A stretch of 64,000 nt of DNA, taken from contig CAMOUL010000002.1 of the NCBI GenBank assembly GCA_946626605.1, positions 62,001-126,000 of the forward strand, given 5' to 3'. Below are positions 1-64,000 of this stretch, piece by piece. This DNA is from an uncultured Bacteroidales bacterium. GTDB taxonomy: Bacteria > Bacteroidota > Bacteroidia > Bacteroidales > Paludibacteraceae. Every line of letters begins with the position of its first letter. Positions within the stretch are counted from its first letter, which is position 1. The notes under the pieces are model-generated. The model was not told where the DNA came from. It made no database searches and saw only the letters and a list, made by a program, of their open reading frames with translations. The position numbers and the translations under genes are program-made.

Positions 1-539
1 CTGACGCATTCGGCGTACTGCCTCCTGTATCAATCCTTACTCCGGAGCAGACGAAATACTACTTCCTGAGCGGCTTCACCGCTAAGTTGGCAGGTACCGA
101 GCGCGGTATCACCGAGCCGACCCCGACTTTCTCGGCTTGCTTCGGCCAGGCATTCCTGGAGCTCCATCCGACCAAATACGCAGAGGAGCTGGTTAAGAAG
201 ATGGAGAAGAGCGGTGCAAAGGCATATCTGGTTAACACCGGTTGGAACGGAACCGGCAAGCGTATCTCGATCCGCGACACCCGTGGTATCATCGACGCTA
301 TCCTTGGTGGCGACATCCTGAACGCTCCGACGAAGAAGATCCCGTATTTCAACTTCGAGGTACCGACCGCACTTCCGGGCGTTGATCCTGCTATCCTCGA
401 TCCGCGTGACACCTATGCTGACGCTGCTCAGTGGGAGGAGAAAGCAAAAGACCTCGCAGCTCGCTTCATCAAGAACTTCGACAAATACACGTCGAACGAA
501 GCAGGCAAGGCACTCGTTGCTGCAGGTCCGCAACTTTAA
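1..539 (+). CDS. pckA: phosphoenolpyruvate carboxykinase (ATP), C-terminal part (5' truncated by window)
   Basis: Frame 3 open from window start; [32 protein letters not shown] and [17 protein letters not shown] typical of PckA. Confidence 0.95.
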
Positions 540-567
540 ATAAATGATACAAAGATAAATTACAACT

Positions 568-3500
568 ATGCAAAACAAAGGACTTGTTAGAATTCTGGCG
601 GTGTGCCTTGCGTTGGTATGCGCCTTCTACCTGTCGTTCTCTCTGGTGACGAGCCACTATGATAAGAAAGCAAAAGAGTACGCAGGTGGTGACGATGCGA
701 AAGAGTACCTTTATCTGGACTCGATAGCAGCAAAGAAAGTATGGTTTGGTTACACCCTGAAAGAGTGCCGCGAGAAAGAGATCAATCTCGGTCTGGACTT
801 GAAGGGTGGTATGAACGTGACGATGGAGGTGTCTGTACCGGACATTCTCGATGCGTTGAGCGGTCATAACGAGACTCCTAATTATAAAGAGGCTCTGGCA
901 CGTGCAAAACAGAAACAGAAATCCAGCGGTACCGATTTCGTGACGTTGTTCATTGAGTCGTACCGTGAGGTGGATCCGGATGGCCAGCTGGCTTCTATCT
1001 TCTCGACCTTCGAGTTGAAGGACAAGGTGACGCTGAACTCGACCAATTCAGAGGTAGAGAAAGTGATCCGCGAGGAGGTTGACGGTGCTATTCAGAACTC
1101 GTTCAACGTGCTCCGTACGCGTATCGACCGTTTCGGTGTTGTTCAGCCGAATATCCAGAAACTGGCTCAGCCGGGTCGTATCCTGATTGAGCTGCCGGGT
1201 ATCAAAGAGCCGGAGCGTGTTCGTAAACTGCTTCAGGGTTCGGCTAACTTGGAGTTCTGGGAGACCTATGAGGCTTCCGAGCTCCTGCCGATATTGGCGC
1301 AAATCAACCGTGAGTTCGCTGCTACGAACGTAGCTGAGGCTGGCGAAGAGGCAAAAACAGCAGAGGTTGCTGAGGCTCCGAAGGCTGAAGAGGCTCCGAA
1401 AGCAGAGGAAGGTGAGCTCGCTGATTTGGTTGATAACTTGGGCGCAGACAGCGCTGCCGTTGAGGCAGATCAAGAGGCTCAGTTGGCAGAGTACAAGAAG
1501 AACAACCCGTTGTTCGCCATCCTCAATCCGTCCATCAACCAAGCCGGTCAGGCTTATCGTGGTCCGGTGATCGGTACCGTTCATTATGTGGATACCGCCA
1601 AGGTAAACGCGATGCTGAACTCGCAGATTGCGAAAGCTGTGCTGCCGCGTGACGCTCGTTTCTACTGGACAGTAAAAGCTATTGACGAGGCAGGTAGTTA
1701 CTACCAACTCGTAGCGCTGAAGGCACAACGTGACGGTCGTGCTTCGTTGGAAGGTGATGTGATCACCGACGCTCGTGCAGACTTCTCGCAGCTGAGCGCT
1801 TATGCCAACGTATCAATGAGCATGAACGCTGAGGGTGCTAAGACCTGGCAGCGTCTGACCAAAGATAACATCGGCAAATCTGTGGCAATCGTGTTGGACG
1901 GCTATGTATATAGCTTCCCGACCGTGCAGAACGAGATAGCAGGTGGCAACAGCCAGATCACCGGTAACTTCACTGTCGAAGAGGCCAAAGACTTGGCTAA
2001 CACTCTGAAATCCGGTAAGATGCCGGCTCCTGCCCGCATCATCGAGGAGAGCGTGGTTGGTCCGTCTCTGGGCCGTGAGGCTATCCAGTCGGGTCTCTGG
2101 TCATTCGTACTGGGCTTCTGCCTGATCCTGATCTACATGATCTTCTATTATGGCTGGATCCCGGGTCTCATCGCCGATGCAGCATTGCTATGTAATGTAT
2201 TCCTGCTGCTGGGTATTCTCGCCTCCTTCTCCGCTGTCTTGACCCTTCCGGGTATCGCCGGTATCGTACTGACTATGGGTACCGCGGTCGATGGTAACGT
2301 GCTGATCTATGAGCGTATACGTGAGGAGTTGAAAGCCGGCAAAGGTATGCGCAAGGCTATCGAGGATGGTTTCAAGGGTGCTATCTCCGCCATTATTGAT
2401 GCGAACGTGACTTCGTTCCTGACCGGTGCTATCCTCGCTATCTTCGGTACAGGTCCTATCAAGGGCTTCGCCGTGACATACATGATCGGTATCGTATCAT
2501 CGTTCTTGACAGCCGTGTTCATCACTCGTCTGCTCTTGGAGGATTATGCAAGCAAGGAGAACGCCAAGGAACTGAGTTTCACCACCAAGCTGATGAAGAA
2601 CTTCCTGCAGAACATTCATTTCGATTTCGTAGGCGCCCGCAAATGGGCTTACTGTCTCTCCGGTGCTCTGGTGATCTTCGCGATCTTGGGTCTGGAGCCG
2701 CATATCTTCGGTAAACTGAATCTCGGTATCGACTTCTCCGGCGGACGTAACTACGTGGTTCGTTTCGACCAAAACATCAATACCCAGGATGTACGCGAGA
2801 GTCTGGAGAAAACCTTCAAGGCTACCCTGGAGGGCGACGAGACCTTCTCGCTCAATGTTATCACGTATGGTAACGATGCCAACCAGGTTCGTATCTCCAC
2901 CAACTACCGCATCCACGAGGACAACGCCGAGGCGGACGAATATATCGAGGGTCTGCTCTATGAGGGATGCAAGCCGTTCCTGGGCGATAATATCTCCTTC
3001 GAGGACTTCCACTCTACGGAGTCGAATGCCAACGTAGGTATCATGCAGAGCCAGAAAGTAGGTCCGGCTATCGCTGATGATATCACTACCAGCGCTATCT
3101 GGGCTGTGCTCGCAGCGCTTGTTGTGATCTTCCTCTATATCCTCCTCCGTTTCCGCAATTTCGCTTACTCGGTAGGTGCATTGGTAGCTCTGGCTCACGA
3201 TACAGTAATTGTGCTGGGTCTGTACGCTATCTTGTGGAAGATCATGCCTTTCTCCATGGAGATCGACCAGGCATTTATCGCAGCGATCCTGACTGTAATC
3301 GGTTATTCAATCAACGATACCGTGGTCATCTTCGACCGTGTTCGTGAGTACAACAGCTTGTATCCGAAGCGCGAGCGCTTGCAGAACATCAACGATGCGT
3401 TGAACAACACTTTGAGCCGTACGTTCTCGACCTCAATGAGTACGTTCGTTGTATTGTTGGCGATCTTTATCTTCGGTGGTGAGACTATCCAGGGCTTCGT

Positions 3501-3627
3501 ATTCGCACTTCTTGTAGGTGTGATCGTCGGTACCTATTCGTCTGTGTTCATCGCTTCACCGATCGCTTATGACATTCAGTTGGCGCAAGCTCGCCGTGCT
3601 GAGAAGAAGGCAGAATTGAAGAAATAA
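568..3627 (+). CDS. secDF: fused protein translocase subunit SecDF
   Basis: 1019 aa; [34 protein letters not shown] (SecD) and [29 protein letters not shown] (SecF) in one ORF. Confidence 0.95.
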
Positions 3628-4874
3628 TGGCTCGCAAGCAAGCACAGACCTGTTCTTTCTGCGGTCGTCCGATGCCGGAGATGTTCGCCGGTGAGCGTGA
3701 CAATGCCATGATATGCAGCGATTGCATCGAAGCAGGGCATCGTATCTTGGCGTCCCGACCGAGGGTAAGTTCGGTACAAGGTGATGATCTGAGTTTGGAG
3801 ACATTGCCGACACCGCAGGGAATAAAGGATTTTCTGGATCAATACGTCATCGGCCAGGAGGAAGCAAAACGCTTCCTCTCGGTCGCTGTGTATAACCACT
3901 ACAAACGTCTGTTGCAGGACAAAAGCGAAGACGATGTGGAGATAGAAAAGAGTAATATCCTTCTGGTCGGTTCTACGGGAACGGGCAAGACGCTGCTGGC
4001 TCGTACAATCGCTAAACTGCTGAAAGTGCCGTTTGCGATAGGTGATGCCACCGCATTGACGCAAGCCGGTTATGTCGGCGAGGACGTAGAGTCGTTGCTG
4101 GTTCGGTTGTTGCAAGATGCTGAGTATGATGTCACAAAGGCGCAAAGAGGTATCGTCTTTATCGATGAAATCGACAAGATTGCCCGTAAATCGGAGAATA
4201 TGTCCATCACTCGGGATGTGAGCGGTGAGGGCGTTCAGCAGAGCCTTTTGAAGATGCTGGAGGGTTCTATTGTCAATGTGCCGCCTCAAGGAGGCCGCAA
4301 GCACCCCGACCAGGAGCTGATTCATGTGGACACGCATAATATTCTCTTTATCTGCGGTGGGGCTTTCGATGGCATTGAGCAGAAGATAGCCCAACGCTTG
4401 CATACCCAGGTAATCGGTTTCTCGGCTCAAGCAGAGGCAGAACGCATTGATAAGAATAATCTGTTGCAATATATCGCTCCGCAAGATCTGAAATCTTTTG
4501 GTTTAATCCCGGAGATTATCGGCCGTCTGCCTGTGTTGACTTATCTGCAACCCTTAGATAGAAAAGCCCTGCGCAACATTCTGACGGAACCTAAAAATGC
4601 ATTGACCAAACAGTACGAGAAACTGCTGGCGATGGATAATGTGACGCTTACCTTTGACGAAGAAGCGTTGGATTATATAGTGGACAAGGCGCTCGAGTAT
4701 AAACTTGGCGCACGTGGCCTGCGAGGGTTGATGGAGACGGTGATGATGGATCTGATGTTTGAATTACCGAACCATAAGAAAACCGGCGCGCCGCAGAAGT
4801 TCACGGTTACCAAAGAATTTGCCCGTGAGAAATTAGAAAAGGCAGACTTCGTCCGACTTCAAAATGCAATATAA
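3627..4874 (+). CDS. clpX: ATP-dependent Clp protease ATP-binding subunit ClpX
   Basis: N-terminal zinc finger [31 protein letters not shown] Walker A; TAATG overlap with secDF stop. Confidence 0.97.
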
Positions 4875-4881
4875 GAAGAAT

Positions 4882-4915
4882 AAACGCGACTCGATTGAGC
4901 CGCGTTTGTTTTTTT
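4882..4915. terminator. bidirectional rho-independent-like terminator between convergent clpX and DUF4270 gene
   Basis: AAACGCG..CTC GAT TGAG..CGCGTTT stem followed by GTTTTTTT. Confidence 0.8.
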
Positions 4916-6365
4916 AGAATCCGCTATATACAATTTCCAGTTTCATACCGTTCTTAGCCGACCGAATCTTCGTTGCGGAAACGGTTTGTTGCTGGCGAAC
5001 GGAAGTAACGGCGGTGGCTGAGTTGGAGACAGTTGAAGTACCGATGGTAACGGGCACCAAGAGCATATTCAGCGTCGGATTATTATTCACCTCATATAAC
5101 TTTTCCCTTAATATCTTATGCAATCTGTCGGTCAGGAAATCAGACATGTCGTACGAGTAGTAATAAATCGCATCCCCCACGGAGTCCACGCCTTGTGTTA
5201 ATGTTCCTAATAGCGCGCAGGTATCGGAAGGCAATTCCCTGTTGAGGAAGAACCGCTCAAGGCTCTCTTCACGAATCAGCAACATGTTTGACGCCGGTTG
5301 AATCCAGTCATTATAGGTCTTTTCGCTGGACGAACCGGTGAATTTATTCTCCACACTCACGCGTACCTCTGCCTTGTTGACGTACGGCCATTTGACGGTG
5401 TCTCCCGTTAGCGGGTCACGCATGTTTTGAATGATCGTGTCCGCAATCTCTTTTAATGGGAATTGCAGGCGCGTATATACGCACGCGGGCGCGATAATAT
5501 AATTATAGGTGTCGGAGTCATTTTGCAGTTTCTCGACCAACTCTTTTTTGTCTTCGTAATAGAGATGGTTCACAGTGCGCACTTCGGAGTTGGCATAAAA
5601 CGCCTTGAAATCATGTACTACGGTGTCCCGGCCGGCTTTATTATACCCGAAACGGTAGTAAACACCCAACGCAATATCGGAGATATTAAGAATAGTGGAC
5701 GAACCGAAGGAGGTCTCTATCAAGAGTCCTTTGAAAGCCTCGTTGAAGGTCTTTTGGTCAGTAAAGGAGCGGATTGAAGCAAACTCCTGCATAAAATCAT
5801 CATTCACACGCATCCTCACCATGGGCGAATAAGTGCCGTCGTTATTCTGAATGGAGTCGAGTTTTTCCGAGGCAATCACAATGCGGTGATTTGTCAGGAT
5901 ACTCTTTTCCCGAGAGCAATAGTCGCTGATATTCAAGTCTGTGGGATAAGTGCCGGAGTACTGGAAGGTCTGCTTGTCCATGAGATAAGCATTTACCGCT
6001 ATCGGAGAGTTCGGGTCTCCTTCCCAGCTGGAATAATACATGAACAGACAGATGGAATCTACCGAATCCACCGCAAAATCTGCGGGATACGAGTAGCCTT
6101 CCGGACAAGCCAATTGCGTTAAGATAGATGCTCTGAGAGTTCCGTAGTCCGTCTCTATCTCGCCTAAGAGAAAAGAGTCCGCCTGAGAGATGATGGCGTC
6201 GCAACTATCCACGACGGACGAGATATTAAATGTATCTGCCAACACGAAAATCTTGTCATCCGCATCCAAAACAGACTGACCGGTTGTCGCTACATCGTCC
6301 TTACACCCGGTCCACAAGCCCATTATAGCCGCCAAAAACACTATGAAAACAGTGCGTTTACTCAT
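4914..6365 (-). CDS. DUF4270-type lipoprotein
   Basis: Start MSKRTVFIVFLAAIMGLWTGCKDD (lipobox); Bacteroidota DUF4270-like composition and synteny with glycogen synthase-like gene and panC. Confidence 0.75.
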   Translation of the reverse strand: MSKRTVFIVFLAAIMGLWTGCKDDVATTGQSVLDADDKIFVLADTFNISSVVDSCDAIISQADSFLLGEIETDYGTLRASILTQLACPEGYSYPADFAVDSVDSICLFMYYSSWEGDPNSPIAVNAYLMDKQTFQYSGTYPTDLNISDYCSREKSILTNHRIVIASEKLDSIQNNDGTYSPMVRMRVNDDFMQEFASIRSFTDQKTFNEAFKGLLIETSFGSSTILNISDIALGVYYRFGYNKAGRDTVVHDFKAFYANSEVRTVNHLYYEDKKELVEKLQNDSDTYNYIIAPACVYTRLQFPLKEIADTIIQNMRDPLTGDTVKWPYVNKAEVRVSVENKFTGSSSEKTYNDWIQPASNMLLIREESLERFFLNRELPSDTCALLGTLTQGVDSVGDAIYYYSYDMSDFLTDRLHKILREKLYEVNNNPTLNMLLVPVTIGTSTVSNSATAVTSVRQQQTVSATKIRSAKNGMKLEIVYSGF

Positions 6366-7200
6366 TCCCCTTTTGTTGCAACAATGTTTGATAAAACTCC
6401 CATTGACGGGCACATGCATCATTCAAATCTTCCTTTGCTTCGTACGGCAAAATAGGCTTGCCTTTGGTTTCCGCGTAATTAGCCACACGCTGATTGACTT
6501 TCGGCGTTGCATAGACGATAGCATCCGAATAATCCACCGCCAGACGCAGTAATTCCTCGTATCCAACGGGGAAATCCGCAATGGATCGCACATCCGTGTT
6601 GGTGATGCCGTCAATGCGCAGTTTGTCCGCAAACTTCGTGGAGAAAGGCTTTTGGTATTCGTTATCGTCTAACATGAGTACGATTTTGGAATTCGCGAAG
6701 AACGGTTCGTCATTGAACGCCTTCTTGAGATAAAGCGGCGCTAACGCACTCATCCATCCGGAGCAAAGAATGATATCCGGTGTCCAGCGCAGCTTCTTGA
6801 CGGTCTCGATGGCACCGCGTGCGTAGAAAATCACGCGATCGTCATTGTCGGCATACTCCACACCATTCTCATCTGCCACACCTTTGCGGCGATGGAAAAG
6901 ATCATCGTTGTCGATGAAATAAATCTGGATTCTTGCCGTTTGAATAGACGCAACTTTAATCAGAAGTGGATGATCGGAATCCTCGATGATTAAGTTCATA
7001 CCCGAGAGTCGAATCACTTCGTGTAACTGGTTTCTGCGTTCGTTAATCTCGCCAAACTTCGGCATGAAAGTACGCGTCTCATAACCGTGTGCCTGAAAGT
7101 ATTCAGGTAACTGACGATTAAGCAGACGAATGGGATTTTCCTCTGCTAAATAGGGGGTGATCTCCTGCGAGATAAATAGGATGCGTTTCGGCTCTTTCAT
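6358..7200 (-). CDS. short glycogen/starch synthase-like protein (GT5 N-terminal domain only)
   Basis: MKEPKRILFISQEITPYLAEENPIRLLNRQLPEYFQAHGYETRTFMPKFGEINERRNQLHEVIRLSG; about 280 aa. Confidence 0.75.
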   Translation of the reverse strand: MKEPKRILFISQEITPYLAEENPIRLLNRQLPEYFQAHGYETRTFMPKFGEINERRNQLHEVIRLSGMNLIIEDSDHPLLIKVASIQTARIQIYFIDNDDLFHRRKGVADENGVEYADNDDRVIFYARGAIETVKKLRWTPDIILCSGWMSALAPLYLKKAFNDEPFFANSKIVLMLDDNEYQKPFSTKFADKLRIDGITNTDVRSIADFPVGYEELLRLAVDYSDAIVYATPKVNQRVANYAETKGKPILPYEAKEDLNDACARQWEFYQTLLQQKGNE

Positions 7201-7280
7201 AGACAAAATACATTTTCGCAATGCAAAGGTACGAAAAAAAATTGACATATTAAAAAAAAATGTAAAAAAAGTGACGAAAA

Positions 7281-7314
7281 ATTTTATTTTTCGACAAATT
7301 TTGACTATCTTTGC
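7281..7314 (+). promoter_or_regulatory. Bacteroidota-type promoter of panC
   Basis: -7 TATCTTTG at 7306-7313, about 30 nt upstream of the panC ATG. Confidence 0.6.
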
Positions 7315-7343
7315 ACGTTTTTTGGCAAATTAAATATAAAATT

Positions 7344-8240
7344 ATGCAAATAGTTTCTACAAAAAAAGAGTTACAAACTCTTGTGAAGGCTTGTAAGGAG
7401 AGCCACAAAACAATCGGTCTGGTGCCCACAATGGGGGCGTTGCACCAAGGTCACGCTTCGCTCGTGAAACGTGCCGTTGCCGACAATGACATCTGCGTTG
7501 TTTCGGTCTTTGTTAATCCCACACAATTTAATAATAAGGAGGATTTGGCAAAGTACCCGCGTAACATTGAGCGCGATGCGGAACTGCTGAGTTCCATCGG
7601 AGCGGATTACGTCTTTGCGCCGACGCCGGAGGAGATGTATTCTGCAGAAGAAATGAATACGACTTTTGCGTTCGATTTTGCCGGTCTGGATCAGGTCATG
7701 GAAGGAAAAATGCGTCCCGGACATTTCAACGGAGTAGTGCAAGTGGTGAGCCGCTTGTTCTATCTTGTCCAGCCGGATAAAGCCTATTTCGGAGAGAAGG
7801 ATTTCCAGCAATTAGCGATCATTCATCATATGGTTGAGCGCAGCTCAATGGCTGGCACGTTCGGAAATCTGCAGATTATCGACTGTCCTATCGTCCGTGA
7901 GGAATCCGGGCTGGCGCTTTCCAGTCGTAATGAACGTCTTTCTGCAGCAGAAAAAGAAACTGCTCTGGCTATCTCGAAAACGCTTTTTGAGTCGTTGAAA
8001 TGGGCAAAAGAAGCAACAGCAACCGCTTCATCCGCACACCAAAACCCCGCTCACTCCGTTGCTGCCGTCCGGCAACGCGTGATGGATACCATCAACGCCG
8101 TTCCCGGTCTGGAAGTGGAGTATTACGAGATTGTGGATCAGACGACACTTCTTCCGACGGACACCTTTGAGCATGCCATAGGATGCGTCACCGTGTATTG
8201 CGGCCCCGTTCGCTTGATTGATAACATCAAATACGAATAA
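7344..8240 (+). CDS. panC: pantothenate synthetase
   Basis: LVPTMGALHQGHASLVKRA, VSVFVNPTQF, GEKDFQQL, SSRNERLS motifs. Confidence 0.96.
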   Translation: MQIVSTKKELQTLVKACKESHKTIGLVPTMGALHQGHASLVKRAVADNDICVVSVFVNPTQFNNKEDLAKYPRNIERDAELLSSIGADYVFAPTPEEMYSAEEMNTTFAFDFAGLDQVMEGKMRPGHFNGVVQVVSRLFYLVQPDKAYFGEKDFQQLAIIHHMVERSSMAGTFGNLQIIDCPIVREESGLALSSRNERLSAAEKETALAISKTLFESLKWAKEATATASSAHQNPAHSVAAVRQRVMDTINAVPGLEVEYYEIVDQTTLLPTDTFEHAIGCVTVYCGPVRLIDNIKYE

Positions 8241-8270
8241 CCTTTCCATTGAGATTCAGTAAGTCTGTTC

Positions 8271-8314
8271 CCGACGGTCAACCGACGGTCAAGCGACGGT
8301 CAACCGACGGTCAA
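8271..8314 (+). repeat. 11-bp tandem array CCGACGGTCAA x4 (intergenic panC-pdxB)
   Basis: Direct reading: CCGACGGTCAA CCGACGGTCAA GCGACGGTCAA CCGACGGTCAA. Confidence 0.97.
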
Positions 8315-8353
8315 GGCTTACGTAAGTACAATGCTACACCCTCATAAGGACCC

Positions 8354-9322
8354 GTGAAAATCGTTTTTGATCAACATATTCCTTTTCTTTTGGAAACCAT
8401 CCGGCGTGAATGGCCGGAAGTGCAAATTTATCCGATGAAACCGGAGAAAATCGATGCTTCCACCGTGCACGATGCCGATATTCTGATTGTCCGCACGCGA
8501 ACCAAAGTGAATGAACAGTTGTTGAAGGAGTCAAACGTACAGTTGGTTTGTACCGCTACCATCGGTTATGACCATATTGATACTGCTTATTGCGAGTCTC
8601 ACGGAATACGGTGGATGTCTTGTCCCGGATGCAATGCGCAAGCTGTCTGCGATTATATTGAGGAAGCCATCGATGAGTACGTCCGGGCATCCACTCCCGT
8701 TTTGCCACTAACCATCGGTGTCGTTGGAGTCGGGCATGTAGGGAGCAAAGTGGCAGCGATGGCAGAGCGGAAAGGAATGAAAGTCCTCCTCAATGATCCG
8801 CCAAAAGGAATAGGTGTTTCTCTCGATAAAATCGGAAGAAATAGCGATATTATCACCTTCCATGTACCGCTTAAGAACTCTCCGGCAGAGTATCCTACGT
8901 ATCACCTTTGCGACGAAGCGTTTCTGGCAAAATGTAAGCCCGGAGCACTGATCATCAACGCTGCCCGTGGAGGCGTGGTGGACGAGGAAGCCTTGTTGCG
9001 CAGCGGGCATCCTTTCATCTTAGACACTTGGGAAGGAGAGCCGGATATCAATCCTGCCGTTTTGAACGGTGCTTTTCGCGCTTCCATGCACATCGCCGGC
9101 TACTCGGTGGAAGGCAAACGAAACGCATCGCAAATGTGTCTGAATGCTATCGCGGAGCAGTTCTCGCTCCCGAAGATTAATCTTTCGGCTTACCCGTATC
9201 TTGGTCCCTCGGCGGCTCCAAAAAATGGCGAACAATGGCTTGATGCCATCTCTCGATCTCTCAAGGCGCATCCGGAGAATTTTGAGGCTTTGCGCAAGGA
9301 CTATCCGTTAAGAGAAGGGTAG
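8354..9322 (+). CDS. pdxB: 4-phosphoerythronate dehydrogenase
   Basis: GTG start; GVVGVGHVGSKVA Rossmann motif, CPGCNAQAVCDYIEEA, INAARGGVVDEEALL. Confidence 0.9.
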   Translation: MKIVFDQHIPFLLETIRREWPEVQIYPMKPEKIDASTVHDADILIVRTRTKVNEQLLKESNVQLVCTATIGYDHIDTAYCESHGIRWMSCPGCNAQAVCDYIEEAIDEYVRASTPVLPLTIGVVGVGHVGSKVAAMAERKGMKVLLNDPPKGIGVSLDKIGRNSDIITFHVPLKNSPAEYPTYHLCDEAFLAKCKPGALIINAARGGVVDEEALLRSGHPFILDTWEGEPDINPAVLNGAFRASMHIAGYSVEGKRNASQMCLNAIAEQFSLPKINLSAYPYLGPSAAPKNGEQWLDAISRSLKAHPENFEALRKDYPLREG

Positions 9323-9366
9323 TTTAGCGCTTTATAGTACAATTTATGGGCTAAAAGTGCTGTTTT

Positions 9367-9400
9367 TTTTGCATATATGCAAATTTTTTTGTACCTTTGC
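9367..9400 (+). promoter_or_regulatory. promoter of proS
   Basis: TTTGCATATATGCAAATTTTTTTGTACCTTTGC; -7 TACCTTTG 9392-9399. Confidence 0.8.
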
Positions 9401-9439
9401 GCCCGATTTGAAAAAAGTAATTGATAACAAACAGAATAA

Positions 9440-10930
9440 ATGGCAAATTTTCAGAAGTTGACTCCTCGTTCGGAGGATTATTCAAAATGGTACAACGAGT
9501 TGGTCGTCAAGGCCGATTTGGCGGAGCAGTCTGCGGTGCGCGGATGTATGGTGATCAAGCCTTACGGTTACGCTATCTGGGAGACTATCCAAGCAGAATT
9601 AGATCGTCGTTTCAAAGAGAAAGGGGTAAAAAATGCCTATTTTCCCCTCTTGATTCCGAAATCGTTCCTCAGCCGTGAAGCGGAGCATGTGGAGGGTTTC
9701 GCCAAGGAGTGTGCGGTCGTTACCCATCACCGTCTGATGAACGACCCTAATGGCAAAGGCGTAGTAGTCGATCCGCAGGCAAAGTTGGAGGAAGAGCTGA
9801 TTATCCGTCCGACCTCGGAGACCATCATCTGGAGTACCTACAAGAACTGGATTTCGTCGTACCGCGACCTGCCTATTCTCTGCAACCAGTGGTGTAACGT
9901 GATGCGTTGGGAGATGCGTACGCGTCTCTTCCTGCGTACTGCCGAGTTCCTCTGGCAGGAAGGACACACTGCCCATGCGACCAAGGAGGAGGCAGAGGAT
10001 TACGCACGTCAGATGCTGGATGTCTATGCGGATTTTGCGGAGAGTGTGATGGCGATTCCTGTTGTCAAAGGTGTCAAGTCCCCCAACGAGCGTTTCGCGG
10101 GCGCGCTGAATACCTATTGTATTGAGGCGATGATGCAGGATGGCAAAGCGCTGCAAGCCGGTACGTCACATTTCTTGGGTCAGAATTTTGCGAAATCCTT
10201 TGACGTGCAGTTCCTCACCAAGGAGAATAAATATGAGTATGTATGGGCTACCTCGTGGGGCGTCTCGACGCGTCTGATGGGTGCGTTGATCATGACGCAC
10301 AGCGATGATAACGGTTTGGTTCTTCCTCCGCATCTGGCGCCGATTCAGGTGGTTATCGTTCCGATTTTCAAAAAACAGGAGGATCTGGACAAACTGCTCG
10401 CCAAACTGAACCCGATTGCTGATCAACTGAAGGCACTTGGTATCCGCGTCAAGGTAGATGCTGACGAGAAATATACACCGGGTTACAAGTTCGCTGACTA
10501 CGAATTGAAGGGTGTACCTGTTCGTCTGGCGATGGGCGGTCGTGATCTGGAGAACGGTACGATTGAGATAGCACGCCGTGATACCCAGACCAAAGAGACC
10601 ATTTCTATCGATGGAATCGCGGAAATCGTGAAGAATCTCCTGGAGGAAATACAGAAGAACCTCTTGCAAAAAGCACTCGATTTCCGTATCGCCAACACCC
10701 GTGAAGTGAATAGCTACGACGAGTTTAAAGAGGAACTCAAGAAAGGTGGCTTCCTGCTCGCCCATTGGGACGGAACGCCGGAGACCGAGCAGCGTATCAA
10801 GGATGAGACGAAAGCAACTATCCGTTGCATCCCTCTGGCTGATCTGCCGGGTCATCATAACGAACCGGGCAAGTGCATCCTGACCGGAAAACCCTCTGCG
10901 GGACGCGTTATTTTCGCCCTGAATTATTAA
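9440..10930 (+). CDS. proS: prolyl-tRNA synthetase
   Basis: [48 protein letters not shown] class II motifs. Confidence 0.96.
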
Positions 10931-10961
10931 TTGGCACAATATTTGTCAGTAGCCTTGTGAA

Positions 10962-11543
10962 ATGAAGCGACTACTGCACATAGTACTGGTTTTGGCAGTG
11001 AGCATGAATATGTTCGCTGCCTCTCAGTATATGGACTCCTGTGCTATCTCTGTGCGCGATGGCGACACACTTTATATGGCATGGCTGCATGAGGTGTGGG
11101 TCTATCCGCCGATGAAATTCAAGAATAAGAAGCAGGAGAAATTCTACTGGCGAACCGTGCGGGACGTGAAAAAATGCCTGCCTTATGCCAAGATGATCAG
11201 CAAAGATATGGAATATGCGGACCAGGAATTAGCCAAACTGCCCGATAAGAAAAGCCGCAAGAAATGGTGGCGCGCCTTCGAAAAGCAGCTTTTCAAAAAA
11301 TACGAGAAGGATTTCCGGGGTATGTATGCCTCCCAAGGAATGATGCTCATGAAACTCATGGATCGGGAGACAGACCGAACGAGCTATGAACTCATCAAGC
11401 AATACAAAGGTAAAACCACTGCGAATTTCTGGCAGTTTGTCGCCAAACTGTTCAAAAATGATCTGAAAGAAGAGTACGATGCGTCCGATAAAGACCGAAT
11501 CGTCGAGCGCGTCATCAACTTAGTGGAAGCGGGCCAACTATAG
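10962..11543 (+). CDS. DUF4294-type protein
   Basis: 193 aa with signal peptide; WRTVRDVKKCLPYAK, LMKLMDRETDRTSYELIKQYKGKTTANFWQ. Confidence 0.7.
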   Translation: MKRLLHIVLVLAVSMNMFAASQYMDSCAISVRDGDTLYMAWLHEVWVYPPMKFKNKKQEKFYWRTVRDVKKCLPYAKMISKDMEYADQELAKLPDKKSRKKWWRAFEKQLFKKYEKDFRGMYASQGMMLMKLMDRETDRTSYELIKQYKGKTTANFWQFVAKLFKNDLKEEYDASDKDRIVERVINLVEAGQL

Positions 11544-12062
11544 GTTCGCTTCTTCCTCCTTGTCGTCTATCTTCTCCTGGATGATATTTCGCCGCGTAAG
11601 CAGCATCGCTTGCAGCACTATCGCAGGCCAGACGGCTGCAAAATTCGGATATAGAGTAGCATAGTGCTGATCGGTCATGCGATAGGCATATACGATCATC
11701 AAGATATAAAAAAGCCCCGCTGCGGTAATGGTAAAAAAGACCAACGTCATTCGTCCTCTATAACTGAAAAAGCACAGCAGACATAGAATACTGCCCCACA
11801 ACATCGCCTTGCTGCAATAATACAACCCTTTCACTGACATAACCTCCACCACTTCTTCTGCCCCGGTACTTAGTTCTCTTTGCATCACGATAAACTGCTT
11901 CTGGTCCTCCATTCTGAAACTGCGGGTATATAATATACCCGTGTCGCTCTGGAAATTAAATACCGGTCTCGTGCCCAATAAAGCGGCAGCGATGATGGCG
12001 ATAGCCATATAGACCCAGCGTCTGAGCATGCGAGGAGGAATGATAGATTTTTTCTGTTCCAT
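11538..12062 (-). CDS. four-TM membrane protein (possibly DUF4293-like)
   Basis: Four hydrophobic helices, no clear motif. Confidence 0.5.
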   Translation of the reverse strand: MEQKKSIIPPRMLRRWVYMAIAIIAAALLGTRPVFNFQSDTGILYTRSFRMEDQKQFIVMQRELSTGAEEVVEVMSVKGLYYCSKAMLWGSILCLLCFFSYRGRMTLVFFTITAAGLFYILMIVYAYRMTDQHYATLYPNFAAVWPAIVLQAMLLTRRNIIQEKIDDKEEEANL

Positions 12063-12072
12063 AAGTGAGCAA

Positions 12073-13422
12073 TTATTTTTCGTTCATGTGTAATTTTCGA
12101 CGGGAGGCTAAAAGCACGATGACCGCGGTGACAGCAGAGAGGGTGTCGCTGACTGGAATCGACCACCATACGCCGTCCAACGGATCTGCAAAAACAGCCG
12201 GCAGAAACAACGCCAGCGGAATGAGATAAATCACCTGACGCGTGAGACTCAGGAAAATAGCTTTTCCGGCTTTGCCGATAGAGGTGAAGAGGTTTCCCGT
12301 AACCATCTGAAAACCAATGATCAGCATCGTGGAGCATATGATTCGCATCGGGCGGATAGTCCGGCTGATTAGTTCTCCGTCATGTGTAAAAATTCGCGTC
12401 ATCGCCTCCGGGAAGCATTCTCCTAAAATGAACGCGATGCCCATGACGCCTGTCGCATAAAGGCATGTGAGGTAGAAAGAGCGCAACATCCGGTCGTAGT
12501 GTCTGGCGCCGTAGTTATAACCCGCAATAGGTTGCATGCCCTGATTCAGACCCATCACAATCATCGCAAACACAAACGTCAGACGGTTGATCACCCCGTA
12601 CGAGGCAATCGCCAAGTCTCCTCCGAAAGCCTTCAGTTGGTTATTGATGATGATGACGACAAAACAATGCGCGATATTATACAGGAATGGCGACATTCCG
12701 ATCGCCAACGCACGGACGGTAATATGCTTGTTCAAACGCCAAATACCCCGATGAAATCGAATTAATTCGTTCTTATCCAGGAATTTGGTGAACTGCCAGA
12801 TAACAGCTACCGCTTGACTCAAAACAGTCGCCAGAGCCGCTCCGCGAACACCCATATCTAAACCGAAAATGAAAATCGGGTCTAAAATCACATTGATCAC
12901 TACCGCCACTATCGTTGCCGTCATGGAGAATCGCGGGTGACCTGCCGAGCGAAGCATCGAGTTGAGACCGAAATAAATGTGCGTCAGAATATTGCCGTAC
13001 AGGATGATCTCCATGTATTCATGCGCGTAAATTAAGGTGTCCTCGCTCGCGCCAAAAGCCATCAGAATAGGGTCTAACCAGATCAAACCGACTGCCATGA
13101 CAACAGCGGAAAGGATGATATTCATCACAATCACATTCCCCAACACCCGATTTGCTTTCTCGTAATCTTTCTCGCCCAGGTAAATAGCCAATAGCGACGA
13201 AGCGCCCACGCCCACCAGGCTTCCGAAGGCTGCGCAGATATCCATAAAGGGCTTCGCCACCGTCAGCGCGCCTAACGCCAATGCCCCGCAGCCATGACCG
13301 ATATAGATCGAGTCCACGATGTTATATAGCGAAGTAGCCGTCATGGCGATGATGGCAGGGAGTGCGTATTTGAATAGCAGTTTATGTACCGGCGCAGTGC
13401 CGAGTTCGGCGGTCTTATTCAT
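12073..13422 (-). CDS. MATE family efflux transporter
   Basis: 449 aa, 12 TM pattern; MTATSLYNIVDSIYIGHGCGALALGALTVAKP. Confidence 0.9.
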   Translation of the reverse strand: MNKTAELGTAPVHKLLFKYALPAIIAMTATSLYNIVDSIYIGHGCGALALGALTVAKPFMDICAAFGSLVGVGASSLLAIYLGEKDYEKANRVLGNVIVMNIILSAVVMAVGLIWLDPILMAFGASEDTLIYAHEYMEIILYGNILTHIYFGLNSMLRSAGHPRFSMTATIVAVVINVILDPIFIFGLDMGVRGAALATVLSQAVAVIWQFTKFLDKNELIRFHRGIWRLNKHITVRALAIGMSPFLYNIAHCFVVIIINNQLKAFGGDLAIASYGVINRLTFVFAMIVMGLNQGMQPIAGYNYGARHYDRMLRSFYLTCLYATGVMGIAFILGECFPEAMTRIFTHDGELISRTIRPMRIICSTMLIIGFQMVTGNLFTSIGKAGKAIFLSLTRQVIYLIPLALFLPAVFADPLDGVWWSIPVSDTLSAVTAVIVLLASRRKLHMNEK

Positions 13423-14458
13423 TCTTCAAGGCCTGAGCGATTTGTTCGAAGGCGGCTGCGGCCGGATGACCGACTTGCAAAGCGATAGGAGTGCCTTCAT
13501 CGCCTCCCTCGCGGATGGATTGTACTAACGGAATCTGCCCTAATAACGGCACATCCAACTCTTCAGCCAGTTTTTTTCCACCGTCTTTGCCGAAAATATA
13601 GTACTTGTTTTGCGGCAATTCAGCCGGGGTAAACCACGCCATATTCTCGATGAGACCGAGGATTTTGACATTCACTTTCTCGTTGCGGAACATCTCTACG
13701 CCTTTGCGGGCATCTACCAACGCTACCTCCTGAGGAGTCGTCACGACGATTACTCCGGTCAGATGTAGCGATGAAATCAGGGTTAAATGAATATCGCTCG
13801 TTCCTGGAGGCAGGTCGATCAGGAAATAATCCAACTCACCCCAATGAGCATCTTCTATCAGCTGTTTCAGGGCATTCGATGCCATTCCGCCACGCCAGAT
13901 AACCGCTTGTTCCGGATTAACAAAGAACCCGATGGAAAGCATCTTCACGCCGTACTGTTCAATCGGCTCAATGAGTGTTCTTCCTTCGATTTCAACGGAG
14001 TATGGACGGCAATCTTCTGTGTGAAACATCTTCGGCATGGAAGGCCCGTGGATATCTGCGTCCAGCAGTCCTACGCGGTAACCCGCTTGCGCCAATGCCA
14101 CTGCCAGATTCGCTGTCACGGTCGATTTGCCTACTCCGCCTTTGCCGCTATGTACGGCGATAATCTGTTTGGCATGAATAGGCGAGTCGTGCTGCTCCGG
14201 AGACTCATTGTGTTTGACAAACTTCGTGTGAATCTGCGCCTGGATATTAGGATCAACATACGTCTGCAGGGCCACTTCCGTCGCTTTCAACACAGATTTC
14301 AGAAACGGATCATTGTCCTTCTGAAAAATCAAAGAGAAAGACACCTCAAATCCCGAGATACGAATATCGTCCTCCAGCATTCCGCTTTCTATCAAGTCTT
14401 TCCCGGTTCCCGGATAGCGCACATGACGCAGGGCATCGATTATTTGTTGTGGATACAT
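13415..14458 (-). CDS. mrp: Mrp/NBP35-type iron-sulfur carrier ATPase
   Basis: SGKGGVGKSTVTANLAVALAQAGYRVGLLDADIHGPSMPKM; MIP18-like N terminus. Confidence 0.93.
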   Translation of the reverse strand: MYPQQIIDALRHVRYPGTGKDLIESGMLEDDIRISGFEVSFSLIFQKDNDPFLKSVLKATEVALQTYVDPNIQAQIHTKFVKHNESPEQHDSPIHAKQIIAVHSGKGGVGKSTVTANLAVALAQAGYRVGLLDADIHGPSMPKMFHTEDCRPYSVEIEGRTLIEPIEQYGVKMLSIGFFVNPEQAVIWRGGMASNALKQLIEDAHWGELDYFLIDLPPGTSDIHLTLISSLHLTGVIVVTTPQEVALVDARKGVEMFRNEKVNVKILGLIENMAWFTPAELPQNKYYIFGKDGGKKLAEELDVPLLGQIPLVQSIREGGDEGTPIALQVGHPAAAAFEQIAQALKNE

Positions 14459-14540
14459 ACGTGTATTTTTTCAAATTGCCTGCAAAGGTACAACAAAATT
14501 CCCACATACGCAAATAATTTCGTAAAAAATACGCGCGCGC

Positions 14541-14572
14541 TTGCATATGTCGTAAAAAAGCAGTAACTTTGC
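14541..14572 (+). promoter_or_regulatory. promoter of ileS
   Basis: TTGCATATGTCGTAAAAAAGCAGTAACTTTGC. Confidence 0.75.
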
Positions 14573-14610
14573 AGCCGTTTTTACGGCTTGCAAATGATTA
14601 ACAACAAAAT

Positions 14611-17600
14611 ATGAAGAAATTTAACGAGTACAAGAAATTAGATTTGCCCGCGCTGAGCAAAGAAGTGTTGGAGCAATGGGAGAAAGAAAATTTATTCGAA
14701 AAAAGTATCTCTACCCGCGAGGGACATCCGCAGTTCCTCTTTTTTGAAGGACCTCCTTCGGCAAACGGAATGCCGGGTATCCACCACGTCATGGCGCGTA
14801 CCATCAAGGACACTTTCTGCCGTTTCAAAACGATGCAGGGTTTTCAGGTTCGCCGCAAGGCAGGATGGGACACCCACGGTCTGCCGGTAGAGTTGGGAGT
14901 GGAGAAAATGTTGGGTATCACCAAGGAAGATATCGGCAAGAAGATCTCCGTCGATGAGTACAATGCCGCTTGCCGCCGGGAGGTGATGAAATATACCAAG
15001 GAATGGACCAACCTTACCAAGCAGATGGGCTACTGGGTTGATCTAGACAACCCCTATATCACCTATGACAACAAGTATATCGAGACCCTTTGGTATCTCC
15101 TCAAGGAGCTCTACAAGAAGGGTTACCTCTATAAGGGTTATACCATTCAGCCTTATTCCCCTGCTGCCGGAACAGGTCTGAGTTCCCACGAGCTCAACCA
15201 GCCCGGTTGCTACCGCGACGTCAAAGATCTCACTTGCACCGCCCGCTTCAAAGTAAAAGACGGTCGTTACATCATCGCTTGGACCACTACCCCTTGGACG
15301 TTGCCTTCCAACACGGCTCTCTGTGTGGGTCCGAAGATTGACTACGTAGAAGTGGAGACACCCACCGGCGACCATATTATCCTTGCGGAGGCTCGCCTGA
15401 GCGCTTATCAGAAAGACCTCTGCGGAACGGATGAAGAAGGCAAAGCTCTGGAGCCGAAGATCGTCGCTCGCTACAAAGGTTCCGAACTCGTCGGTCTTGA
15501 ATACGAGCCGCTCTTCCCATGGGTCAACCCGGGCGAAGGAGCTTTCCGCGTCATCCCGGGAGACTACGTTACCACCGAAGACGGAACCGGTATCGTACAT
15601 ATCGCCCCTACTTTCGGAGCGGACGATAAGAAGGTTGCAGACGCAGCCGGCGTGCCGGGTCTCTATATGCAGACCAAGAACAACGGACCGCGGCCTATGG
15701 TCGATTTCACCGGTAAATATTGGCGCGTGGAAGACCTCGACGAAGAGTGGTACAAAGCGAATGTCAACGACGAACTCTACCGCAAGTATGCCGGCAGATG
15801 GGTGAAAAACGCCTATGACCCGCAGTTTACCATCGAAGGAAAGTACGATGAAACCGCAGCTTCTAAGGCAGAAACGCTCGATCTCCACCTCTGTCTGGAG
15901 ATGAAGGCAGACGGCCGTCTCCTCCGCACGGAGAAACATGTGCACTCGTATCCGCATTGCTGGCGTACCGACAAACCCGTCCTCTACTACCCGCTTGACT
16001 CCTGGTTCATCAAATCTACCAAAGCCCGCGAGGAGATGATTGCCCTCAATAAGACCATCAACTGGCAACCGGAATCCACCGGAACAGGACGTTTCGGTCA
16101 GTGGCTCAACAACCTCAACGACTGGAATCTCTCCCGCTCGCGTTATTGGGGAACGCCGCTGCCGATCTGGCGCACCGAAGATGGTTCCGAGGAAATTTGT
16201 ATCGGTTCCATCGCAGAATTGTTCGATGAAATCGAGAAATCTGTGAAGGCGGGCTTCATGAAAGCGAACCCTTGGCCGAACCACAAAGTGGGCGATTATT
16301 CCAAAGCCAACTACGATCCTTCGGTCATCGATCTCCACCGTCCGTACGTGGACTCGATCATCCTCGTCTCCCCGTCCGGCAAACCCATGAAGCGTGAACT
16401 CGACCTCATCGATGTATGGTTCGATTCGGGCGCGATGCCGTACGCACAAAACCACTATCCCTTCGAGAACGCCGACCTGCCACGCACGGCAGACTTCATC
16501 TCCGAAGGAGTGGACCAGACCCGCGGATGGTTCTTCACGCTCCATGCCATCCACACGATGATCGAAGGAACGGTAGCCTACAAAAACGTCATCTCCAACG
16601 GTCTTGTACTTGATAAGAACGGCAACAAGATGTCCAAGCGCCTTGGCAACGCAGTCGATCCGTTTGGCGCACTTGATACGTACGGAGCCGATCCCGTGCG
16701 TTGGTACATGCTCACCAACTCTTCGCCGTGGGAGAACCTCAAATTCGACCCCGAAGGAGTCGATGAGGTCCGCCGCAAATTCTTCGGCACACTCTATAAC
16801 ACCTATTCGTTCTTTGCGCTTTACGCTAATGTAGATCATTGGACGGTCGAATCCCGACAGTCAACCGACGGTCAACCGACGGTCAAAGCCAATGTTATAC
16901 CCACGCAAGGACTCTCTGAGATCGACCGATGGATCCTTTCCAAGCTCAATTCGCTCGTCAAAGAGGTCACCGAAGCCTACGAAACATACGAACCGACCAA
17001 GGCCGGACGTGCTATCTCGGATTTCGTGCAGGACGACCTCTCTAATTGGTACGTGCGCCTGAACCGCAAACGTTTCTGGGGCGGAGAGATGAACACAGAC
17101 AAACAAGCGGCTTACACAACTCTCTACACCTGTCTCAAGACCGTAGCGCAACTCATGGCGCCGAACGCACCGTTCTTTGCCGATCGTCTCTACCGTGACC
17201 TCACGGGCGAAACGGTACACCTCAGCACGTGGCCGAAAGCCGACGAAGCGCTCATCAACAAGACCCTTGAGCGTCAGATGTACCTCGCGCAGCAGGCAAC
17301 CTCTACGATCCTTTCGCTCCGCAAACGCGCTGAGAAGAATGTGCGTCAGCCACTGCAGAAAGCGGTCATCCCGACGCCGGATCAAGAATCGCAACGTGCA
17401 TTGATGCACGTTTCAGACCTCATCAAATCGGAGGTCAACGTCAAAGAGTTGGTTATCGTTCCTGCCGAGCAATCGGAGATCCGTTTGGTCAAGAAGATCA
17501 AACCGAACTTCAAAGTCCTCGGTAAGAAAGTCGGCGCGAACATGAAAGCCGTAGCCGCTGAGATCAACGCGATGAACCAAGACCAGATTGCTCAAATGGA

Positions 17601-18009
17601 GCAAAACGGCAACTATCAACTATCAACTGTCAACTATCAACTGATAGCCGAGGATGTGGAAATTTTGACGGAAGACATGCCGGGCTGGTTGGTAGCCAAT
17701 AACGGAATCCTTACTATCGCGCTGGACATCGAGCTGACGGATGAACTCATCGAAGAAGGTATTGCGCGTGAGCTGATCAACCGCATTCAGAACCTCCGTA
17801 AGTCGTCCGGCTTGGAGATCACCGACCGCATCGAGATCGAACTCGAAGACTGTCCTCAGATCCACAACGCAGTTCTCCACTGCGGTGATTACATCAAATC
17901 GCAAGTACTCGCTACCAAACTCGAACTCAATTCTCAATTGTCAACTGTCAATTGTCAAATCCTCGAGATGGACGGTTATAACGTGAATATTAACATCAAA
18001 AAAGCATAA
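14611..18009 (+). CDS. ileS: isoleucyl-tRNA synthetase (carries three short-repeat arrays in frame)
   Basis: FFEGPPSANGMPGIHHVMARTIKDTFCRFKTMQGF, DQTRGWFFTLHAI, KMSKRLGNAVDP (KMSKR). Confidence 0.96.
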   Translation: MKKFNEYKKLDLPALSKEVLEQWEKENLFEKSISTREGHPQFLFFEGPPSANGMPGIHHVMARTIKDTFCRFKTMQGFQVRRKAGWDTHGLPVELGVEKMLGITKEDIGKKISVDEYNAACRREVMKYTKEWTNLTKQMGYWVDLDNPYITYDNKYIETLWYLLKELYKKGYLYKGYTIQPYSPAAGTGLSSHELNQPGCYRDVKDLTCTARFKVKDGRYIIAWTTTPWTLPSNTALCVGPKIDYVEVETPTGDHIILAEARLSAYQKDLCGTDEEGKALEPKIVARYKGSELVGLEYEPLFPWVNPGEGAFRVIPGDYVTTEDGTGIVHIAPTFGADDKKVADAAGVPGLYMQTKNNGPRPMVDFTGKYWRVEDLDEEWYKANVNDELYRKYAGRWVKNAYDPQFTIEGKYDETAASKAETLDLHLCLEMKADGRLLRTEKHVHSYPHCWRTDKPVLYYPLDSWFIKSTKAREEMIALNKTINWQPESTGTGRFGQWLNNLNDWNLSRSRYWGTPLPIWRTEDGSEEICIGSIAELFDEIEKSVKAGFMKANPWPNHKVGDYSKANYDPSVIDLHRPYVDSIILVSPSGKPMKRELDLIDVWFDSGAMPYAQNHYPFENADLPRTADFISEGVDQTRGWFFTLHAIHTMIEGTVAYKNVISNGLVLDKNGNKMSKRLGNAVDPFGALDTYGADPVRWYMLTNSSPWENLKFDPEGVDEVRRKFFGTLYNTYSFFALYANVDHWTVESRQSTDGQPTVKANVIPTQGLSEIDRWILSKLNSLVKEVTEAYETYEPTKAGRAISDFVQDDLSNWYVRLNRKRFWGGEMNTDKQAAYTTLYTCLKTVAQLMAPNAPFFADRLYRDLTGETVHLSTWPKADEALINKTLERQMYLAQQATSTILSLRKRAEKNVRQPLQKAVIPTPDQESQRALMHVSDLIKSEVNVKELVIVPAEQSEIRLVKKIKPNFKVLGKKVGANMKAVAAEINAMNQDQIAQMEQNGNYQLSTVNYQLIAEDVEILTEDMPGWLVANNGILTIALDIELTDELIEEGIARELINRIQNLRKSSGLEITDRIEIELEDCPQIHNAVLHCGDYIKSQVLATKLELNSQLSTVNCQILEMDGYNVNINIKKA
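16854..16886 (+). repeat. 11-bp array (3 units) in frame within ileS
   Basis: CCGACAGTCAA CCGACGGTCAA CCGACGGTCAA; encodes RQSTDGQPTVK. Confidence 0.95.
17611..17645 (+). repeat. 7-bp array within ileS
   Basis: AACTATC AACTATC AACTGTC AACTATC AACTGAT. Confidence 0.95.
17929..17956 (+). repeat. 7-bp array within ileS 3' end
   Basis: AATTCTC AATTGTC AACTGTC AATTGTC. Confidence 0.93.
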
Positions 18010-18013
18010 AAGG

Positions 18014-18493
18014 ATGAAAAAAGTATTGGTTTTTGCAGCGATTTTAGCAATTGCAGCAGGTTTTGTATCCTGCCAGAGAGAAGCCTCCACTTTTGCCAAA
18101 GAAGACTTGATCGGCAGATGGCAAGCGCCCTCCGGCGACACCTTGCAGTTCATGGTCTTTCAGCCCGACATCGCTCCGACGCCGGAAGGTCTATCTGGCG
18201 AGTTCCGCTATGGTTATGAGTGGGACATGAACGACCATAAAGGATGGGATGACAGCCAGGGTACGTATGAGGATTTTCTCTTCACACCCATCGATAAAAA
18301 CGGAGCTTTTCACGGAAACGGATGGTTTGTCTGGCAACTCGACCCCAATGGTAATTTCCTCTTGGGCCACCTGATGAACAACGATGGAGCGGTAATTCCG
18401 AAGCCCTATAAAGTGACCGTATTGACCGGTTCCAGTCTGACTTATAAAGATGATTTCGGTACTTTCCATTCATTTACAAAAATAAAGCAATGA
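18014..18493 (+). CDS. lipoprotein, lipocalin-like fold possible
   Basis: MKKVLVFAAILAIAAGFVSCQRE lipobox, LIGRW motif. Confidence 0.6.
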   Translation: MKKVLVFAAILAIAAGFVSCQREASTFAKEDLIGRWQAPSGDTLQFMVFQPDIAPTPEGLSGEFRYGYEWDMNDHKGWDDSQGTYEDFLFTPIDKNGAFHGNGWFVWQLDPNGNFLLGHLMNNDGAVIPKPYKVTVLTGSSLTYKDDFGTFHSFTKIKQ

Positions 18494-21471
18494 AACGCGC
18501 TTTAAAAATCCTCGGCTGGACGCTGCTGAGTATCGTTCTGGCGGTAGTGCTGGTAGCGAGTATCGCTATCTACGTCGTCTTTACGCCGGAGCGTTTGACG
18601 CCTATTGCCCGCCAAGCAGCGGACAAGTTTATCACCTGCGAGCATGAGATCGGCGAAGTGGATTTGACGTTCTTCTCCACCTTCCCGCGTTTTGGTCTGC
18701 GGGCGGATGGACTGCTGCTCATCAACCCCAAAGCCGGTGCGCAGAACGACACAGTAGTGGAGGCAAAACATCTGGTAGCCACGGTGGATGTGATGGAGTT
18801 TTTAAACAACAAGAACCTCCATGTACACGAAGCGATTTTGGACGATGCTACCGTCAATTTCTACATAGCCGGGGATGGCACGACGAACCTTACAGACGTC
18901 TTTGTAACCTCACCCGACACGACAGAAGAGGACACTTCGGCTTTCTCTCTGCCTTTTGATGCTCTGCGCGTGGACGGACTCCGAATCAAAGCCAACGCCA
19001 TCACTTTCCTCGATGATAAGGACACAATCTGCGCTTCTCTCGGTCAAACGGACTTGGGTGCCAGCGCAAATAGTTGGGAAGATATTTTCCTCTCGCTCGA
19101 CGCGCAAGACGTGTGTGCGAGTCTCAAAGGCGAGACGTACGCCGATTCGCTGCATGTGACGCTTGATGCACCCATGGCGGTTAATTTGGACACCATGCAT
19201 TTTGCTTTCCGACGTGCCGAATTAGCGGTCAATGAGTTTGCTCTCGTATTGAGCGGAACAGCAGATATTCGCGATTCCATCGGTATAGATGCAGGGGTAG
19301 CTACGAAAGATAAATGGCAAATCCAACCGCTCTTGGCGCTCGTTCCGGCGAAGTTCACCTCTGCGTTGAAAGATATTGAGGTGGACGGTAAGGTCGCTTT
19401 GGAAGCGGACATCAAAGGATTCTTAGGCGAAAACGCAATGCCGCTGGTAAAAGCACGTTTGACCTTAGAGGACGGCGAAGGAGCCTACAAACCTCTGCCG
19501 TACAAACTGCGGGATTTGGAACTCGATGCCGATGCTCTCTTGGATCTGAATAAGAAAGAACCTTCCTCCGTGACGATTCGTAATCTGGCAGCCAAGACCA
19601 AAGACAGCAAACTCTCTGCGACCGGAACAGTCAACGATCTGATGGGGAATATGTTGCTGGATCTGGCATTGAATCTCGATGCCCATCTTCCTGATTTTGC
19701 ATACTTCCTACCGGATAGCATGACACTCCTCGGACGCGCAAAAGGCTCGATGAAATCGAAGATATCTCTTGCTGACCTCACGGAAATGCGGCTCCATAAA
19801 GGTCGTATATCTGCGGACTTGGTTTTGGATGACATCCGCTATGAGCAGGACTCGATGATCGCTATCCTGCCTCACAGTACGGCGAAGATTCAAATCCCGA
19901 ACGCCACACCTTCCCGCAAATCCGTTAACTGGGCGCGCGCTGAGATTGTGAGCGATAAGATTGATTTCGTCATGGGAGAGGGTACTCACGCCATGATTGA
20001 TGCCCCGGTCCTTAAAGCCGAAGCAGCTAATGTCCTCAACAAAGAGCAGGAGTATTTCGCTTCGCTGGCTTTCGATGCCCTGGATGCGAAATATGACACC
20101 ATCCTCGCAGACCTGAAAGCCTCGGAGTTGGAAGCGTTCGTCAGTGGCGGACAGAAGATCAGCGCCAAACTCAAGACGCAAGCCTTAACAGCCTCCATGG
20201 GTGAAGAGCTGAAGGCAAAAACCGGCTCTCTGGCTTTGGAAGCCGCATCCCGCTATAACAAAGATGGCGAGAACGCACTCCTCAAATGGAATCCGAGGCT
20301 GAAGATCAACCTCAAAGACGGTTTCCTGAACTTGCCTTCCCGTTTGCCGGAAGCAGTCATCATCCCGTCTATCGAGTTTAAGTACTCCAACCGCGAAATG
20401 GCGATTGATAACAGCCGCATTGTGTTGGGTAACTCCGATCTGGAGCTAAAAGGTAATGTGCGTAACATCGGCAAATGGTTCCGCCACGAGGATATTTTAC
20501 AGGGCGATTTAGAGGTCGTTTCCAACCATTGTGACGCGAACCAACTTCTCGCATGGTTCTCTGCGGACAAAGGCGCCGAGGAAGAAACAACCCAAACTTC
20601 TTCCAACCAAGACGAAGTCTCAAACCAAGCCGCAGGCTCAAACACCCAAGCAGGCGAAGCCGATCCATTCCTCGTGCCGACGGATGTGGATCTGACGCTT
20701 AATACGCACATGCGTGAGGTGGAAATCTTCAATCAGAACGCCAAGGACCTGAAGGGCGGAATCTACGTCAAGAACGGCAAGCTGATCTTGGACGAAGTGG
20801 GTTTTGTATGCCGTGCAGCCAAACTGCAGCTGACGGCGATCTACTCCACGCCGCGGCGCAACCACCTCTATTTAGGCTTCGACTACCACATGATTGATGT
20901 GGATATCGACGAACTGCTGTCGATGATTCCGGATCTGGAGGAGATGGTTCCGATGCTTGCCTCCTTCAAGGGCGCAGCGCAGTTCCACTTGGCGGTAGAG
21001 ACCTATCTCAATGAGTACTACAAACCGAAGATGAGTACCCTCCGCGGCGCTTCGTCGCTGACGGGAAAAGACTTGGTAGTACTGGATAGTGAGACCTTCT
21101 CGACGATTAGCAAACTGCTGATGTTCAAGAAGAAAACAGAGAACAAGATCGACTCCCTCAATGCGGAGATCACGATTTACAAGAACGAGATCGACGTCTA
21201 TCCGCTCTGCGTGCAGATGGATAACTACATGGTGGCGCTCGGCGGACGGCATCGCACGGACATGACCTTCAACTACGACATCAACGTCCTTAGTCCTATT
21301 TATTTAGGCGTGCACGTGGGCGGTACGATGGATAACTTGCAGATCAAGTTAGCGAAATGCAAGTACGCTCAGGATTTCAAGCCTCATTGGTACCAAAAGG
21401 CAGACACGCAATCCCTTGAGCTCCGCCAGTTGATCAAGAAATCCATGGAGAAAAACGTCCGGATACAGTAA
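18490..21471 (+). CDS. AsmA-like outer-membrane biogenesis family protein
   Basis: N-terminal TM; long beta-rich sequence with C-terminal AsmA-like repeats (TTQTSSNQ.. linker, GGTMDNLQIKL). Confidence 0.75.
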   Translation: MKRALKILGWTLLSIVLAVVLVASIAIYVVFTPERLTPIARQAADKFITCEHEIGEVDLTFFSTFPRFGLRADGLLLINPKAGAQNDTVVEAKHLVATVDVMEFLNNKNLHVHEAILDDATVNFYIAGDGTTNLTDVFVTSPDTTEEDTSAFSLPFDALRVDGLRIKANAITFLDDKDTICASLGQTDLGASANSWEDIFLSLDAQDVCASLKGETYADSLHVTLDAPMAVNLDTMHFAFRRAELAVNEFALVLSGTADIRDSIGIDAGVATKDKWQIQPLLALVPAKFTSALKDIEVDGKVALEADIKGFLGENAMPLVKARLTLEDGEGAYKPLPYKLRDLELDADALLDLNKKEPSSVTIRNLAAKTKDSKLSATGTVNDLMGNMLLDLALNLDAHLPDFAYFLPDSMTLLGRAKGSMKSKISLADLTEMRLHKGRISADLVLDDIRYEQDSMIAILPHSTAKIQIPNATPSRKSVNWARAEIVSDKIDFVMGEGTHAMIDAPVLKAEAANVLNKEQEYFASLAFDALDAKYDTILADLKASELEAFVSGGQKISAKLKTQALTASMGEELKAKTGSLALEAASRYNKDGENALLKWNPRLKINLKDGFLNLPSRLPEAVIIPSIEFKYSNREMAIDNSRIVLGNSDLELKGNVRNIGKWFRHEDILQGDLEVVSNHCDANQLLAWFSADKGAEEETTQTSSNQDEVSNQAAGSNTQAGEADPFLVPTDVDLTLNTHMREVEIFNQNAKDLKGGIYVKNGKLILDEVGFVCRAAKLQLTAIYSTPRRNHLYLGFDYHMIDVDIDELLSMIPDLEEMVPMLASFKGAAQFHLAVETYLNEYYKPKMSTLRGASSLTGKDLVVLDSETFSTISKLLMFKKKTENKIDSLNAEITIYKNEIDVYPLCVQMDNYMVALGGRHRTDMTFNYDINVLSPIYLGVHVGGTMDNLQIKLAKCKYAQDFKPHWYQKADTQSLELRQLIKKSMEKNVRIQ
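20610..20661 (+). repeat. cluster of three 3-nt-loop mini-hairpins in AsmA-like CDS
   Basis: AGAC-GAA-GTCT, AGCC-GCA-GGCT, GGC-GAA-GCC. Confidence 0.8.
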
Positions 21472-21490
21472 TTTCTCGATCAAGAATAAA

Positions 21491-22528
21491 ATGAAAACGA
21501 CATCGGACATACTGCAGACCATAGAACGCTATCGTACCTTGGGCATTGAGGAGCAGATTGACTACAAGAAATTCTACTTGTATTCTATCATTACGCACTC
21601 AACTGCCATCGAGGGTTCTACAGTCACGGAGATTGAGAACCAACTGCTCTTCGATGAGGGTATTACGGCTCCCGGACGCACGCTGCAAGAGCAGATGATG
21701 AACCTTGATCTCAAGGCTGCGTATGAAGAGGCGCAAAAGTTAGCAGAGCAACATGCATCCTATAGTGTGAATATGCTCTGTCGTCTGTCGGCTATCGTGA
21801 TGAAAAACACCGGTAGCACGTATAACACGCCGTTGGGTTCGTTCTCCGCCGCAGAGGGTGAGTTGCGCAAGGTAAATGTGACGGCTGGTTTCGGTGGGCG
21901 CTCTTATCTGGCACATGAGAAAGTGCCGCAAGCCTTAGCGGATTTCTGCCGATGGCTCAATAATGAGCGTGCTACCTTGCCTAAGGAAGATATCCTTGCC
22001 GCCTATCGTCTTTCGTTTGTGGCACACTACCGCTTGGTGACGATTCACCCTTGGGCAGATGGTAACGGTCGCATGTCGCGTTTGGTAATGAATATGCTGC
22101 AATGGGAGTTCGGGCTTATTCCTGTTAAGGTACTCAAAGAGCAAAAAGCCGAATATATCCAAGCCCTCAATGACGCACGGGATCAGCAAGATGAATCCAT
22201 CTTTCCGGATGTCATGACGCGTCTGCATAACGCTAACTTGCAATCGGAGATAGATGCTTATGTAGCAAGCCAAGAGGCAGAGACCCCTCAGGGAGTCCTT
22301 CATGGTGTCGCAGATGATTTAACTGATAGACAGCGAGTTATATTAGAAATCCTAAATAATGTCGCAGTAAATGTCGCAGTAAATACGAAATATCTTTCCG
22401 AAAAATTAGGGGTAAATAGAAAAACTATCCAACGGGATGTAGTCGCTCTACAAGAAAAACGACTGATTCAATGGGTAGGCTCTGACAAAACCGGCCATTG
22501 GGAGATAAAGGATCCCACCGGCCGATGA
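21491..22528 (+). CDS. Fic family protein with C-terminal winged helix
   Basis: Fic motif HPWADGNGRMSRL; C-terminal NTKYLSEKLGVNRKTIQRDVVALQEKRLI. Confidence 0.93.
   Translation: MKTTSDILQTIERYRTLGIEEQIDYKKFYLYSIITHSTAIEGSTVTEIENQLLFDEGITAPGRTLQEQMMNLDLKAAYEEAQKLAEQHASYSVNMLCRLSAIVMKNTGSTYNTPLGSFSAAEGELRKVNVTAGFGGRSYLAHEKVPQALADFCRWLNNERATLPKEDILAAYRLSFVAHYRLVTIHPWADGNGRMSRLVMNMLQWEFGLIPVKVLKEQKAEYIQALNDARDQQDESIFPDVMTRLHNANLQSEIDAYVASQEAETPQGVLHGVADDLTDRQRVILEILNNVAVNVAVNTKYLSEKLGVNRKTIQRDVVALQEKRLIQWVGSDKTGHWEIKDPTGR
22359..22382 (+). repeat. 12-bp direct repeat x2 in fic CDS
   Basis: AATGTCGCAGTA AATGTCGCAGTA encoding NVAV NVAV. Confidence 0.9.
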
Positions 22529-22599
22529 CAGGGACGCAAGTGAGAGACGAGCAAGAAACACGTAATTTCTTGTCAAAATCTTGTGTGAAAACGTGAATG

Positions 22600-22622
22600 A
22601 AACGGTCAAAAAGCCGTTTTTG
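22600..22622 (+). terminator. rho-independent-like terminator downstream of fic
   Basis: AAACGG TCAAAAAG CCGTTT followed by TT. Confidence 0.6.
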
Positions 22623-22723
22623 CGTGTGCTCTTGTGCAAAGTTTATTTGCTTATGTTCGAAGTTTATTTGCTCTCACAAAAGTTGAGATTTTTTTGGGGG
22701 ATGTCGGGAAAAAGAGAGATTTA

Positions 22724-22756
22724 TTTGCATAATTCAGAAAAAAGTTGTACCTTTGC
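22724..22756 (+). promoter_or_regulatory. promoter driving the long structured leader
   Basis: TTTGCATAATTCAGAAAAAAGTTGTACCTTTGC; -7 TACCTTTG 22748-22755. Confidence 0.8.
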
Positions 22757-22894
22757 AGGCAAAATTGACATGAAAGGAAATAAAACGCAAGTATAGATAA
22801 TGGTCGATCATTACGATGACAAATAAACATGTAATAAGCAAAAAATGACATAAATCGTCACTCTCTCCGAGACGTAAAAGATGGAGAAAGACAA

Positions 22895-23138
22895 GCGCGA
22901 AGCGTCGCGCGATAACATATTTAAATAATAAGCATTACTATTATTTCGCGTTCAAGAAAAAGTCTGGAAAACTAATTTCTTGTTGAATTAGAAATAGCAA
23001 TGTTCACGGAAGTTGTAGGACTTCCCACTTTCACTATAATACACTGATACGTATCGGTGTGAGTATATCTATGGTGAAAGGCGGGTTTTATTCCAGACTT
23101 CCCGTGAACGCGAGTAGATATACTCACTTTTCTTTTCT
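22895..23138 (+). ncRNA. candidate structured RNA / cis-regulatory leader
   Basis: Multiple stems including CGCGTTCA-AAGTCTGGAA (22947-22969) with TTCCAGACTT-TGAACGCG (23091-23112), and competing 13-bp stem GTGAGTATATCTA / TAGATATACTCAC followed by TTTTCTTTTCT. Confidence 0.6.
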
Positions 23139-23177
23139 ATAATACGATTGATAGTTTTGCGCAAACAACTATCAATC

Positions 23178-24821
23178 ATGAGGAAGAAAGACATCCTTTT
23201 TCGTGTGCTGAGCCTTGTGTGCTTGGCAATCATCCCTTTGTACCCCAATATTGCTTATGCCCTTATCAATCATGCTGGTATAAGTTACATAGCAACGGGG
23301 CTAATTTTCTCCCTGCCAATTATTGCACTCCTCTCGCTAATTAGGCAGAAATGGCTTTATTGTGTGTTGACATCCATTTTTACCATTCTCGCCCTCACAG
23401 ATTTGACGATGGTCGATTTGTACAAAGAATACTTGTTGCCCGGAGGCATCATTTCAACCATCAAAACAAATCCACAAGAAGCTGCAGAGTTTTATTCCAC
23501 TAACTTCAGAGAGGTCTTCCGTTGGATTCCGCTAGTTCTGATTTGTATAAGTTCATGCGTGCTGTATAGACCATCTGTAAATCGCAAAATATCAACTTAC
23601 GTAGCTCTTTCTCTGATCCTTATTGCGCCGATTTTCGTTACATACAAGTTATTCGGTTTTTATAAAAGGCAGGTAACTTTACGCTACTATGTGGACAATC
23701 GTATTTGGAATAGACCGCCTTACAATGTGCCTTTCCAATGTATTAACGCGCATACCACATTGCAACGCAAGAAACAATGGGAGAACATGAAGAATATAAA
23801 CATGGGAGCCACGCGAGGCACAACACCAAACGCACAAAAAGAGATTTATATCTTCGCAATAGGAGAATCCTTGCGCTATGATAACTTGTCGCTAAATGGC
23901 AAATATCATCGTTCTACAACTCCGCGTTTGGAATCCAAACAGAGCAACCTTATGCTCTTTGACGACTACTATTCGCAAGCATGTTTGACCATGTATTCGG
24001 TTCCGCAATTAGTAACGCGCGCTACACCGGATAATTACGAACTCAATTATGCTGAACGATCTATTATTGAGCCTTTTAGAGAGTGCGGATTCAAGACTTT
24101 TACCATAGTAAGCAGCACGAATTTGCTCTCATATGAGACATATCTTTCTGATGGTGTGGACTCGCTAATTATCGTGCCTAATATCGTAAAAGATGGCGAA
24201 ATTCTTTCCGGCGACAAGACGATGATTCATATCGTCGATTCATTGGCGCAAGTCCATGACAAACTCTTCATAATGATGCAGTTTCTTGGAAATCATAGCT
24301 TTTTCACCAACTACGAAAAAGAGTTTGAACGCTATAATCCGAACTCCAATAATTGTTCTGCGGATTTAGTGCACGATAGTTTGATGCTCATTAATGCGTA
24401 CGATAATAGCATTTTATATACGGATTATATTTTATCGTCAATTATAGACCAAATCAACCGCCCGAATACCGTTTCGGCATTTATGTTTGTCTCTGATCAT
24501 GGAGAAGAAATTGGCAAAGGCGGAGCAGGTCATGGCGGAAACTGTACACCCACTATTCAAGAATATCATGTGCCATTTATATTTTGGTGGTCTGATTCAT
24601 ATCGGGAACAATATGCAGATAAAATATCCAATGCTCTTTCTCGCAAGCAGGCTAAATTAAACGGCGATAATATCTATTATACTTTGTGTGATTTGGCAGA
24701 CATACAATTAGCTGACCAATATAATCATCCCTCATGGAGTGTCTTATTCCCATCTTTCGAGGAGCACGAACGGCTTATCTTAGTTCCAGATGGAGTAACA
24801 TGTATTCATCCTGATAATTAG
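23178..24821 (+). CDS. phosphoethanolamine transferase / sulfatase-family membrane enzyme (EptA-like)
   Basis: N-terminal TM helices, IFAIGESLRYDNLSLNGKYHRSTTPRL, FVSDHGEEIGKGGAGHGG. Confidence 0.85.
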   Translation: MRKKDILFRVLSLVCLAIIPLYPNIAYALINHAGISYIATGLIFSLPIIALLSLIRQKWLYCVLTSIFTILALTDLTMVDLYKEYLLPGGIISTIKTNPQEAAEFYSTNFREVFRWIPLVLICISSCVLYRPSVNRKISTYVALSLILIAPIFVTYKLFGFYKRQVTLRYYVDNRIWNRPPYNVPFQCINAHTTLQRKKQWENMKNINMGATRGTTPNAQKEIYIFAIGESLRYDNLSLNGKYHRSTTPRLESKQSNLMLFDDYYSQACLTMYSVPQLVTRATPDNYELNYAERSIIEPFRECGFKTFTIVSSTNLLSYETYLSDGVDSLIIVPNIVKDGEILSGDKTMIHIVDSLAQVHDKLFIMMQFLGNHSFFTNYEKEFERYNPNSNNCSADLVHDSLMLINAYDNSILYTDYILSSIIDQINRPNTVSAFMFVSDHGEEIGKGGAGHGGNCTPTIQEYHVPFIFWWSDSYREQYADKISNALSRKQAKLNGDNIYYTLCDLADIQLADQYNHPSWSVLFPSFEEHERLILVPDGVTCIHPDN

Positions 24822-24939
24822 TTATTCCTTTCAACCACCTTCCATTTAGGCGACCATTTCGCGAACATTCTGAATGTGACTATAGGGTGTGTGTACGCAA
24901 TCTCCTTGACGAATGCGAAGCGCAACTCTTGCGTGTCAA

Positions 24940-26283
24940 TTAGGCATGTCGATCTTTTAAGAATCGTTTCAGTAAAAACGCAAGGAAATACGGGAAAGTA
25001 TAAAAACTACCATTCCACCCTATGTTTTTATATCCGAACTTGATGCCGTAGTGCACATCGGGGTACGAATCCCACTTGATCAGGTTATTGAGCGAAGCCG
25101 TTGCGCCGTCTTTGGCTTTCACCTCCACCGGTATCAACGAATCGGCGTCTCGCACAAAGAAATCCATCTCCAAAGAAGGATTGTCATGGCGGTAGAAATA
25201 CAACTGTTCATAGCCGGACTTGCGCAACATCTCTCCCACGACATTCTCATAAATAGCCCCTTTGTATGTGCCGAAATTCTTGTTCGCGCGCAGATCCTCC
25301 TGCGCTTCCTCGTCCAGCGAAGCAATCAGCAGGCCCGTGTCGTGATAATAGAGTTTATAGTTCTCCGGGATATAATTGCCTTTCAGCGGCAGTTCTACAT
25401 TATTCAGACAATAACACACATTGACCACCCCTGCCTCCTTGAGCCAATCCACCGCGCCTATGTACTCCCTGTTCCGCGCACCTTTAGCTACCTTGGAGAT
25501 TTGGTATTTCTTGTTCTCCTTAGCAAGGAAGGTGGAAATATGGTTATAGACAGCCAGGATTTTGGCCTTGTCCATCTCCTTGGCGTACTTGGTAATGTCT
25601 TCTTCGTAATCCTTTAGCAACTGGCGTTGCAGATGAAGTGTGCCCTCGAAATTCCCGTTCTCGATATACATCTTCACCACTTCCGGCATGCCGCCAAGCG
25701 TCATGTAGTCGCGGAAATGCGCCATCATCGTCTCCATCTCCAACTGAGAGAAGGCTTGCAGCGAAATCATGTGCTGATAGAGTTCTTCCACTTGTTCGCG
25801 GCTGTAACCTTTTGCCCAGAGAAACTCTTCAAAATCCATCGAGTGCATCTCATAGTCTTCTTTATACCCCACGGCGTTGGACTCAATCTCCTCATAATAA
25901 ATCCCCATCAGTGAACCCGAACAGATGACATCGTAGCGTCCATCGAGACAAAAAGACTTGAGCGATGTCGCACAATCAGGACATTTCTGCAACTCGTCAA
26001 AAAAGATTAAGGTCTTATGAGGAACAAACTTCCACGAAGGTTCCAAAAGGGAGATGTTTTTGATGATTGTCTCCACTTCGTAGCCATCATCGAAAATCGC
26101 TCTGAACTTCTTTTGCAGCACAAAGTTAATCTCGATCACCGACTCATAGTTAGCCTTGCCGAACGCCCTGATGGACTCCGTTTTACCGATTTGCCGCGCA
26201 CCTTTGACGATGAGAGGTTTGCGTTTTGGGTCGTTTTTCCATTCGGATAGATACGTATCTACCTTTCTTTCAAGCAGTTGCAT
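24940..26283 (-). CDS. AAA family ATPase with C-terminal DUF4143
   Basis: KPLIVKGARQIGKTESIRAFG Walker A, LIFFDELQKCPD; C-terminal PVEVKAKDG nuclease-like motif. Confidence 0.88.
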   Translation of the reverse strand: MQLLERKVDTYLSEWKNDPKRKPLIVKGARQIGKTESIRAFGKANYESVIEINFVLQKKFRAIFDDGYEVETIIKNISLLEPSWKFVPHKTLIFFDELQKCPDCATSLKSFCLDGRYDVICSGSLMGIYYEEIESNAVGYKEDYEMHSMDFEEFLWAKGYSREQVEELYQHMISLQAFSQLEMETMMAHFRDYMTLGGMPEVVKMYIENGNFEGTLHLQRQLLKDYEEDITKYAKEMDKAKILAVYNHISTFLAKENKKYQISKVAKGARNREYIGAVDWLKEAGVVNVCYCLNNVELPLKGNYIPENYKLYYHDTGLLIASLDEEAQEDLRANKNFGTYKGAIYENVVGEMLRKSGYEQLYFYRHDNPSLEMDFFVRDADSLIPVEVKAKDGATASLNNLIKWDSYPDVHYGIKFGYKNIGWNGSFYTFPYFLAFLLKRFLKDRHA

Positions 26284-26290
26284 AGTTTTT

Positions 26291-26354
26291 ATCACATTTT
26301 CGGCACAAAATTTTACCTTAAAATCACATTTTCGGCACAAAATTTTGCCTTAAA
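26291..26354. repeat. 32-bp tandem repeat x2 plus partial third copy
   Basis: ATCACATTTTCGGCACAAAATTTTACCTTAAA then the same with one change, then ATCACAAAATCCGG. Confidence 0.95.
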
Positions 26355-26440
26355 ATCACAAAATCCGGCGCAAAGATACTGCTTTTTTTCGAGATATGCA
26401 AATTTTTTTACATAAAAAATGTTCCCTTAACGCAAAAATA

Positions 26441-26473
26441 TTTGCGCAATTCAAAAAAAAATCGTACCTTTGC
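26441..26473 (+). promoter_or_regulatory. promoter of M3 peptidase gene
   Basis: -7 TACCTTTG at 26465-26472. Confidence 0.7.
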
Positions 26474-26506
26474 ACGCATATTTATCAACAAACCCAAATA
26501 ACAAAG

Positions 26507-28636
26507 ATGAAAACAAAGAATTTACTTCTTTTAAGCTTTATCGCAATGACGTTTTTAGCATGCAGCAAATCGGGTTCCAACCCTCTGTTGGATCAGCCGA
26601 ACACCCCTTATGGCGTGCCGGCTTTTGATCAAGTGAAGAACGAGCACTATCTGCCGGCTTTCGAGGCGGCTATCGCGGAAAACAAGGCGGAGATAGATGC
26701 CATCGTGAATAACGAAGCCGAGCCGACGTTCGAGAACACGATTGTGGCGCTCGACCGCGCAGGCCTTCTGCTGGACCGCGTACAGGGCGTGTTCTTCAAT
26801 GTCCTTGAGGCGGACGGCAACGATGAGATGAACGCTATCGCCGAGCAAGTGAGCCCGATGCTCTCGGAGCTGAGCGACGGCATCATCCTCAACGACAAAC
26901 TCTTCCAGCGCGTGAAGTTCGTTTACGACCAGCGTGATCAGTTGGGCCTCAACCCCGAGCAGATGCGCCTCGTGACGGAGACCTACAAGGCCTTTGCGGA
27001 CAACGGCGCGAACCTGCCGGAGGACAAGAAAGAGCGCCTTAAAGCCATCAATCAGGAGCTCGCGCTGCTGTCCCTGCAGTTCGGCAACAACGTGGTGGCA
27101 GAGACCAACGCCTACCAGTATTTTGTGAAAGACGAGGCGGAGCTGAAAGGTCTTCCTGAGTCCGCTAAGGCTGCGGCTGCAGAAGAAGCTGCGGCGGCCG
27201 GTCATCCGGGTGAGTGGCTCTTCACGCCCAAGCGCACCTCTTTCACGCCGGTCCTCCAGTACTGCGAGAACCGCGAGTTGCGCAAGGAGCTGCTGATGGC
27301 GTACACCACCCGCGGCAACCACGACAACGACCATGACAACAAACCGGTCATCATCCGCGAGATGGAGCTGCGTATCGAGAAAGCCAAACTCTTCGGCTAC
27401 GACAACCCCGCGGACTATATCCTCGCGGATTGTATGGCGAAAAACCACCAGACCGTCGATACTTTCCTTGCGTCAGTATGGGCTCCATCGTTAGAGGCTG
27501 CCAAACGCGAAGCCGCCGAACTCCAGAAACTCATGGACGAGGAGAAGATGGCGCAAGACCCCCACACGGACGACCAGATTTTGCTCCAACCGTGGGACTG
27601 GTGGTACTACGCGGAGAAGCTGCGCAAGGCCAAATATGCCCTCGACGAGGAGGAGTTGAAGCCCTATTTTGAGCTCAACAACGTCCGCAAAGGTGCTTTT
27701 GGCGTCGCTACGAAGCTCTTCGGCCTGCAGTTTGAACCGCTCAAAGACATGCCGGTGTATAACCCCGAGGTGGAGGTCTTCAAGGTGACCGACGCCGATG
27801 GCGCGCTGGTGGGCATTCTCTATACCGATTATTTCCCGCGTGCAGGCAAACGTCCGGGTGCATGGATGAACAATATCCTGCCGCAATATATCGATGCGGA
27901 AGGCGTGGATCATCGCCCGGTAATCATCAATGTAGGTAACTTCAACAAACCGGCCGCCGGCAATCCTTCGTTGCTCTCCATGGACGACGTAGAGACCCTC
28001 TTCCATGAGTTCGGCCACGCCTTGCACGGCTTGCTCTCGAAGGCGCACTACAAGAGCCTTTCGGGTACCAATACCCCGCGTGATTTCGTCGAGCTGCCCT
28101 CGCAGTTTATGGAGAACTACGCATACGAGCCGGAGGTCCTCAAGACGTACGCTTTCCATTACCAGACAGGCGAAGTGATCCCCGACAGCCTGATTGCGAA
28201 GATCAACGCTGCCGGTAAGTTCAACCAGGGCTTCGTGACCACCGAGCTCCTCTCCGCATCCATCCTCGACATGGATTTCCATGAGCTGACGAGTGCAGAA
28301 GGCCTCGATGTCAACGCCTTTGAGAAAGCGAGCCTCGAGAAGATGGGCATGATCGACGAGATCATCGTTCGTTACCGCCCGACTTTCTACAACCATATCT
28401 TCACCACCGGTTACGAGGCAGGCTATTACAGCTATACCTGGGCGGCGGTGCTCGATGCGGACGCTTTTGCGGCTTTCAAGGAGACCGGAGACCTCTTCGA
28501 ACCGGCTACTGCGGCACGTTGGCGTCACCTCCTGGAGCAAGGCGGTACACGCGACGCGCAGGAGCTCTACCTGGAGTTCCGCGGCAAAGAAGCAGACCCG
28601 GCTAACCTCCTCCGCCGCAAGGGATTTATCGAATAA
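26507..28636 (+). CDS. dcp: M3 family metallopeptidase (Dcp-like), lipoprotein signal
   Basis: HEFGHALHG zinc motif; MKTKNLLLLSFIAMTFLACSK lipobox. Confidence 0.88.
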   Translation: MKTKNLLLLSFIAMTFLACSKSGSNPLLDQPNTPYGVPAFDQVKNEHYLPAFEAAIAENKAEIDAIVNNEAEPTFENTIVALDRAGLLLDRVQGVFFNVLEADGNDEMNAIAEQVSPMLSELSDGIILNDKLFQRVKFVYDQRDQLGLNPEQMRLVTETYKAFADNGANLPEDKKERLKAINQELALLSLQFGNNVVAETNAYQYFVKDEAELKGLPESAKAAAAEEAAAAGHPGEWLFTPKRTSFTPVLQYCENRELRKELLMAYTTRGNHDNDHDNKPVIIREMELRIEKAKLFGYDNPADYILADCMAKNHQTVDTFLASVWAPSLEAAKREAAELQKLMDEEKMAQDPHTDDQILLQPWDWWYYAEKLRKAKYALDEEELKPYFELNNVRKGAFGVATKLFGLQFEPLKDMPVYNPEVEVFKVTDADGALVGILYTDYFPRAGKRPGAWMNNILPQYIDAEGVDHRPVIINVGNFNKPAAGNPSLLSMDDVETLFHEFGHALHGLLSKAHYKSLSGTNTPRDFVELPSQFMENYAYEPEVLKTYAFHYQTGEVIPDSLIAKINAAGKFNQGFVTTELLSASILDMDFHELTSAEGLDVNAFEKASLEKMGMIDEIIVRYRPTFYNHIFTTGYEAGYYSYTWAAVLDADAFAAFKETGDLFEPATAARWRHLLEQGGTRDAQELYLEFRGKEADPANLLRRKGFIE

Positions 28637-28655
28637 CAATGTACAATGTTAATTG
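28635..28655 (+). repeat. 7-bp-period repeat at stop/start junction
   Basis: AACAATG TACAATG TTAATTG; second unit supplies the ATG at 28646. Confidence 0.7.
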
Positions 28656-29197
28656 AAAAATTGACCCGTCGCACGCAGACCATATTATACCACACCCTGC
28701 CGATAGCCTTCTGGCTGTTGGCAGGAGTGGGGTGTGCGCTCTGGGTCTTTTTTGACCCTGCATTCCAAAGCGAAGGATGGATCCGGCTCCTTGCCGCAAC
28801 CCCTTCGCTCCTATCCCTCATCACTATCATCATACTTACCTCCATCAAACGCCATGCCTCCTCGGTGGAAGAGAGTCTGTGGACGGGAATCTTATTGGGA
28901 ATCGCCTCTTACTGGCTGCCCACCATCCTTTTTCTCCTCCTTCCGGTGTGGATCTATCTGTACTACCGGCGGTTGTTGGACTTGCATGCTTTCTTGGCTT
29001 CGCTTATCGGCATCGGATTAGTAGCCATCTGGGCGACGGCGTTGATCTTCAATCCTTTCACGCAAGAGCCCGCAATCGCGAATCCTTGGGTAGATTTCTT
29101 TGCCCTGGAAACCCTTTGGGTATGGATCCCCGTGGGGTCGGTTCTCTTTGCGTATATCGCTTCTTCTATCGCCCGAAACATCCTCAAGGTGCGATAA
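28646..29197 (+). CDS. multi-TM membrane protein of unknown function
   Basis: 183 aa with about 5 hydrophobic helices. Confidence 0.55.
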   Translation: MLIEKLTRRTQTILYHTLPIAFWLLAGVGCALWVFFDPAFQSEGWIRLLAATPSLLSLITIIILTSIKRHASSVEESLWTGILLGIASYWLPTILFLLLPVWIYLYYRRLLDLHAFLASLIGIGLVAIWATALIFNPFTQEPAIANPWVDFFALETLWVWIPVGSVLFAYIASSIARNILKVR

Positions 29198-29229
29198 TAG
29201 TGCACTTTCCGGCTAAAAAATGCTTTTTA

Positions 29230-29262
29230 TTTGCATATTTCGCAAAAAAGTAGTACCTTTGC
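29230..29262 (+). promoter_or_regulatory. promoter of CNNM/CBS gene
   Basis: TTTGCATATTTCGCAAAAAAGTAGTACCTTTGC. Confidence 0.8.
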
Positions 29263-29278
29263 ACGAATTTTAGCATTT

Positions 29279-30430
29279 ATGGGATTATTACTATTGTTTT
29301 TATTTGGCGCGATGGCGGTCAGTTTCCTGTGTTCCGTGCTGGAATCCGTACTGATGTCCACGTCTCTGAGTTATATTAATCTGCGTGAGGAGGAAGGTTA
29401 TGCGCCCGCGAAACTGATGAGCGCGTACAAAGAAGATACAGGTCGTCCCTTAGCGGCGATTCTCTCGTTGAATACGATTGCAAACACCATCGGAGCGGCC
29501 GGCGTGGGTATGCAGGCAACTGCGGTCTTCGGCAGCAAGTGGTTCGGTTTGGTTTCCGCCATCACCACCATCCTCATCCTCTTTTTCGGCGAGATCATCC
29601 CGAAAGTCATCGGCACGACCTATTGGCGCGAGCTGATGGGCCTGACCGCACGTGTCATCCGGGTCTTGATCTTCGTGCTTTACCCCTTGGTGTGGCTCGT
29701 CGAGCTCATCTCCCGCATGGTCCCGGACAACGAAGATGATCCCTCTGTGAGCCGCGAAGAGGTTCTGGCGATGGTGAATGTCGGCGAGGAAGAAGGTGTT
29801 GTGGACGAGGACGAGAATAAGATCTTCTCGAACCTCATGCGTCTCGATTCCATCCATGCCTATGACGTCATGACGCCGCGCGTGGTGGCGAAGATTGCGC
29901 CGGAGAACATGACTCTCCGCGCCTACTACGACAACGACGAGTACGACCATTTCTCCCGCATTCCGCTCTACAAACCCGAAGCGCCGGAGTATATCACCGG
30001 CTACATCCTGCGGAACGATGCCCTGGAGGACCTCACGGAGGATCACTTCCGCAAGACCTTAGGCAGCATCAAACGGCCCTTGCCGGCTTTCGATCAGGAC
30101 CTCACGCTCGGTACGATCTTTGATTCTATGCTCAAACAAAAGAGCCAGATTGCGCAGGTCATCGACGAATATGGCATGTTCGTCGGCATCCTGACTTTGG
30201 AGGACATCATCGAGACGATTTTCGGCCTGGAGATCATCGACGAAAACGACACGGTCATCGACATGCAGCAGTATGCACGCGAGCGATGGGAACAACGGCA
30301 AAAGAAGTATAAGAAATTAGCAGTCAATCCCGACGGTGAAACGACGGTGAACCGACAGTCAAACGACGGTCAAAGCCAAGGTAAGGGCAAAGTAAATGAG
30401 GAACAAGAGCAACATACGGATCGAGAATAA
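29279..30430 (+). CDS. CNNM/hemolysin-family CBS-domain transporter
   Basis: N-terminal DUF21 membrane domain, [27 protein letters not shown] domains, [25 protein letters not shown]. Confidence 0.9.
30331..30374 (+). repeat. 11-bp array (4 units) at 3' end of CNNM gene
   Basis: CCGACGGTGAA ACGACGGTGAA CCGACAGTCAA ACGACGGTCAA. Confidence 0.93.
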
Positions 30431-30875
30431 GCGCGCGAGGTTTGAGTATATCATCCTCGACCGCTACACCGCGGGTATTCAGCTCTTCGGCACGGAGATC
30501 AAGTCTATCCGTGAAGGCAAAGCTTCGCTGGTGGATAGCTACTGCGCGGTCGAGCACGGAGAGATGTACATCAAACAGATGCACATCGCCGAGTACCGTT
30601 TCGGTTCGTACGCTAACCATGATGCCAAACGCGACCGCAAACTGCTCTTGCAGCGCAAGGAGATCCGCAAACTCGAGAAGGCGACCAAAGATACCGGCAA
30701 GACCATCATCCCGCTGGTACTCTTTATCAACGAGAAAGGCCTGGCAAAAGTGGAGATTGCGCTCTGCCAGGGCAAGCACACCTACGACAAGCGTCAGTCT
30801 CTCCGCGAAGCGGATGACAAACGCGAGATGGCACAAATGCGCAAAATGAACCATACGGCGAAGCAGATCGTATGA
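30396..30875 (+). CDS. smpB: SsrA-binding protein
   Basis: [45 protein letters not shown]. Confidence 0.96.
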
Positions 30876-30890
30876 ACGAAGTGAATAAAG

Positions 30891-30919
30891 AAATGGTAAA
30901 TGATTAAATAGTAAATAGT
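30891..30919 (+). repeat. 7-bp-period A/T-rich array upstream of gpmI
   Basis: AAATGGT AAATGAT TAAATAG TAAATAG. Confidence 0.75.
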
Positions 30920-30922
30920 TTT

Positions 30923-32452
30923 ATGAGTAAAGCATTATTAATGATTTTGGATGGCTGGGGTATCGGTCATAAGGATACCGCTGATGCTATCTATTGTACC
31001 TCGACGCCCCACTGGGACGCGTTGTTGGCGAAATACCCGAACTCGCAACTGCAAGCCAGCGGCGAGAATGTCGGTCTGCCCGACGGACAGATGGGTAACT
31101 CCGAGGTCGGACACCTCAATATCGGAGCCGGACGTGTCGTTTATCAGGACTTGGTGAAGATCAACCGTGCTTGCAAAGACGGCTCTATCCTCGAGAATCC
31201 GGAGATCAAGGCGGTCTTCAGTTATGCCAAAGAGAGCGGAAAGAAAATCCACTTCATGGGCCTGACTTCCGACGGCGGTGTACACTCGAGTCTGGAGCAC
31301 CTCTTCTACCTCTGCGACATCGCAGCTAAATACGGTCTGCAGGGCAAGACCTTCATCCACTGTTTCATGGACGGACGTGACACAGACCCCCATTCCGGTA
31401 TCGGTTTTATTGACCGCCTGGAGGAACATTGCGCCAAGTCTGCCGGAGAGATCGCCTCGATCATCGGCCGTTTCTACGCCATGGACCGCGACAAACGGTG
31501 GGAGCGCGTGAAGGTGGGATATGACTTGTTGGTGAACGGTCAAGGCGAGGCTTTCGAGTCGATGCACGAGGCGATGGAAGCCAGCTACAAGGCAGAGGTG
31601 ACGGACGAGTTCATCAAGCCGATTGTACACGTCCGCAACGGCAAACCCTTAGCGACCATCGAGGAAGGCGACGCCGTGATCTTCTTCAATTACCGCAACG
31701 ACCGCGCGAAAGAAATCACCATTGCGCTCACGCAGCAAGACATGCCCGAGCAAGGGATGAAGACCATTCCAAACTTGCATTACTGTTGCATGACGCCGTA
31801 CGACAGCTCCTTCCAAGGACTGCATGTGCTCTTCCCCAAAGAGAATGTAACCAACACTTTAGGCGAAGTGGTCAGCAAGTTAGGGCTCAAACAACTCCGT
31901 ATCGCCGAGACGGAGAAGTTCGCACACGTGACCTTCTTCTTCAACGGCGGCCGCGAGGCGGAGTTCGAGAACGAGGATCGTATCTTGATTCCTTCCCCGA
32001 AGGTAGCCACTTATGACCTGCAGCCGATGATGTCCGCTCCGGAAGTGACTATCGCGCTTCGCGACGCACTCAACAGCCAGAAATACGATTGCATCATCCT
32101 CAACTACGCAAACGGAGACATGGTGGGTCATACGGGCGTGTATAACTCGATCCAGCAGGCTATTACAGCGATCGATATCTGCGTGAACGAGACCGTGGAA
32201 GCCGCTTTGCGCAACGACTACGAGATTATCATCATCGCCGATCACGGTAACTGCGACAACGCCATCAACGCGGACGGTACGCCGAACACGGCGCACTCGC
32301 TCAACCCCGTTCCGTTTGTATATGTAAGTAAGGAACACACGAGCGCGCGCGTAGAGAATGGTATTCTTGCAGATGTTGCTCCTTCGCTTTGCCACATCTT
32401 AGGCATCGAGCAGCCGAAAGAGATGACCGGAAAGAATTTGATCCACGATTAA
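30923..32452 (+). CDS. gpmI: 2,3-bisphosphoglycerate-independent phosphoglycerate mutase
   Basis: [42 protein letters not shown]. Confidence 0.96.
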
Positions 32453-32460
32453 AAAAAAGA

Positions 32461-32489
32461 AAGCGGCCCAAAAGGGTCGCTTCTTTTTT
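32461..32489. terminator. bidirectional terminator gpmI / small Cys-rich lipoprotein
   Basis: AAGCGGCCC AAAA GGGTCGCTT with A-run upstream and T-run downstream. Confidence 0.85.
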
Positions 32490-32505
32490 GAAACAACAAG
32501 AGCGA

Positions 32506-32655
32506 TTACTCTGCAGCCTCAACAGCAGCCTCTGCCTCAACTACCTCTACGGTGTCCTGGCAGCAGGTGTCCTGGCAGCACTTTTTGTCGCAGCACTTGT
32601 TGCCGCAGCTCATAGCAGCGAATGCTACAGCTACGATAAGAAGCATTTTCTTCAT
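32506..32655 (-). CDS. 49-aa cysteine-rich small lipoprotein (absent from supplied ORF track)
   Basis: MKKMLLIVAVAFAAMSCGNKCCDKKCCQDTCCQDTVEVVEAEAAVEAAE; lipobox AMSC; own terminator and upstream -7-like element on minus strand. Confidence 0.75.
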   Translation of the reverse strand: MKKMLLIVAVAFAAMSCGNKCCDKKCCQDTCCQDTVEVVEAEAAVEAAE

Positions 32656-32795
32656 AAATTTTAACTGTTTTTTTTGTTAATAAAGCTTTATTTACTATTA
32701 TTTTTCGTATTTCTGCGAAAAACGGTGCAAAATTACAAACTTTTTTGCACATATCCAAAAAAAATTGTAATTTTGCGCAATAAATCTTACATTTT

Positions 32796-33614
32796 ATGAG
32801 AAAAAGGTGTTTTTTTGACAAATCTGACGCTAAATTTCTTGGAATTAACCTGATTTTAGCTGTTCTTGTCGGAGTGGGAATCCTTGTCGGGTTAATCGCC
32901 TGGCTGCGTACTTATACGCAACACGGAGTTGAGGTGGAGGTGAACGACGTGCGAGGGATGGTTTTGGCGGAAGCGGAACCTCTCTTGGCGGCAGAAGGAT
33001 TAGTTCTGGTAGTGATTGATTCTACTTATTCGGAGAAGGTTCCTTTTGGTACGATTGTGGAGCAAGACCCGAAACCCTTCAGCCATGCCAAACATGGTCG
33101 GGCTGTATATGTAACGATTAACGCCACTACCAAACGCCAGGTAACGATGCCGAATCTGCAGGATATGAGTTATCGCCAGGCTGAGACAACGCTCCGCGGA
33201 ATGGGGCTCGAGGTGGACACGGTTTACGACTATGAACCCTCTGCTTTCCGGGATCTGGTTTTAGACGTGAAACGTGATGGGCAGAGTGTGCTGCCGGGGG
33301 ACAAACTGCCGGTCGGTACCCAAGTTCGATTAGTAGTAGGTTTTGGCCGGGGTACAGAAGAGGTCGAAGTGCCTTCAGTCATTGGCATGAAACTGCAAGA
33401 GGCGCGTTCCGTCCTTTTGAGCCACCGCCTCACCGTGGGAGCCATCAGTTATGATGAGCCGCAGCAGGAAGGGGTGAATCAGTATGTCTATCGCCAGATA
33501 CCGGCAGAAGGATCGAAACTGATAGAAGGAGAAACAGTCGCTTTGAGGCTCTCTGCAGAAATAGAGAAAGCAGCGACCGTGGGTAACGAAAACGATAGCG
33601 AAGAATGGTTCTAA
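32796..33614 (+). CDS. single-TM PASTA-domain protein
   Basis: N-terminal TM then three PASTA-like repeats (VPSVIGMKLQEARSVLLSHRLTVG). Confidence 0.85.
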   Translation: MRKRCFFDKSDAKFLGINLILAVLVGVGILVGLIAWLRTYTQHGVEVEVNDVRGMVLAEAEPLLAAEGLVLVVIDSTYSEKVPFGTIVEQDPKPFSHAKHGRAVYVTINATTKRQVTMPNLQDMSYRQAETTLRGMGLEVDTVYDYEPSAFRDLVLDVKRDGQSVLPGDKLPVGTQVRLVVGFGRGTEEVEVPSVIGMKLQEARSVLLSHRLTVGAISYDEPQQEGVNQYVYRQIPAEGSKLIEGETVALRLSAEIEKAATVGNENDSEEWF

Positions 33615-33620
33615 GGCCCA

Positions 33621-34670
33621 ATGAGTGAAGATTTGGAAATAGAGAACGAAGAGCTGTGGGAGCGTTGGCGATGCGAGGTGGACAAAGGTCAAGGCAAAGA
33701 ACGTATTGACAAATACCTCGCGGAGCACATGACCAACACCAGCCGAAACCGCATCCAGACGGCTGCGGACGCGGGAAACGTGTGGGTTAACGGGCAGCCT
33801 GTTGCTTCTAATTATCGCGTCAAACCGGGAGATATCATCCAAGTCTTGTTGGACCACGAACCCCACGACTTCACCATCACCCCGGAGAATATCCCTCTGA
33901 CGATAGTCTATGAGGATGAGGATCTGCTGGTTATCAATAAACCTGCCGGATTAGTCGTGCACCCCGGGCATGGCAACTACGAGCACACGCTTCTGCACGC
34001 CCTCGCATGGCATTTTAGCCATCAGCCGTCAGCCGTCAGCCATCCGATAGATATCAACGATCCGAGTATCGGTCTCGTGCATCGTATCGATAAAGACACC
34101 TCCGGACTCTTGTTGATTGCCAAAACGCCGGAAGCGAAGGCTGATCTTGCCAAACAGTTCTTCGACCACACGACCGAGCGCACCTATAATGCCCTTGTTT
34201 GGGGTACTTTCAAGGAGCAAAGCGGCACTATCGAAGGAGCTTTAGCCCGCGACAACCGGGATCGCACAATCTATCGTGTTTGGGATCCGGAGGAATGTCC
34301 GCAAGCCAAAGAAGCCATTACTCACTGGCGGGTTCTCGAGCAATTTCCATACGTCACACTCGTCGAATGTCGCCTGGAGACCGGACGAACCCACCAGATT
34401 CGCGTGCACATGAAACATATCGGTCACCCGCTTTTCGCGGATGAGAAGTATGGGGGCTGCGAAATACTGAAAGGTCTTCGCACACAGAAATACCGCCAAT
34501 ACATAGAGAACTGCTTTGCGCTTTGTCCGCGGCAGGTACTACATGCCAAGACGCTCGGATTCACACATCCGCGCACGGGAGAAAGGATGTTCTTCGACAG
34601 CCAGTGGCCCGAAGACATGACCGCCCTCATTGAGAAATGGCGGCATTACGAACCCAATACCTTGAATTAA
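33621..34670 (+). CDS. rluD: RluA/RluD family pseudouridine synthase
   Basis: S4-like N terminus, GLVHRIDKDTSGLLLIAKT, LVECRLETGRTHQIRVHMKHIGHPL. Confidence 0.92.
   Translation: MSEDLEIENEELWERWRCEVDKGQGKERIDKYLAEHMTNTSRNRIQTAADAGNVWVNGQPVASNYRVKPGDIIQVLLDHEPHDFTITPENIPLTIVYEDEDLLVINKPAGLVVHPGHGNYEHTLLHALAWHFSHQPSAVSHPIDINDPSIGLVHRIDKDTSGLLLIAKTPEAKADLAKQFFDHTTERTYNALVWGTFKEQSGTIEGALARDNRDRTIYRVWDPEECPQAKEAITHWRVLEQFPYVTLVECRLETGRTHQIRVHMKHIGHPLFADEKYGGCEILKGLRTQKYRQYIENCFALCPRQVLHAKTLGFTHPRTGERMFFDSQWPEDMTALIEKWRHYEPNTLN
34017..34044 (+). repeat. 7-bp array within rluD
   Basis: AGCCATC AGCCGTC AGCCGTC AGCCATC. Confidence 0.95.
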
Positions 34671-34677
34671 TCGAAAA

Positions 34678-36489
34678 TCACTCGTCGCTGAAATGCACGA
34701 GCACGTGTCGATACGAATTGAAGATTTTGGACTTGGACACGAATCCCAGATACCGACGGTCTTGGTCCACTACCGGTAAGTTCCATGCGCCGGTGTCTTC
34801 AAAAATCTCCATCACTTTGTCCATCGTCAGATCAAACCGCAAAGTCGCGGGCGGCGAAGTCATGAGTTGGCCCACCGTAAACCGCTTGTACAGCCGTGGC
34901 TGGAACATGATATTCCGCACTTCGTCCAGCAGCAAGATTCCCTTTAGATGCCCCTCATGGTCAATCACAGGGAAGATATTCCGCTTGCTCTCGCTGATCA
35001 CTTTGACCAATTCACCTAACGTCATTTCCGGAAGGATAGTGATGAAATCCGTCTCCAAGACGCTATCCATCTTCAGTAATGTCAGTACGTTACGGTCTTT
35101 GTTGTGGGTCAGCAGTTCGCCTTTCTGCGCCAAACGCATGGCGTACAACGAGTGAGGCTCAAAGAGCATGATCGTCAGATACGAAATGACCGAAACGATC
35201 ATCAGTGGCATGAACAAATGGTATCCGCCGGTTAACTCCGCAATGAGGAAGATACCTGTCAGCGGGGCATGCATGACGCCGGACATCAGTCCTGCCATGC
35301 CTACCAACGCGAAATTCGTCTCCGGCACGATAAGCCCCGCAAGGTTCATGATTCGCGCGGTTACAAATCCCACGATAGCACCCATGAATAGCGAGGGAGC
35401 GAAGATACCTCCGACACCTCCGGCTCCGTTCGTCGCAACGCTGGCAACGATCTTCAAAAAGATAATCGCAATGAAATAACCCAAGATGATCAACTGCGCG
35501 TTGGTCGTGGACAGACTCGCGTAGAAGTCCGTAGGAATAAGGTATTTATGCAGCGGACTGTTGTCCAGTGCCGAGAGGCTGTCTCCGTTGATAAGCTGCT
35601 TAATCACGTCGTAACCTTCGCCATAAAGCGGCGGGAAGAGGAAAATCAGGACGCTTAGCGTCAGTCCTCCGATGAGGATCTTCAACCCGAACGAACGGAC
35701 GTTATGCTTCGCCCACTGCTCAAGACCGTTCATGCCCCGGGTGAAATAGAGGCTGACCATGCCGCAGATAGCTCCTAAAACCAGATACCAAGGGATACGT
35801 TCTACCAGGAACGGCTCTGCTACATCCAGCGGGAACATCGGTTCGGTGCCTGTCAGGATATAAGAGATGGCGGTCGCCGTGACGGAAGAGATCAGCAACG
35901 GAGCTACGGACGTCATCGTCAGGTCCATCATCAGAACCTCCAGCGTGAAGACCAGACCGGCTATCGGGGCTTTGAAGATACCGCCTATGGCTCCCGCAGC
36001 GCCACAGCCGATCATCAGCATCATCGTCTTTTGATCCAAACGAAAGGCTTTCGCTAAGTTCGAACCGATGGCTGCGCCCGTGAGCACAATAGGTGCCTCG
36101 GCTCCGACCGATCCACCGAAACCGATCGTCAGACCCGAACCGACGATGGACGACCACATGTTATGTGCCTTGATGATCGATTTGCGTTGGGAGATTGCGT
36201 AGAGGATTTTCGTGATACCATGGGAGATGTCGTCACGAACGACATATTTGACAAACAAGGCCGCCAGCGTGATACCGATAACCGGCGTGATGAGGTACCA
36301 CCAGGTCCGTTCATCCGCTATCAGCTGCTCCTCTACAAGCCTTTGTATCAAGTGGATAAACGATTTCAATAAGGCCGCTGCGGCGGCGGATAAGGCTCCT
36401 ACGAAGAACGAGAGAAGCAGCACTAAATGCTTCTCGCTTATATGGCGTTCCCGCCACTCGATCATTCTATCGTACCACAAGTTCGTCAT
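34678..36489 (-). CDS. ClC-family chloride channel with C-terminal CBS domains
   Basis: [42 protein letters not shown] pair. Confidence 0.92.
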
Positions 36490-37661
36490 TCGTCCCAGCC
36501 TATGCCTTTATACTTGTCGAGGTCCCATTCCTCTTCTACCTCGTTGAGGTAGATAGTTTGTTCCTCGTCGTCTTCTTGCGCCTCGGGCTCCTCTTTCTCT
36601 ATCAGGGTCACGTCTATCGGCGCATGGCTGATCTCGATCACCTGGTTCTGCTCCTTGTTGAGTTCGGTCCACAGCTGGTCTTTGAGTTCGTCGATGCCCT
36701 CGTTGGTCAGTGAAGAGATAGGGATGACCGGAATCTCCAGTGCTTTTTGCAGCGCCTCGAAATCAATCTTCGGCAGTTCGTTGCCCTCATCATCCACACG
36801 TGGCACATCCATCTTGCTGATTGCTAAGATCCTCGCCTTGCTCAGCAGTTCAGGATTATACTTTTCTAATTCGCGAAGAAGAATCCGGTACTCGCCCTGT
36901 ATATCTTCGCTGGTAGCCGGAACCATAAATAAAAGTACCGCGTTGCGCTCGATATGTCTCAGGAACCGGAGACCAAGACCTTTGCCTTCACTGGCTCCCT
37001 CAATGATACCGGGAATATCCGCCATGCAGAAAGACCGTCCGTCGCGGTAAGAAACAATACCTAATTGTGGCGTAAGGGTCGTGAACGGATAGTCCGCAAT
37101 CTCCGGCTTGGCTGCCGAGACAACGCTCAGCAGCGTGGATTTGCCGGCATTAGGGAAGCCCACGAGACCCACATCGGCAAGCACCTTTAGTTGCATAATC
37201 ACGGTGCGCTCTTGAGCCGGTTCGCCGGGCTGCGCATAACGAGGCGCCTGGTTTGTAGCCGTGCGGAAATGCCAGTTTCCAAGACCTCCGCGACCGCCTT
37301 TCAGAAGAACCACGCGCTCGTCATGTGCCTTCACTTCGCATATATATTCGCCGGTCTCGCCGTCGTAAACCACCGTTCCGCAAGGTACTTCGATGATCTT
37401 GTCCTCTCCGTCCTTGCCGAACGAACGGCTCTGACCGCCCTTACCGCCGTCGGTAGCCATGATATGCTTCTGGTACTTCAGATGCAGTAAGGTCCACAGG
37501 TTGCGGTTGCCGCGTAAGATCACCGACCCACCTTTACCTCCGTCACCGCCGTCCGGACCGCCTTTCGGCAGATACTTGGCGCGATGAAGGTGCATACAAC
37601 CCGCTCCGCCCTTGCCCGAGCGGCAGTAGATCTTGACGTAGTCGATAAAATTAGCGGCCAT
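36486..37661 (-). CDS. obgE: Obg family GTPase
   Basis: Glycine-rich Obg fold ([12 protein letters not shown]), [33 protein letters not shown]. Confidence 0.95.
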
Positions 37662-37669
37662 AACGAAAT

Positions 37670-38242
37670 TTATTTTGCGAGTTCAATAATACGCTCGATC
37701 TGCAGGAACACGTCCTCCACCGAGTGATTGCCATTTACGGTAAAATAGTTACCGTTGTGCAGGTAATAATGTGCGATCGGCTCCGTCTGATTGTGATAAA
37801 CGGCGATGCGGTGACGGATGGTATTGAGGTTGTCATCCGCACGACCGCTCACTTTTCCACGATCAATCAGGCGTTGGATCAGTAACTGCTCATCCACCAG
37901 GAGGTCGATCATGATCGCATCCATGTTGTATTTCTTGAGCAACTCGGTCAATGACTCTGCTTGGGAAACCGTACGAGGATAGCCATCGAAAATAGTACCT
38001 TTGCAATCTGCCGGCAGCGAGGAGATATAATTCTCAATCACGCCGTACATCATCTCGTCCGGTACCAAGTTGCCTTTGGATATCAGTTCATCGATGCTTT
38101 TACCCAGTTCACTGCCTTTGGCTATCTCTGCGCGCAGGACGTCACCTGTCGAGAGATGTTTCAGACCATATTTTTCTGCTATATATCCGGATTGCGTTCC
38201 TTTGCCGCTGCCCGGAGCACCACACAATATTATATTCAACAT
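37670..38242 (-). CDS. adk: adenylate kinase
   Basis: [33 protein letters not shown]. Confidence 0.96.
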
Positions 38243-38268
38243 ATCTAATACCTATTAATGAACAGACA

Positions 38269-38301
38269 AAACGAGTTGCCCGTTGGTAGGGCAACTCGTT
38301 T
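38269..38301 (-). terminator. terminator downstream of HU gene
   Basis: AAACGAGTTGCCC GTTGGTA GGGCAACTCGTTT, 13-bp perfect stem. Confidence 0.85.
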
Positions 38302-38320
38302 GTGAAGCTACATTGCCTAA

Positions 38321-38584
38321 TTAGAGAGCAAATTTAGCACCCGGTTTGATTTTAACAACCTTACGAGCCGGGATATTGATAGCCTGCTTGGTTGCAGGGT
38401 TGATACCCTTGCGAGCAGCTTTGCTTACTACGTTGATAGAAGCGTAGCCAACGAGCTGTACGTTCTCACCTTTCTTAACTGCCTCAACGGCTGCCTCAAG
38501 AGCTGCGTCGAGTACTTTTGCAACTTCTGCCTGCGGGAGCTCTACCTGAGCAGCAACCGCCTTTACGAGTTCGGATTTGTTCAT
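38321..38584 (-). CDS. HU family DNA-binding protein
   Basis: MNKSELVKAVAAQVELPQAEVAKVLDAALEAAVEAVKKGENVQLVGYASINVVSKAARKGINPAT. Confidence 0.95.
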   Translation of the reverse strand: MNKSELVKAVAAQVELPQAEVAKVLDAALEAAVEAVKKGENVQLVGYASINVVSKAARKGINPATKQAINIPARKVVKIKPGAKFAL

Positions 38585-38646
38585 AACTTTGTGTTTTTTT
38601 AGTTATTAATAATGTGAACTATTGATTCCTTTTTGGAAATACGCTT

Positions 38647-38678
38647 GCAAAGTTACAACTTTTTCTTTATATAGCAAA
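38647..38678 (-). promoter_or_regulatory. promoter of HU gene
   Basis: Minus-strand TAACTTTG (38648-38655) with upstream TTTG. Confidence 0.7.
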
Positions 38679-38787
38679 TATTTTTGTAAAAAAAAATGCA
38701 TTTTTTGCAAAAAAACGCGATTTTTTACACGTTTGGTGCATTTTTTGTATGTTTATATGCGTATTTTTTAGTATCTTTGCACTCGTT

Positions 38788-39552
38788 ATGCGTAATTTAC
38801 CAAATGTAACCCGCTATTTGTTAATAGCCAACTTAGTAGTTTTTTTGTTGACAGGTATCCTGTCTCGTTATGGTATCGATTTGAATGCCCTTTGTGGACT
38901 GCACTACTATGGTGCTTCGTCCTTCCATTGGTGGCAGCCGGTCACGTACATGTTCCTCCATGCCAACTGGAGTCATATTTTCTTTAATATGTTTGCCGTG
39001 TGGATGTTTGCCCCGATGATTGAGAACGAATGGGGCGAACGTCGCTTCGCAATCTATTATCTGGTCTGCGGTTTGGGAGCAGCATTTGTCCAGGAGTTGG
39101 TGTGGGCGTTGATGCTCTCTAACATGAGCGACGCTTACGGAGCAGCATACCTGGCGCAGTATTCGTATTTCCTCAACACCATCGGTGCGTCCGGAGCAGT
39201 CTTCGGCATCCTTTTCGCTTTCGGATGGCTCTACCCCTCGGTGCCCTTGTATTTCCTGTTTATCCCCATTCCCATACGTGCGCGCACGTTCGTTATTATA
39301 TATGCGGCTATCGAACTTTTCGCCGGCTTGGGCTCCGTAGCGGGCTTCTCCGTGGATAACGTAGCGCATTTTGCCCATTTGGGCGGAATGCTCTTCGGAT
39401 GGCTTCTGATCCTCTATTGGCGTAAGATGGAGTGGCGTGAACCGCGGTTCGGCAATCTCTGGCGCCGGATCAAAGAAAAAATAACCGGTCATGAGCACTT
39501 GGATAGTACAGATGACCGGTTTAAAGATTATCATTACCACAAACGCGTGTGA
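38788..39552 (+). CDS. rhomboid family intramembrane serine protease
   Basis: HANWSHIFFNMFAVWMF, NTIGASGAVFGILFAFGW, VAHFAHLGGMLFG. Confidence 0.93.
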   Translation: MRNLPNVTRYLLIANLVVFLLTGILSRYGIDLNALCGLHYYGASSFHWWQPVTYMFLHANWSHIFFNMFAVWMFAPMIENEWGERRFAIYYLVCGLGAAFVQELVWALMLSNMSDAYGAAYLAQYSYFLNTIGASGAVFGILFAFGWLYPSVPLYFLFIPIPIRARTFVIIYAAIELFAGLGSVAGFSVDNVAHFAHLGGMLFGWLLILYWRKMEWREPRFGNLWRRIKEKITGHEHLDSTDDRFKDYHYHKRV

Positions 39553-39555
39553 TTT

Positions 39556-40359
39556 TTACCACTCGATAGTGGCTACAACCGGCTTGTGATCCGAGCCGGT
39601 TGTTTCTTTGACCTCGCACGCCGTGGGCTGCAGGCTCTCCGATGACAGGATATAATCGATCCGCAAGCCATATCCTCTTTTCTCGCACGTCGCGCCCCAT
39701 TCCCAGGGATGCGTACTGCTCCATGCGTCGTGCAAACCTCTGCTGATATGCCAATAGGCGTAGCTGAGTACCGGCGCATTGAAATCGCCGACTACGACTA
39801 CCGGATACGGACTCGCCTCTATCTCTCTTCGCACTACTCGCGCTTGATTATTACGCAAACCTACCGCGCGTTTCCATTTGGCTTTCAGACGCCTGAAAGA
39901 GGACATGAAACCCTCGTAATTGCGTTGCGTCTCCGCTTCGCTGATATCATCCGGAGTGAAACTATAGGACTCTAAATGATTGTTTATCAGTCGAATAGTA
40001 TCGTTCCCCACCACTATATCGCAGCGGTTGGAGAGGTTACCCCGTGTCTCGTAGTGGATACTTTGCTTGTTGACAAGCGGGTATTTGGACCAGACCATCG
40101 TACCGTATTGGTGCCTCTTGTTATAGACCGAGAAATCCAGATATGAGTATGGATATTTTTGTCCCAGAACGCGCTTCACATCCGGTAAAGTAAGGAATTG
40201 GGCGTCCTTATATACATCCACTTCCTGCAGACAGATGACATCCGCGTCCTGCGCCGTCAGATAGTGCAGGACTTCGTTCTTCCCGGGTTTTTCAAAACCG
40301 CCCATCCGGCCCGTGTTCCAGGTCAAAACGGTAATCGCTATGAGGATAAAATGGCTCAT
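39556..40359 (-). CDS. endonuclease/exonuclease/phosphatase family protein
   Basis: LTWNTGRMG, VICLQEVDVY, VVVGDFNAPVLSYAY, GSDHKPVVATIEW. Confidence 0.92.
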   Translation of the reverse strand: MSHFILIAITVLTWNTGRMGGFEKPGKNEVLHYLTAQDADVICLQEVDVYKDAQFLTLPDVKRVLGQKYPYSYLDFSVYNKRHQYGTMVWSKYPLVNKQSIHYETRGNLSNRCDIVVGNDTIRLINNHLESYSFTPDDISEAETQRNYEGFMSSFRRLKAKWKRAVGLRNNQARVVRREIEASPYPVVVVGDFNAPVLSYAYWHISRGLHDAWSSTHPWEWGATCEKRGYGLRIDYILSSESLQPTACEVKETTGSDHKPVVATIEW

Positions 40360-41912
40360 TTCTTCGGACTCAGAGTTACCAGCGGGATAATCATCTCTTC
40401 CAGCGAAATGCCGCCGTGTTGGAAGGTGTTGCGGTAGTATTGCGCGTAGTAGTTGAACTGATTAGGGTACGCAAAAAAGTCGCTTCCCGTACAGAACGCA
40501 TAACTGCTGCTCACGTTCGGACATGGCAATCCCACTTTCTTCGGGTGCTCGATAGTGAACACGTTTTTGGAGCTGCAGTTCAGCGCTTTGCCCACTTTGT
40601 AACGGATATTGGTATTCGTATTTTTGTCGGCAATAATCTGTACGGCGTTTTTCACCCGTGTCGTACCATGATCGGTCGTCAGCACGACCGTAAACCCTAA
40701 TTCCGAGGCGTGGCGGAGAAGTTCATAAGTCGGCGAGTGTTTGAACCAACTGATGGTCAGACTGCGGTACGCCGCCTCGTCGTTCGCCAACTCGCGCATC
40801 ATCTTGCTTTCCGTCCGGGAGTGAGAAAGCATATCGATGAAATTCAGCACAACGATGTTCAGCGGCGCTTGCGCGCCTTTCAGTTGATGAATGACACGCT
40901 CGCAGAAATCACTCTCGTTCACCTTCCAGTAGTTGAACCTCTCCCGTCTCCGATAGCGGTCCAGCAGGGTCTGTACCAACTCTTTCTCATACTGGTTTTT
41001 GCTCTCTTCATCGCCTTCTTCGACCCAGTAATCGGGAAACATCTCTTGGATCTGAAGCGGCATCAGGCCGGAGAAAATAGCATTCCGGGCATATTGGGTA
41101 GCTGTCGGCAAAATGGAACTGTACTGCTCCTCCGTACGGATGGTGAAGAACTCGCTGATCAGCGGCTGGATACATTTCCATTGGTCGTACCGGAAATTGT
41201 CTATCACGCAAAGCAGCACTTTCTCCCCTTTGTCCAAAAGAGGAAAAACGCTGTGTTTCATCACGTCCTGCGACATGATCGGCCGTTGCGCATTCTCTTC
41301 AAACCAACTCTCGTAGTTCTTGGCGATCCATTTGCTGAAGGCGGCATTCGCTTGTGTCCGTTGGTCGGCAATCAGACTGCGCATGCCCGAATGACCTGCC
41401 TGCTCCTCTACGTCCGCCAACTCCAGGTCCCATTTGCTCAGACTGCGTTCGATGGCCTGCCATTCCTCGATGGTGGAGGCGGTATCGATCATATACGAGA
41501 TGTCGCTCCACTCCTGACGGTAGTTTTGCTGCACTTGTTCGGTCACGATCGCTTGCTGATGAATATGTTTCTTCAGACAAAGCAGGATCTGACTCGGATT
41601 GACCGGCTTGATCAGGTAGTCGGCGATCTTCTCGCCGATGGCCTGCTCCATAATGTGCTCCTCCTCGCTCTTCGTGATCATCACTACCGGCACTTCCGGA
41701 CGAAGACGCTTGATCTCCTGCAGCGTCTCCAGACCGCTCATGCCGGGCATGTTTTCGTCAAGAAACACGATATCCGGAGCTTCCGATCCCAGACCATTCA
41801 GTGCATCTTCCCCATTGCTGGCGGTGACAACCTCATAGTTCTTTTCTTTCAGATAAATAATGTACGGCTGCAACAAGTCGATCTCGTCGTCAACCCATAA
41901 AATCCTATTCAT
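40356..41912 (-). CDS. porX: PorX-type response regulator with PglZ/phosphatase domain (T9SS regulator)
   Basis: Receiver domain ILWVDDEIDLLQPYIIYLKEKNYEV, VFLDENMPG; C-terminal LTTDHGTTRVKNAVQI, 518 aa. Confidence 0.9.
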   Translation of the reverse strand: MNRILWVDDEIDLLQPYIIYLKEKNYEVVTASNGEDALNGLGSEAPDIVFLDENMPGMSGLETLQEIKRLRPEVPVVMITKSEEEHIMEQAIGEKIADYLIKPVNPSQILLCLKKHIHQQAIVTEQVQQNYRQEWSDISYMIDTASTIEEWQAIERSLSKWDLELADVEEQAGHSGMRSLIADQRTQANAAFSKWIAKNYESWFEENAQRPIMSQDVMKHSVFPLLDKGEKVLLCVIDNFRYDQWKCIQPLISEFFTIRTEEQYSSILPTATQYARNAIFSGLMPLQIQEMFPDYWVEEGDEESKNQYEKELVQTLLDRYRRRERFNYWKVNESDFCERVIHQLKGAQAPLNIVVLNFIDMLSHSRTESKMMRELANDEAAYRSLTISWFKHSPTYELLRHASELGFTVVLTTDHGTTRVKNAVQIIADKNTNTNIRYKVGKALNCSSKNVFTIEHPKKVGLPCPNVSSSYAFCTGSDFFAYPNQFNYYAQYYRNTFQHGGISLEEMIIPLVTLSPKK

Positions 41913-41915
41913 GCT

Positions 41916-41947
41916 GCAAAATTAGTATTTTTTTTTCACATATGCAA
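41916..41947 (-). promoter_or_regulatory. promoter of porX
   Basis: Minus-strand TAATTTTG (41917-41924). Confidence 0.65.
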
Positions 41948-41994
41948 GAATAGTGCCATTTTTTATCTTCACAAAAATTTTTTTTACCGCTCTC

Positions 41995-44229
41995 TTACCA
42001 TTTTACGACAAATCCGGCATGTACATTGATGCCCGCTTGCGCATAGTACCATGCGCAGCGGCTTCCGTCCGCGAAACGGCTGGCTTCGGCACCTCCGTTT
42101 GAGGCAAAATGGGCATCGAAGATATTATTCAGTTGGCATAATACCTTCACCTCTGGTACGCCTCTACGCTCAGCGCACCATTTTTTCATCGGCAAATTAT
42201 ACTCTAAATGTACATTTGTCGTCGTGAATGCCTTTAACATTGCGTTTTTATCCATGGTGTTGTCAAGGTATTGACGACCGACAACATTTGTCTGGATGGT
42301 ACCAACAAATCCTGCGACATCAAAGGTGAAAAGACTCATGGCGGTAATCATTGGCGAGAAGGCGATTGTCACCTCGCCTTCGATGCTGTCAGTACCGACC
42401 CGGTTCCAGTTATCTTGGTCGTCGTAGAGGTTAATATATTGCTTGTAGTTCTGGATTTTATTGCGGCTGATGACCATGTTTCCTTCCCATCTGAACCACT
42501 TGGTAATCTTCACTGCGGCACTCAGCTCGGCGCCCATGCGGTATGAGTCCTTCACGTTCATGGTCTTATATTGCCCCACGTCGTTGTATTCGCCGGTGAG
42601 AACCAATTGGTTGTCATAGTCCATGAAATAGAGGTTGAGACCTATATTAAACCGCCTATGTGCGTATGAGTAACCTAATTCATAGTCGTACAGCCGCTCT
42701 GCCTCCGGCATTTTGCCTACATAACTGTCTGTCGCTTGATCATAATAGATGTTCTCCGTGTAGTTGGCGCGGTTCGGCTCGCGGTTGGCTATCGCGAAGG
42801 AGCCTGATAGCAAGTGACCTTTGTTCTGGTACGTCAAGCCGGCTTTCGGGTTGAAAAAATGGAAGTTTTTGTCGAATGGCAACTCCTTCATGCTATCATC
42901 GCTCAGACCTCGCATACTATATCTAATGAAGCGGTATTGCAGGTCAGCGTAGATTGCCAATTTCTCCTGAGCGCGGTTAATTACGCGCCAGTTGACTTTG
43001 CCGTAAATATTCGCATCGACTTTGTTGGATTTATTGCGGTAGTATTCATAATGGAAAGGCAGCGAGGTGGCAGAAGGAGTAGCCAGATAGTCTAAAACAC
43101 CCCAGTGATTACCTATATAATCATTCGCTGCGATTCCCATTTGCGCATCCACCGGCTCAGAGATATATTTGGCGGAAACTACGGCGCCTGCAAAATGGTT
43201 GTCGAGCCATTTTTGATAAAATCCATAACTCTTGCCGCTGTCGCTGAGCCCCCAATAACTATATTTTTTCTTTTTGTATTGCTCGTAGTTGCCTTTTCCG
43301 TGCGTGTAATGCAATGTAGCGCTGAGGCTCCAATTAGGTGTAAAGCGATGATGGATAGCTATTTGGGCGTGTTGCTGCGCGTAGGTGTCCCAGTTAAGCG
43401 AGTCTGCGGGATTCGTTCGTCTGTCTGCACCTCCGATGCCATAAGCGGTGTTATAATCGACCCCTTCCCATGCTTGCGCCGTTCGCTCGCTTCCGCCGAA
43501 AAGACGAGCAATGACTTGTGTCTTCTTTCCATACCATCCGAAATCGCCGTAGTAACTGTATAGATCGCTTGTAGAATGGTATAGAAAACCATCGGAATTG
43601 ACCTTGGAGAATCGTGCGTTCGCCATCCAATGACCGGGTAAAACCACATGTGTACTCACTAACTCGCGGAAGGTGTTGTACATGCCGCCGTTAAACGCAA
43701 GTGTCACATTGGAAACGGTATCTCTATTGCCGCTTTGCATGTTCAGGCTTGCGCCGAAAGAGGCGGAGCCGTTCGTACTCGTACCCACGCCGCGTTGAAC
43801 CTCAATCTGCGAAAGCGACGAACTCACGTCCGTCATGTTTACCCAGAAAACGCCCTGACTCTCACTGTCGTTCAAAGGGACGTCGTTGACCGTCATGTTG
43901 ATTCGTGAGTGGTCTGTACCGCGGATACGAAAATAGGTGTAACCTACGCCCAGACCGTCATCCGAAGTGACTTGCAGGCCCGGCGTGGTGGAGAGCAGGT
44001 ATGGCAGGTTCTGACCCGTGTTGTCACGGTTCAAGTCGTCACTCCTGACAATCGCGCTTGAAACGGTCTTTTGCTCCACGCGTTGCGCGGTAACTTCTAC
44101 CTCCTGAATCTGAAAATCGTTGACGGACAATGTGTCCTCACTTGTCTGCCCGAACGCAGACATAACCGGCGCGAATGCACCAAAAACCATCAACCATGCA
44201 TGGTTGATTGAAAGAATGTTTTTTCTCAT
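41995..44229 (-). CDS. TonB-dependent receptor, probably thiamine-related
   Basis: Plug and barrel architecture (FQIQEVEVTAQRVEQKTVSS); start MRKNILSINHAWL chosen because upstream ORF extension is the TPP aptamer. Confidence 0.88.
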   Translation of the reverse strand: MRKNILSINHAWLMVFGAFAPVMSAFGQTSEDTLSVNDFQIQEVEVTAQRVEQKTVSSAIVRSDDLNRDNTGQNLPYLLSTTPGLQVTSDDGLGVGYTYFRIRGTDHSRINMTVNDVPLNDSESQGVFWVNMTDVSSSLSQIEVQRGVGTSTNGSASFGASLNMQSGNRDTVSNVTLAFNGGMYNTFRELVSTHVVLPGHWMANARFSKVNSDGFLYHSTSDLYSYYGDFGWYGKKTQVIARLFGGSERTAQAWEGVDYNTAYGIGGADRRTNPADSLNWDTYAQQHAQIAIHHRFTPNWSLSATLHYTHGKGNYEQYKKKKYSYWGLSDSGKSYGFYQKWLDNHFAGAVVSAKYISEPVDAQMGIAANDYIGNHWGVLDYLATPSATSLPFHYEYYRNKSNKVDANIYGKVNWRVINRAQEKLAIYADLQYRFIRYSMRGLSDDSMKELPFDKNFHFFNPKAGLTYQNKGHLLSGSFAIANREPNRANYTENIYYDQATDSYVGKMPEAERLYDYELGYSYAHRRFNIGLNLYFMDYDNQLVLTGEYNDVGQYKTMNVKDSYRMGAELSAAVKITKWFRWEGNMVISRNKIQNYKQYINLYDDQDNWNRVGTDSIEGEVTIAFSPMITAMSLFTFDVAGFVGTIQTNVVGRQYLDNTMDKNAMLKAFTTTNVHLEYNLPMKKWCAERRGVPEVKVLCQLNNIFDAHFASNGGAEASRFADGSRCAWYYAQAGINVHAGFVVKW
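44189..44208. repeat. 20-bp perfect palindrome in signal-peptide region
   Basis: ATCAACCATGCATGGTTGAT equals its reverse complement. Confidence 0.97.
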
Positions 44230-44232
44230 TTT

Positions 44233-44329
44233 CTTTAGCAGCATTACCTGCCCAAGTTCAACGGGTTTTATCTCAGCCAAATATAGAGCCCACGCAGATT
44301 TTTAATCTGTGGGGAGAGTGGCACCCCGA
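44233..44329 (-). ncRNA. TPP riboswitch (THI element)
   Basis: Minus strand reads CGGGGTGCC...GGCTGAGATAAAACCCGTTGAACTTGGGCAGGTAATGCTGC, matching conserved TPP aptamer blocks. Confidence 0.88.
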
Positions 44330-44645
44330 ATGAAGATGACAGAATGTTAATGTTCGTTTGTTAAAAAATCGTGCAAAGTTACAACAAAAGTTTGACATAC
44401 GCAAGAAATTAGCCACTAAAATTAAATTTATTTATGTTTTATGGCTAAGAGCTTGTGTATGAGCACAAGCGTGCGGCTGTAATTTCGAGGTGGGCCGGCA
44501 AAGCCGGGTCGGTGCCCTCGAAATTACTCAAACTTTTTTGATAAATACAAAAAAAGCACTTTTTTCTTGCGTATATCAAAAAAAAGCAGTAAATTTGTGC
44601 GCATTTTTTTGAAAACTGCATTTTTGAACTTAATTTTTTGAAAAT

Positions 44646-45197
44646 ATGATATATAAATTTACTTTCTCGTGTGAAGAGGGCGACCCTAATTTCCGCCGCG
44701 TCTTTGAGGCCTCGGCCGATGCTACTTTTCTGGAGCTGCACGAGGCTATTTTGAAGAGTGTGGGCTATCCCGATGACCAGATGACTTCTTTCTTCCTCTG
44801 CAACGATGAGTGGGAGAAAGGCCAGGAGATCACTCTCGTGGAGATGGACTCCAACTTCGAGTACGACAACATGGTCATGAATGAGACCCACCTCAATGAT
44901 CTCATTGAGGAGCAGGGCCAGCGTCTGATCTATGTCTTCGACCCGATGTTCGAGCGCTATTTCTTCGGTTCTCTCAAGGAGATCAAACCCGGTTCCATGA
45001 CCGGAGTAGAGTGCGTGGAGAGCAGGGGAAAAGCACCGAAACAACTGAAATCCGAAGATCCCTTAGCAGGCATCAACGCCGGCAAGGGCAACGATGATTT
45101 CATGTTTGACGACGAGTTCAAGGACGAATACGACTTGGGCGACATCGACATGGAAGGCTTCCAGGACCTCAGTTTCGATGATGGCACCATGTTCTAA
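44646..45197 (+). CDS. plasmid pRiA4b ORF-3-like family protein
   Basis: MIYKFTFSCEEGDPNFRRVFEASADATFLELHEAILKSVGYPDDQMTSFFL; located next to miaA. Confidence 0.8.
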   Translation: MIYKFTFSCEEGDPNFRRVFEASADATFLELHEAILKSVGYPDDQMTSFFLCNDEWEKGQEITLVEMDSNFEYDNMVMNETHLNDLIEEQGQRLIYVFDPMFERYFFGSLKEIKPGSMTGVECVESRGKAPKQLKSEDPLAGINAGKGNDDFMFDDEFKDEYDLGDIDMEGFQDLSFDDGTMF

Positions 45198-46107
45198 AAC
45201 CCTCCTTTTGCTCTTGGGTCCTACGGGTGTCGGCAAGACGGAGTTGTCGCTGCGGGTGGCGGAGCATTACCGCTCGCCGATCCTCAACTGCGACAGCCGC
45301 CAGATCTTCCAGTCTATCCCCATCGGAACGGCAGCCCCCACGGCGGAGGAACTCGCGCGCGTGAAACATTATTTTATTGCTACGCGCGACCTGCAGGACG
45401 ACTATAACGCCGGCCGGTACGAGCGGGACGCCCTCGAACTCCTCGACCAACTCTTTCTCACCCACGATGTGGTGGTCATGACGGGTGGTTCGATGTTGTA
45501 CGCCGACGCTGTCTGCAACGGCTTGGACGACCTGCCCGCCGTGCCGGAGGATATCCGCGCCGAGGTAACCGAAAACTACAAGACCCGCGGCCTTTCGTGG
45601 CTCCAACAGGAGGTGCAACGCCTCGATCCGGCGTATTGGGAGATCGTGGACCCGAATAACCCGGCGCGTCTGGCGCACTGCGTGGAGTTATCCCTTACAA
45701 CGGGCAAACCCTACAGCTCCTTGCGCACCAACACCCGGAAGGACCGGCCGTTCCGCATCCTCAAGATCGCGCTCGAGCGCCCTCGCGAGCAGCTGTACGA
45801 GCGCATCAACACCCGCGTCACCCGGATGATGGACGACGGACTGCTCGAGGAAGCCAAAGCCGTTTATCCGCTCCGCCATCTCAATAGTCTGCAGACGGTC
45901 GGATATAAAGAATTGTTCGGATACCTCGATGGCGAATACGACCTCCGGCGCGCAATCGAGCTTATTCGCCAAAACACCCGGCACTACGCCAAACGCCAGA
46001 TGACCTGGTTCAGGAGAGACAAAGATATCCATTGGATAGATGCAAATAACGATTATGAAAAAAATATTGATAGTATTGACACTTTGTTGCGCGGTGGTAG
46101 CGTGTAA
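45181..46107 (+). CDS. miaA: tRNA dimethylallyltransferase
   Basis: LLGPTGVGKTELSLRVAEHYRSPILNCDSRQIFQSIPIGTAAPT, VMTGGSMLYADAVCNGLDD. Confidence 0.94.
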   Translation: MAPCSKTLLLLLGPTGVGKTELSLRVAEHYRSPILNCDSRQIFQSIPIGTAAPTAEELARVKHYFIATRDLQDDYNAGRYERDALELLDQLFLTHDVVVMTGGSMLYADAVCNGLDDLPAVPEDIRAEVTENYKTRGLSWLQQEVQRLDPAYWEIVDPNNPARLAHCVELSLTTGKPYSSLRTNTRKDRPFRILKIALERPREQLYERINTRVTRMMDDGLLEEAKAVYPLRHLNSLQTVGYKELFGYLDGEYDLRRAIELIRQNTRHYAKRQMTWFRRDKDIHWIDANNDYEKNIDSIDTLLRGGSV

Positions 46108-47065
46108 AAAGAACGATGTCTCTTTTTCCTATTCGCCGCAGACACCCCGTGCGGGACAGCCGGTGACTTTCTCCAACCACTCTTCCTCCGGAGAGGAGTG
46201 GGAGTGGACTTTCGGGGATGGCGCTACTTCGACGCTCAAGTCACCTACCCACACTTTCAAACGGCCCGGAGAGTACGACGTCATCCTCAAGGTGGATAAG
46301 AAAAACCGTTGGACGGCGTATAAGAGGATTGTCGTCCTCGATACCATCCCTACTTTCGTGGCGTCCGACACGACTTTTTATATATTCCGCGACTATACCT
46401 TCACGGCGAATGTCTATAACCCCTATAACTACGACATCTCGTATGCCTGGTACTTGGGAGACACCCTTGCCGCAAAAGACAAACCCTCCGTCAAGTGCTT
46501 CTTCACGCACCCCGCTCAGGAGGAGAAAGTCAAACTGGTAGTCATCCTCAACAAGGATACTACGGTTGTGGAGAAAGTCTTCCAAATCCAGGATTATGCC
46601 ACCAACTCTGTCCTCTTCCGTACGCCGGACGCCGACTACCGGCAGCGGCTTTTTGGTACTCGTTTCGAGCCTTACAAGGCCGACCCGGACGCAAAACAGC
46701 TCTTGGATGAGGAGCAAGACACCGTCCAGACCTACAACGGCTTTACCTTCCGCCTCTCCGAGCTGAAAACCGTTTTCCCTCAGATGGAGGGCTTCCATAT
46801 CGCCAACCGCAAGATCTACTACCGCGCTAACGGGCTTTGGGTGGCGAATATCGATGGCGCTTACCCCGTGCAGATTGACGCTTCCCCTTGCGCCGCCATG
46901 ACGCTGGATGACGTGCTGGACAGCCGTATCTATTGGGCGAACGCGCAGGGCGTGTGGTACATGCCTTTTGTCGGGTCGGATAACAACAAGTTTGTCACGA
47001 CCCCTGTCCTCTTGAATTCATTAACGAATATAACAAAAATCGCTGTGGATAGCGACCTCAAATAA
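46055..47065 (+). CDS. PKD-domain lipoprotein
   Basis: LTLCCAVVACKKND lipobox; EWEWTFGDGATSTLKSPTHTFKRPGEYDVIL PKD motif; overlaps miaA 3' end. Confidence 0.8.
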   Translation: MKKILIVLTLCCAVVACKKNDVSFSYSPQTPRAGQPVTFSNHSSSGEEWEWTFGDGATSTLKSPTHTFKRPGEYDVILKVDKKNRWTAYKRIVVLDTIPTFVASDTTFYIFRDYTFTANVYNPYNYDISYAWYLGDTLAAKDKPSVKCFFTHPAQEEKVKLVVILNKDTTVVEKVFQIQDYATNSVLFRTPDADYRQRLFGTRFEPYKADPDAKQLLDEEQDTVQTYNGFTFRLSELKTVFPQMEGFHIANRKIYYRANGLWVANIDGAYPVQIDASPCAAMTLDDVLDSRIYWANAQGVWYMPFVGSDNNKFVTTPVLLNSLTNITKIAVDSDLK

Positions 47066-48657
47066 TGCAACCTGATTATATTTTTGAAACCTCTTGGGAA
47101 GTATGCAACCGCGTAGGCGGTATTTATGCGGTGCTCAGTACCCGCGCGGCTTCCATGCAGGCGGAGCACCCCGACAAAGTGTTTTTCTTCGGTCCCGATT
47201 TCGGCGATCACAGTGATATCTTCTTTCAGGAAGACAAATCCCTCCTGAAAAAATGGCTTTCTTCTTTCGACTTTGAGCAAAGCGGTCTTTCTTCTCTTCG
47301 TGTCGGCCGTTGGAAAGTGCCCGGAGAACCCATTGCTATCTTGCTGAAGTTCGACGGCCTCTGGTCGCGCAAGAATGAGATATACGCCTGGGCGTGGGAG
47401 AAGTTCCAAGTCCAGAGCCATGCCGCCTACGGCGATTACGACGAGTCCTGTCTCTTCGGCTACGCCGCCGGCATCGTCATGGAGAACCTCTATCACTGGC
47501 TGTGTGTAAATCAGTCTGTCAGCCCGAAGGGCGGTCTGTCAGCAAAGCGGTCTGTGCTCTGTCAGCAGGCGCAGCCTGCGGTCTGCGCCCACGCCAACGA
47601 GTGGCAGACGGCCTTCTCGATCTTCTACCTCCGGGATCATTGCCCGGAGATAGCCACCCTCTTCACCACCCATGCTACGGGTATCGGTCGTTCTATCGCC
47701 GGCAACGGCAAACCCCTCTACGACTATTTCGAGGGCTATAACGGCGATCAGATGGCAGCGGAGTTGAACATGGTCTCCAAGCACTCGGCGGAGAAACAGG
47801 CTGCGCATTTTGCCGACTGCTTCACCACCGTCAGCGACATCACCGCGCGCGAGTGCGCCCAGCTCCTCGACAAACCCGTGGATATCGTCACTCCTAACGG
47901 TTTCGAACCGACCTTCGTGCCCAAAGGAAAAGCTTTCGACATCCGCCGTAAAGAGGCGCGCGAGGCTCTGCGCCGCGTGGCGGGCGAGCAGTTGGGTGGA
48001 GTAGTGCCGGAGAACGCACTTTTTGTCGCTATCTCCGGTCGCCAGGAGTGGAAAAACAAAGGCATCGATGTCTTTGCGGCGGCGCTGGACAAGCTCGCGC
48101 AGAAGATCTACCATAGCGACCGGCCCGAGAAAGAAGTCGTGGCGTTTGTCATGATCCCTTACCTCGATCGCGCACCTTCGCGCAAAGGTAAAGTGAGCGC
48201 GATCTTTGTGCCTTACTATCTTGATGGCCATGATCCTCTGTTCGGCAAGACTTACTACGATCTGCTCATCGGCATGGATGTCACCGTCTTCCCCTCGTAT
48301 TACGAGCCTTGGGGCTACACGCCGCTGGAGTCCTGCGCCTTCCATGTGCCGACGATCACCACCTCCCTCGCGGGCTTCGGAGCTTGGGCAGCGCAGCAAA
48401 AAGACCAGTTTGGCGTCATCGTCATCGAACGCAATGACTCCAACTTCGATGCCGTCGCAGAGCATATCGCCGATGACCTCTTGCGCTTCGACCGCCTGTG
48501 CGGTGAAGACAAAGCCCGGGCACGCAAAGAAGCTGCAGCGGTGGCGAAGAAAGCCGACTGGAAGCATTTCTTCAAGTACTACCGCAAGGCCTATGAGATA
48601 GCTTTGAAAAAAAGAGATAACCGTATATCAGAACTCCAAAACCCACGTTTATTATGA
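47065..48657 (+). CDS. glycogen synthase-like glycosyltransferase (GT3-type)
   Basis: FETSWEVCNRVGGIYAVLSTRA, TTHATGIGRSIAG, IVTPNGFEPTF, FPSYYEPWGYTPLES. Confidence 0.85.
   Translation: MQPDYIFETSWEVCNRVGGIYAVLSTRAASMQAEHPDKVFFFGPDFGDHSDIFFQEDKSLLKKWLSSFDFEQSGLSSLRVGRWKVPGEPIAILLKFDGLWSRKNEIYAWAWEKFQVQSHAAYGDYDESCLFGYAAGIVMENLYHWLCVNQSVSPKGGLSAKRSVLCQQAQPAVCAHANEWQTAFSIFYLRDHCPEIATLFTTHATGIGRSIAGNGKPLYDYFEGYNGDQMAAELNMVSKHSAEKQAAHFADCFTTVSDITARECAQLLDKPVDIVTPNGFEPTFVPKGKAFDIRRKEAREALRRVAGEQLGGVVPENALFVAISGRQEWKNKGIDVFAAALDKLAQKIYHSDRPEKEVVAFVMIPYLDRAPSRKGKVSAIFVPYYLDGHDPLFGKTYYDLLIGMDVTVFPSYYEPWGYTPLESCAFHVPTITTSLAGFGAWAAQQKDQFGVIVIERNDSNFDAVAEHIADDLLRFDRLCGEDKARARKEAAAVAKKADWKHFFKYYRKAYEIALKKRDNRISELQNPRLL
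47514..47585 (+). repeat. mini-hairpin cassette repeats in glycogen synthase CDS
   Basis: GTCTGTCA-GCCC-GAA-GGGC-GGTCTGTCA-GC-AAA-GC-GGTCTG..CTGTCA-GCAGGC-GCA-GCCTGC-GGTCTG. Confidence 0.85.
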
Positions 48658-50456
48658 AAAATCTTCGGATGATAGCAGCTATGCTGCTCCTTTCAACTTT
48701 CAACTTTCAACTTTCAACTATCCAGGCTTGTACGAATTTTTTGGTCGGCAAAGATGCCTCCGCGGATGGTAGTACCATTATCTCCTATGCCGCGGACTCC
48801 TACGGCATGTACGGATTCCTGCATTTCGTCCCGGCTGCCGATCATCCGGAAGGCGCCCTGCGCGAAGTGAAAGACTGGGACACCGGACGGCCGCAAGGAT
48901 CCATCCCCCAGATCGCCCACACCTATACCGTGGTGGGAAACATGAACGAGCACCAGGTCACCATCGGTGAGACCACTTGGGGAGGCCGCGAGGCACTCTG
49001 GGACACCGTCGGCATCGACTACGGCTCACTCATCTACATCGCTCTCGAGCGCAGTAAGACCGCACGTGAAGCCATCGAGTGGTTCATTACCCTCGTCAAC
49101 GAATACGGCTATGCCTCCGAAGGAGAGTCCTTCTCTTTCGGCGACCCCAATGAGGTCTGGATCATGGATCTGATCGGCAAAGGAAAAGGGCAGAAAGGCG
49201 CTGTCTGGGTCGCTGTACGCATTCCCGACAACGCCATCGCCGCCCATGCCAACCAAGCGCGCATCACCACGCTGCCTCTCTCCGCAAAGCACAAACTGAC
49301 CAAAGAGGAGAAACGCCTCCAGAAAAAACTCAACTGTGTCTGCAAGGGCGATTGGATGTGGAGCAAGGATGTCATCTCCTTTGCCCGCGAGAAAGGATTC
49401 TTCTCCGGCGCAGACAAAGATTTCTCCTTCCAGGCTGCCTATAACCCCTTTGATTTCAGCGGTTTATATGTCTGCGAAGCACGCGTATGGTCCTTCTTCA
49501 ACCATTTCAGTACCGACATGGACAAGTACTTCGACTACGCTACCGGCAAGACCTTCCGCGAAAATAATAAATCATCAATCATAAATCATAAATCATCAAT
49601 TAGCCCGGAGGGCGAACACATGCCCTTGTGGATCGTCCCGAACCGTAAAGTCTCCGTCCAGGATATCAAGGAATGTATGCGGGATGAATACAAAGGTACG
49701 CCGCTTGACATCACCCAAGGCACCGACGCCGGCCCCTGGAACAGCAAACTCCGCTATGGCGGCTTAGGCTTCAAACTGTCTGTCAGTCCGGAGGACGGTC
49801 TGTACTCTGTCAGTCCAAAGGACGGTCTGTCAGGCGAAGCCGGTCCTGCAGCGGATACGCTGCAATACTGGTACGAGCGCCCGACGGCGACCCAGCAGAC
49901 CGCTTGGTCGTTCGTCGCGCAAATGCGTCCGTACAGCAAATACGGTATTTTCTGGTTCGGTGTGGACGATGCCGCCTGCAGCTGCTACACCCCGATGTAC
50001 AGCTGCCTCAAGCATGTGCCGGAGTGTTTTGCCGAAGGCAACGGAGACAGCTACACCTACTCGCCGACATCCGCTTGGTGGACCTTTAATATCGTCGCTA
50101 ACTGGGCGTACACCAAGTACAGCCGCATGTACCCCCACATCCGCGAAAACCAGCAGATTTGGGACGATAAATTCAATACCCAGATCGCCGGAGTCGATGC
50201 GCAGGCTTCCGAACTCAGCGAAGAGGACGCTAAATCCTTCCTCTCTTCCTATTCGTGCTCGCAGGCAGAGAATTTGGTGGCGGATTGGCAGAGACTCTAC
50301 TTCTATCTGGTGACGAAATTTATCGACGGACAGGAGCGCAAAGAAGAAAACGGCCAGTTCAAGCGCAACCAGTATGGCAACAGCTGCGGCCCGAACCGGC
50401 TCCCTCTCCCCGAGAAATTCCTCCGACTCGTCGCCCCGGAAATAACCCACGAATAA
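48654..50456 (+). CDS. C69 family dipeptidase
   Basis: ACTNFLVGKDASADGSTIISYAADSYG, GETTWGGRE, NEVWIMDLIGKG. Confidence 0.9.
   Translation: MKNLRMIAAMLLLSTFNFQLSTIQACTNFLVGKDASADGSTIISYAADSYGMYGFLHFVPAADHPEGALREVKDWDTGRPQGSIPQIAHTYTVVGNMNEHQVTIGETTWGGREALWDTVGIDYGSLIYIALERSKTAREAIEWFITLVNEYGYASEGESFSFGDPNEVWIMDLIGKGKGQKGAVWVAVRIPDNAIAAHANQARITTLPLSAKHKLTKEEKRLQKKLNCVCKGDWMWSKDVISFAREKGFFSGADKDFSFQAAYNPFDFSGLYVCEARVWSFFNHFSTDMDKYFDYATGKTFRENNKSSIINHKSSISPEGEHMPLWIVPNRKVSVQDIKECMRDEYKGTPLDITQGTDAGPWNSKLRYGGLGFKLSVSPEDGLYSVSPKDGLSGEAGPAADTLQYWYERPTATQQTAWSFVAQMRPYSKYGIFWFGVDDAACSCYTPMYSCLKHVPECFAEGNGDSYTYSPTSAWWTFNIVANWAYTKYSRMYPHIRENQQIWDDKFNTQIAGVDAQASELSEEDAKSFLSSYSCSQAENLVADWQRLYFYLVTKFIDGQERKEENGQFKRNQYGNSCGPNRLPLPEKFLRLVAPEITHE
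48695..48722 (+). repeat. 7-bp array in signal peptide of C69 peptidase
   Basis: AACTTTC AACTTTC AACTTTC AACTATC. Confidence 0.96.
49562..49603 (+). repeat. 7-bp array within C69 peptidase
   Basis: AAATAAT AAATCAT CAATCAT AAATCAT AAATCAT CAATTAG. Confidence 0.93.
49781..49847 (+). repeat. mini-hairpin cassette repeats in C69 peptidase
   Basis: CTGTCA-GTCC-GGA-GGAC-GGTCTGTACTCTGTCA-GTCC-AAA-GGAC-GGTCTGTCA-GGC-GAA-GCC-GGTCCTG. Confidence 0.87.
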
Positions 50457-50468
50457 GTCCAACCGTTA

Positions 50469-50504
50469 GTGATTCGTTGGAGATACCTTGGTGATTCGTT
50501 GGAG
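50469..50504. repeat. 14-bp direct repeat with 22-bp period in convergent intergenic gap
   Basis: GTGATTCGTTGGAG at 50469 and 50491. Confidence 0.9.
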
Positions 50505-50535
50505 GTTAGGCTACCCACAGCCTACCCGCAAGCCC

Positions 50536-51327
50536 CTAAAATTTGTAACTGAAACTTACGAACCATCCCCACTCGGACATGTACTGTGTGGGGATTTGTT
50601 GGTGTCTGACGAGATTATTCAGACCGAAATCATACCCGCTCTGCAACCGGTAACGGTCCCATTCCAGACCGCCGCCTACGCCCCATTGGATATTCGCGCG
50701 GACTAACTCATCCGCCATCCGGTCGTACGGCTCGGTCGCGATACCTTGACCCTTGAGCCACGTCTCCGTGCCGGCGCTCAGGTGGTTCTCGATATAGTCC
50801 GTCTGCGCCATGCCGATATGGAGCTGCGGACCCGTGTAGAAGAATAGATTCAGTTTTTTCCAGAGCGGAATCGTATAATATACCCTTACCGGTATGGTCA
50901 GGTTATGCGCTAACACACGGTGTTTGACGTACTCCGTCTGAACCGACGGAGCGTCCATCGACCGCCAGTGCTGCTCTCTCTGACCGTACAGCAAGGTATA
51001 ATACACACCCGTCTGCAGGCTGAAATGGATCGGCAGCAGGAACGTGAAATTGGCGCCGGCGCGTACGCCGTGAAGGTACATCTCCGGGAAGGTGAGACTG
51101 TGCGTCCGTTGTTGGTGTTGCGCGTACCCCACCTCGATGCGGTATTCCACACCAAACTGGTAACTCTCCTCGCGCACAACTTTTTTCGTCGGATCGAAGA
51201 ACGTGTTATCCGCTATCTGGTACGCCGGTTTATTGGGCTCGTCCGCCCACGCCATTCCTGCCCACAAACATGCCATGAAGAGGAGGATTCCTGCCTGTTT
51301 ATTCCTTAAACTGCCCATTTGTTTCAT
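50536..51327 (-). CDS. outer-membrane beta-barrel protein (porin family-like)
   Basis: Signal peptide, alternating barrel-like strands, terminal aromatic WGWFVSFSYKF. Confidence 0.65.
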   Translation of the reverse strand: MKQMGSLRNKQAGILLFMACLWAGMAWADEPNKPAYQIADNTFFDPTKKVVREESYQFGVEYRIEVGYAQHQQRTHSLTFPEMYLHGVRAGANFTFLLPIHFSLQTGVYYTLLYGQREQHWRSMDAPSVQTEYVKHRVLAHNLTIPVRVYYTIPLWKKLNLFFYTGPQLHIGMAQTDYIENHLSAGTETWLKGQGIATEPYDRMADELVRANIQWGVGGGLEWDRYRLQSGYDFGLNNLVRHQQIPTQYMSEWGWFVSFSYKF

Positions 51328-51362
51328 AATTTGCCTGCAAAATTACTGCTTTTTTTTGAAAT

Positions 51363-51387
51363 ATGCAAAAAAAATTGTATCTTTGCA
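51363..51387 (+). promoter_or_regulatory. promoter of MATE gene, part of compact divergent promoter
   Basis: TATCTTTG at 51379-51386 with minus-strand element just upstream. Confidence 0.7.
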
Positions 51388-51401
51388 CTCGATTTTGTAT
51401 C

Positions 51402-52808
51402 ATGACCTATACTTTTCGAGAAATAGTGCCCTATTATAAGCGAAATCTCAAAGTCGCTTTTCCCGTCATGCTCACCCAGCTCGGCGCGGCTCTGGTCGGT
51501 CTTGCGGATAGTATCATGGTGGGACATTACGGTACGGCGGACTTGGCGGCGGTCAGTTTCTCCAATGCCATCTTCTTCACCGTCATGGTCTTTGCCATGG
51601 GAGCCGTCATGGGCATCACGCCGCTCGTGGGACACGTCCACGGCCGCCTCGAGAAACTCCTCCGGCAGTCCGCGTCTGCCGAAGAGATTGCCCACAAGCA
51701 CGAGCAGGTCTCTTCGTATCTCGCTAACGGACTCATTTTCACCTTCCTCATGTGCCTGGCGTCCCTTTTGTTGCTGGCGCCTTGCATCCCCTATCTCGAT
51801 GCGTTCGGCCAGGAACCCGTGGTTATCGCGTGCGCGCGCCCGTACTATATATTAATAGTGCTCTCCATCATCCCTTTCCTGCTTTTCTGTTTCAGCAAGC
51901 AGTTCCTCGAGGGCTTGGGCAACACCACGGTCGCGATGGTGATCACGCTTGCGTGCAACCTCTTGAATATTCTCCTTAACTGGGTCTTCATCTTCGGTCA
52001 TTGGGGCTTTGAACCCATGGGAGCCAAGGGGGCAGGCATTGCTACCCTCATTGCCCGCGCGCTCATGCCGCTATGCTTCTTTGCTGTCATGTTCTGGAAG
52101 GCGGATTGGCGCAGATATATTGTCTCCCTGCGTAAGCGGATGATCACCCGCCGCGAGATTGAGCACCTGCTGGCGATCGGTACGCCTATCGGGCTGCAGT
52201 CTTTTGCGGAGGCTTTCCTCTTCACCGCCTCTTTCGTCATCATCGGCTGGATCAGCAAGGAAGCCCTGGCGGCGCACCACGTCGCCAACCAGATGTGTGA
52301 CCTCACTTTTATGTTGGCGCAGGGCATCGGAGCGGCTACTACCATCCGCGTCTCCCATCAACTCGGCAAAGGCGACCTACACGCCGTGCGAATGGCATCC
52401 ACCGCCTCCATCCATCTCTGTCTTCTTATGAACACCATCGGCGCAAGTATCATGTTTTTCTTCCGCTACCGGATCCCTTATATCTTCACCAACGACCCCG
52501 AGGTGGCGAATATCGCCTCTACCTTGCTGGTGATAGGCGCGCTCTTCCAGTACGCCGACGGACTCCAGTGTATCGGAGCCGCCATGCTGCGGGGCATTCA
52601 GGACGTACGTGTCCCCATGCGTATCGCCCTCTTCGCCTATATAGGTGTCGCCCTGCCCCTCGGACTATATCTGACCTTCCCTGCCGGCCTTGGCGCCAAG
52701 GGTATGTGGATGGCGTTTGTCATCGCCCTTGCGATCCCTGCCGTCCTCTTCCATATACGCTTTAACAGACAACTAAAACGACTGAAATATGAATCAAAAA
52801 GTCTTTGA
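51402..52808 (+). CDS. MATE family efflux transporter
   Basis: YYKRNLKVAFPVMLTQLGAALVGLADSIMVGHYGTADLAAVSF. Confidence 0.92.
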   Translation: MTYTFREIVPYYKRNLKVAFPVMLTQLGAALVGLADSIMVGHYGTADLAAVSFSNAIFFTVMVFAMGAVMGITPLVGHVHGRLEKLLRQSASAEEIAHKHEQVSSYLANGLIFTFLMCLASLLLLAPCIPYLDAFGQEPVVIACARPYYILIVLSIIPFLLFCFSKQFLEGLGNTTVAMVITLACNLLNILLNWVFIFGHWGFEPMGAKGAGIATLIARALMPLCFFAVMFWKADWRRYIVSLRKRMITRREIEHLLAIGTPIGLQSFAEAFLFTASFVIIGWISKEALAAHHVANQMCDLTFMLAQGIGAATTIRVSHQLGKGDLHAVRMASTASIHLCLLMNTIGASIMFFFRYRIPYIFTNDPEVANIASTLLVIGALFQYADGLQCIGAAMLRGIQDVRVPMRIALFAYIGVALPLGLYLTFPAGLGAKGMWMAFVIALAIPAVLFHIRFNRQLKRLKYESKSL

Positions 52809-54261
52809 CATCTTTGCTGAGATCTGCAAAGTGCCCCGTCCCTCCAAGCACGAGGAGCAAATCAGCCGCTGGCTGCAATCTTTCGCCGCTGCCCATGGTA
52901 TCGAGTGTGTCGCCGATGAGGCGATGAACGTCATCATGCGTGTCCCCGCTACACCCGGTTACGAGGACCGCGAGGGCGTCATCCTCCAGGCGCACATGGA
53001 TATGGTCTGTGAGAAGAACGGCGATGTCGCCCATGATTTCATGACCGATCCTATCGAGACGTATATCGACGGCGAGTGGCTCAAAGCCAAAGGCACCACC
53101 CTCGGCGGAGATGATGGTATAGGTATCTCCATGGCGCTCGCGGCGATCACCGATCCCGAGCTCCAGCACCCCGCTATCGAGTGTCTCTTCACCGTCGATG
53201 AAGAGACCGGACTCACCGGTGCCATGAAGCTCCGGGATGGCATGCTTCGCCATAAGCGCCTCATCAACCTCGACTCCGAGGACGACGGCCAGATCTTCAT
53301 CGGCTGCGCCGGCGGCATCGATACCTTGGCTAAAATGTACTATGATCCCATCAATCCATCATTAAGCGAAGCGGCTCATTCCATCATTCCCTCATTTGCC
53401 ATCCGACTTTCAGTCGGTGGCTTAATGGGCGGTCACTCCGGCGATGATATCAACAAAGGCCGCGCCAACGCCAACCAGATCCTCGTCTGGTTCCTCGCGC
53501 GTATCATCCCCCAGACCGAAGTGCAGCTCGCGTCCATCAACGGCGGTAACCTCCGCAATGCCATCGCCCGCGAAGCGGAAGCCGTCATCGCCATCCCCAT
53601 GGCTTTCAAGGAGCAGATACGCATTGAGTGGAACCATTTCGTAGCGCAGATGGAGCAGGTCTTCGGCGCCGTGGAGACGGACATGCGCCTCGATCTCGAG
53701 ACGACCGACATGCCCGATACTTTCATCCCCTCCGACAAGGCCTACCGCCTCGTCATGGCGCTTTGCGAGTGCCCCCACGGCATGATCGCCATGAGTCACG
53801 ACATCCCCGGCCTCGTCGAGACCTCCACCAACCTCGCCTCCATCAAGATGAAGCAAGAATCGACCATGTATGGTCGATCATATATCGAGGTCAATACGTC
53901 GCAAAGGTCTTCCAAAGAATCCTCCAAGCACCATCTCAAATGGGTCGTTGAGCAGGCGCTCTCTATGGCTTGCGACGAAGTGACCCACGGCGACGGGTAC
54001 CCCGGATGGACTCCCAACCCCTCTTCGCCGCTTCTCGACATCACCAGGAAAGCCTATATCGACCTCTTCAAATCCGAGCCCAAAGTGCTGGCGATCCATG
54101 CCGGTCTGGAGTGCGGACTCTTCCTCGAGAAGTACCCCTATCTCGACATGGTCTCCATCGGTCCGCAGATGTACGGCGTCCACTCCCCCCAGGAGCGTCT
54201 CTCCATCCCCTCCACCGACCGCTGCTATTCCTGGCTCTGCCAGATCCTTAAAACGCTGTAA
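52789..54261 (+). CDS. pepD: aminoacyl-histidine dipeptidase
   Basis: VPRPSKHEEQISRWL, VILQAHMDMVCEKN, TTLGGDDGIGISMALA, GGHSGDDINKGRANANQIL. Confidence 0.94.
   Translation: MNQKVFDIFAEICKVPRPSKHEEQISRWLQSFAAAHGIECVADEAMNVIMRVPATPGYEDREGVILQAHMDMVCEKNGDVAHDFMTDPIETYIDGEWLKAKGTTLGGDDGIGISMALAAITDPELQHPAIECLFTVDEETGLTGAMKLRDGMLRHKRLINLDSEDDGQIFIGCAGGIDTLAKMYYDPINPSLSEAAHSIIPSFAIRLSVGGLMGGHSGDDINKGRANANQILVWFLARIIPQTEVQLASINGGNLRNAIAREAEAVIAIPMAFKEQIRIEWNHFVAQMEQVFGAVETDMRLDLETTDMPDTFIPSDKAYRLVMALCECPHGMIAMSHDIPGLVETSTNLASIKMKQESTMYGRSYIEVNTSQRSSKESSKHHLKWVVEQALSMACDEVTHGDGYPGWTPNPSSPLLDITRKAYIDLFKSEPKVLAIHAGLECGLFLEKYPYLDMVSIGPQMYGVHSPQERLSIPSTDRCYSWLCQILKTL
53366..53417 (+). repeat. mini-hairpin pair in pepD
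   Basis: GC-GAA-GC (53366-53372) and CCGACT-TTC-AGTCGG (53403-53417). Confidence 0.75.
53859..53878. repeat. 20-bp palindrome in pepD related to 44189-44208
   Basis: ATCGACCATGTATGGTCGAT; central 2 bp imperfect. Confidence 0.9.
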
Positions 54262-54277
54262 TATATCATCTATGATC

Positions 54278-55975
54278 ATGAAAAAACTATTTTCGCTAAT
54301 GGCCCTCTCATTCTGCGTGGTGGCAGTCATGGCGACCGACCGGAAGGTGCCGGAGCCGATCGACACGCTCCTCGAGCGCTTTGACCACAAACCCGGACTG
54401 AAGACGGCGCAGGCCTTCTTTGCCTACATGGATAAGGAGGAGTTTATGGACGAACCGGTGGTCTTCACCGCCGCCACGCCTCTCGACACGATGAAAGCTC
54501 TCGTATGGTACTGGGCGGGCGAGTGGTATTATGCCGAGCAGGACTACCCGCGCGCCGAGAAGAACCTCCTGCGCGCACTCGAGCTGATGGAGTACGCCGA
54601 TGAGAAATCTATCTCCGACAACCTCGCGATGTTAGGCCTCGCCTACATGCGGCAGTCGAAATACGACGAGGCGCTGCATTACATGCGCCGTTGCTACCAA
54701 CTCGACAGCAAGAGCGGCGACCCCGATCGCATCTCTTCGTCCCTGAACACGATCGCCGGAACGCTCCTCGCGGCGGGCAATCCCGAGGAGGCGGAGGGCT
54801 ATATCCTTCGAGCTGTCACCTACGCCAAGCAGGCGGATAACCCCTCTCGCAGGGCGGTCATCTACGGCATGGCGAGCGAGATAGAGAACCGCCTCGATCA
54901 TCAGGACCTGGCGCTCCTTTATGCCGACAGCGCATGCATGGTGGAGGCCACTACCGGCAACCGCTACAAGATGGCGGTACGCCAGACGCAGAAAGCCTCT
55001 ATCCTCGTCGGCATGCAGCGTTACGACGAGGCGGAGCGGATCTTAGGCGACGTCGTGCCGTTCTTCCGGCAGTTTGGCGACCAGCTCTCTCTGGCGATAG
55101 CCCTGAATAAACGCGGTAAAGCGGCGAGCGGTCTGGGCCACGAGGAAGAGGCGGTGACCTACCTCTCCGAGGCGATCGACATCTGCCGCCGGATCGGTAA
55201 TCCCTATAACGAGGCGTACGCCCAACGCGCGATCTACGAGATTCTCTATAAGTCCAACCCCGATGCCGCGAGGGTTCATCTGGAGCGGTACCACCTGCTC
55301 AAGGACTCCCTCTACTCGCATGCTACAGCCGAGCAGGTAGCCCGCTTCAACGCAGAGTTCGGACGCGATGAGCTGGAGAAAGAGAAAGAGCAACTCACCC
55401 GCAGCAACCACCGCCTCGCGGGTATTGGAGTAGCGGTCGGCGTGGGCGCGATACTCTGTATCCTCGGCTCGCTCATCTGGTTCCGCAAGCGCCAGAGCAA
55501 GACCAACGAGCTGCTGAATACCGTCATGACGGAGCTCAACGAAGCGCGTCGCTCTCCGGCGCCGGCACCTGAACCGGAACCCGAGCCCGAACAAGCACCC
55601 GAACCCGAAGAGGATGTGGAATATTTGACGCAGGAGGACAAAACGTTCCTCAAGAAACTCATCCTCTCCGTCACGCAAATGATGGATCATCAGGCGGTTA
55701 CGGTCACTCAGATCGCCGACAAGATGTGCATGTCGCCCAAGACTCTCAACCGCCGGGTGAAGTATCTCACCGGCGAAGGTGCCAAGCGATATATGATGCG
55801 CATCCAGCTCGAGCAGGCACGTATCATGTTGCTCCAGGATCTCGATATTCCTATCGTCGAAGTAGGTAACTGCTGTGGCTTCGACGACCATAGTTCGTTC
55901 ACCAGAACCTTCACCCAAAACGTCGGAATGTCCCCTTCAGACTACCGTTTAAACCGCGGAAAAATGATAAATTAG
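54278..55975 (+). CDS. membrane-anchored TPR protein with C-terminal AraC-type HTH
   Basis: Signal peptide, TPR repeats, TM GIGVAVGVGAILCILGSLIWF, C-terminal ITQIADKMCMSPKTLNRRVKYLTGEGAKRYMMRIQLEQARIML. Confidence 0.85.
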   Translation: MKKLFSLMALSFCVVAVMATDRKVPEPIDTLLERFDHKPGLKTAQAFFAYMDKEEFMDEPVVFTAATPLDTMKALVWYWAGEWYYAEQDYPRAEKNLLRALELMEYADEKSISDNLAMLGLAYMRQSKYDEALHYMRRCYQLDSKSGDPDRISSSLNTIAGTLLAAGNPEEAEGYILRAVTYAKQADNPSRRAVIYGMASEIENRLDHQDLALLYADSACMVEATTGNRYKMAVRQTQKASILVGMQRYDEAERILGDVVPFFRQFGDQLSLAIALNKRGKAASGLGHEEEAVTYLSEAIDICRRIGNPYNEAYAQRAIYEILYKSNPDAARVHLERYHLLKDSLYSHATAEQVARFNAEFGRDELEKEKEQLTRSNHRLAGIGVAVGVGAILCILGSLIWFRKRQSKTNELLNTVMTELNEARRSPAPAPEPEPEPEQAPEPEEDVEYLTQEDKTFLKKLILSVTQMMDHQAVTVTQIADKMCMSPKTLNRRVKYLTGEGAKRYMMRIQLEQARIMLLQDLDIPIVEVGNCCGFDDHSSFTRTFTQNVGMSPSDYRLNRGKMIN

Positions 55976-56090
55976 GCACTTTGTCCGATTTTGTAAAATA
56001 ATTGTCCGCTTTTGCAAAAGCAATTTCGGAAATTTACACTACTTTTGCACCCGAATTCAATCGGGTGCTTTTTGTGCTGTTTACTCGGGC

Positions 56091-56258
56091 ATGGAAAACA
56101 AGAAAAATGACAATCAATCTACGCAGGAATCATCCTCCGTTTCGCAGTATCGCCATCAGGAAGCGAAAGACTTTACCAAGGAGGTGATCGAGGAGTTGTT
56201 CTCGTCCGACAAGTCTGATGCCGCCAAATCACCCGCGCGCACGCCCGATAAAAAATAG
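56091..56258 (+). CDS. 55-aa small ORF of unknown function
   Basis: MENKKNDNQSTQESSSVSQYRHQEAKDFTKEVIEELFSSDKSDAAKSPARTPDKK; TACTTTTG at 56040-56047. Confidence 0.55.
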   Translation: MENKKNDNQSTQESSSVSQYRHQEAKDFTKEVIEELFSSDKSDAAKSPARTPDKK

Positions 56259-56347
56259 TTACATATAGTATAGCAAACTTACAACGAATCAAAAATAATT
56301 AACCGAGGGGCAACCCTCACAGTATTAACATTCAAATCTCTAACATT

Positions 56348-59300
56348 ATGAGAAAATTAACTTTCTTAATTGCCCTGATGGCAGCAATCCTATGTCTGCC
56401 ACAAAGAGTAATGGCGCAGTATGATCATCCATTTTATTTTGATCAATACAGCTCTGCTCTTGGAACATTAGTGATTGGCGAGACTTACGATGCCAACTTG
56501 GCTCTTGTCAACGGTATGCATCTTCCGGTTCAATGGTCAACCTCTGATGCTAACATCCTTTCTGTAGATGAAAACGGAATCCTTACTCCGCACCAAATTG
56601 GTTCAGTTACGCTTTCTGCTCATACTGACGGAGATGCCAACTACAAAGCAAAGGATGCTCAGATTACGCTCAGTAATATTCAATATCCTCTTTCGGTTTT
56701 TCAAGGAGGAGAGGATTATGTGGATGTAACACCCGCCAATGCCAACAATATTTTTGGTGACGGGAAGGTGTCTTACGACTACGCAACTCACACTTTGACC
56801 TTCAATACTTGGACCAAGGATTTTACGCAGTTGCCCAATTTTGGCAATGTTGGAGGTGCTATGTTCTCGTATATGGTGGAAAATCAACCGCTTACGGTTC
56901 AGCTTGTAGGCACGAATACGATTACTTGTGGAGAACTCTTTTCAGTGAATACTCTCATCTTCTCTGGTAATGACGCGGCGCAAGATAAGTTAACAGTGAA
57001 CAGCATCGGTCATGCAGCAATCTCTGCATCCAATCAACTGACGATTGACAATGCATCATTGGTACTGAGCGAGACTTTTACGAGTCTGAGCCCCTCTCAG
57101 GACTTTACAGACTACGGTGTGTTCTGGGCTGGCAAATTATCAGTTATTAATGGAGGAAATTTCCACGCTACGGTTACCCCGAATACAGATCTCTCCTCAT
57201 GCGGTTCTTGCTTAGCGGTGGGAATTGTAAATACATCATTAGTGGGAAATATTCTCACGGAGCACGTTATTTGGTCTAATGACCCTGCCAACGAGGATGA
57301 TATCAATTACTACTATAAAACGAACGCAGACGATTTTATCGGTTGTTTCTTTGATGACCAAGGTGGTGCGATGCTTCCTTACGAGGTAGAAATTAGCAGT
57401 GATGCTCCTGTAGGTCCGACTCCTTCGACTCCTACGGGTCCGTCCTTCACTTGGAGCGAAAGACAAATAAACTTAGTGGACTTGAGTTGCTACAATGAGG
57501 GTGGAAAAGAGCAAGAAAATGGTCTCATCAATAATATCATTACTTCTCTGACGCAAACAAGGGACAAAAACGAAGACTATAATAACCCGTCTACTGTCGA
57601 ATCCTGTCAATTTAGTTACGGACGAATCGAGATAAGCGGTTGCGGTACCCTGAAGTTCAAATCCATTGCCGGAGATCTGACGGGTATCGTCATTACCGGT
57701 TCCATCTGGACAGCAACCAATCTTCCCGCTAATTGGACGTATGATGATGTAGCTGGCACCCTTACGTGGGTTGGTACGCCGGCTGAAGAGGTTACGCTTT
57801 CCGGAAATTTAAGTATATCGGTAAATTCTATTGAGTATTTCTACAGCCCGGCTGCGGCTCCGCGCATGGAAGAAGAATTCTGTGATGATTGGCAATGGTA
57901 CGAGATCACTGGTGCCCACACGGCAAAAGTTACTGGACCGCGTAATCTGGGCGGAAGCATAAATATCCCTGCATCGGTAGAAGATAACGGTGTTATCTAT
58001 TATATCAACGAGATTAATGAGTATGCCTTCTACCATCGCGGTCAACTGTCCAATGCCCTTATTGGGGAGAATGTTGCTAAAATCGGCGCACATGCTTTTG
58101 ATGGCTGTACTTGGATGACAGAGATTAGAATCGAAAGCCGCGTCGTAGAGTCTATCGGCGATGAGGCGTTTAAAGACTGTCTACTCCTGCATGGTCTCCA
58201 ATGTTATACAAGCCTGCCTCCTGTACTGGGTAACAACGCCTTCGAGGGTGACACCCGCTTGAATCATATTGATGTATATTCTTGGGTTGTATCGAATTAT
58301 CAAGGAACTGCCAATTGGTCGAACTACTCTTCCAAGATTACCGCTTTGTGGTCTAATCGTGCTATCGGAGAGAAATTTTTCTACCACAACCAGAAGACCA
58401 CCGGTGTATATGAGGTTACATCTGCTTCGCCGAAAGAGGTAAAAGTACTCCCGTACCCCGCAGATGTAAATGCTATCTATCCGATCACGTACGAAAGCAC
58501 GCTCGTTATTCCGGAGTCCCCGCTTTACATGAACTATGGATATGCGGTTACGGGTATTGCTGCCAATGCGTTCAAGAACATCACAGACATCAAGGTGGTA
58601 TCAATACCGCAATCTGTCCGTAGCATTGAAGCTGGTGCCTTCTCGGGTTGTACGAATGTGGAGAATGTGTTCTTCCTCTGGAACGACCCTACAACGGTTA
58701 CTTGGGCAGATGGAAACGTAGGTGCAGAATTTGCAACGGCTGCAAGCGGTAACACAAAAATCTTCGTCCCCGAAGGAAAATTATTAGCTTATCAGGCATG
58801 GGCACCGGCATGGGCAGGTTGCATGGTTGAAAGCGCATTTGAGGATGTTACGGCTTCACAAGATCCTCACGATGTCGTTTTCTACCGCACTTATTACAAC
58901 AGTTCTAAAGATTTAATGCTGCCGCCTGATGTATGGGCATACGTAGGCTATGTAGAAAACGAAGAGTTCAAGTTGCATACCATTGCTTTCGACGGAGAGA
59001 TCGTACCTGCCGGAACGGCTGTAGTGCTGCGCTCTTTCTCGCCGGAATACCGCTTGATTGCTATGAAGCCTGTGGCTGAGCCTTACACAGGCACGAACCA
59101 ACTCCGCGGTACGGATGTGAATATTCCGAGAACCAGTGTTGGAAATAATGGCGAAAATGTTTACGTTCTTGGTAAGGAAGCTTGGATTGGAGGCAACCGT
59201 CAAGAGGGCATGGGTCTGTACAAGTACACCGGCGCAACCTTAGGCGCACACAAGGCATATCTCATCTATGATGGTTCTGGTTCCGGTTCAAGCAATCAGC

Positions 59301-59464
59301 AAAATGCCCCTGTACGCTTCCTCTTCAATCGTGACGAACAGGCTACGGGCTTTGAGAATGTTCAAGAGGGTAATGCATCCTGCTCCAAGATCCTGCGTGA
59401 CGGTCAGTTGATCATCATTAAGGACAACAAGGAGTACAACGCGCAAGGTCTAATCATAAAATAA
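56348..59464 (+). CDS. large secreted surface protein with Big-like and BspA-type leucine-rich repeats
   Basis: Signal peptide; QWSTSDANILSVDENGILTPHQIGSVTLSA (Ig-like); AFKNITDIKVVSIPQSVRSIEAGAFSGCTNVENVFF (BspA LRR); C-terminal DGQLIIIKDNKEYNAQGLIIK. Confidence 0.8.
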   Translation: MRKLTFLIALMAAILCLPQRVMAQYDHPFYFDQYSSALGTLVIGETYDANLALVNGMHLPVQWSTSDANILSVDENGILTPHQIGSVTLSAHTDGDANYKAKDAQITLSNIQYPLSVFQGGEDYVDVTPANANNIFGDGKVSYDYATHTLTFNTWTKDFTQLPNFGNVGGAMFSYMVENQPLTVQLVGTNTITCGELFSVNTLIFSGNDAAQDKLTVNSIGHAAISASNQLTIDNASLVLSETFTSLSPSQDFTDYGVFWAGKLSVINGGNFHATVTPNTDLSSCGSCLAVGIVNTSLVGNILTEHVIWSNDPANEDDINYYYKTNADDFIGCFFDDQGGAMLPYEVEISSDAPVGPTPSTPTGPSFTWSERQINLVDLSCYNEGGKEQENGLINNIITSLTQTRDKNEDYNNPSTVESCQFSYGRIEISGCGTLKFKSIAGDLTGIVITGSIWTATNLPANWTYDDVAGTLTWVGTPAEEVTLSGNLSISVNSIEYFYSPAAAPRMEEEFCDDWQWYEITGAHTAKVTGPRNLGGSINIPASVEDNGVIYYINEINEYAFYHRGQLSNALIGENVAKIGAHAFDGCTWMTEIRIESRVVESIGDEAFKDCLLLHGLQCYTSLPPVLGNNAFEGDTRLNHIDVYSWVVSNYQGTANWSNYSSKITALWSNRAIGEKFFYHNQKTTGVYEVTSASPKEVKVLPYPADVNAIYPITYESTLVIPESPLYMNYGYAVTGIAANAFKNITDIKVVSIPQSVRSIEAGAFSGCTNVENVFFLWNDPTTVTWADGNVGAEFATAASGNTKIFVPEGKLLAYQAWAPAWAGCMVESAFEDVTASQDPHDVVFYRTYYNSSKDLMLPPDVWAYVGYVENEEFKLHTIAFDGEIVPAGTAVVLRSFSPEYRLIAMKPVAEPYTGTNQLRGTDVNIPRTSVGNNGENVYVLGKEAWIGGNRQEGMGLYKYTGATLGAHKAYLIYDGSGSGSSNQQNAPVRFLFNRDEQATGFENVQEGNASCSKILRDGQLIIIKDNKEYNAQGLIIK

Positions 59465-59477
59465 GGAGGACACAACT

Positions 59478-59618
59478 ATGACAAAAAATATGTATATCCA
59501 ACCCTCTGTTTCCGTAACAGAAATGCTGATGGTTCAAACTCTGTGCGCAAGCGGCGGTTCAGGTTCTACAACCTTTTCGCCTCTGAACTCAGGCGCAACG
59601 ACGGATGTGCAGCTATAA
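59478..59618 (+). CDS. 46-aa small protein with GG-containing, Ser/Thr-rich C terminus
   Basis: MTKNMYIQPSVSVTEMLMVQTLCASGGSGSTTFSPLNSGATTDVQL; AAGGAGG 5-15 nt upstream. Confidence 0.6.
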   Translation: MTKNMYIQPSVSVTEMLMVQTLCASGGSGSTTFSPLNSGATTDVQL

Positions 59619-59676
59619 TCAAATCAGCAAATCAACCCTGGCGTAGAGACCAACGTCCAGTGGTAATTATCCCAAC

Positions 59677-59736
59677 TATTTCATTTTTTCAAAGGGAGCG
59701 GCCGCAAGACCGCTCTCTTGTTTTATATCCCTCTTG
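59677..59736 (+). terminator. terminator-bearing 60-bp repeat, copy 1
   Basis: GAGCGGCC GCAA GACCGCTC then TCTTGTTTT; near-identical to 60038-60097. Confidence 0.8.
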
Positions 59737-59823
59737 CACGCTATCCGCAGGCTTATAAGGGGGCCGCACATTTGCTTTCTGCATGGCTCCTTTCTGCTCA
59801 TTGTTAATATTTTCTAAAAAATA

Positions 59824-59856
59824 TTTGCATATATCGAAAAAAAGTTGTACCTTTGC
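59824..59856 (+). promoter_or_regulatory. promoter of 47-aa ORF
   Basis: TTTGCATATATCGAAAAAAAGTTGTACCTTTGC. Confidence 0.8.
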
Positions 59857-59882
59857 AGCGGAATTTACTAACCGATACAACT

Positions 59883-60026
59883 ATGACTAAGAAAAGAAGA
59901 CAAGAAAACCTTGCTTATTTATTGGAAATCGAGCAAGATATGCTTAGGAAAGGCAAACGGCTGTCCCAGACTTTCTATGGCATGAAGCAAAGTGCCGAAG
60001 AGGCTTTGGAACTAATCGAAAATTAA
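59883..60026 (+). CDS. 47-aa small basic/helical ORF
   Basis: MTKKRRQENLAYLLEIEQDMLRKGKRLSQTFYGMKQSAEEALELIEN with clear promoter and terminator. Confidence 0.65.
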   Translation: MTKKRRQENLAYLLEIEQDMLRKGKRLSQTFYGMKQSAEEALELIEN

Positions 60027-60037
60027 TGATAAATCCA

Positions 60038-60097
60038 TATTTCATTTATTCAAAGCGGGCGGTCGTGAGACCGCTCTCTTGTTTTATATCCCCCTTG
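60038..60097 (+). terminator. terminator-bearing 60-bp repeat, copy 2
   Basis: GGGCGGTC GTGA GACCGCTC then TCTTGTTTT. Confidence 0.8.
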
Positions 60098-60226
60098 TTC
60101 TTCGTTAGGTTTGCGGGGCTTTAGCCCGCGCCCTTTCTCTGTGCATTTTTCGCGCATCTTTGCGCGAAATAATCGTTGTATATTTAAATTATTTTTTGTA
60201 TCTTTGCGCTCGAATTTGAGTATTTT

Positions 60227-60296
60227 GTATCAGAGATTTGAACATTTTGTATTTGAGATTTGAACATTTTGTATTTGAGATTTGAACATATTGTAT
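60227..60296. repeat. 22-bp tandem repeat x3 plus 4 bp
   Basis: GTATcaGAGATTTGAACATTTT / GTATTTGAGATTTGAACATTTT / GTATTTGAGATTTGAACATATT / GTAT. Confidence 0.96.
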
Positions 60297-60438
60297 AAAA
60301 ATCATGAGCTCTATGAAATTCAAAAAAATACTCAATTGGAGAGAAGCGGTCAAGGAGGAGTGGGATTGGGATTGCAGAAATACGCTAACGACGAAGCACG
60401 AAAGTATAACTCTTCCCTCAAAATCCCCATAAATAGGT

Positions 60439-60471
60439 ATTGCACATGTCCGCAAAAAGCAGTAATTTTGC
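60439..60471 (+). promoter_or_regulatory. promoter of feoB
   Basis: TTGCACATGTCCGCAAAAAGCAGTAATTTTGC. Confidence 0.7.
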
Positions 60472-60502
60472 AGTCGCAAAATTTTAACAAGCAGAAGACA
60501 GC

Positions 60503-62182
60503 ATGCAGAATATCAAAATCGCCGTCATAGGCCTGGCTCAGAGCGGCAAATCCGCCCTCACGTCCGCCCTCCAAAACCTGGCGGACAAAGATGCGCATGA
60601 CCTGCAATTCACGGAGGTACACAACCCCGATGAGCTGCACGGTCATTCATATGACGTGGTGCTTCAGGTGGTGGACTCCACGAGGCTTGAGGAGTCGCTT
60701 CTCCTCACTCCGCACATCATCGACGAGCATGAGAAGATCGTCCTTGCCATCGGCCGTTACGACCTCTTGCTGGCAACCGACCACTCGCTGGATATCCCGA
60801 AAATGCAGCAACTCATCGGTGTACCCACCTGCCGCGTCTCCGCGCAGAAGAACTATGGTCTGGAGGAGTGCCTGACGTTGATAGAAGACACAGCGGCTAA
60901 GCCGCTTTCTACGGCGCACCCGATCTATCACCTCCGCGACCAGGGCGACGACGATGCCTACCGCGCCTACGTCCATGGTGTCCTGACCCAGACGCTGACC
61001 CACGCCAAGAACGACCCGCACCGGACGCGTCTGGAGAAGATCGACAAGGTTCTGACCAACCCTTGGCTCGGCTTCCCGATCATGATGGCGGTGCTGTATT
61101 TCGTGTTCTGGTGCACCTTCACCCTTGGCGCTTATCCGCAGGAGTGGATAGAGAACGGCATCAACGCGCTCTGCGAGCTCGCTCATGCGCACATGGCGGA
61201 CGGCTGGTTCTCGGGTCTGCTCATCGACGGCGTGCTGCAGGGCGTAGGAGCCGTGCTTGCCTTCCTGCCGAATATCATCATCCTCTTCTTCTTCATCTCC
61301 CTCATGGAGGACTCAGGCTACATGGCGCGCGAGGCGTTTATCATGGATACCGTTATGCACCGCGTCGGTCTTCACGGACGTTCGTTCGTGCCGATGCTCA
61401 TGGGTTTCGGGTGCAACGTGCCGGCGATCATGGCGGCGCGCGACATCCAGAACCCCAAAGACCGCGTACTGACGATGCTCATGGTGCCGTTCATGTCCTG
61501 TTCCGCAAGGCTGCCGGTATATATGCTCTTCGTAGATACTTTCTTCGCGAACCACAAAGCCCTCGTCATGATCTCTCTCTACGCGATAGGTATCTGCCTG
61601 TCCGTGCTCTTTGCCGTGGTGATGAAGAAGACCCCGTGGTTCCGGCAGGATGACGACGACTCCGTCAACGAGTTGCCGGAGTTCCGTCTGCCCAAGGCCC
61701 GCGCCACCGCAGCGCATATATGGGAACGTGTGGCGGACTACCTCCAGAAGATATGTACCGTCATCCTCTGGGCGTCGATCATCATCTGGGCACTCGAATA
61801 CTTCCCCTCGCAGGACCTCAACGACCTCGAGAACTCCTACCTCGCCTCCATCGGCAAGGCCGTCTCGCCGCTCCTGGAGCCGCTTGGCTTCGATTGGAAG
61901 ATGTCCGTCTGCCTCCTCACCGGTCTGCCTGCCAAGGAAGCCATCGTCTCGACGCTCGCTATCCTCTATGGCGGCGATATAGCTACCGCAGGCTTCACGC
62001 CTCTCACGGCGTTCTCTTTCCTGCTCTTCGTCCTGCTCTATTTCCCTTGCGTAGCGACGATAGCTACCCTCCGCCGCGAGGCAGGAAAAGTATGGGCGTG
62101 GTTCACCGTCTTCCACTCCCTCGCCCTCGCTTGGCTCGTCTCCTTCCTCGTCTATCAGATAGGATCCCTACTAGTGCCATAG
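60503..62182 (+). CDS. feoB: FeoB-type ferrous iron transporter with shortened, degenerate G domain
   Basis: Gate-domain motifs LEDSGYMAREAFIMDTVMHRVGLHGRSFVPMLMGFGCNVPAIMAAR, MVPFMSCSARLPVY; 559 aa. Confidence 0.88.
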   Translation: MQNIKIAVIGLAQSGKSALTSALQNLADKDAHDLQFTEVHNPDELHGHSYDVVLQVVDSTRLEESLLLTPHIIDEHEKIVLAIGRYDLLLATDHSLDIPKMQQLIGVPTCRVSAQKNYGLEECLTLIEDTAAKPLSTAHPIYHLRDQGDDDAYRAYVHGVLTQTLTHAKNDPHRTRLEKIDKVLTNPWLGFPIMMAVLYFVFWCTFTLGAYPQEWIENGINALCELAHAHMADGWFSGLLIDGVLQGVGAVLAFLPNIIILFFFISLMEDSGYMAREAFIMDTVMHRVGLHGRSFVPMLMGFGCNVPAIMAARDIQNPKDRVLTMLMVPFMSCSARLPVYMLFVDTFFANHKALVMISLYAIGICLSVLFAVVMKKTPWFRQDDDDSVNELPEFRLPKARATAAHIWERVADYLQKICTVILWASIIIWALEYFPSQDLNDLENSYLASIGKAVSPLLEPLGFDWKMSVCLLTGLPAKEAIVSTLAILYGGDIATAGFTPLTAFSFLLFVLLYFPCVATIATLRREAGKVWAWFTVFHSLALAWLVSFLVYQIGSLLVP

Positions 62183-62214
62183 TATCCTAGGACCCTAGTA
62201 TCCTAGTACCCTAG
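62171..62214. repeat. 8-bp-period CTAG array overlapping feoB stop
   Basis: CTAG/ATAG/CTAG/CTAG/CTAG/CTAG at 62171, 62179, 62187, 62195, 62203, 62211. Confidence 0.96.
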
Positions 62215-62232
62215 AAAAAAAATTATACAATT

Positions 62233-62601
62233 ATGAAAAAATATCTTTTTATTATCATCTGTTCTGTATTCTGTACTCTGTCAGTGAGCGCAGCGAACGG
62301 TCCAGCAAAGCGGTCTAACCGCCAGACGGTTGTCCTCTCTTGCGACCTCCACTGTCAGGGTTGTTGCGATAAGATCATGAAGAATATCGCTTTCGAGAAA
62401 GGTGTCAAGGATCTGGTCTGCGACCTCGATACCAAGACCGTCACCCTCACCTATGACACGACCAAGACCGATCTCCCGACGCTCCTCAAGGCTTTCGAGA
62501 AGATCCACAAGCCCGCGAAGGTAAAGGAGCCCGAGAGCCAAGAGCCGAAAGCCAAGAGTTCCAAGACGGACGCCGACTCCGGCGCCTCCACTCCTTATTA
62601 A
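62233..62601 (+). CDS. secreted heavy-metal-associated (HMA) domain protein
   Basis: Signal peptide; VVLSCDLHCQGCCDKIMKNIAFEKGVKDLVCDLDTKTVTLTYD. Confidence 0.85.
   Translation: MKKYLFIIICSVFCTLSVSAANGPAKRSNRQTVVLSCDLHCQGCCDKIMKNIAFEKGVKDLVCDLDTKTVTLTYDTTKTDLPTLLKAFEKIHKPAKVKEPESQEPKAKSSKTDADSGASTPY
62276..62316 (+). repeat. mini-hairpin cassette in HMA gene
   Basis: CTCTGTCA-GTgaGC-GCA-GCgaAC-GGTCCA-GC-AAA-GC-GGTCT. Confidence 0.75.
62534..62561 (+). repeat. 7-bp array at 3' end of HMA gene
   Basis: AGAGCCA AGAGCCG AAAGCCA AGAGTTC. Confidence 0.8.
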
Positions 62602-62637
62602 ATCACGCGCATACGCCTACGCGCATGCGCAAAACAA

Positions 62638-62667
62638 AACAGACGCCCGTCGGACGTCTGTTTTTTG
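62638..62667. terminator. bidirectional terminator between HMA gene and gapA
   Basis: ACAGACG..CGTCTGT stem with flanking A-run and T-run. Confidence 0.8.
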
Positions 62668-62671
62668 TTGC

Positions 62672-62707
62672 CTAGAGCTCTAGGACTCTAGAATTCTAGT
62701 TCCCTAG
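62672..62707. repeat. 8-bp-period CTAG array abutting gapA stop
   Basis: CTAG at 62672, 62680, 62688, 62696, 62704. Confidence 0.97.
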
Positions 62708-62709
62708 AA

Positions 62710-63777
62710 TTACTTGAGTTCTGCGAGGTATTTGATAGTACGTACCATCTGGCTGGTGTAGCTGTTCTCGTTGTCGTACCAGCTAACAACCTGTACTTGA
62801 TAGGTATCCTCGTCGATCTTAGCAACCATAGTCTGGGTAGCATCGAAGAGCGAACCGAACTTCATACCGATTACATCGCTCGAAACGATCTCATCCTCGG
62901 TGTAACCGAAGCTCTCGGTCTGAGCAGCCTTCATTGCTGCGTTGATACCCTCTTTGGTGATGTCTTTACCCTTAACTACTGCTACCAGGATAGTGGTCGA
63001 ACCCGTAGGAGTCGGAACGCGTTGTGCGCTACCGATCAGCTTGCCGTTCAGCTCAGGAATAACGAGGCCGATAGCTTTTGCAGCACCGGTAGAGTTCGGA
63101 ACGATGTTCTGTGCACCTGCACGGCTACGACGGAGATCACCCTTACGCTGCGGACCGTCGAGAATCATCTGGTCGCCGGTGTAAGCGTGGATAGTGCTCA
63201 TGATACCGCTCTGGATCGGAGCGTATTTGTGAAGAGCTGCTGCCATCGGAGCGAGGCAGTTGGTCGTACAAGAAGCTGCGGAGATAATCTTATCTGCCGG
63301 AGTCAGGGTCTTGTGGTTTACGTTGTAAACGATGGTCGGAAGGTCGTTTCCTGCAGGAGCAGAGATAACTACTTTCTTTGCACCGGCCTGGATATGAGCC
63401 TCTGCTTTAGCTTTCGAGGTATAGAAACCGGTACACTCGAGTACTACGTCGATGCCCAGCTCACCCCACGGCAGCTCAGCTGCGTTCGGCTTAGCGTAGA
63501 TAGTGATCTCCTTGCCGTCAACGGTGATTGAACCCGGAGTAACGACAGTCTTGCCGTCCTCTGCGAGAACTGCGTCCTTGTAAGTTACAGTGTGCTTGCC
63601 CTCACCGAACTTGCCTGCGAAACCACCCTGAGCGGTGTCATATTTCAGAAGGTGAGCCAACATTTTCGGGCTGGTCAGGTCGTTGATGGCAACTACCTCG
63701 TAACCCTCTGCCTCGAACATCTGACGGAAAGCCAGACGACCAATACGGCCAAAGCCGTTAATTGCTACTTTTGTCAT
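62710..63777 (-). CDS. gapA: glyceraldehyde-3-phosphate dehydrogenase, type I
   Basis: [55 protein letters not shown]. Confidence 0.97.
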
Positions 63778-63851
63778 AATTGTAGATTAATTTAAGTTAT
63801 TTGTGTATTAATTGTTTTTCCTTGTCAAAGCTCTTTTCTCTGAAAAGCGCT

Positions 63852-63884
63852 ACAAAATTACTGCTTTTTTTGCACGTATGCAAA
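63852..63884 (-). promoter_or_regulatory. promoter of gapA
   Basis: Minus-strand TTTGCATACGTGCAAAAAAAGCAGTAATTTTGT. Confidence 0.75.
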
Positions 63885-64000
63885 TAATTCGTCCAAAAAT
63901 TTTATTTTTGTAATCTTATTTTATCAAAAAGGCAGTCTAAAGCAGTTAAATTTTTCGTAAATCGAAAATGCGGCGGTCGGCGCTTAATGCGGCTCTGCTA

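Follow-up and report, generated by a model that had tools for sequence, protein, structure and literature searches.

The glycogen synthase gene described here raises two questions: what are the mini-hairpins that lie in series within it, and how did they arrive there? The window, meaning the whole 64,000-nucleotide stretch analysed, contains a GT3 glycogen synthase ORF of 530 residues on the plus strand (47065–48657; Pfam Glycogen_syn, 5.9e-76). Its array occupies 47514–47585 and is composed of three units and their linkers, all read on the plus strand. Unit 1 (47516–47538) has the arm GCCC and the loop GAA, and its hairpin GCCC-GAA-GGGC lies at 47522–47532. Unit 2 (47536–47554; arm GC, loop AAA) carries GC-AAA-GC at 47542–47548, and unit 3 (47559–47585; arm GCAGGC, loop GCA) carries GCAGGC-GCA-GCCTGC at 47565–47579. 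The first-pass annotation had reported three units in a row that share their flanks and differ in their arms just before the AHANEW motif, and this was confirmed in the ORF, where the flanks are nearly constant. The units are indeed in series as it had stated, but the linker joining units 2 and 3 is longer than described. It is the 16-nt GGTCTGTGCTCTGTCA (47549–47564, plus strand), which equals the 9-nt linker plus one heptamer. The translated array is SVSPKGGLSAKRSVLCQQAQP, directly N-terminal of VCAHANEW. In the solved structure of the muscle enzyme this site corresponds to a short segment that adjoins the conserved AH-EW strand, and it was hypervariable among the 30 relatives compared. In the closest relative, G022 (97% amino acid identity), the array version is 39 nt shorter. 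Other relatives have GTCGAAA-type heptamers, CTAG repeats or almost nothing at the site.

The units are dispersed. The pattern CTGTCAN{3,30}GGTCTG gave five matches in the window against a mean of 0.13 in 100 dinucleotide shuffles, none of which reached five. In the whole genome, a Paludibacteraceae-type rumen MAG, the flank pattern was matched 32 times, compared with six times for the reversed control, and 28 of the 32 matches enclose a hairpin as judged by inspection. The genome-wide search proposed earlier thus yielded further copies rather than none. The same flanks had been claimed for the C69 gene, and two exact units were found there, with the hairpins GTCC-GGA-GGAC (49786–49796, plus strand) and GTCC-AAA-GGAC (49813–49823, plus strand). 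A third hairpin of the C69 ORF, GGC-GAA-GCC (49833–49841, plus strand), is followed by the 3' flank GGTCC. The claim for the HMA gene held in that a copy is present, but this copy is a variant. The heptamers TCTGTAT TCTGTAC TCTGTCA (62263–62283, plus strand) lead into a 15-nt hairpin of the long class with tandem G.A mismatches, GTGAGCGCAGCGAAC (62284–62298, plus strand), which is followed by the 3' flank GGTCC and then by the hairpin GC-AAA-GC (62305–62311, plus strand).

The anatomy of the units was determined from 762 stem-bearing copies. A unit is 16–24 nt long, has the flanks CTNNCA and GGTC, and is joined to its neighbour by a nearly constant 9-nt linker, GGTCTNNCA, which lengthens to 16 nt with one extra heptamer (GGTCTGTACTCTGTCA, GGTCTGTGCTCTGTCA). 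Units are often preceded by TCTGTAC/TCTGTAT runs, and the linkers themselves belong to heptamer (TCTGTNN) runs. The hairpins are mostly 7, 8, 9, 11 or 15 nt long with stems of 2–6 bp, and their arms change in compensation: letters and lengths vary, and pairing is kept. The second pair was formed in 339 of 369 7-mers (shuffle maximum 245), 118 of 137 9-mers (maximum 72) and 96 of 109 11-mers (maximum 64). When each distinct hairpin of these three lengths was counted once, the second pair was still above every shuffle. In the 15–16 nt class, 33 of the 81 15-mers and 7 of the 33 16-mers have two short stems with tandem G.A mismatches between them, in the form GY-GA-NN-loop-NN-GA-RC.

The loops follow a rule known from DNA. 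Among the 3-nt loops of 7-mers, 78% are GNA, against 8% in comparable 7-mers from the same genomes, and 16% are ANA. The 4-nt loops are GNYA in 66 cases and GNRA in 11. Loops of 3 and 4 nt are closed by C-G (541) or T-A (95) in 636 of 638 copies, with two exceptions. Because copies share ancestry, these per-copy counts are not independent, and the argument is borne by the 105 distinct hairpins with 3–4 nt loops, 103 of which have C-G or T-A as the closing pair and two another pair. RNA would favour GNRA tetraloops. In addition, no Rfam covariance model matched 46900–50600 up to E=1. On the DNA side, extraordinarily stable mini-hairpins have been described in which a GNA or GNNA loop sits on two or more G-C pairs, and the GCGAAGC hairpin melts at 78 °C and is nuclease-resistant (PMC4686876). 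The units share this loop and closing-pair rule, the melting and nuclease figures being those published for GCGAAGC. Most units also have the two G-C pairs; in GT-AC stems one pair is G-C and the other T-A. Taken together, the loop rule, the closing pairs and the excess of GNYA over GNRA point to single-stranded DNA, not RNA, as the form in which the units fold. We infer from these sequence patterns that the GGTCTNNCA-bearing strand is probably what selection acts on, as single-stranded DNA.

The distribution of the units was scanned with the linker fixed as GTCTGTCA. Copies in the same genus were very uneven (91 in G002, 35 in G022, 34 in G007 and none in many genomes), and in 40 other families of the order the pattern occurred 0–2 times per genome, which is the chance level. 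A looser pattern gave 136 matches in G002. With GGTCTNNCA as the pattern, seemingly near-empty genus-mates turned out to be rich (82 in G024, 36 in G026 and 32 in G003). Therefore, most genus-mates carry the family, and fixing the linker had created part of the early impression of patchiness. The copies that GTCTGTCA missed also reveal that species differ in linker dialect (GT, TA, AA, AT, TT, CT). In the named-genome scan, the tandem copies among the matches listed were nearly all in rumen Paludibacteraceae/Bacteroidales MAGs. Viral carriage was rejected, as none of the 42 pattern matches in viral contigs had a GNA hairpin. A literature search, whose range excluded the main SDR paper, returned no earlier description of this repeat in Bacteroidales.

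Most arrays are genic. In about 0.83 Mb, 188 arrays were found, and 139 of them (about three quarters) lie inside ORFs of at least 150 codons, in variable protein loops. Of these, 78 are in gene sense, 53 in antisense and eight ambiguous, and chance may account for some of the single units in antisense. All three phases are represented among the starts of the sense arrays (27/36/15), so that no peptide is conserved. Host identity was established by profile search for glycogen synthase and C69 only; the other host genes resemble gltD, xseA, murI, pcrA, ribD, dxs, aroA and alr by eye from aligned flanks. The arrays turn over fast between species. At 17 sites of G000 and 12 of G022, comparison with sister species showed arrays that were shared, empty or rebuilt, or replaced by another short repeat. 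The ortholog comparison suggested by the first-pass annotation thus revealed differences among relatives at GT3 and other loci, and an insert shared by descent across families was not found. In a metallo-beta-lactamase-like gene with a shared array, GCT-GAA-AGC and GCC-GCA-GGC differ between G000 and G022 by a two-sided compensatory change. In the gltD-like gene, the corresponding position of G006 holds four units, each with the linker GGTCTAACA and not GGTCTGTCA.

Other short repeats were observed beside the units. A period-11 dispersed repeat, CCGACGGTCAA, occurs in the window at 8271–8314, 16854–16886 and 30331–30374, at about 15 further loci of the genome, and once in a G022 gene that resembles aroA. 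Heptamers in tandem (CAACTAT, TCAATTG, CTTTCAA, AAATCAT) form arrays at 17610–17642, 17927–17958, 48690–48719 and 49562–49600; two of these four fall within the C69 ORF or at its start, and heptamers of many sequences are present throughout the genus. CTAG-rich period-16 repeats are located at 62171–62214 and 62671–62711, and CTAG repeats of a similar kind occupy the loop of glycogen synthase in G037 and a pcrA-like loop in G006. Longer tandem repeats, of period 22 (ATTTGAACATTTTGTATTTGAG) and period 32, lie at 60214–60296 and 26291–26360. A palindromic filler resembling CTTCCCTTTAGGGAGGGTCGGGGTAGGC recurs in protein-coding loops of G022, and G472 has dispersed inverted repeats with CCCTTCGACAGGCTCAGGGTGACA arms and GCGCGAAGC units at their edges. 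In G374, a member of Bacteroidia from another order, the GNA hairpins GGCGAAGCC and GACTGCGCAGCAGTC occur among CCATAAA heptamers in a seemingly intergenic stretch (C1:525200–527600). Since this lies outside the order, the pairing of GNA hairpins with heptamers probably arose more than once.

Among the known systems, the cyanobacterial SDRs are the nearest in working, and the likeness proposed is one of kind, with no claim of common descent. Elhai et al., in Genome Research in 2008, reportedly described them as dispersed repeats of about 20 nt, confined to a lineage, which form hairpins with compensatory change, lie within tandem heptamers and are nested. The units resemble them in size, in their presence at many unrelated loci, in compensatory hairpins, in tandem heptamers, in nested copies and in restriction to one lineage. 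On the other hand, the present units differ in having unrelated sequence in another phylum, variable arms within one family, DNA-type GNA/GNNA loops, a mostly protein-coding location and linker dialects between species. An insertion of SDR5 inside HIP1 has been documented (PMC4390886). Heptamer repeats are over-represented in bacteria, and the heptameric simple sequence repeats of Xanthomonas and Nostoc (PMC4692102) likewise form 7-nt tandem arrays that differ between close species. However, those are intergenic and G-rich, whereas here heptamers frame hairpins and are largely genic. The first-pass annotation had named the Rickettsia palindromic elements as a precedent. The analogy holds for in-frame insertion into many unrelated genes. 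In contrast, those elements are about 150 bp long with a conserved encoded peptide (PMC10969869), and the units are 16–24 nt long, indifferent to phase across all three, and conserve a DNA hairpin instead of a peptide; membership was rejected on length and peptide.

That the units form a family of very small dispersed repeats found across the genus is well supported. For their mode of spread we infer that they travel as short single strands resistant to nucleases, with no transposase dedicated to them, and we give this reading, the simplest that is left, a probability of roughly 0.55. Such strands would be captured at non-homologous sites, joined by microhomology-guided, short-patch illegitimate recombination or template switching. 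Slippage between linkers would then lengthen or shorten the arrays locally, and purifying selection would spare the copies that a protein loop or gene boundary can tolerate. Several observations count against this reading. The strand bias is weak or absent: leading and lagging orientations numbered 44 and 64, with no clear preference, and same-strand clustering of units was weak (p = 0.02 from hand-entered partial lists). No pair of near-identical genomes revealed an insertion event. Loss of recJ was considered as a licence for illegitimate recombination and rejected, for recJ is intact throughout; one known route to more illegitimate capture is therefore gone. As a tentative extension, the units may be transposase-free selfish DNA, in which an exonuclease-resistant single strand survives until it is captured in replication or repair. 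Selection would then act on the DNA fold and not on the sequence, and capture would continually rewrite the loops of housekeeping proteins.

The strongest rival, which we regard as doubtful, is a non-autonomous element moved in trans by a transposase or recombinase that reads the folded single-stranded hairpin and GGTCTNNCA, in the manner of IS200/IS605. Such enzymes do read a strand-specific hairpin with a constant flank, and both the dispersal and the species dialects fit coevolution of enzyme and element. However, the arm letters and lengths are free to vary, and heptamer-type linkers surround most units. Furthermore, no Y1 transposase (PF01797; RAYT/IS200) was matched in the copy-bearing G000, G002, G004, G014, G024, G026 and G034, and carriers in which Y1_Tnp was undetected include some that are 96–98% complete. 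Since most genomes are incomplete MAGs and two enzyme families were searched, this absence is not proof. A structure-reading recombinase of another family is a possible mover. The comparison with REP/REPIN elements and their RAYT transposases (PMC3116915), including the GTAG/CGTC-tagged REPs (PMC3733652), bears on the same point. The units are like them in being short, palindromic, dispersed in high copy, patchy among species and sometimes intragenic. REPs, however, have stems of 5–13 bp, GTAG or CGTC tags, an arm sequence fixed per family and a mainly extragenic location (PMC3116915, PMC3733652), while the units have 2–6 bp stems, variable arms and, in several carriers, no Y1 transposase. Neither tetranucleotide stands beside the palindrome in the unit flanks. 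Membership was rejected on the transposase, as judged from incomplete genomes, on the tag and on extragenic placement, 139 of the 188 arrays being in ORFs.

An RNA-level element, either a hairpin of mRNA or a sequence copied through reverse transcriptase, is improbable. Movement through RNA was reportedly proposed for the cyanobacterial SDRs by Elhai in 2008, and RVT_1 was found as one gene each in G000 and G002. It had no match, however, in G007, G024, G032, G034, G046 and G047, several of which are among the richest genomes. The GNYA-over-GNRA preference, the lack of an Rfam match and the occurrence of units on both gene strands also speak against RNA. Thus RAYT/IS200 transposase and reverse transcriptase were both rejected as the mover, since neither tracks the copies in the genomes searched. 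Purely local birth, by slippage and quasi-palindrome correction in place without movement between loci, is very improbable. Tandem heptamers are common in the genus, template switching can make arms symmetric, and some adjacent hairpins are identical beyond chance (39 of 385 against a shuffle mean of 17). Nevertheless, the same 9-nt linker stands at dozens of unrelated loci per genome, and 2-bp stems are too short for priming correction. Adjacent hairpins mostly differ, which indicates that simple duplication, although it does occur in places, does not account for the arrays. A functional motif kept by selection, as a DNA-uptake sequence or peptide linker, is hardly credible: the linker, as a constant 9-mer whose dialect differs between species, is reminiscent of uptake sequences, but copies range from none or few to more than 100 per genome inside one genus, the units are clustered and not spaced, their positions are not conserved, and the three phases leave no conserved peptide.

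The spread of repeats of about 20 nt has been an open question since the cyanobacterial description. The loop code points to single-stranded DNA as the selected state and makes this question directly testable in vitro. A natural process goes on inserting and replacing short stretches of the loops in core enzymes, so that a protein can differ between sister species in its repeat content instead of by point mutation. Therefore, annotation, ortholog alignment and phylogeny of this large uncultured group should account for the units.
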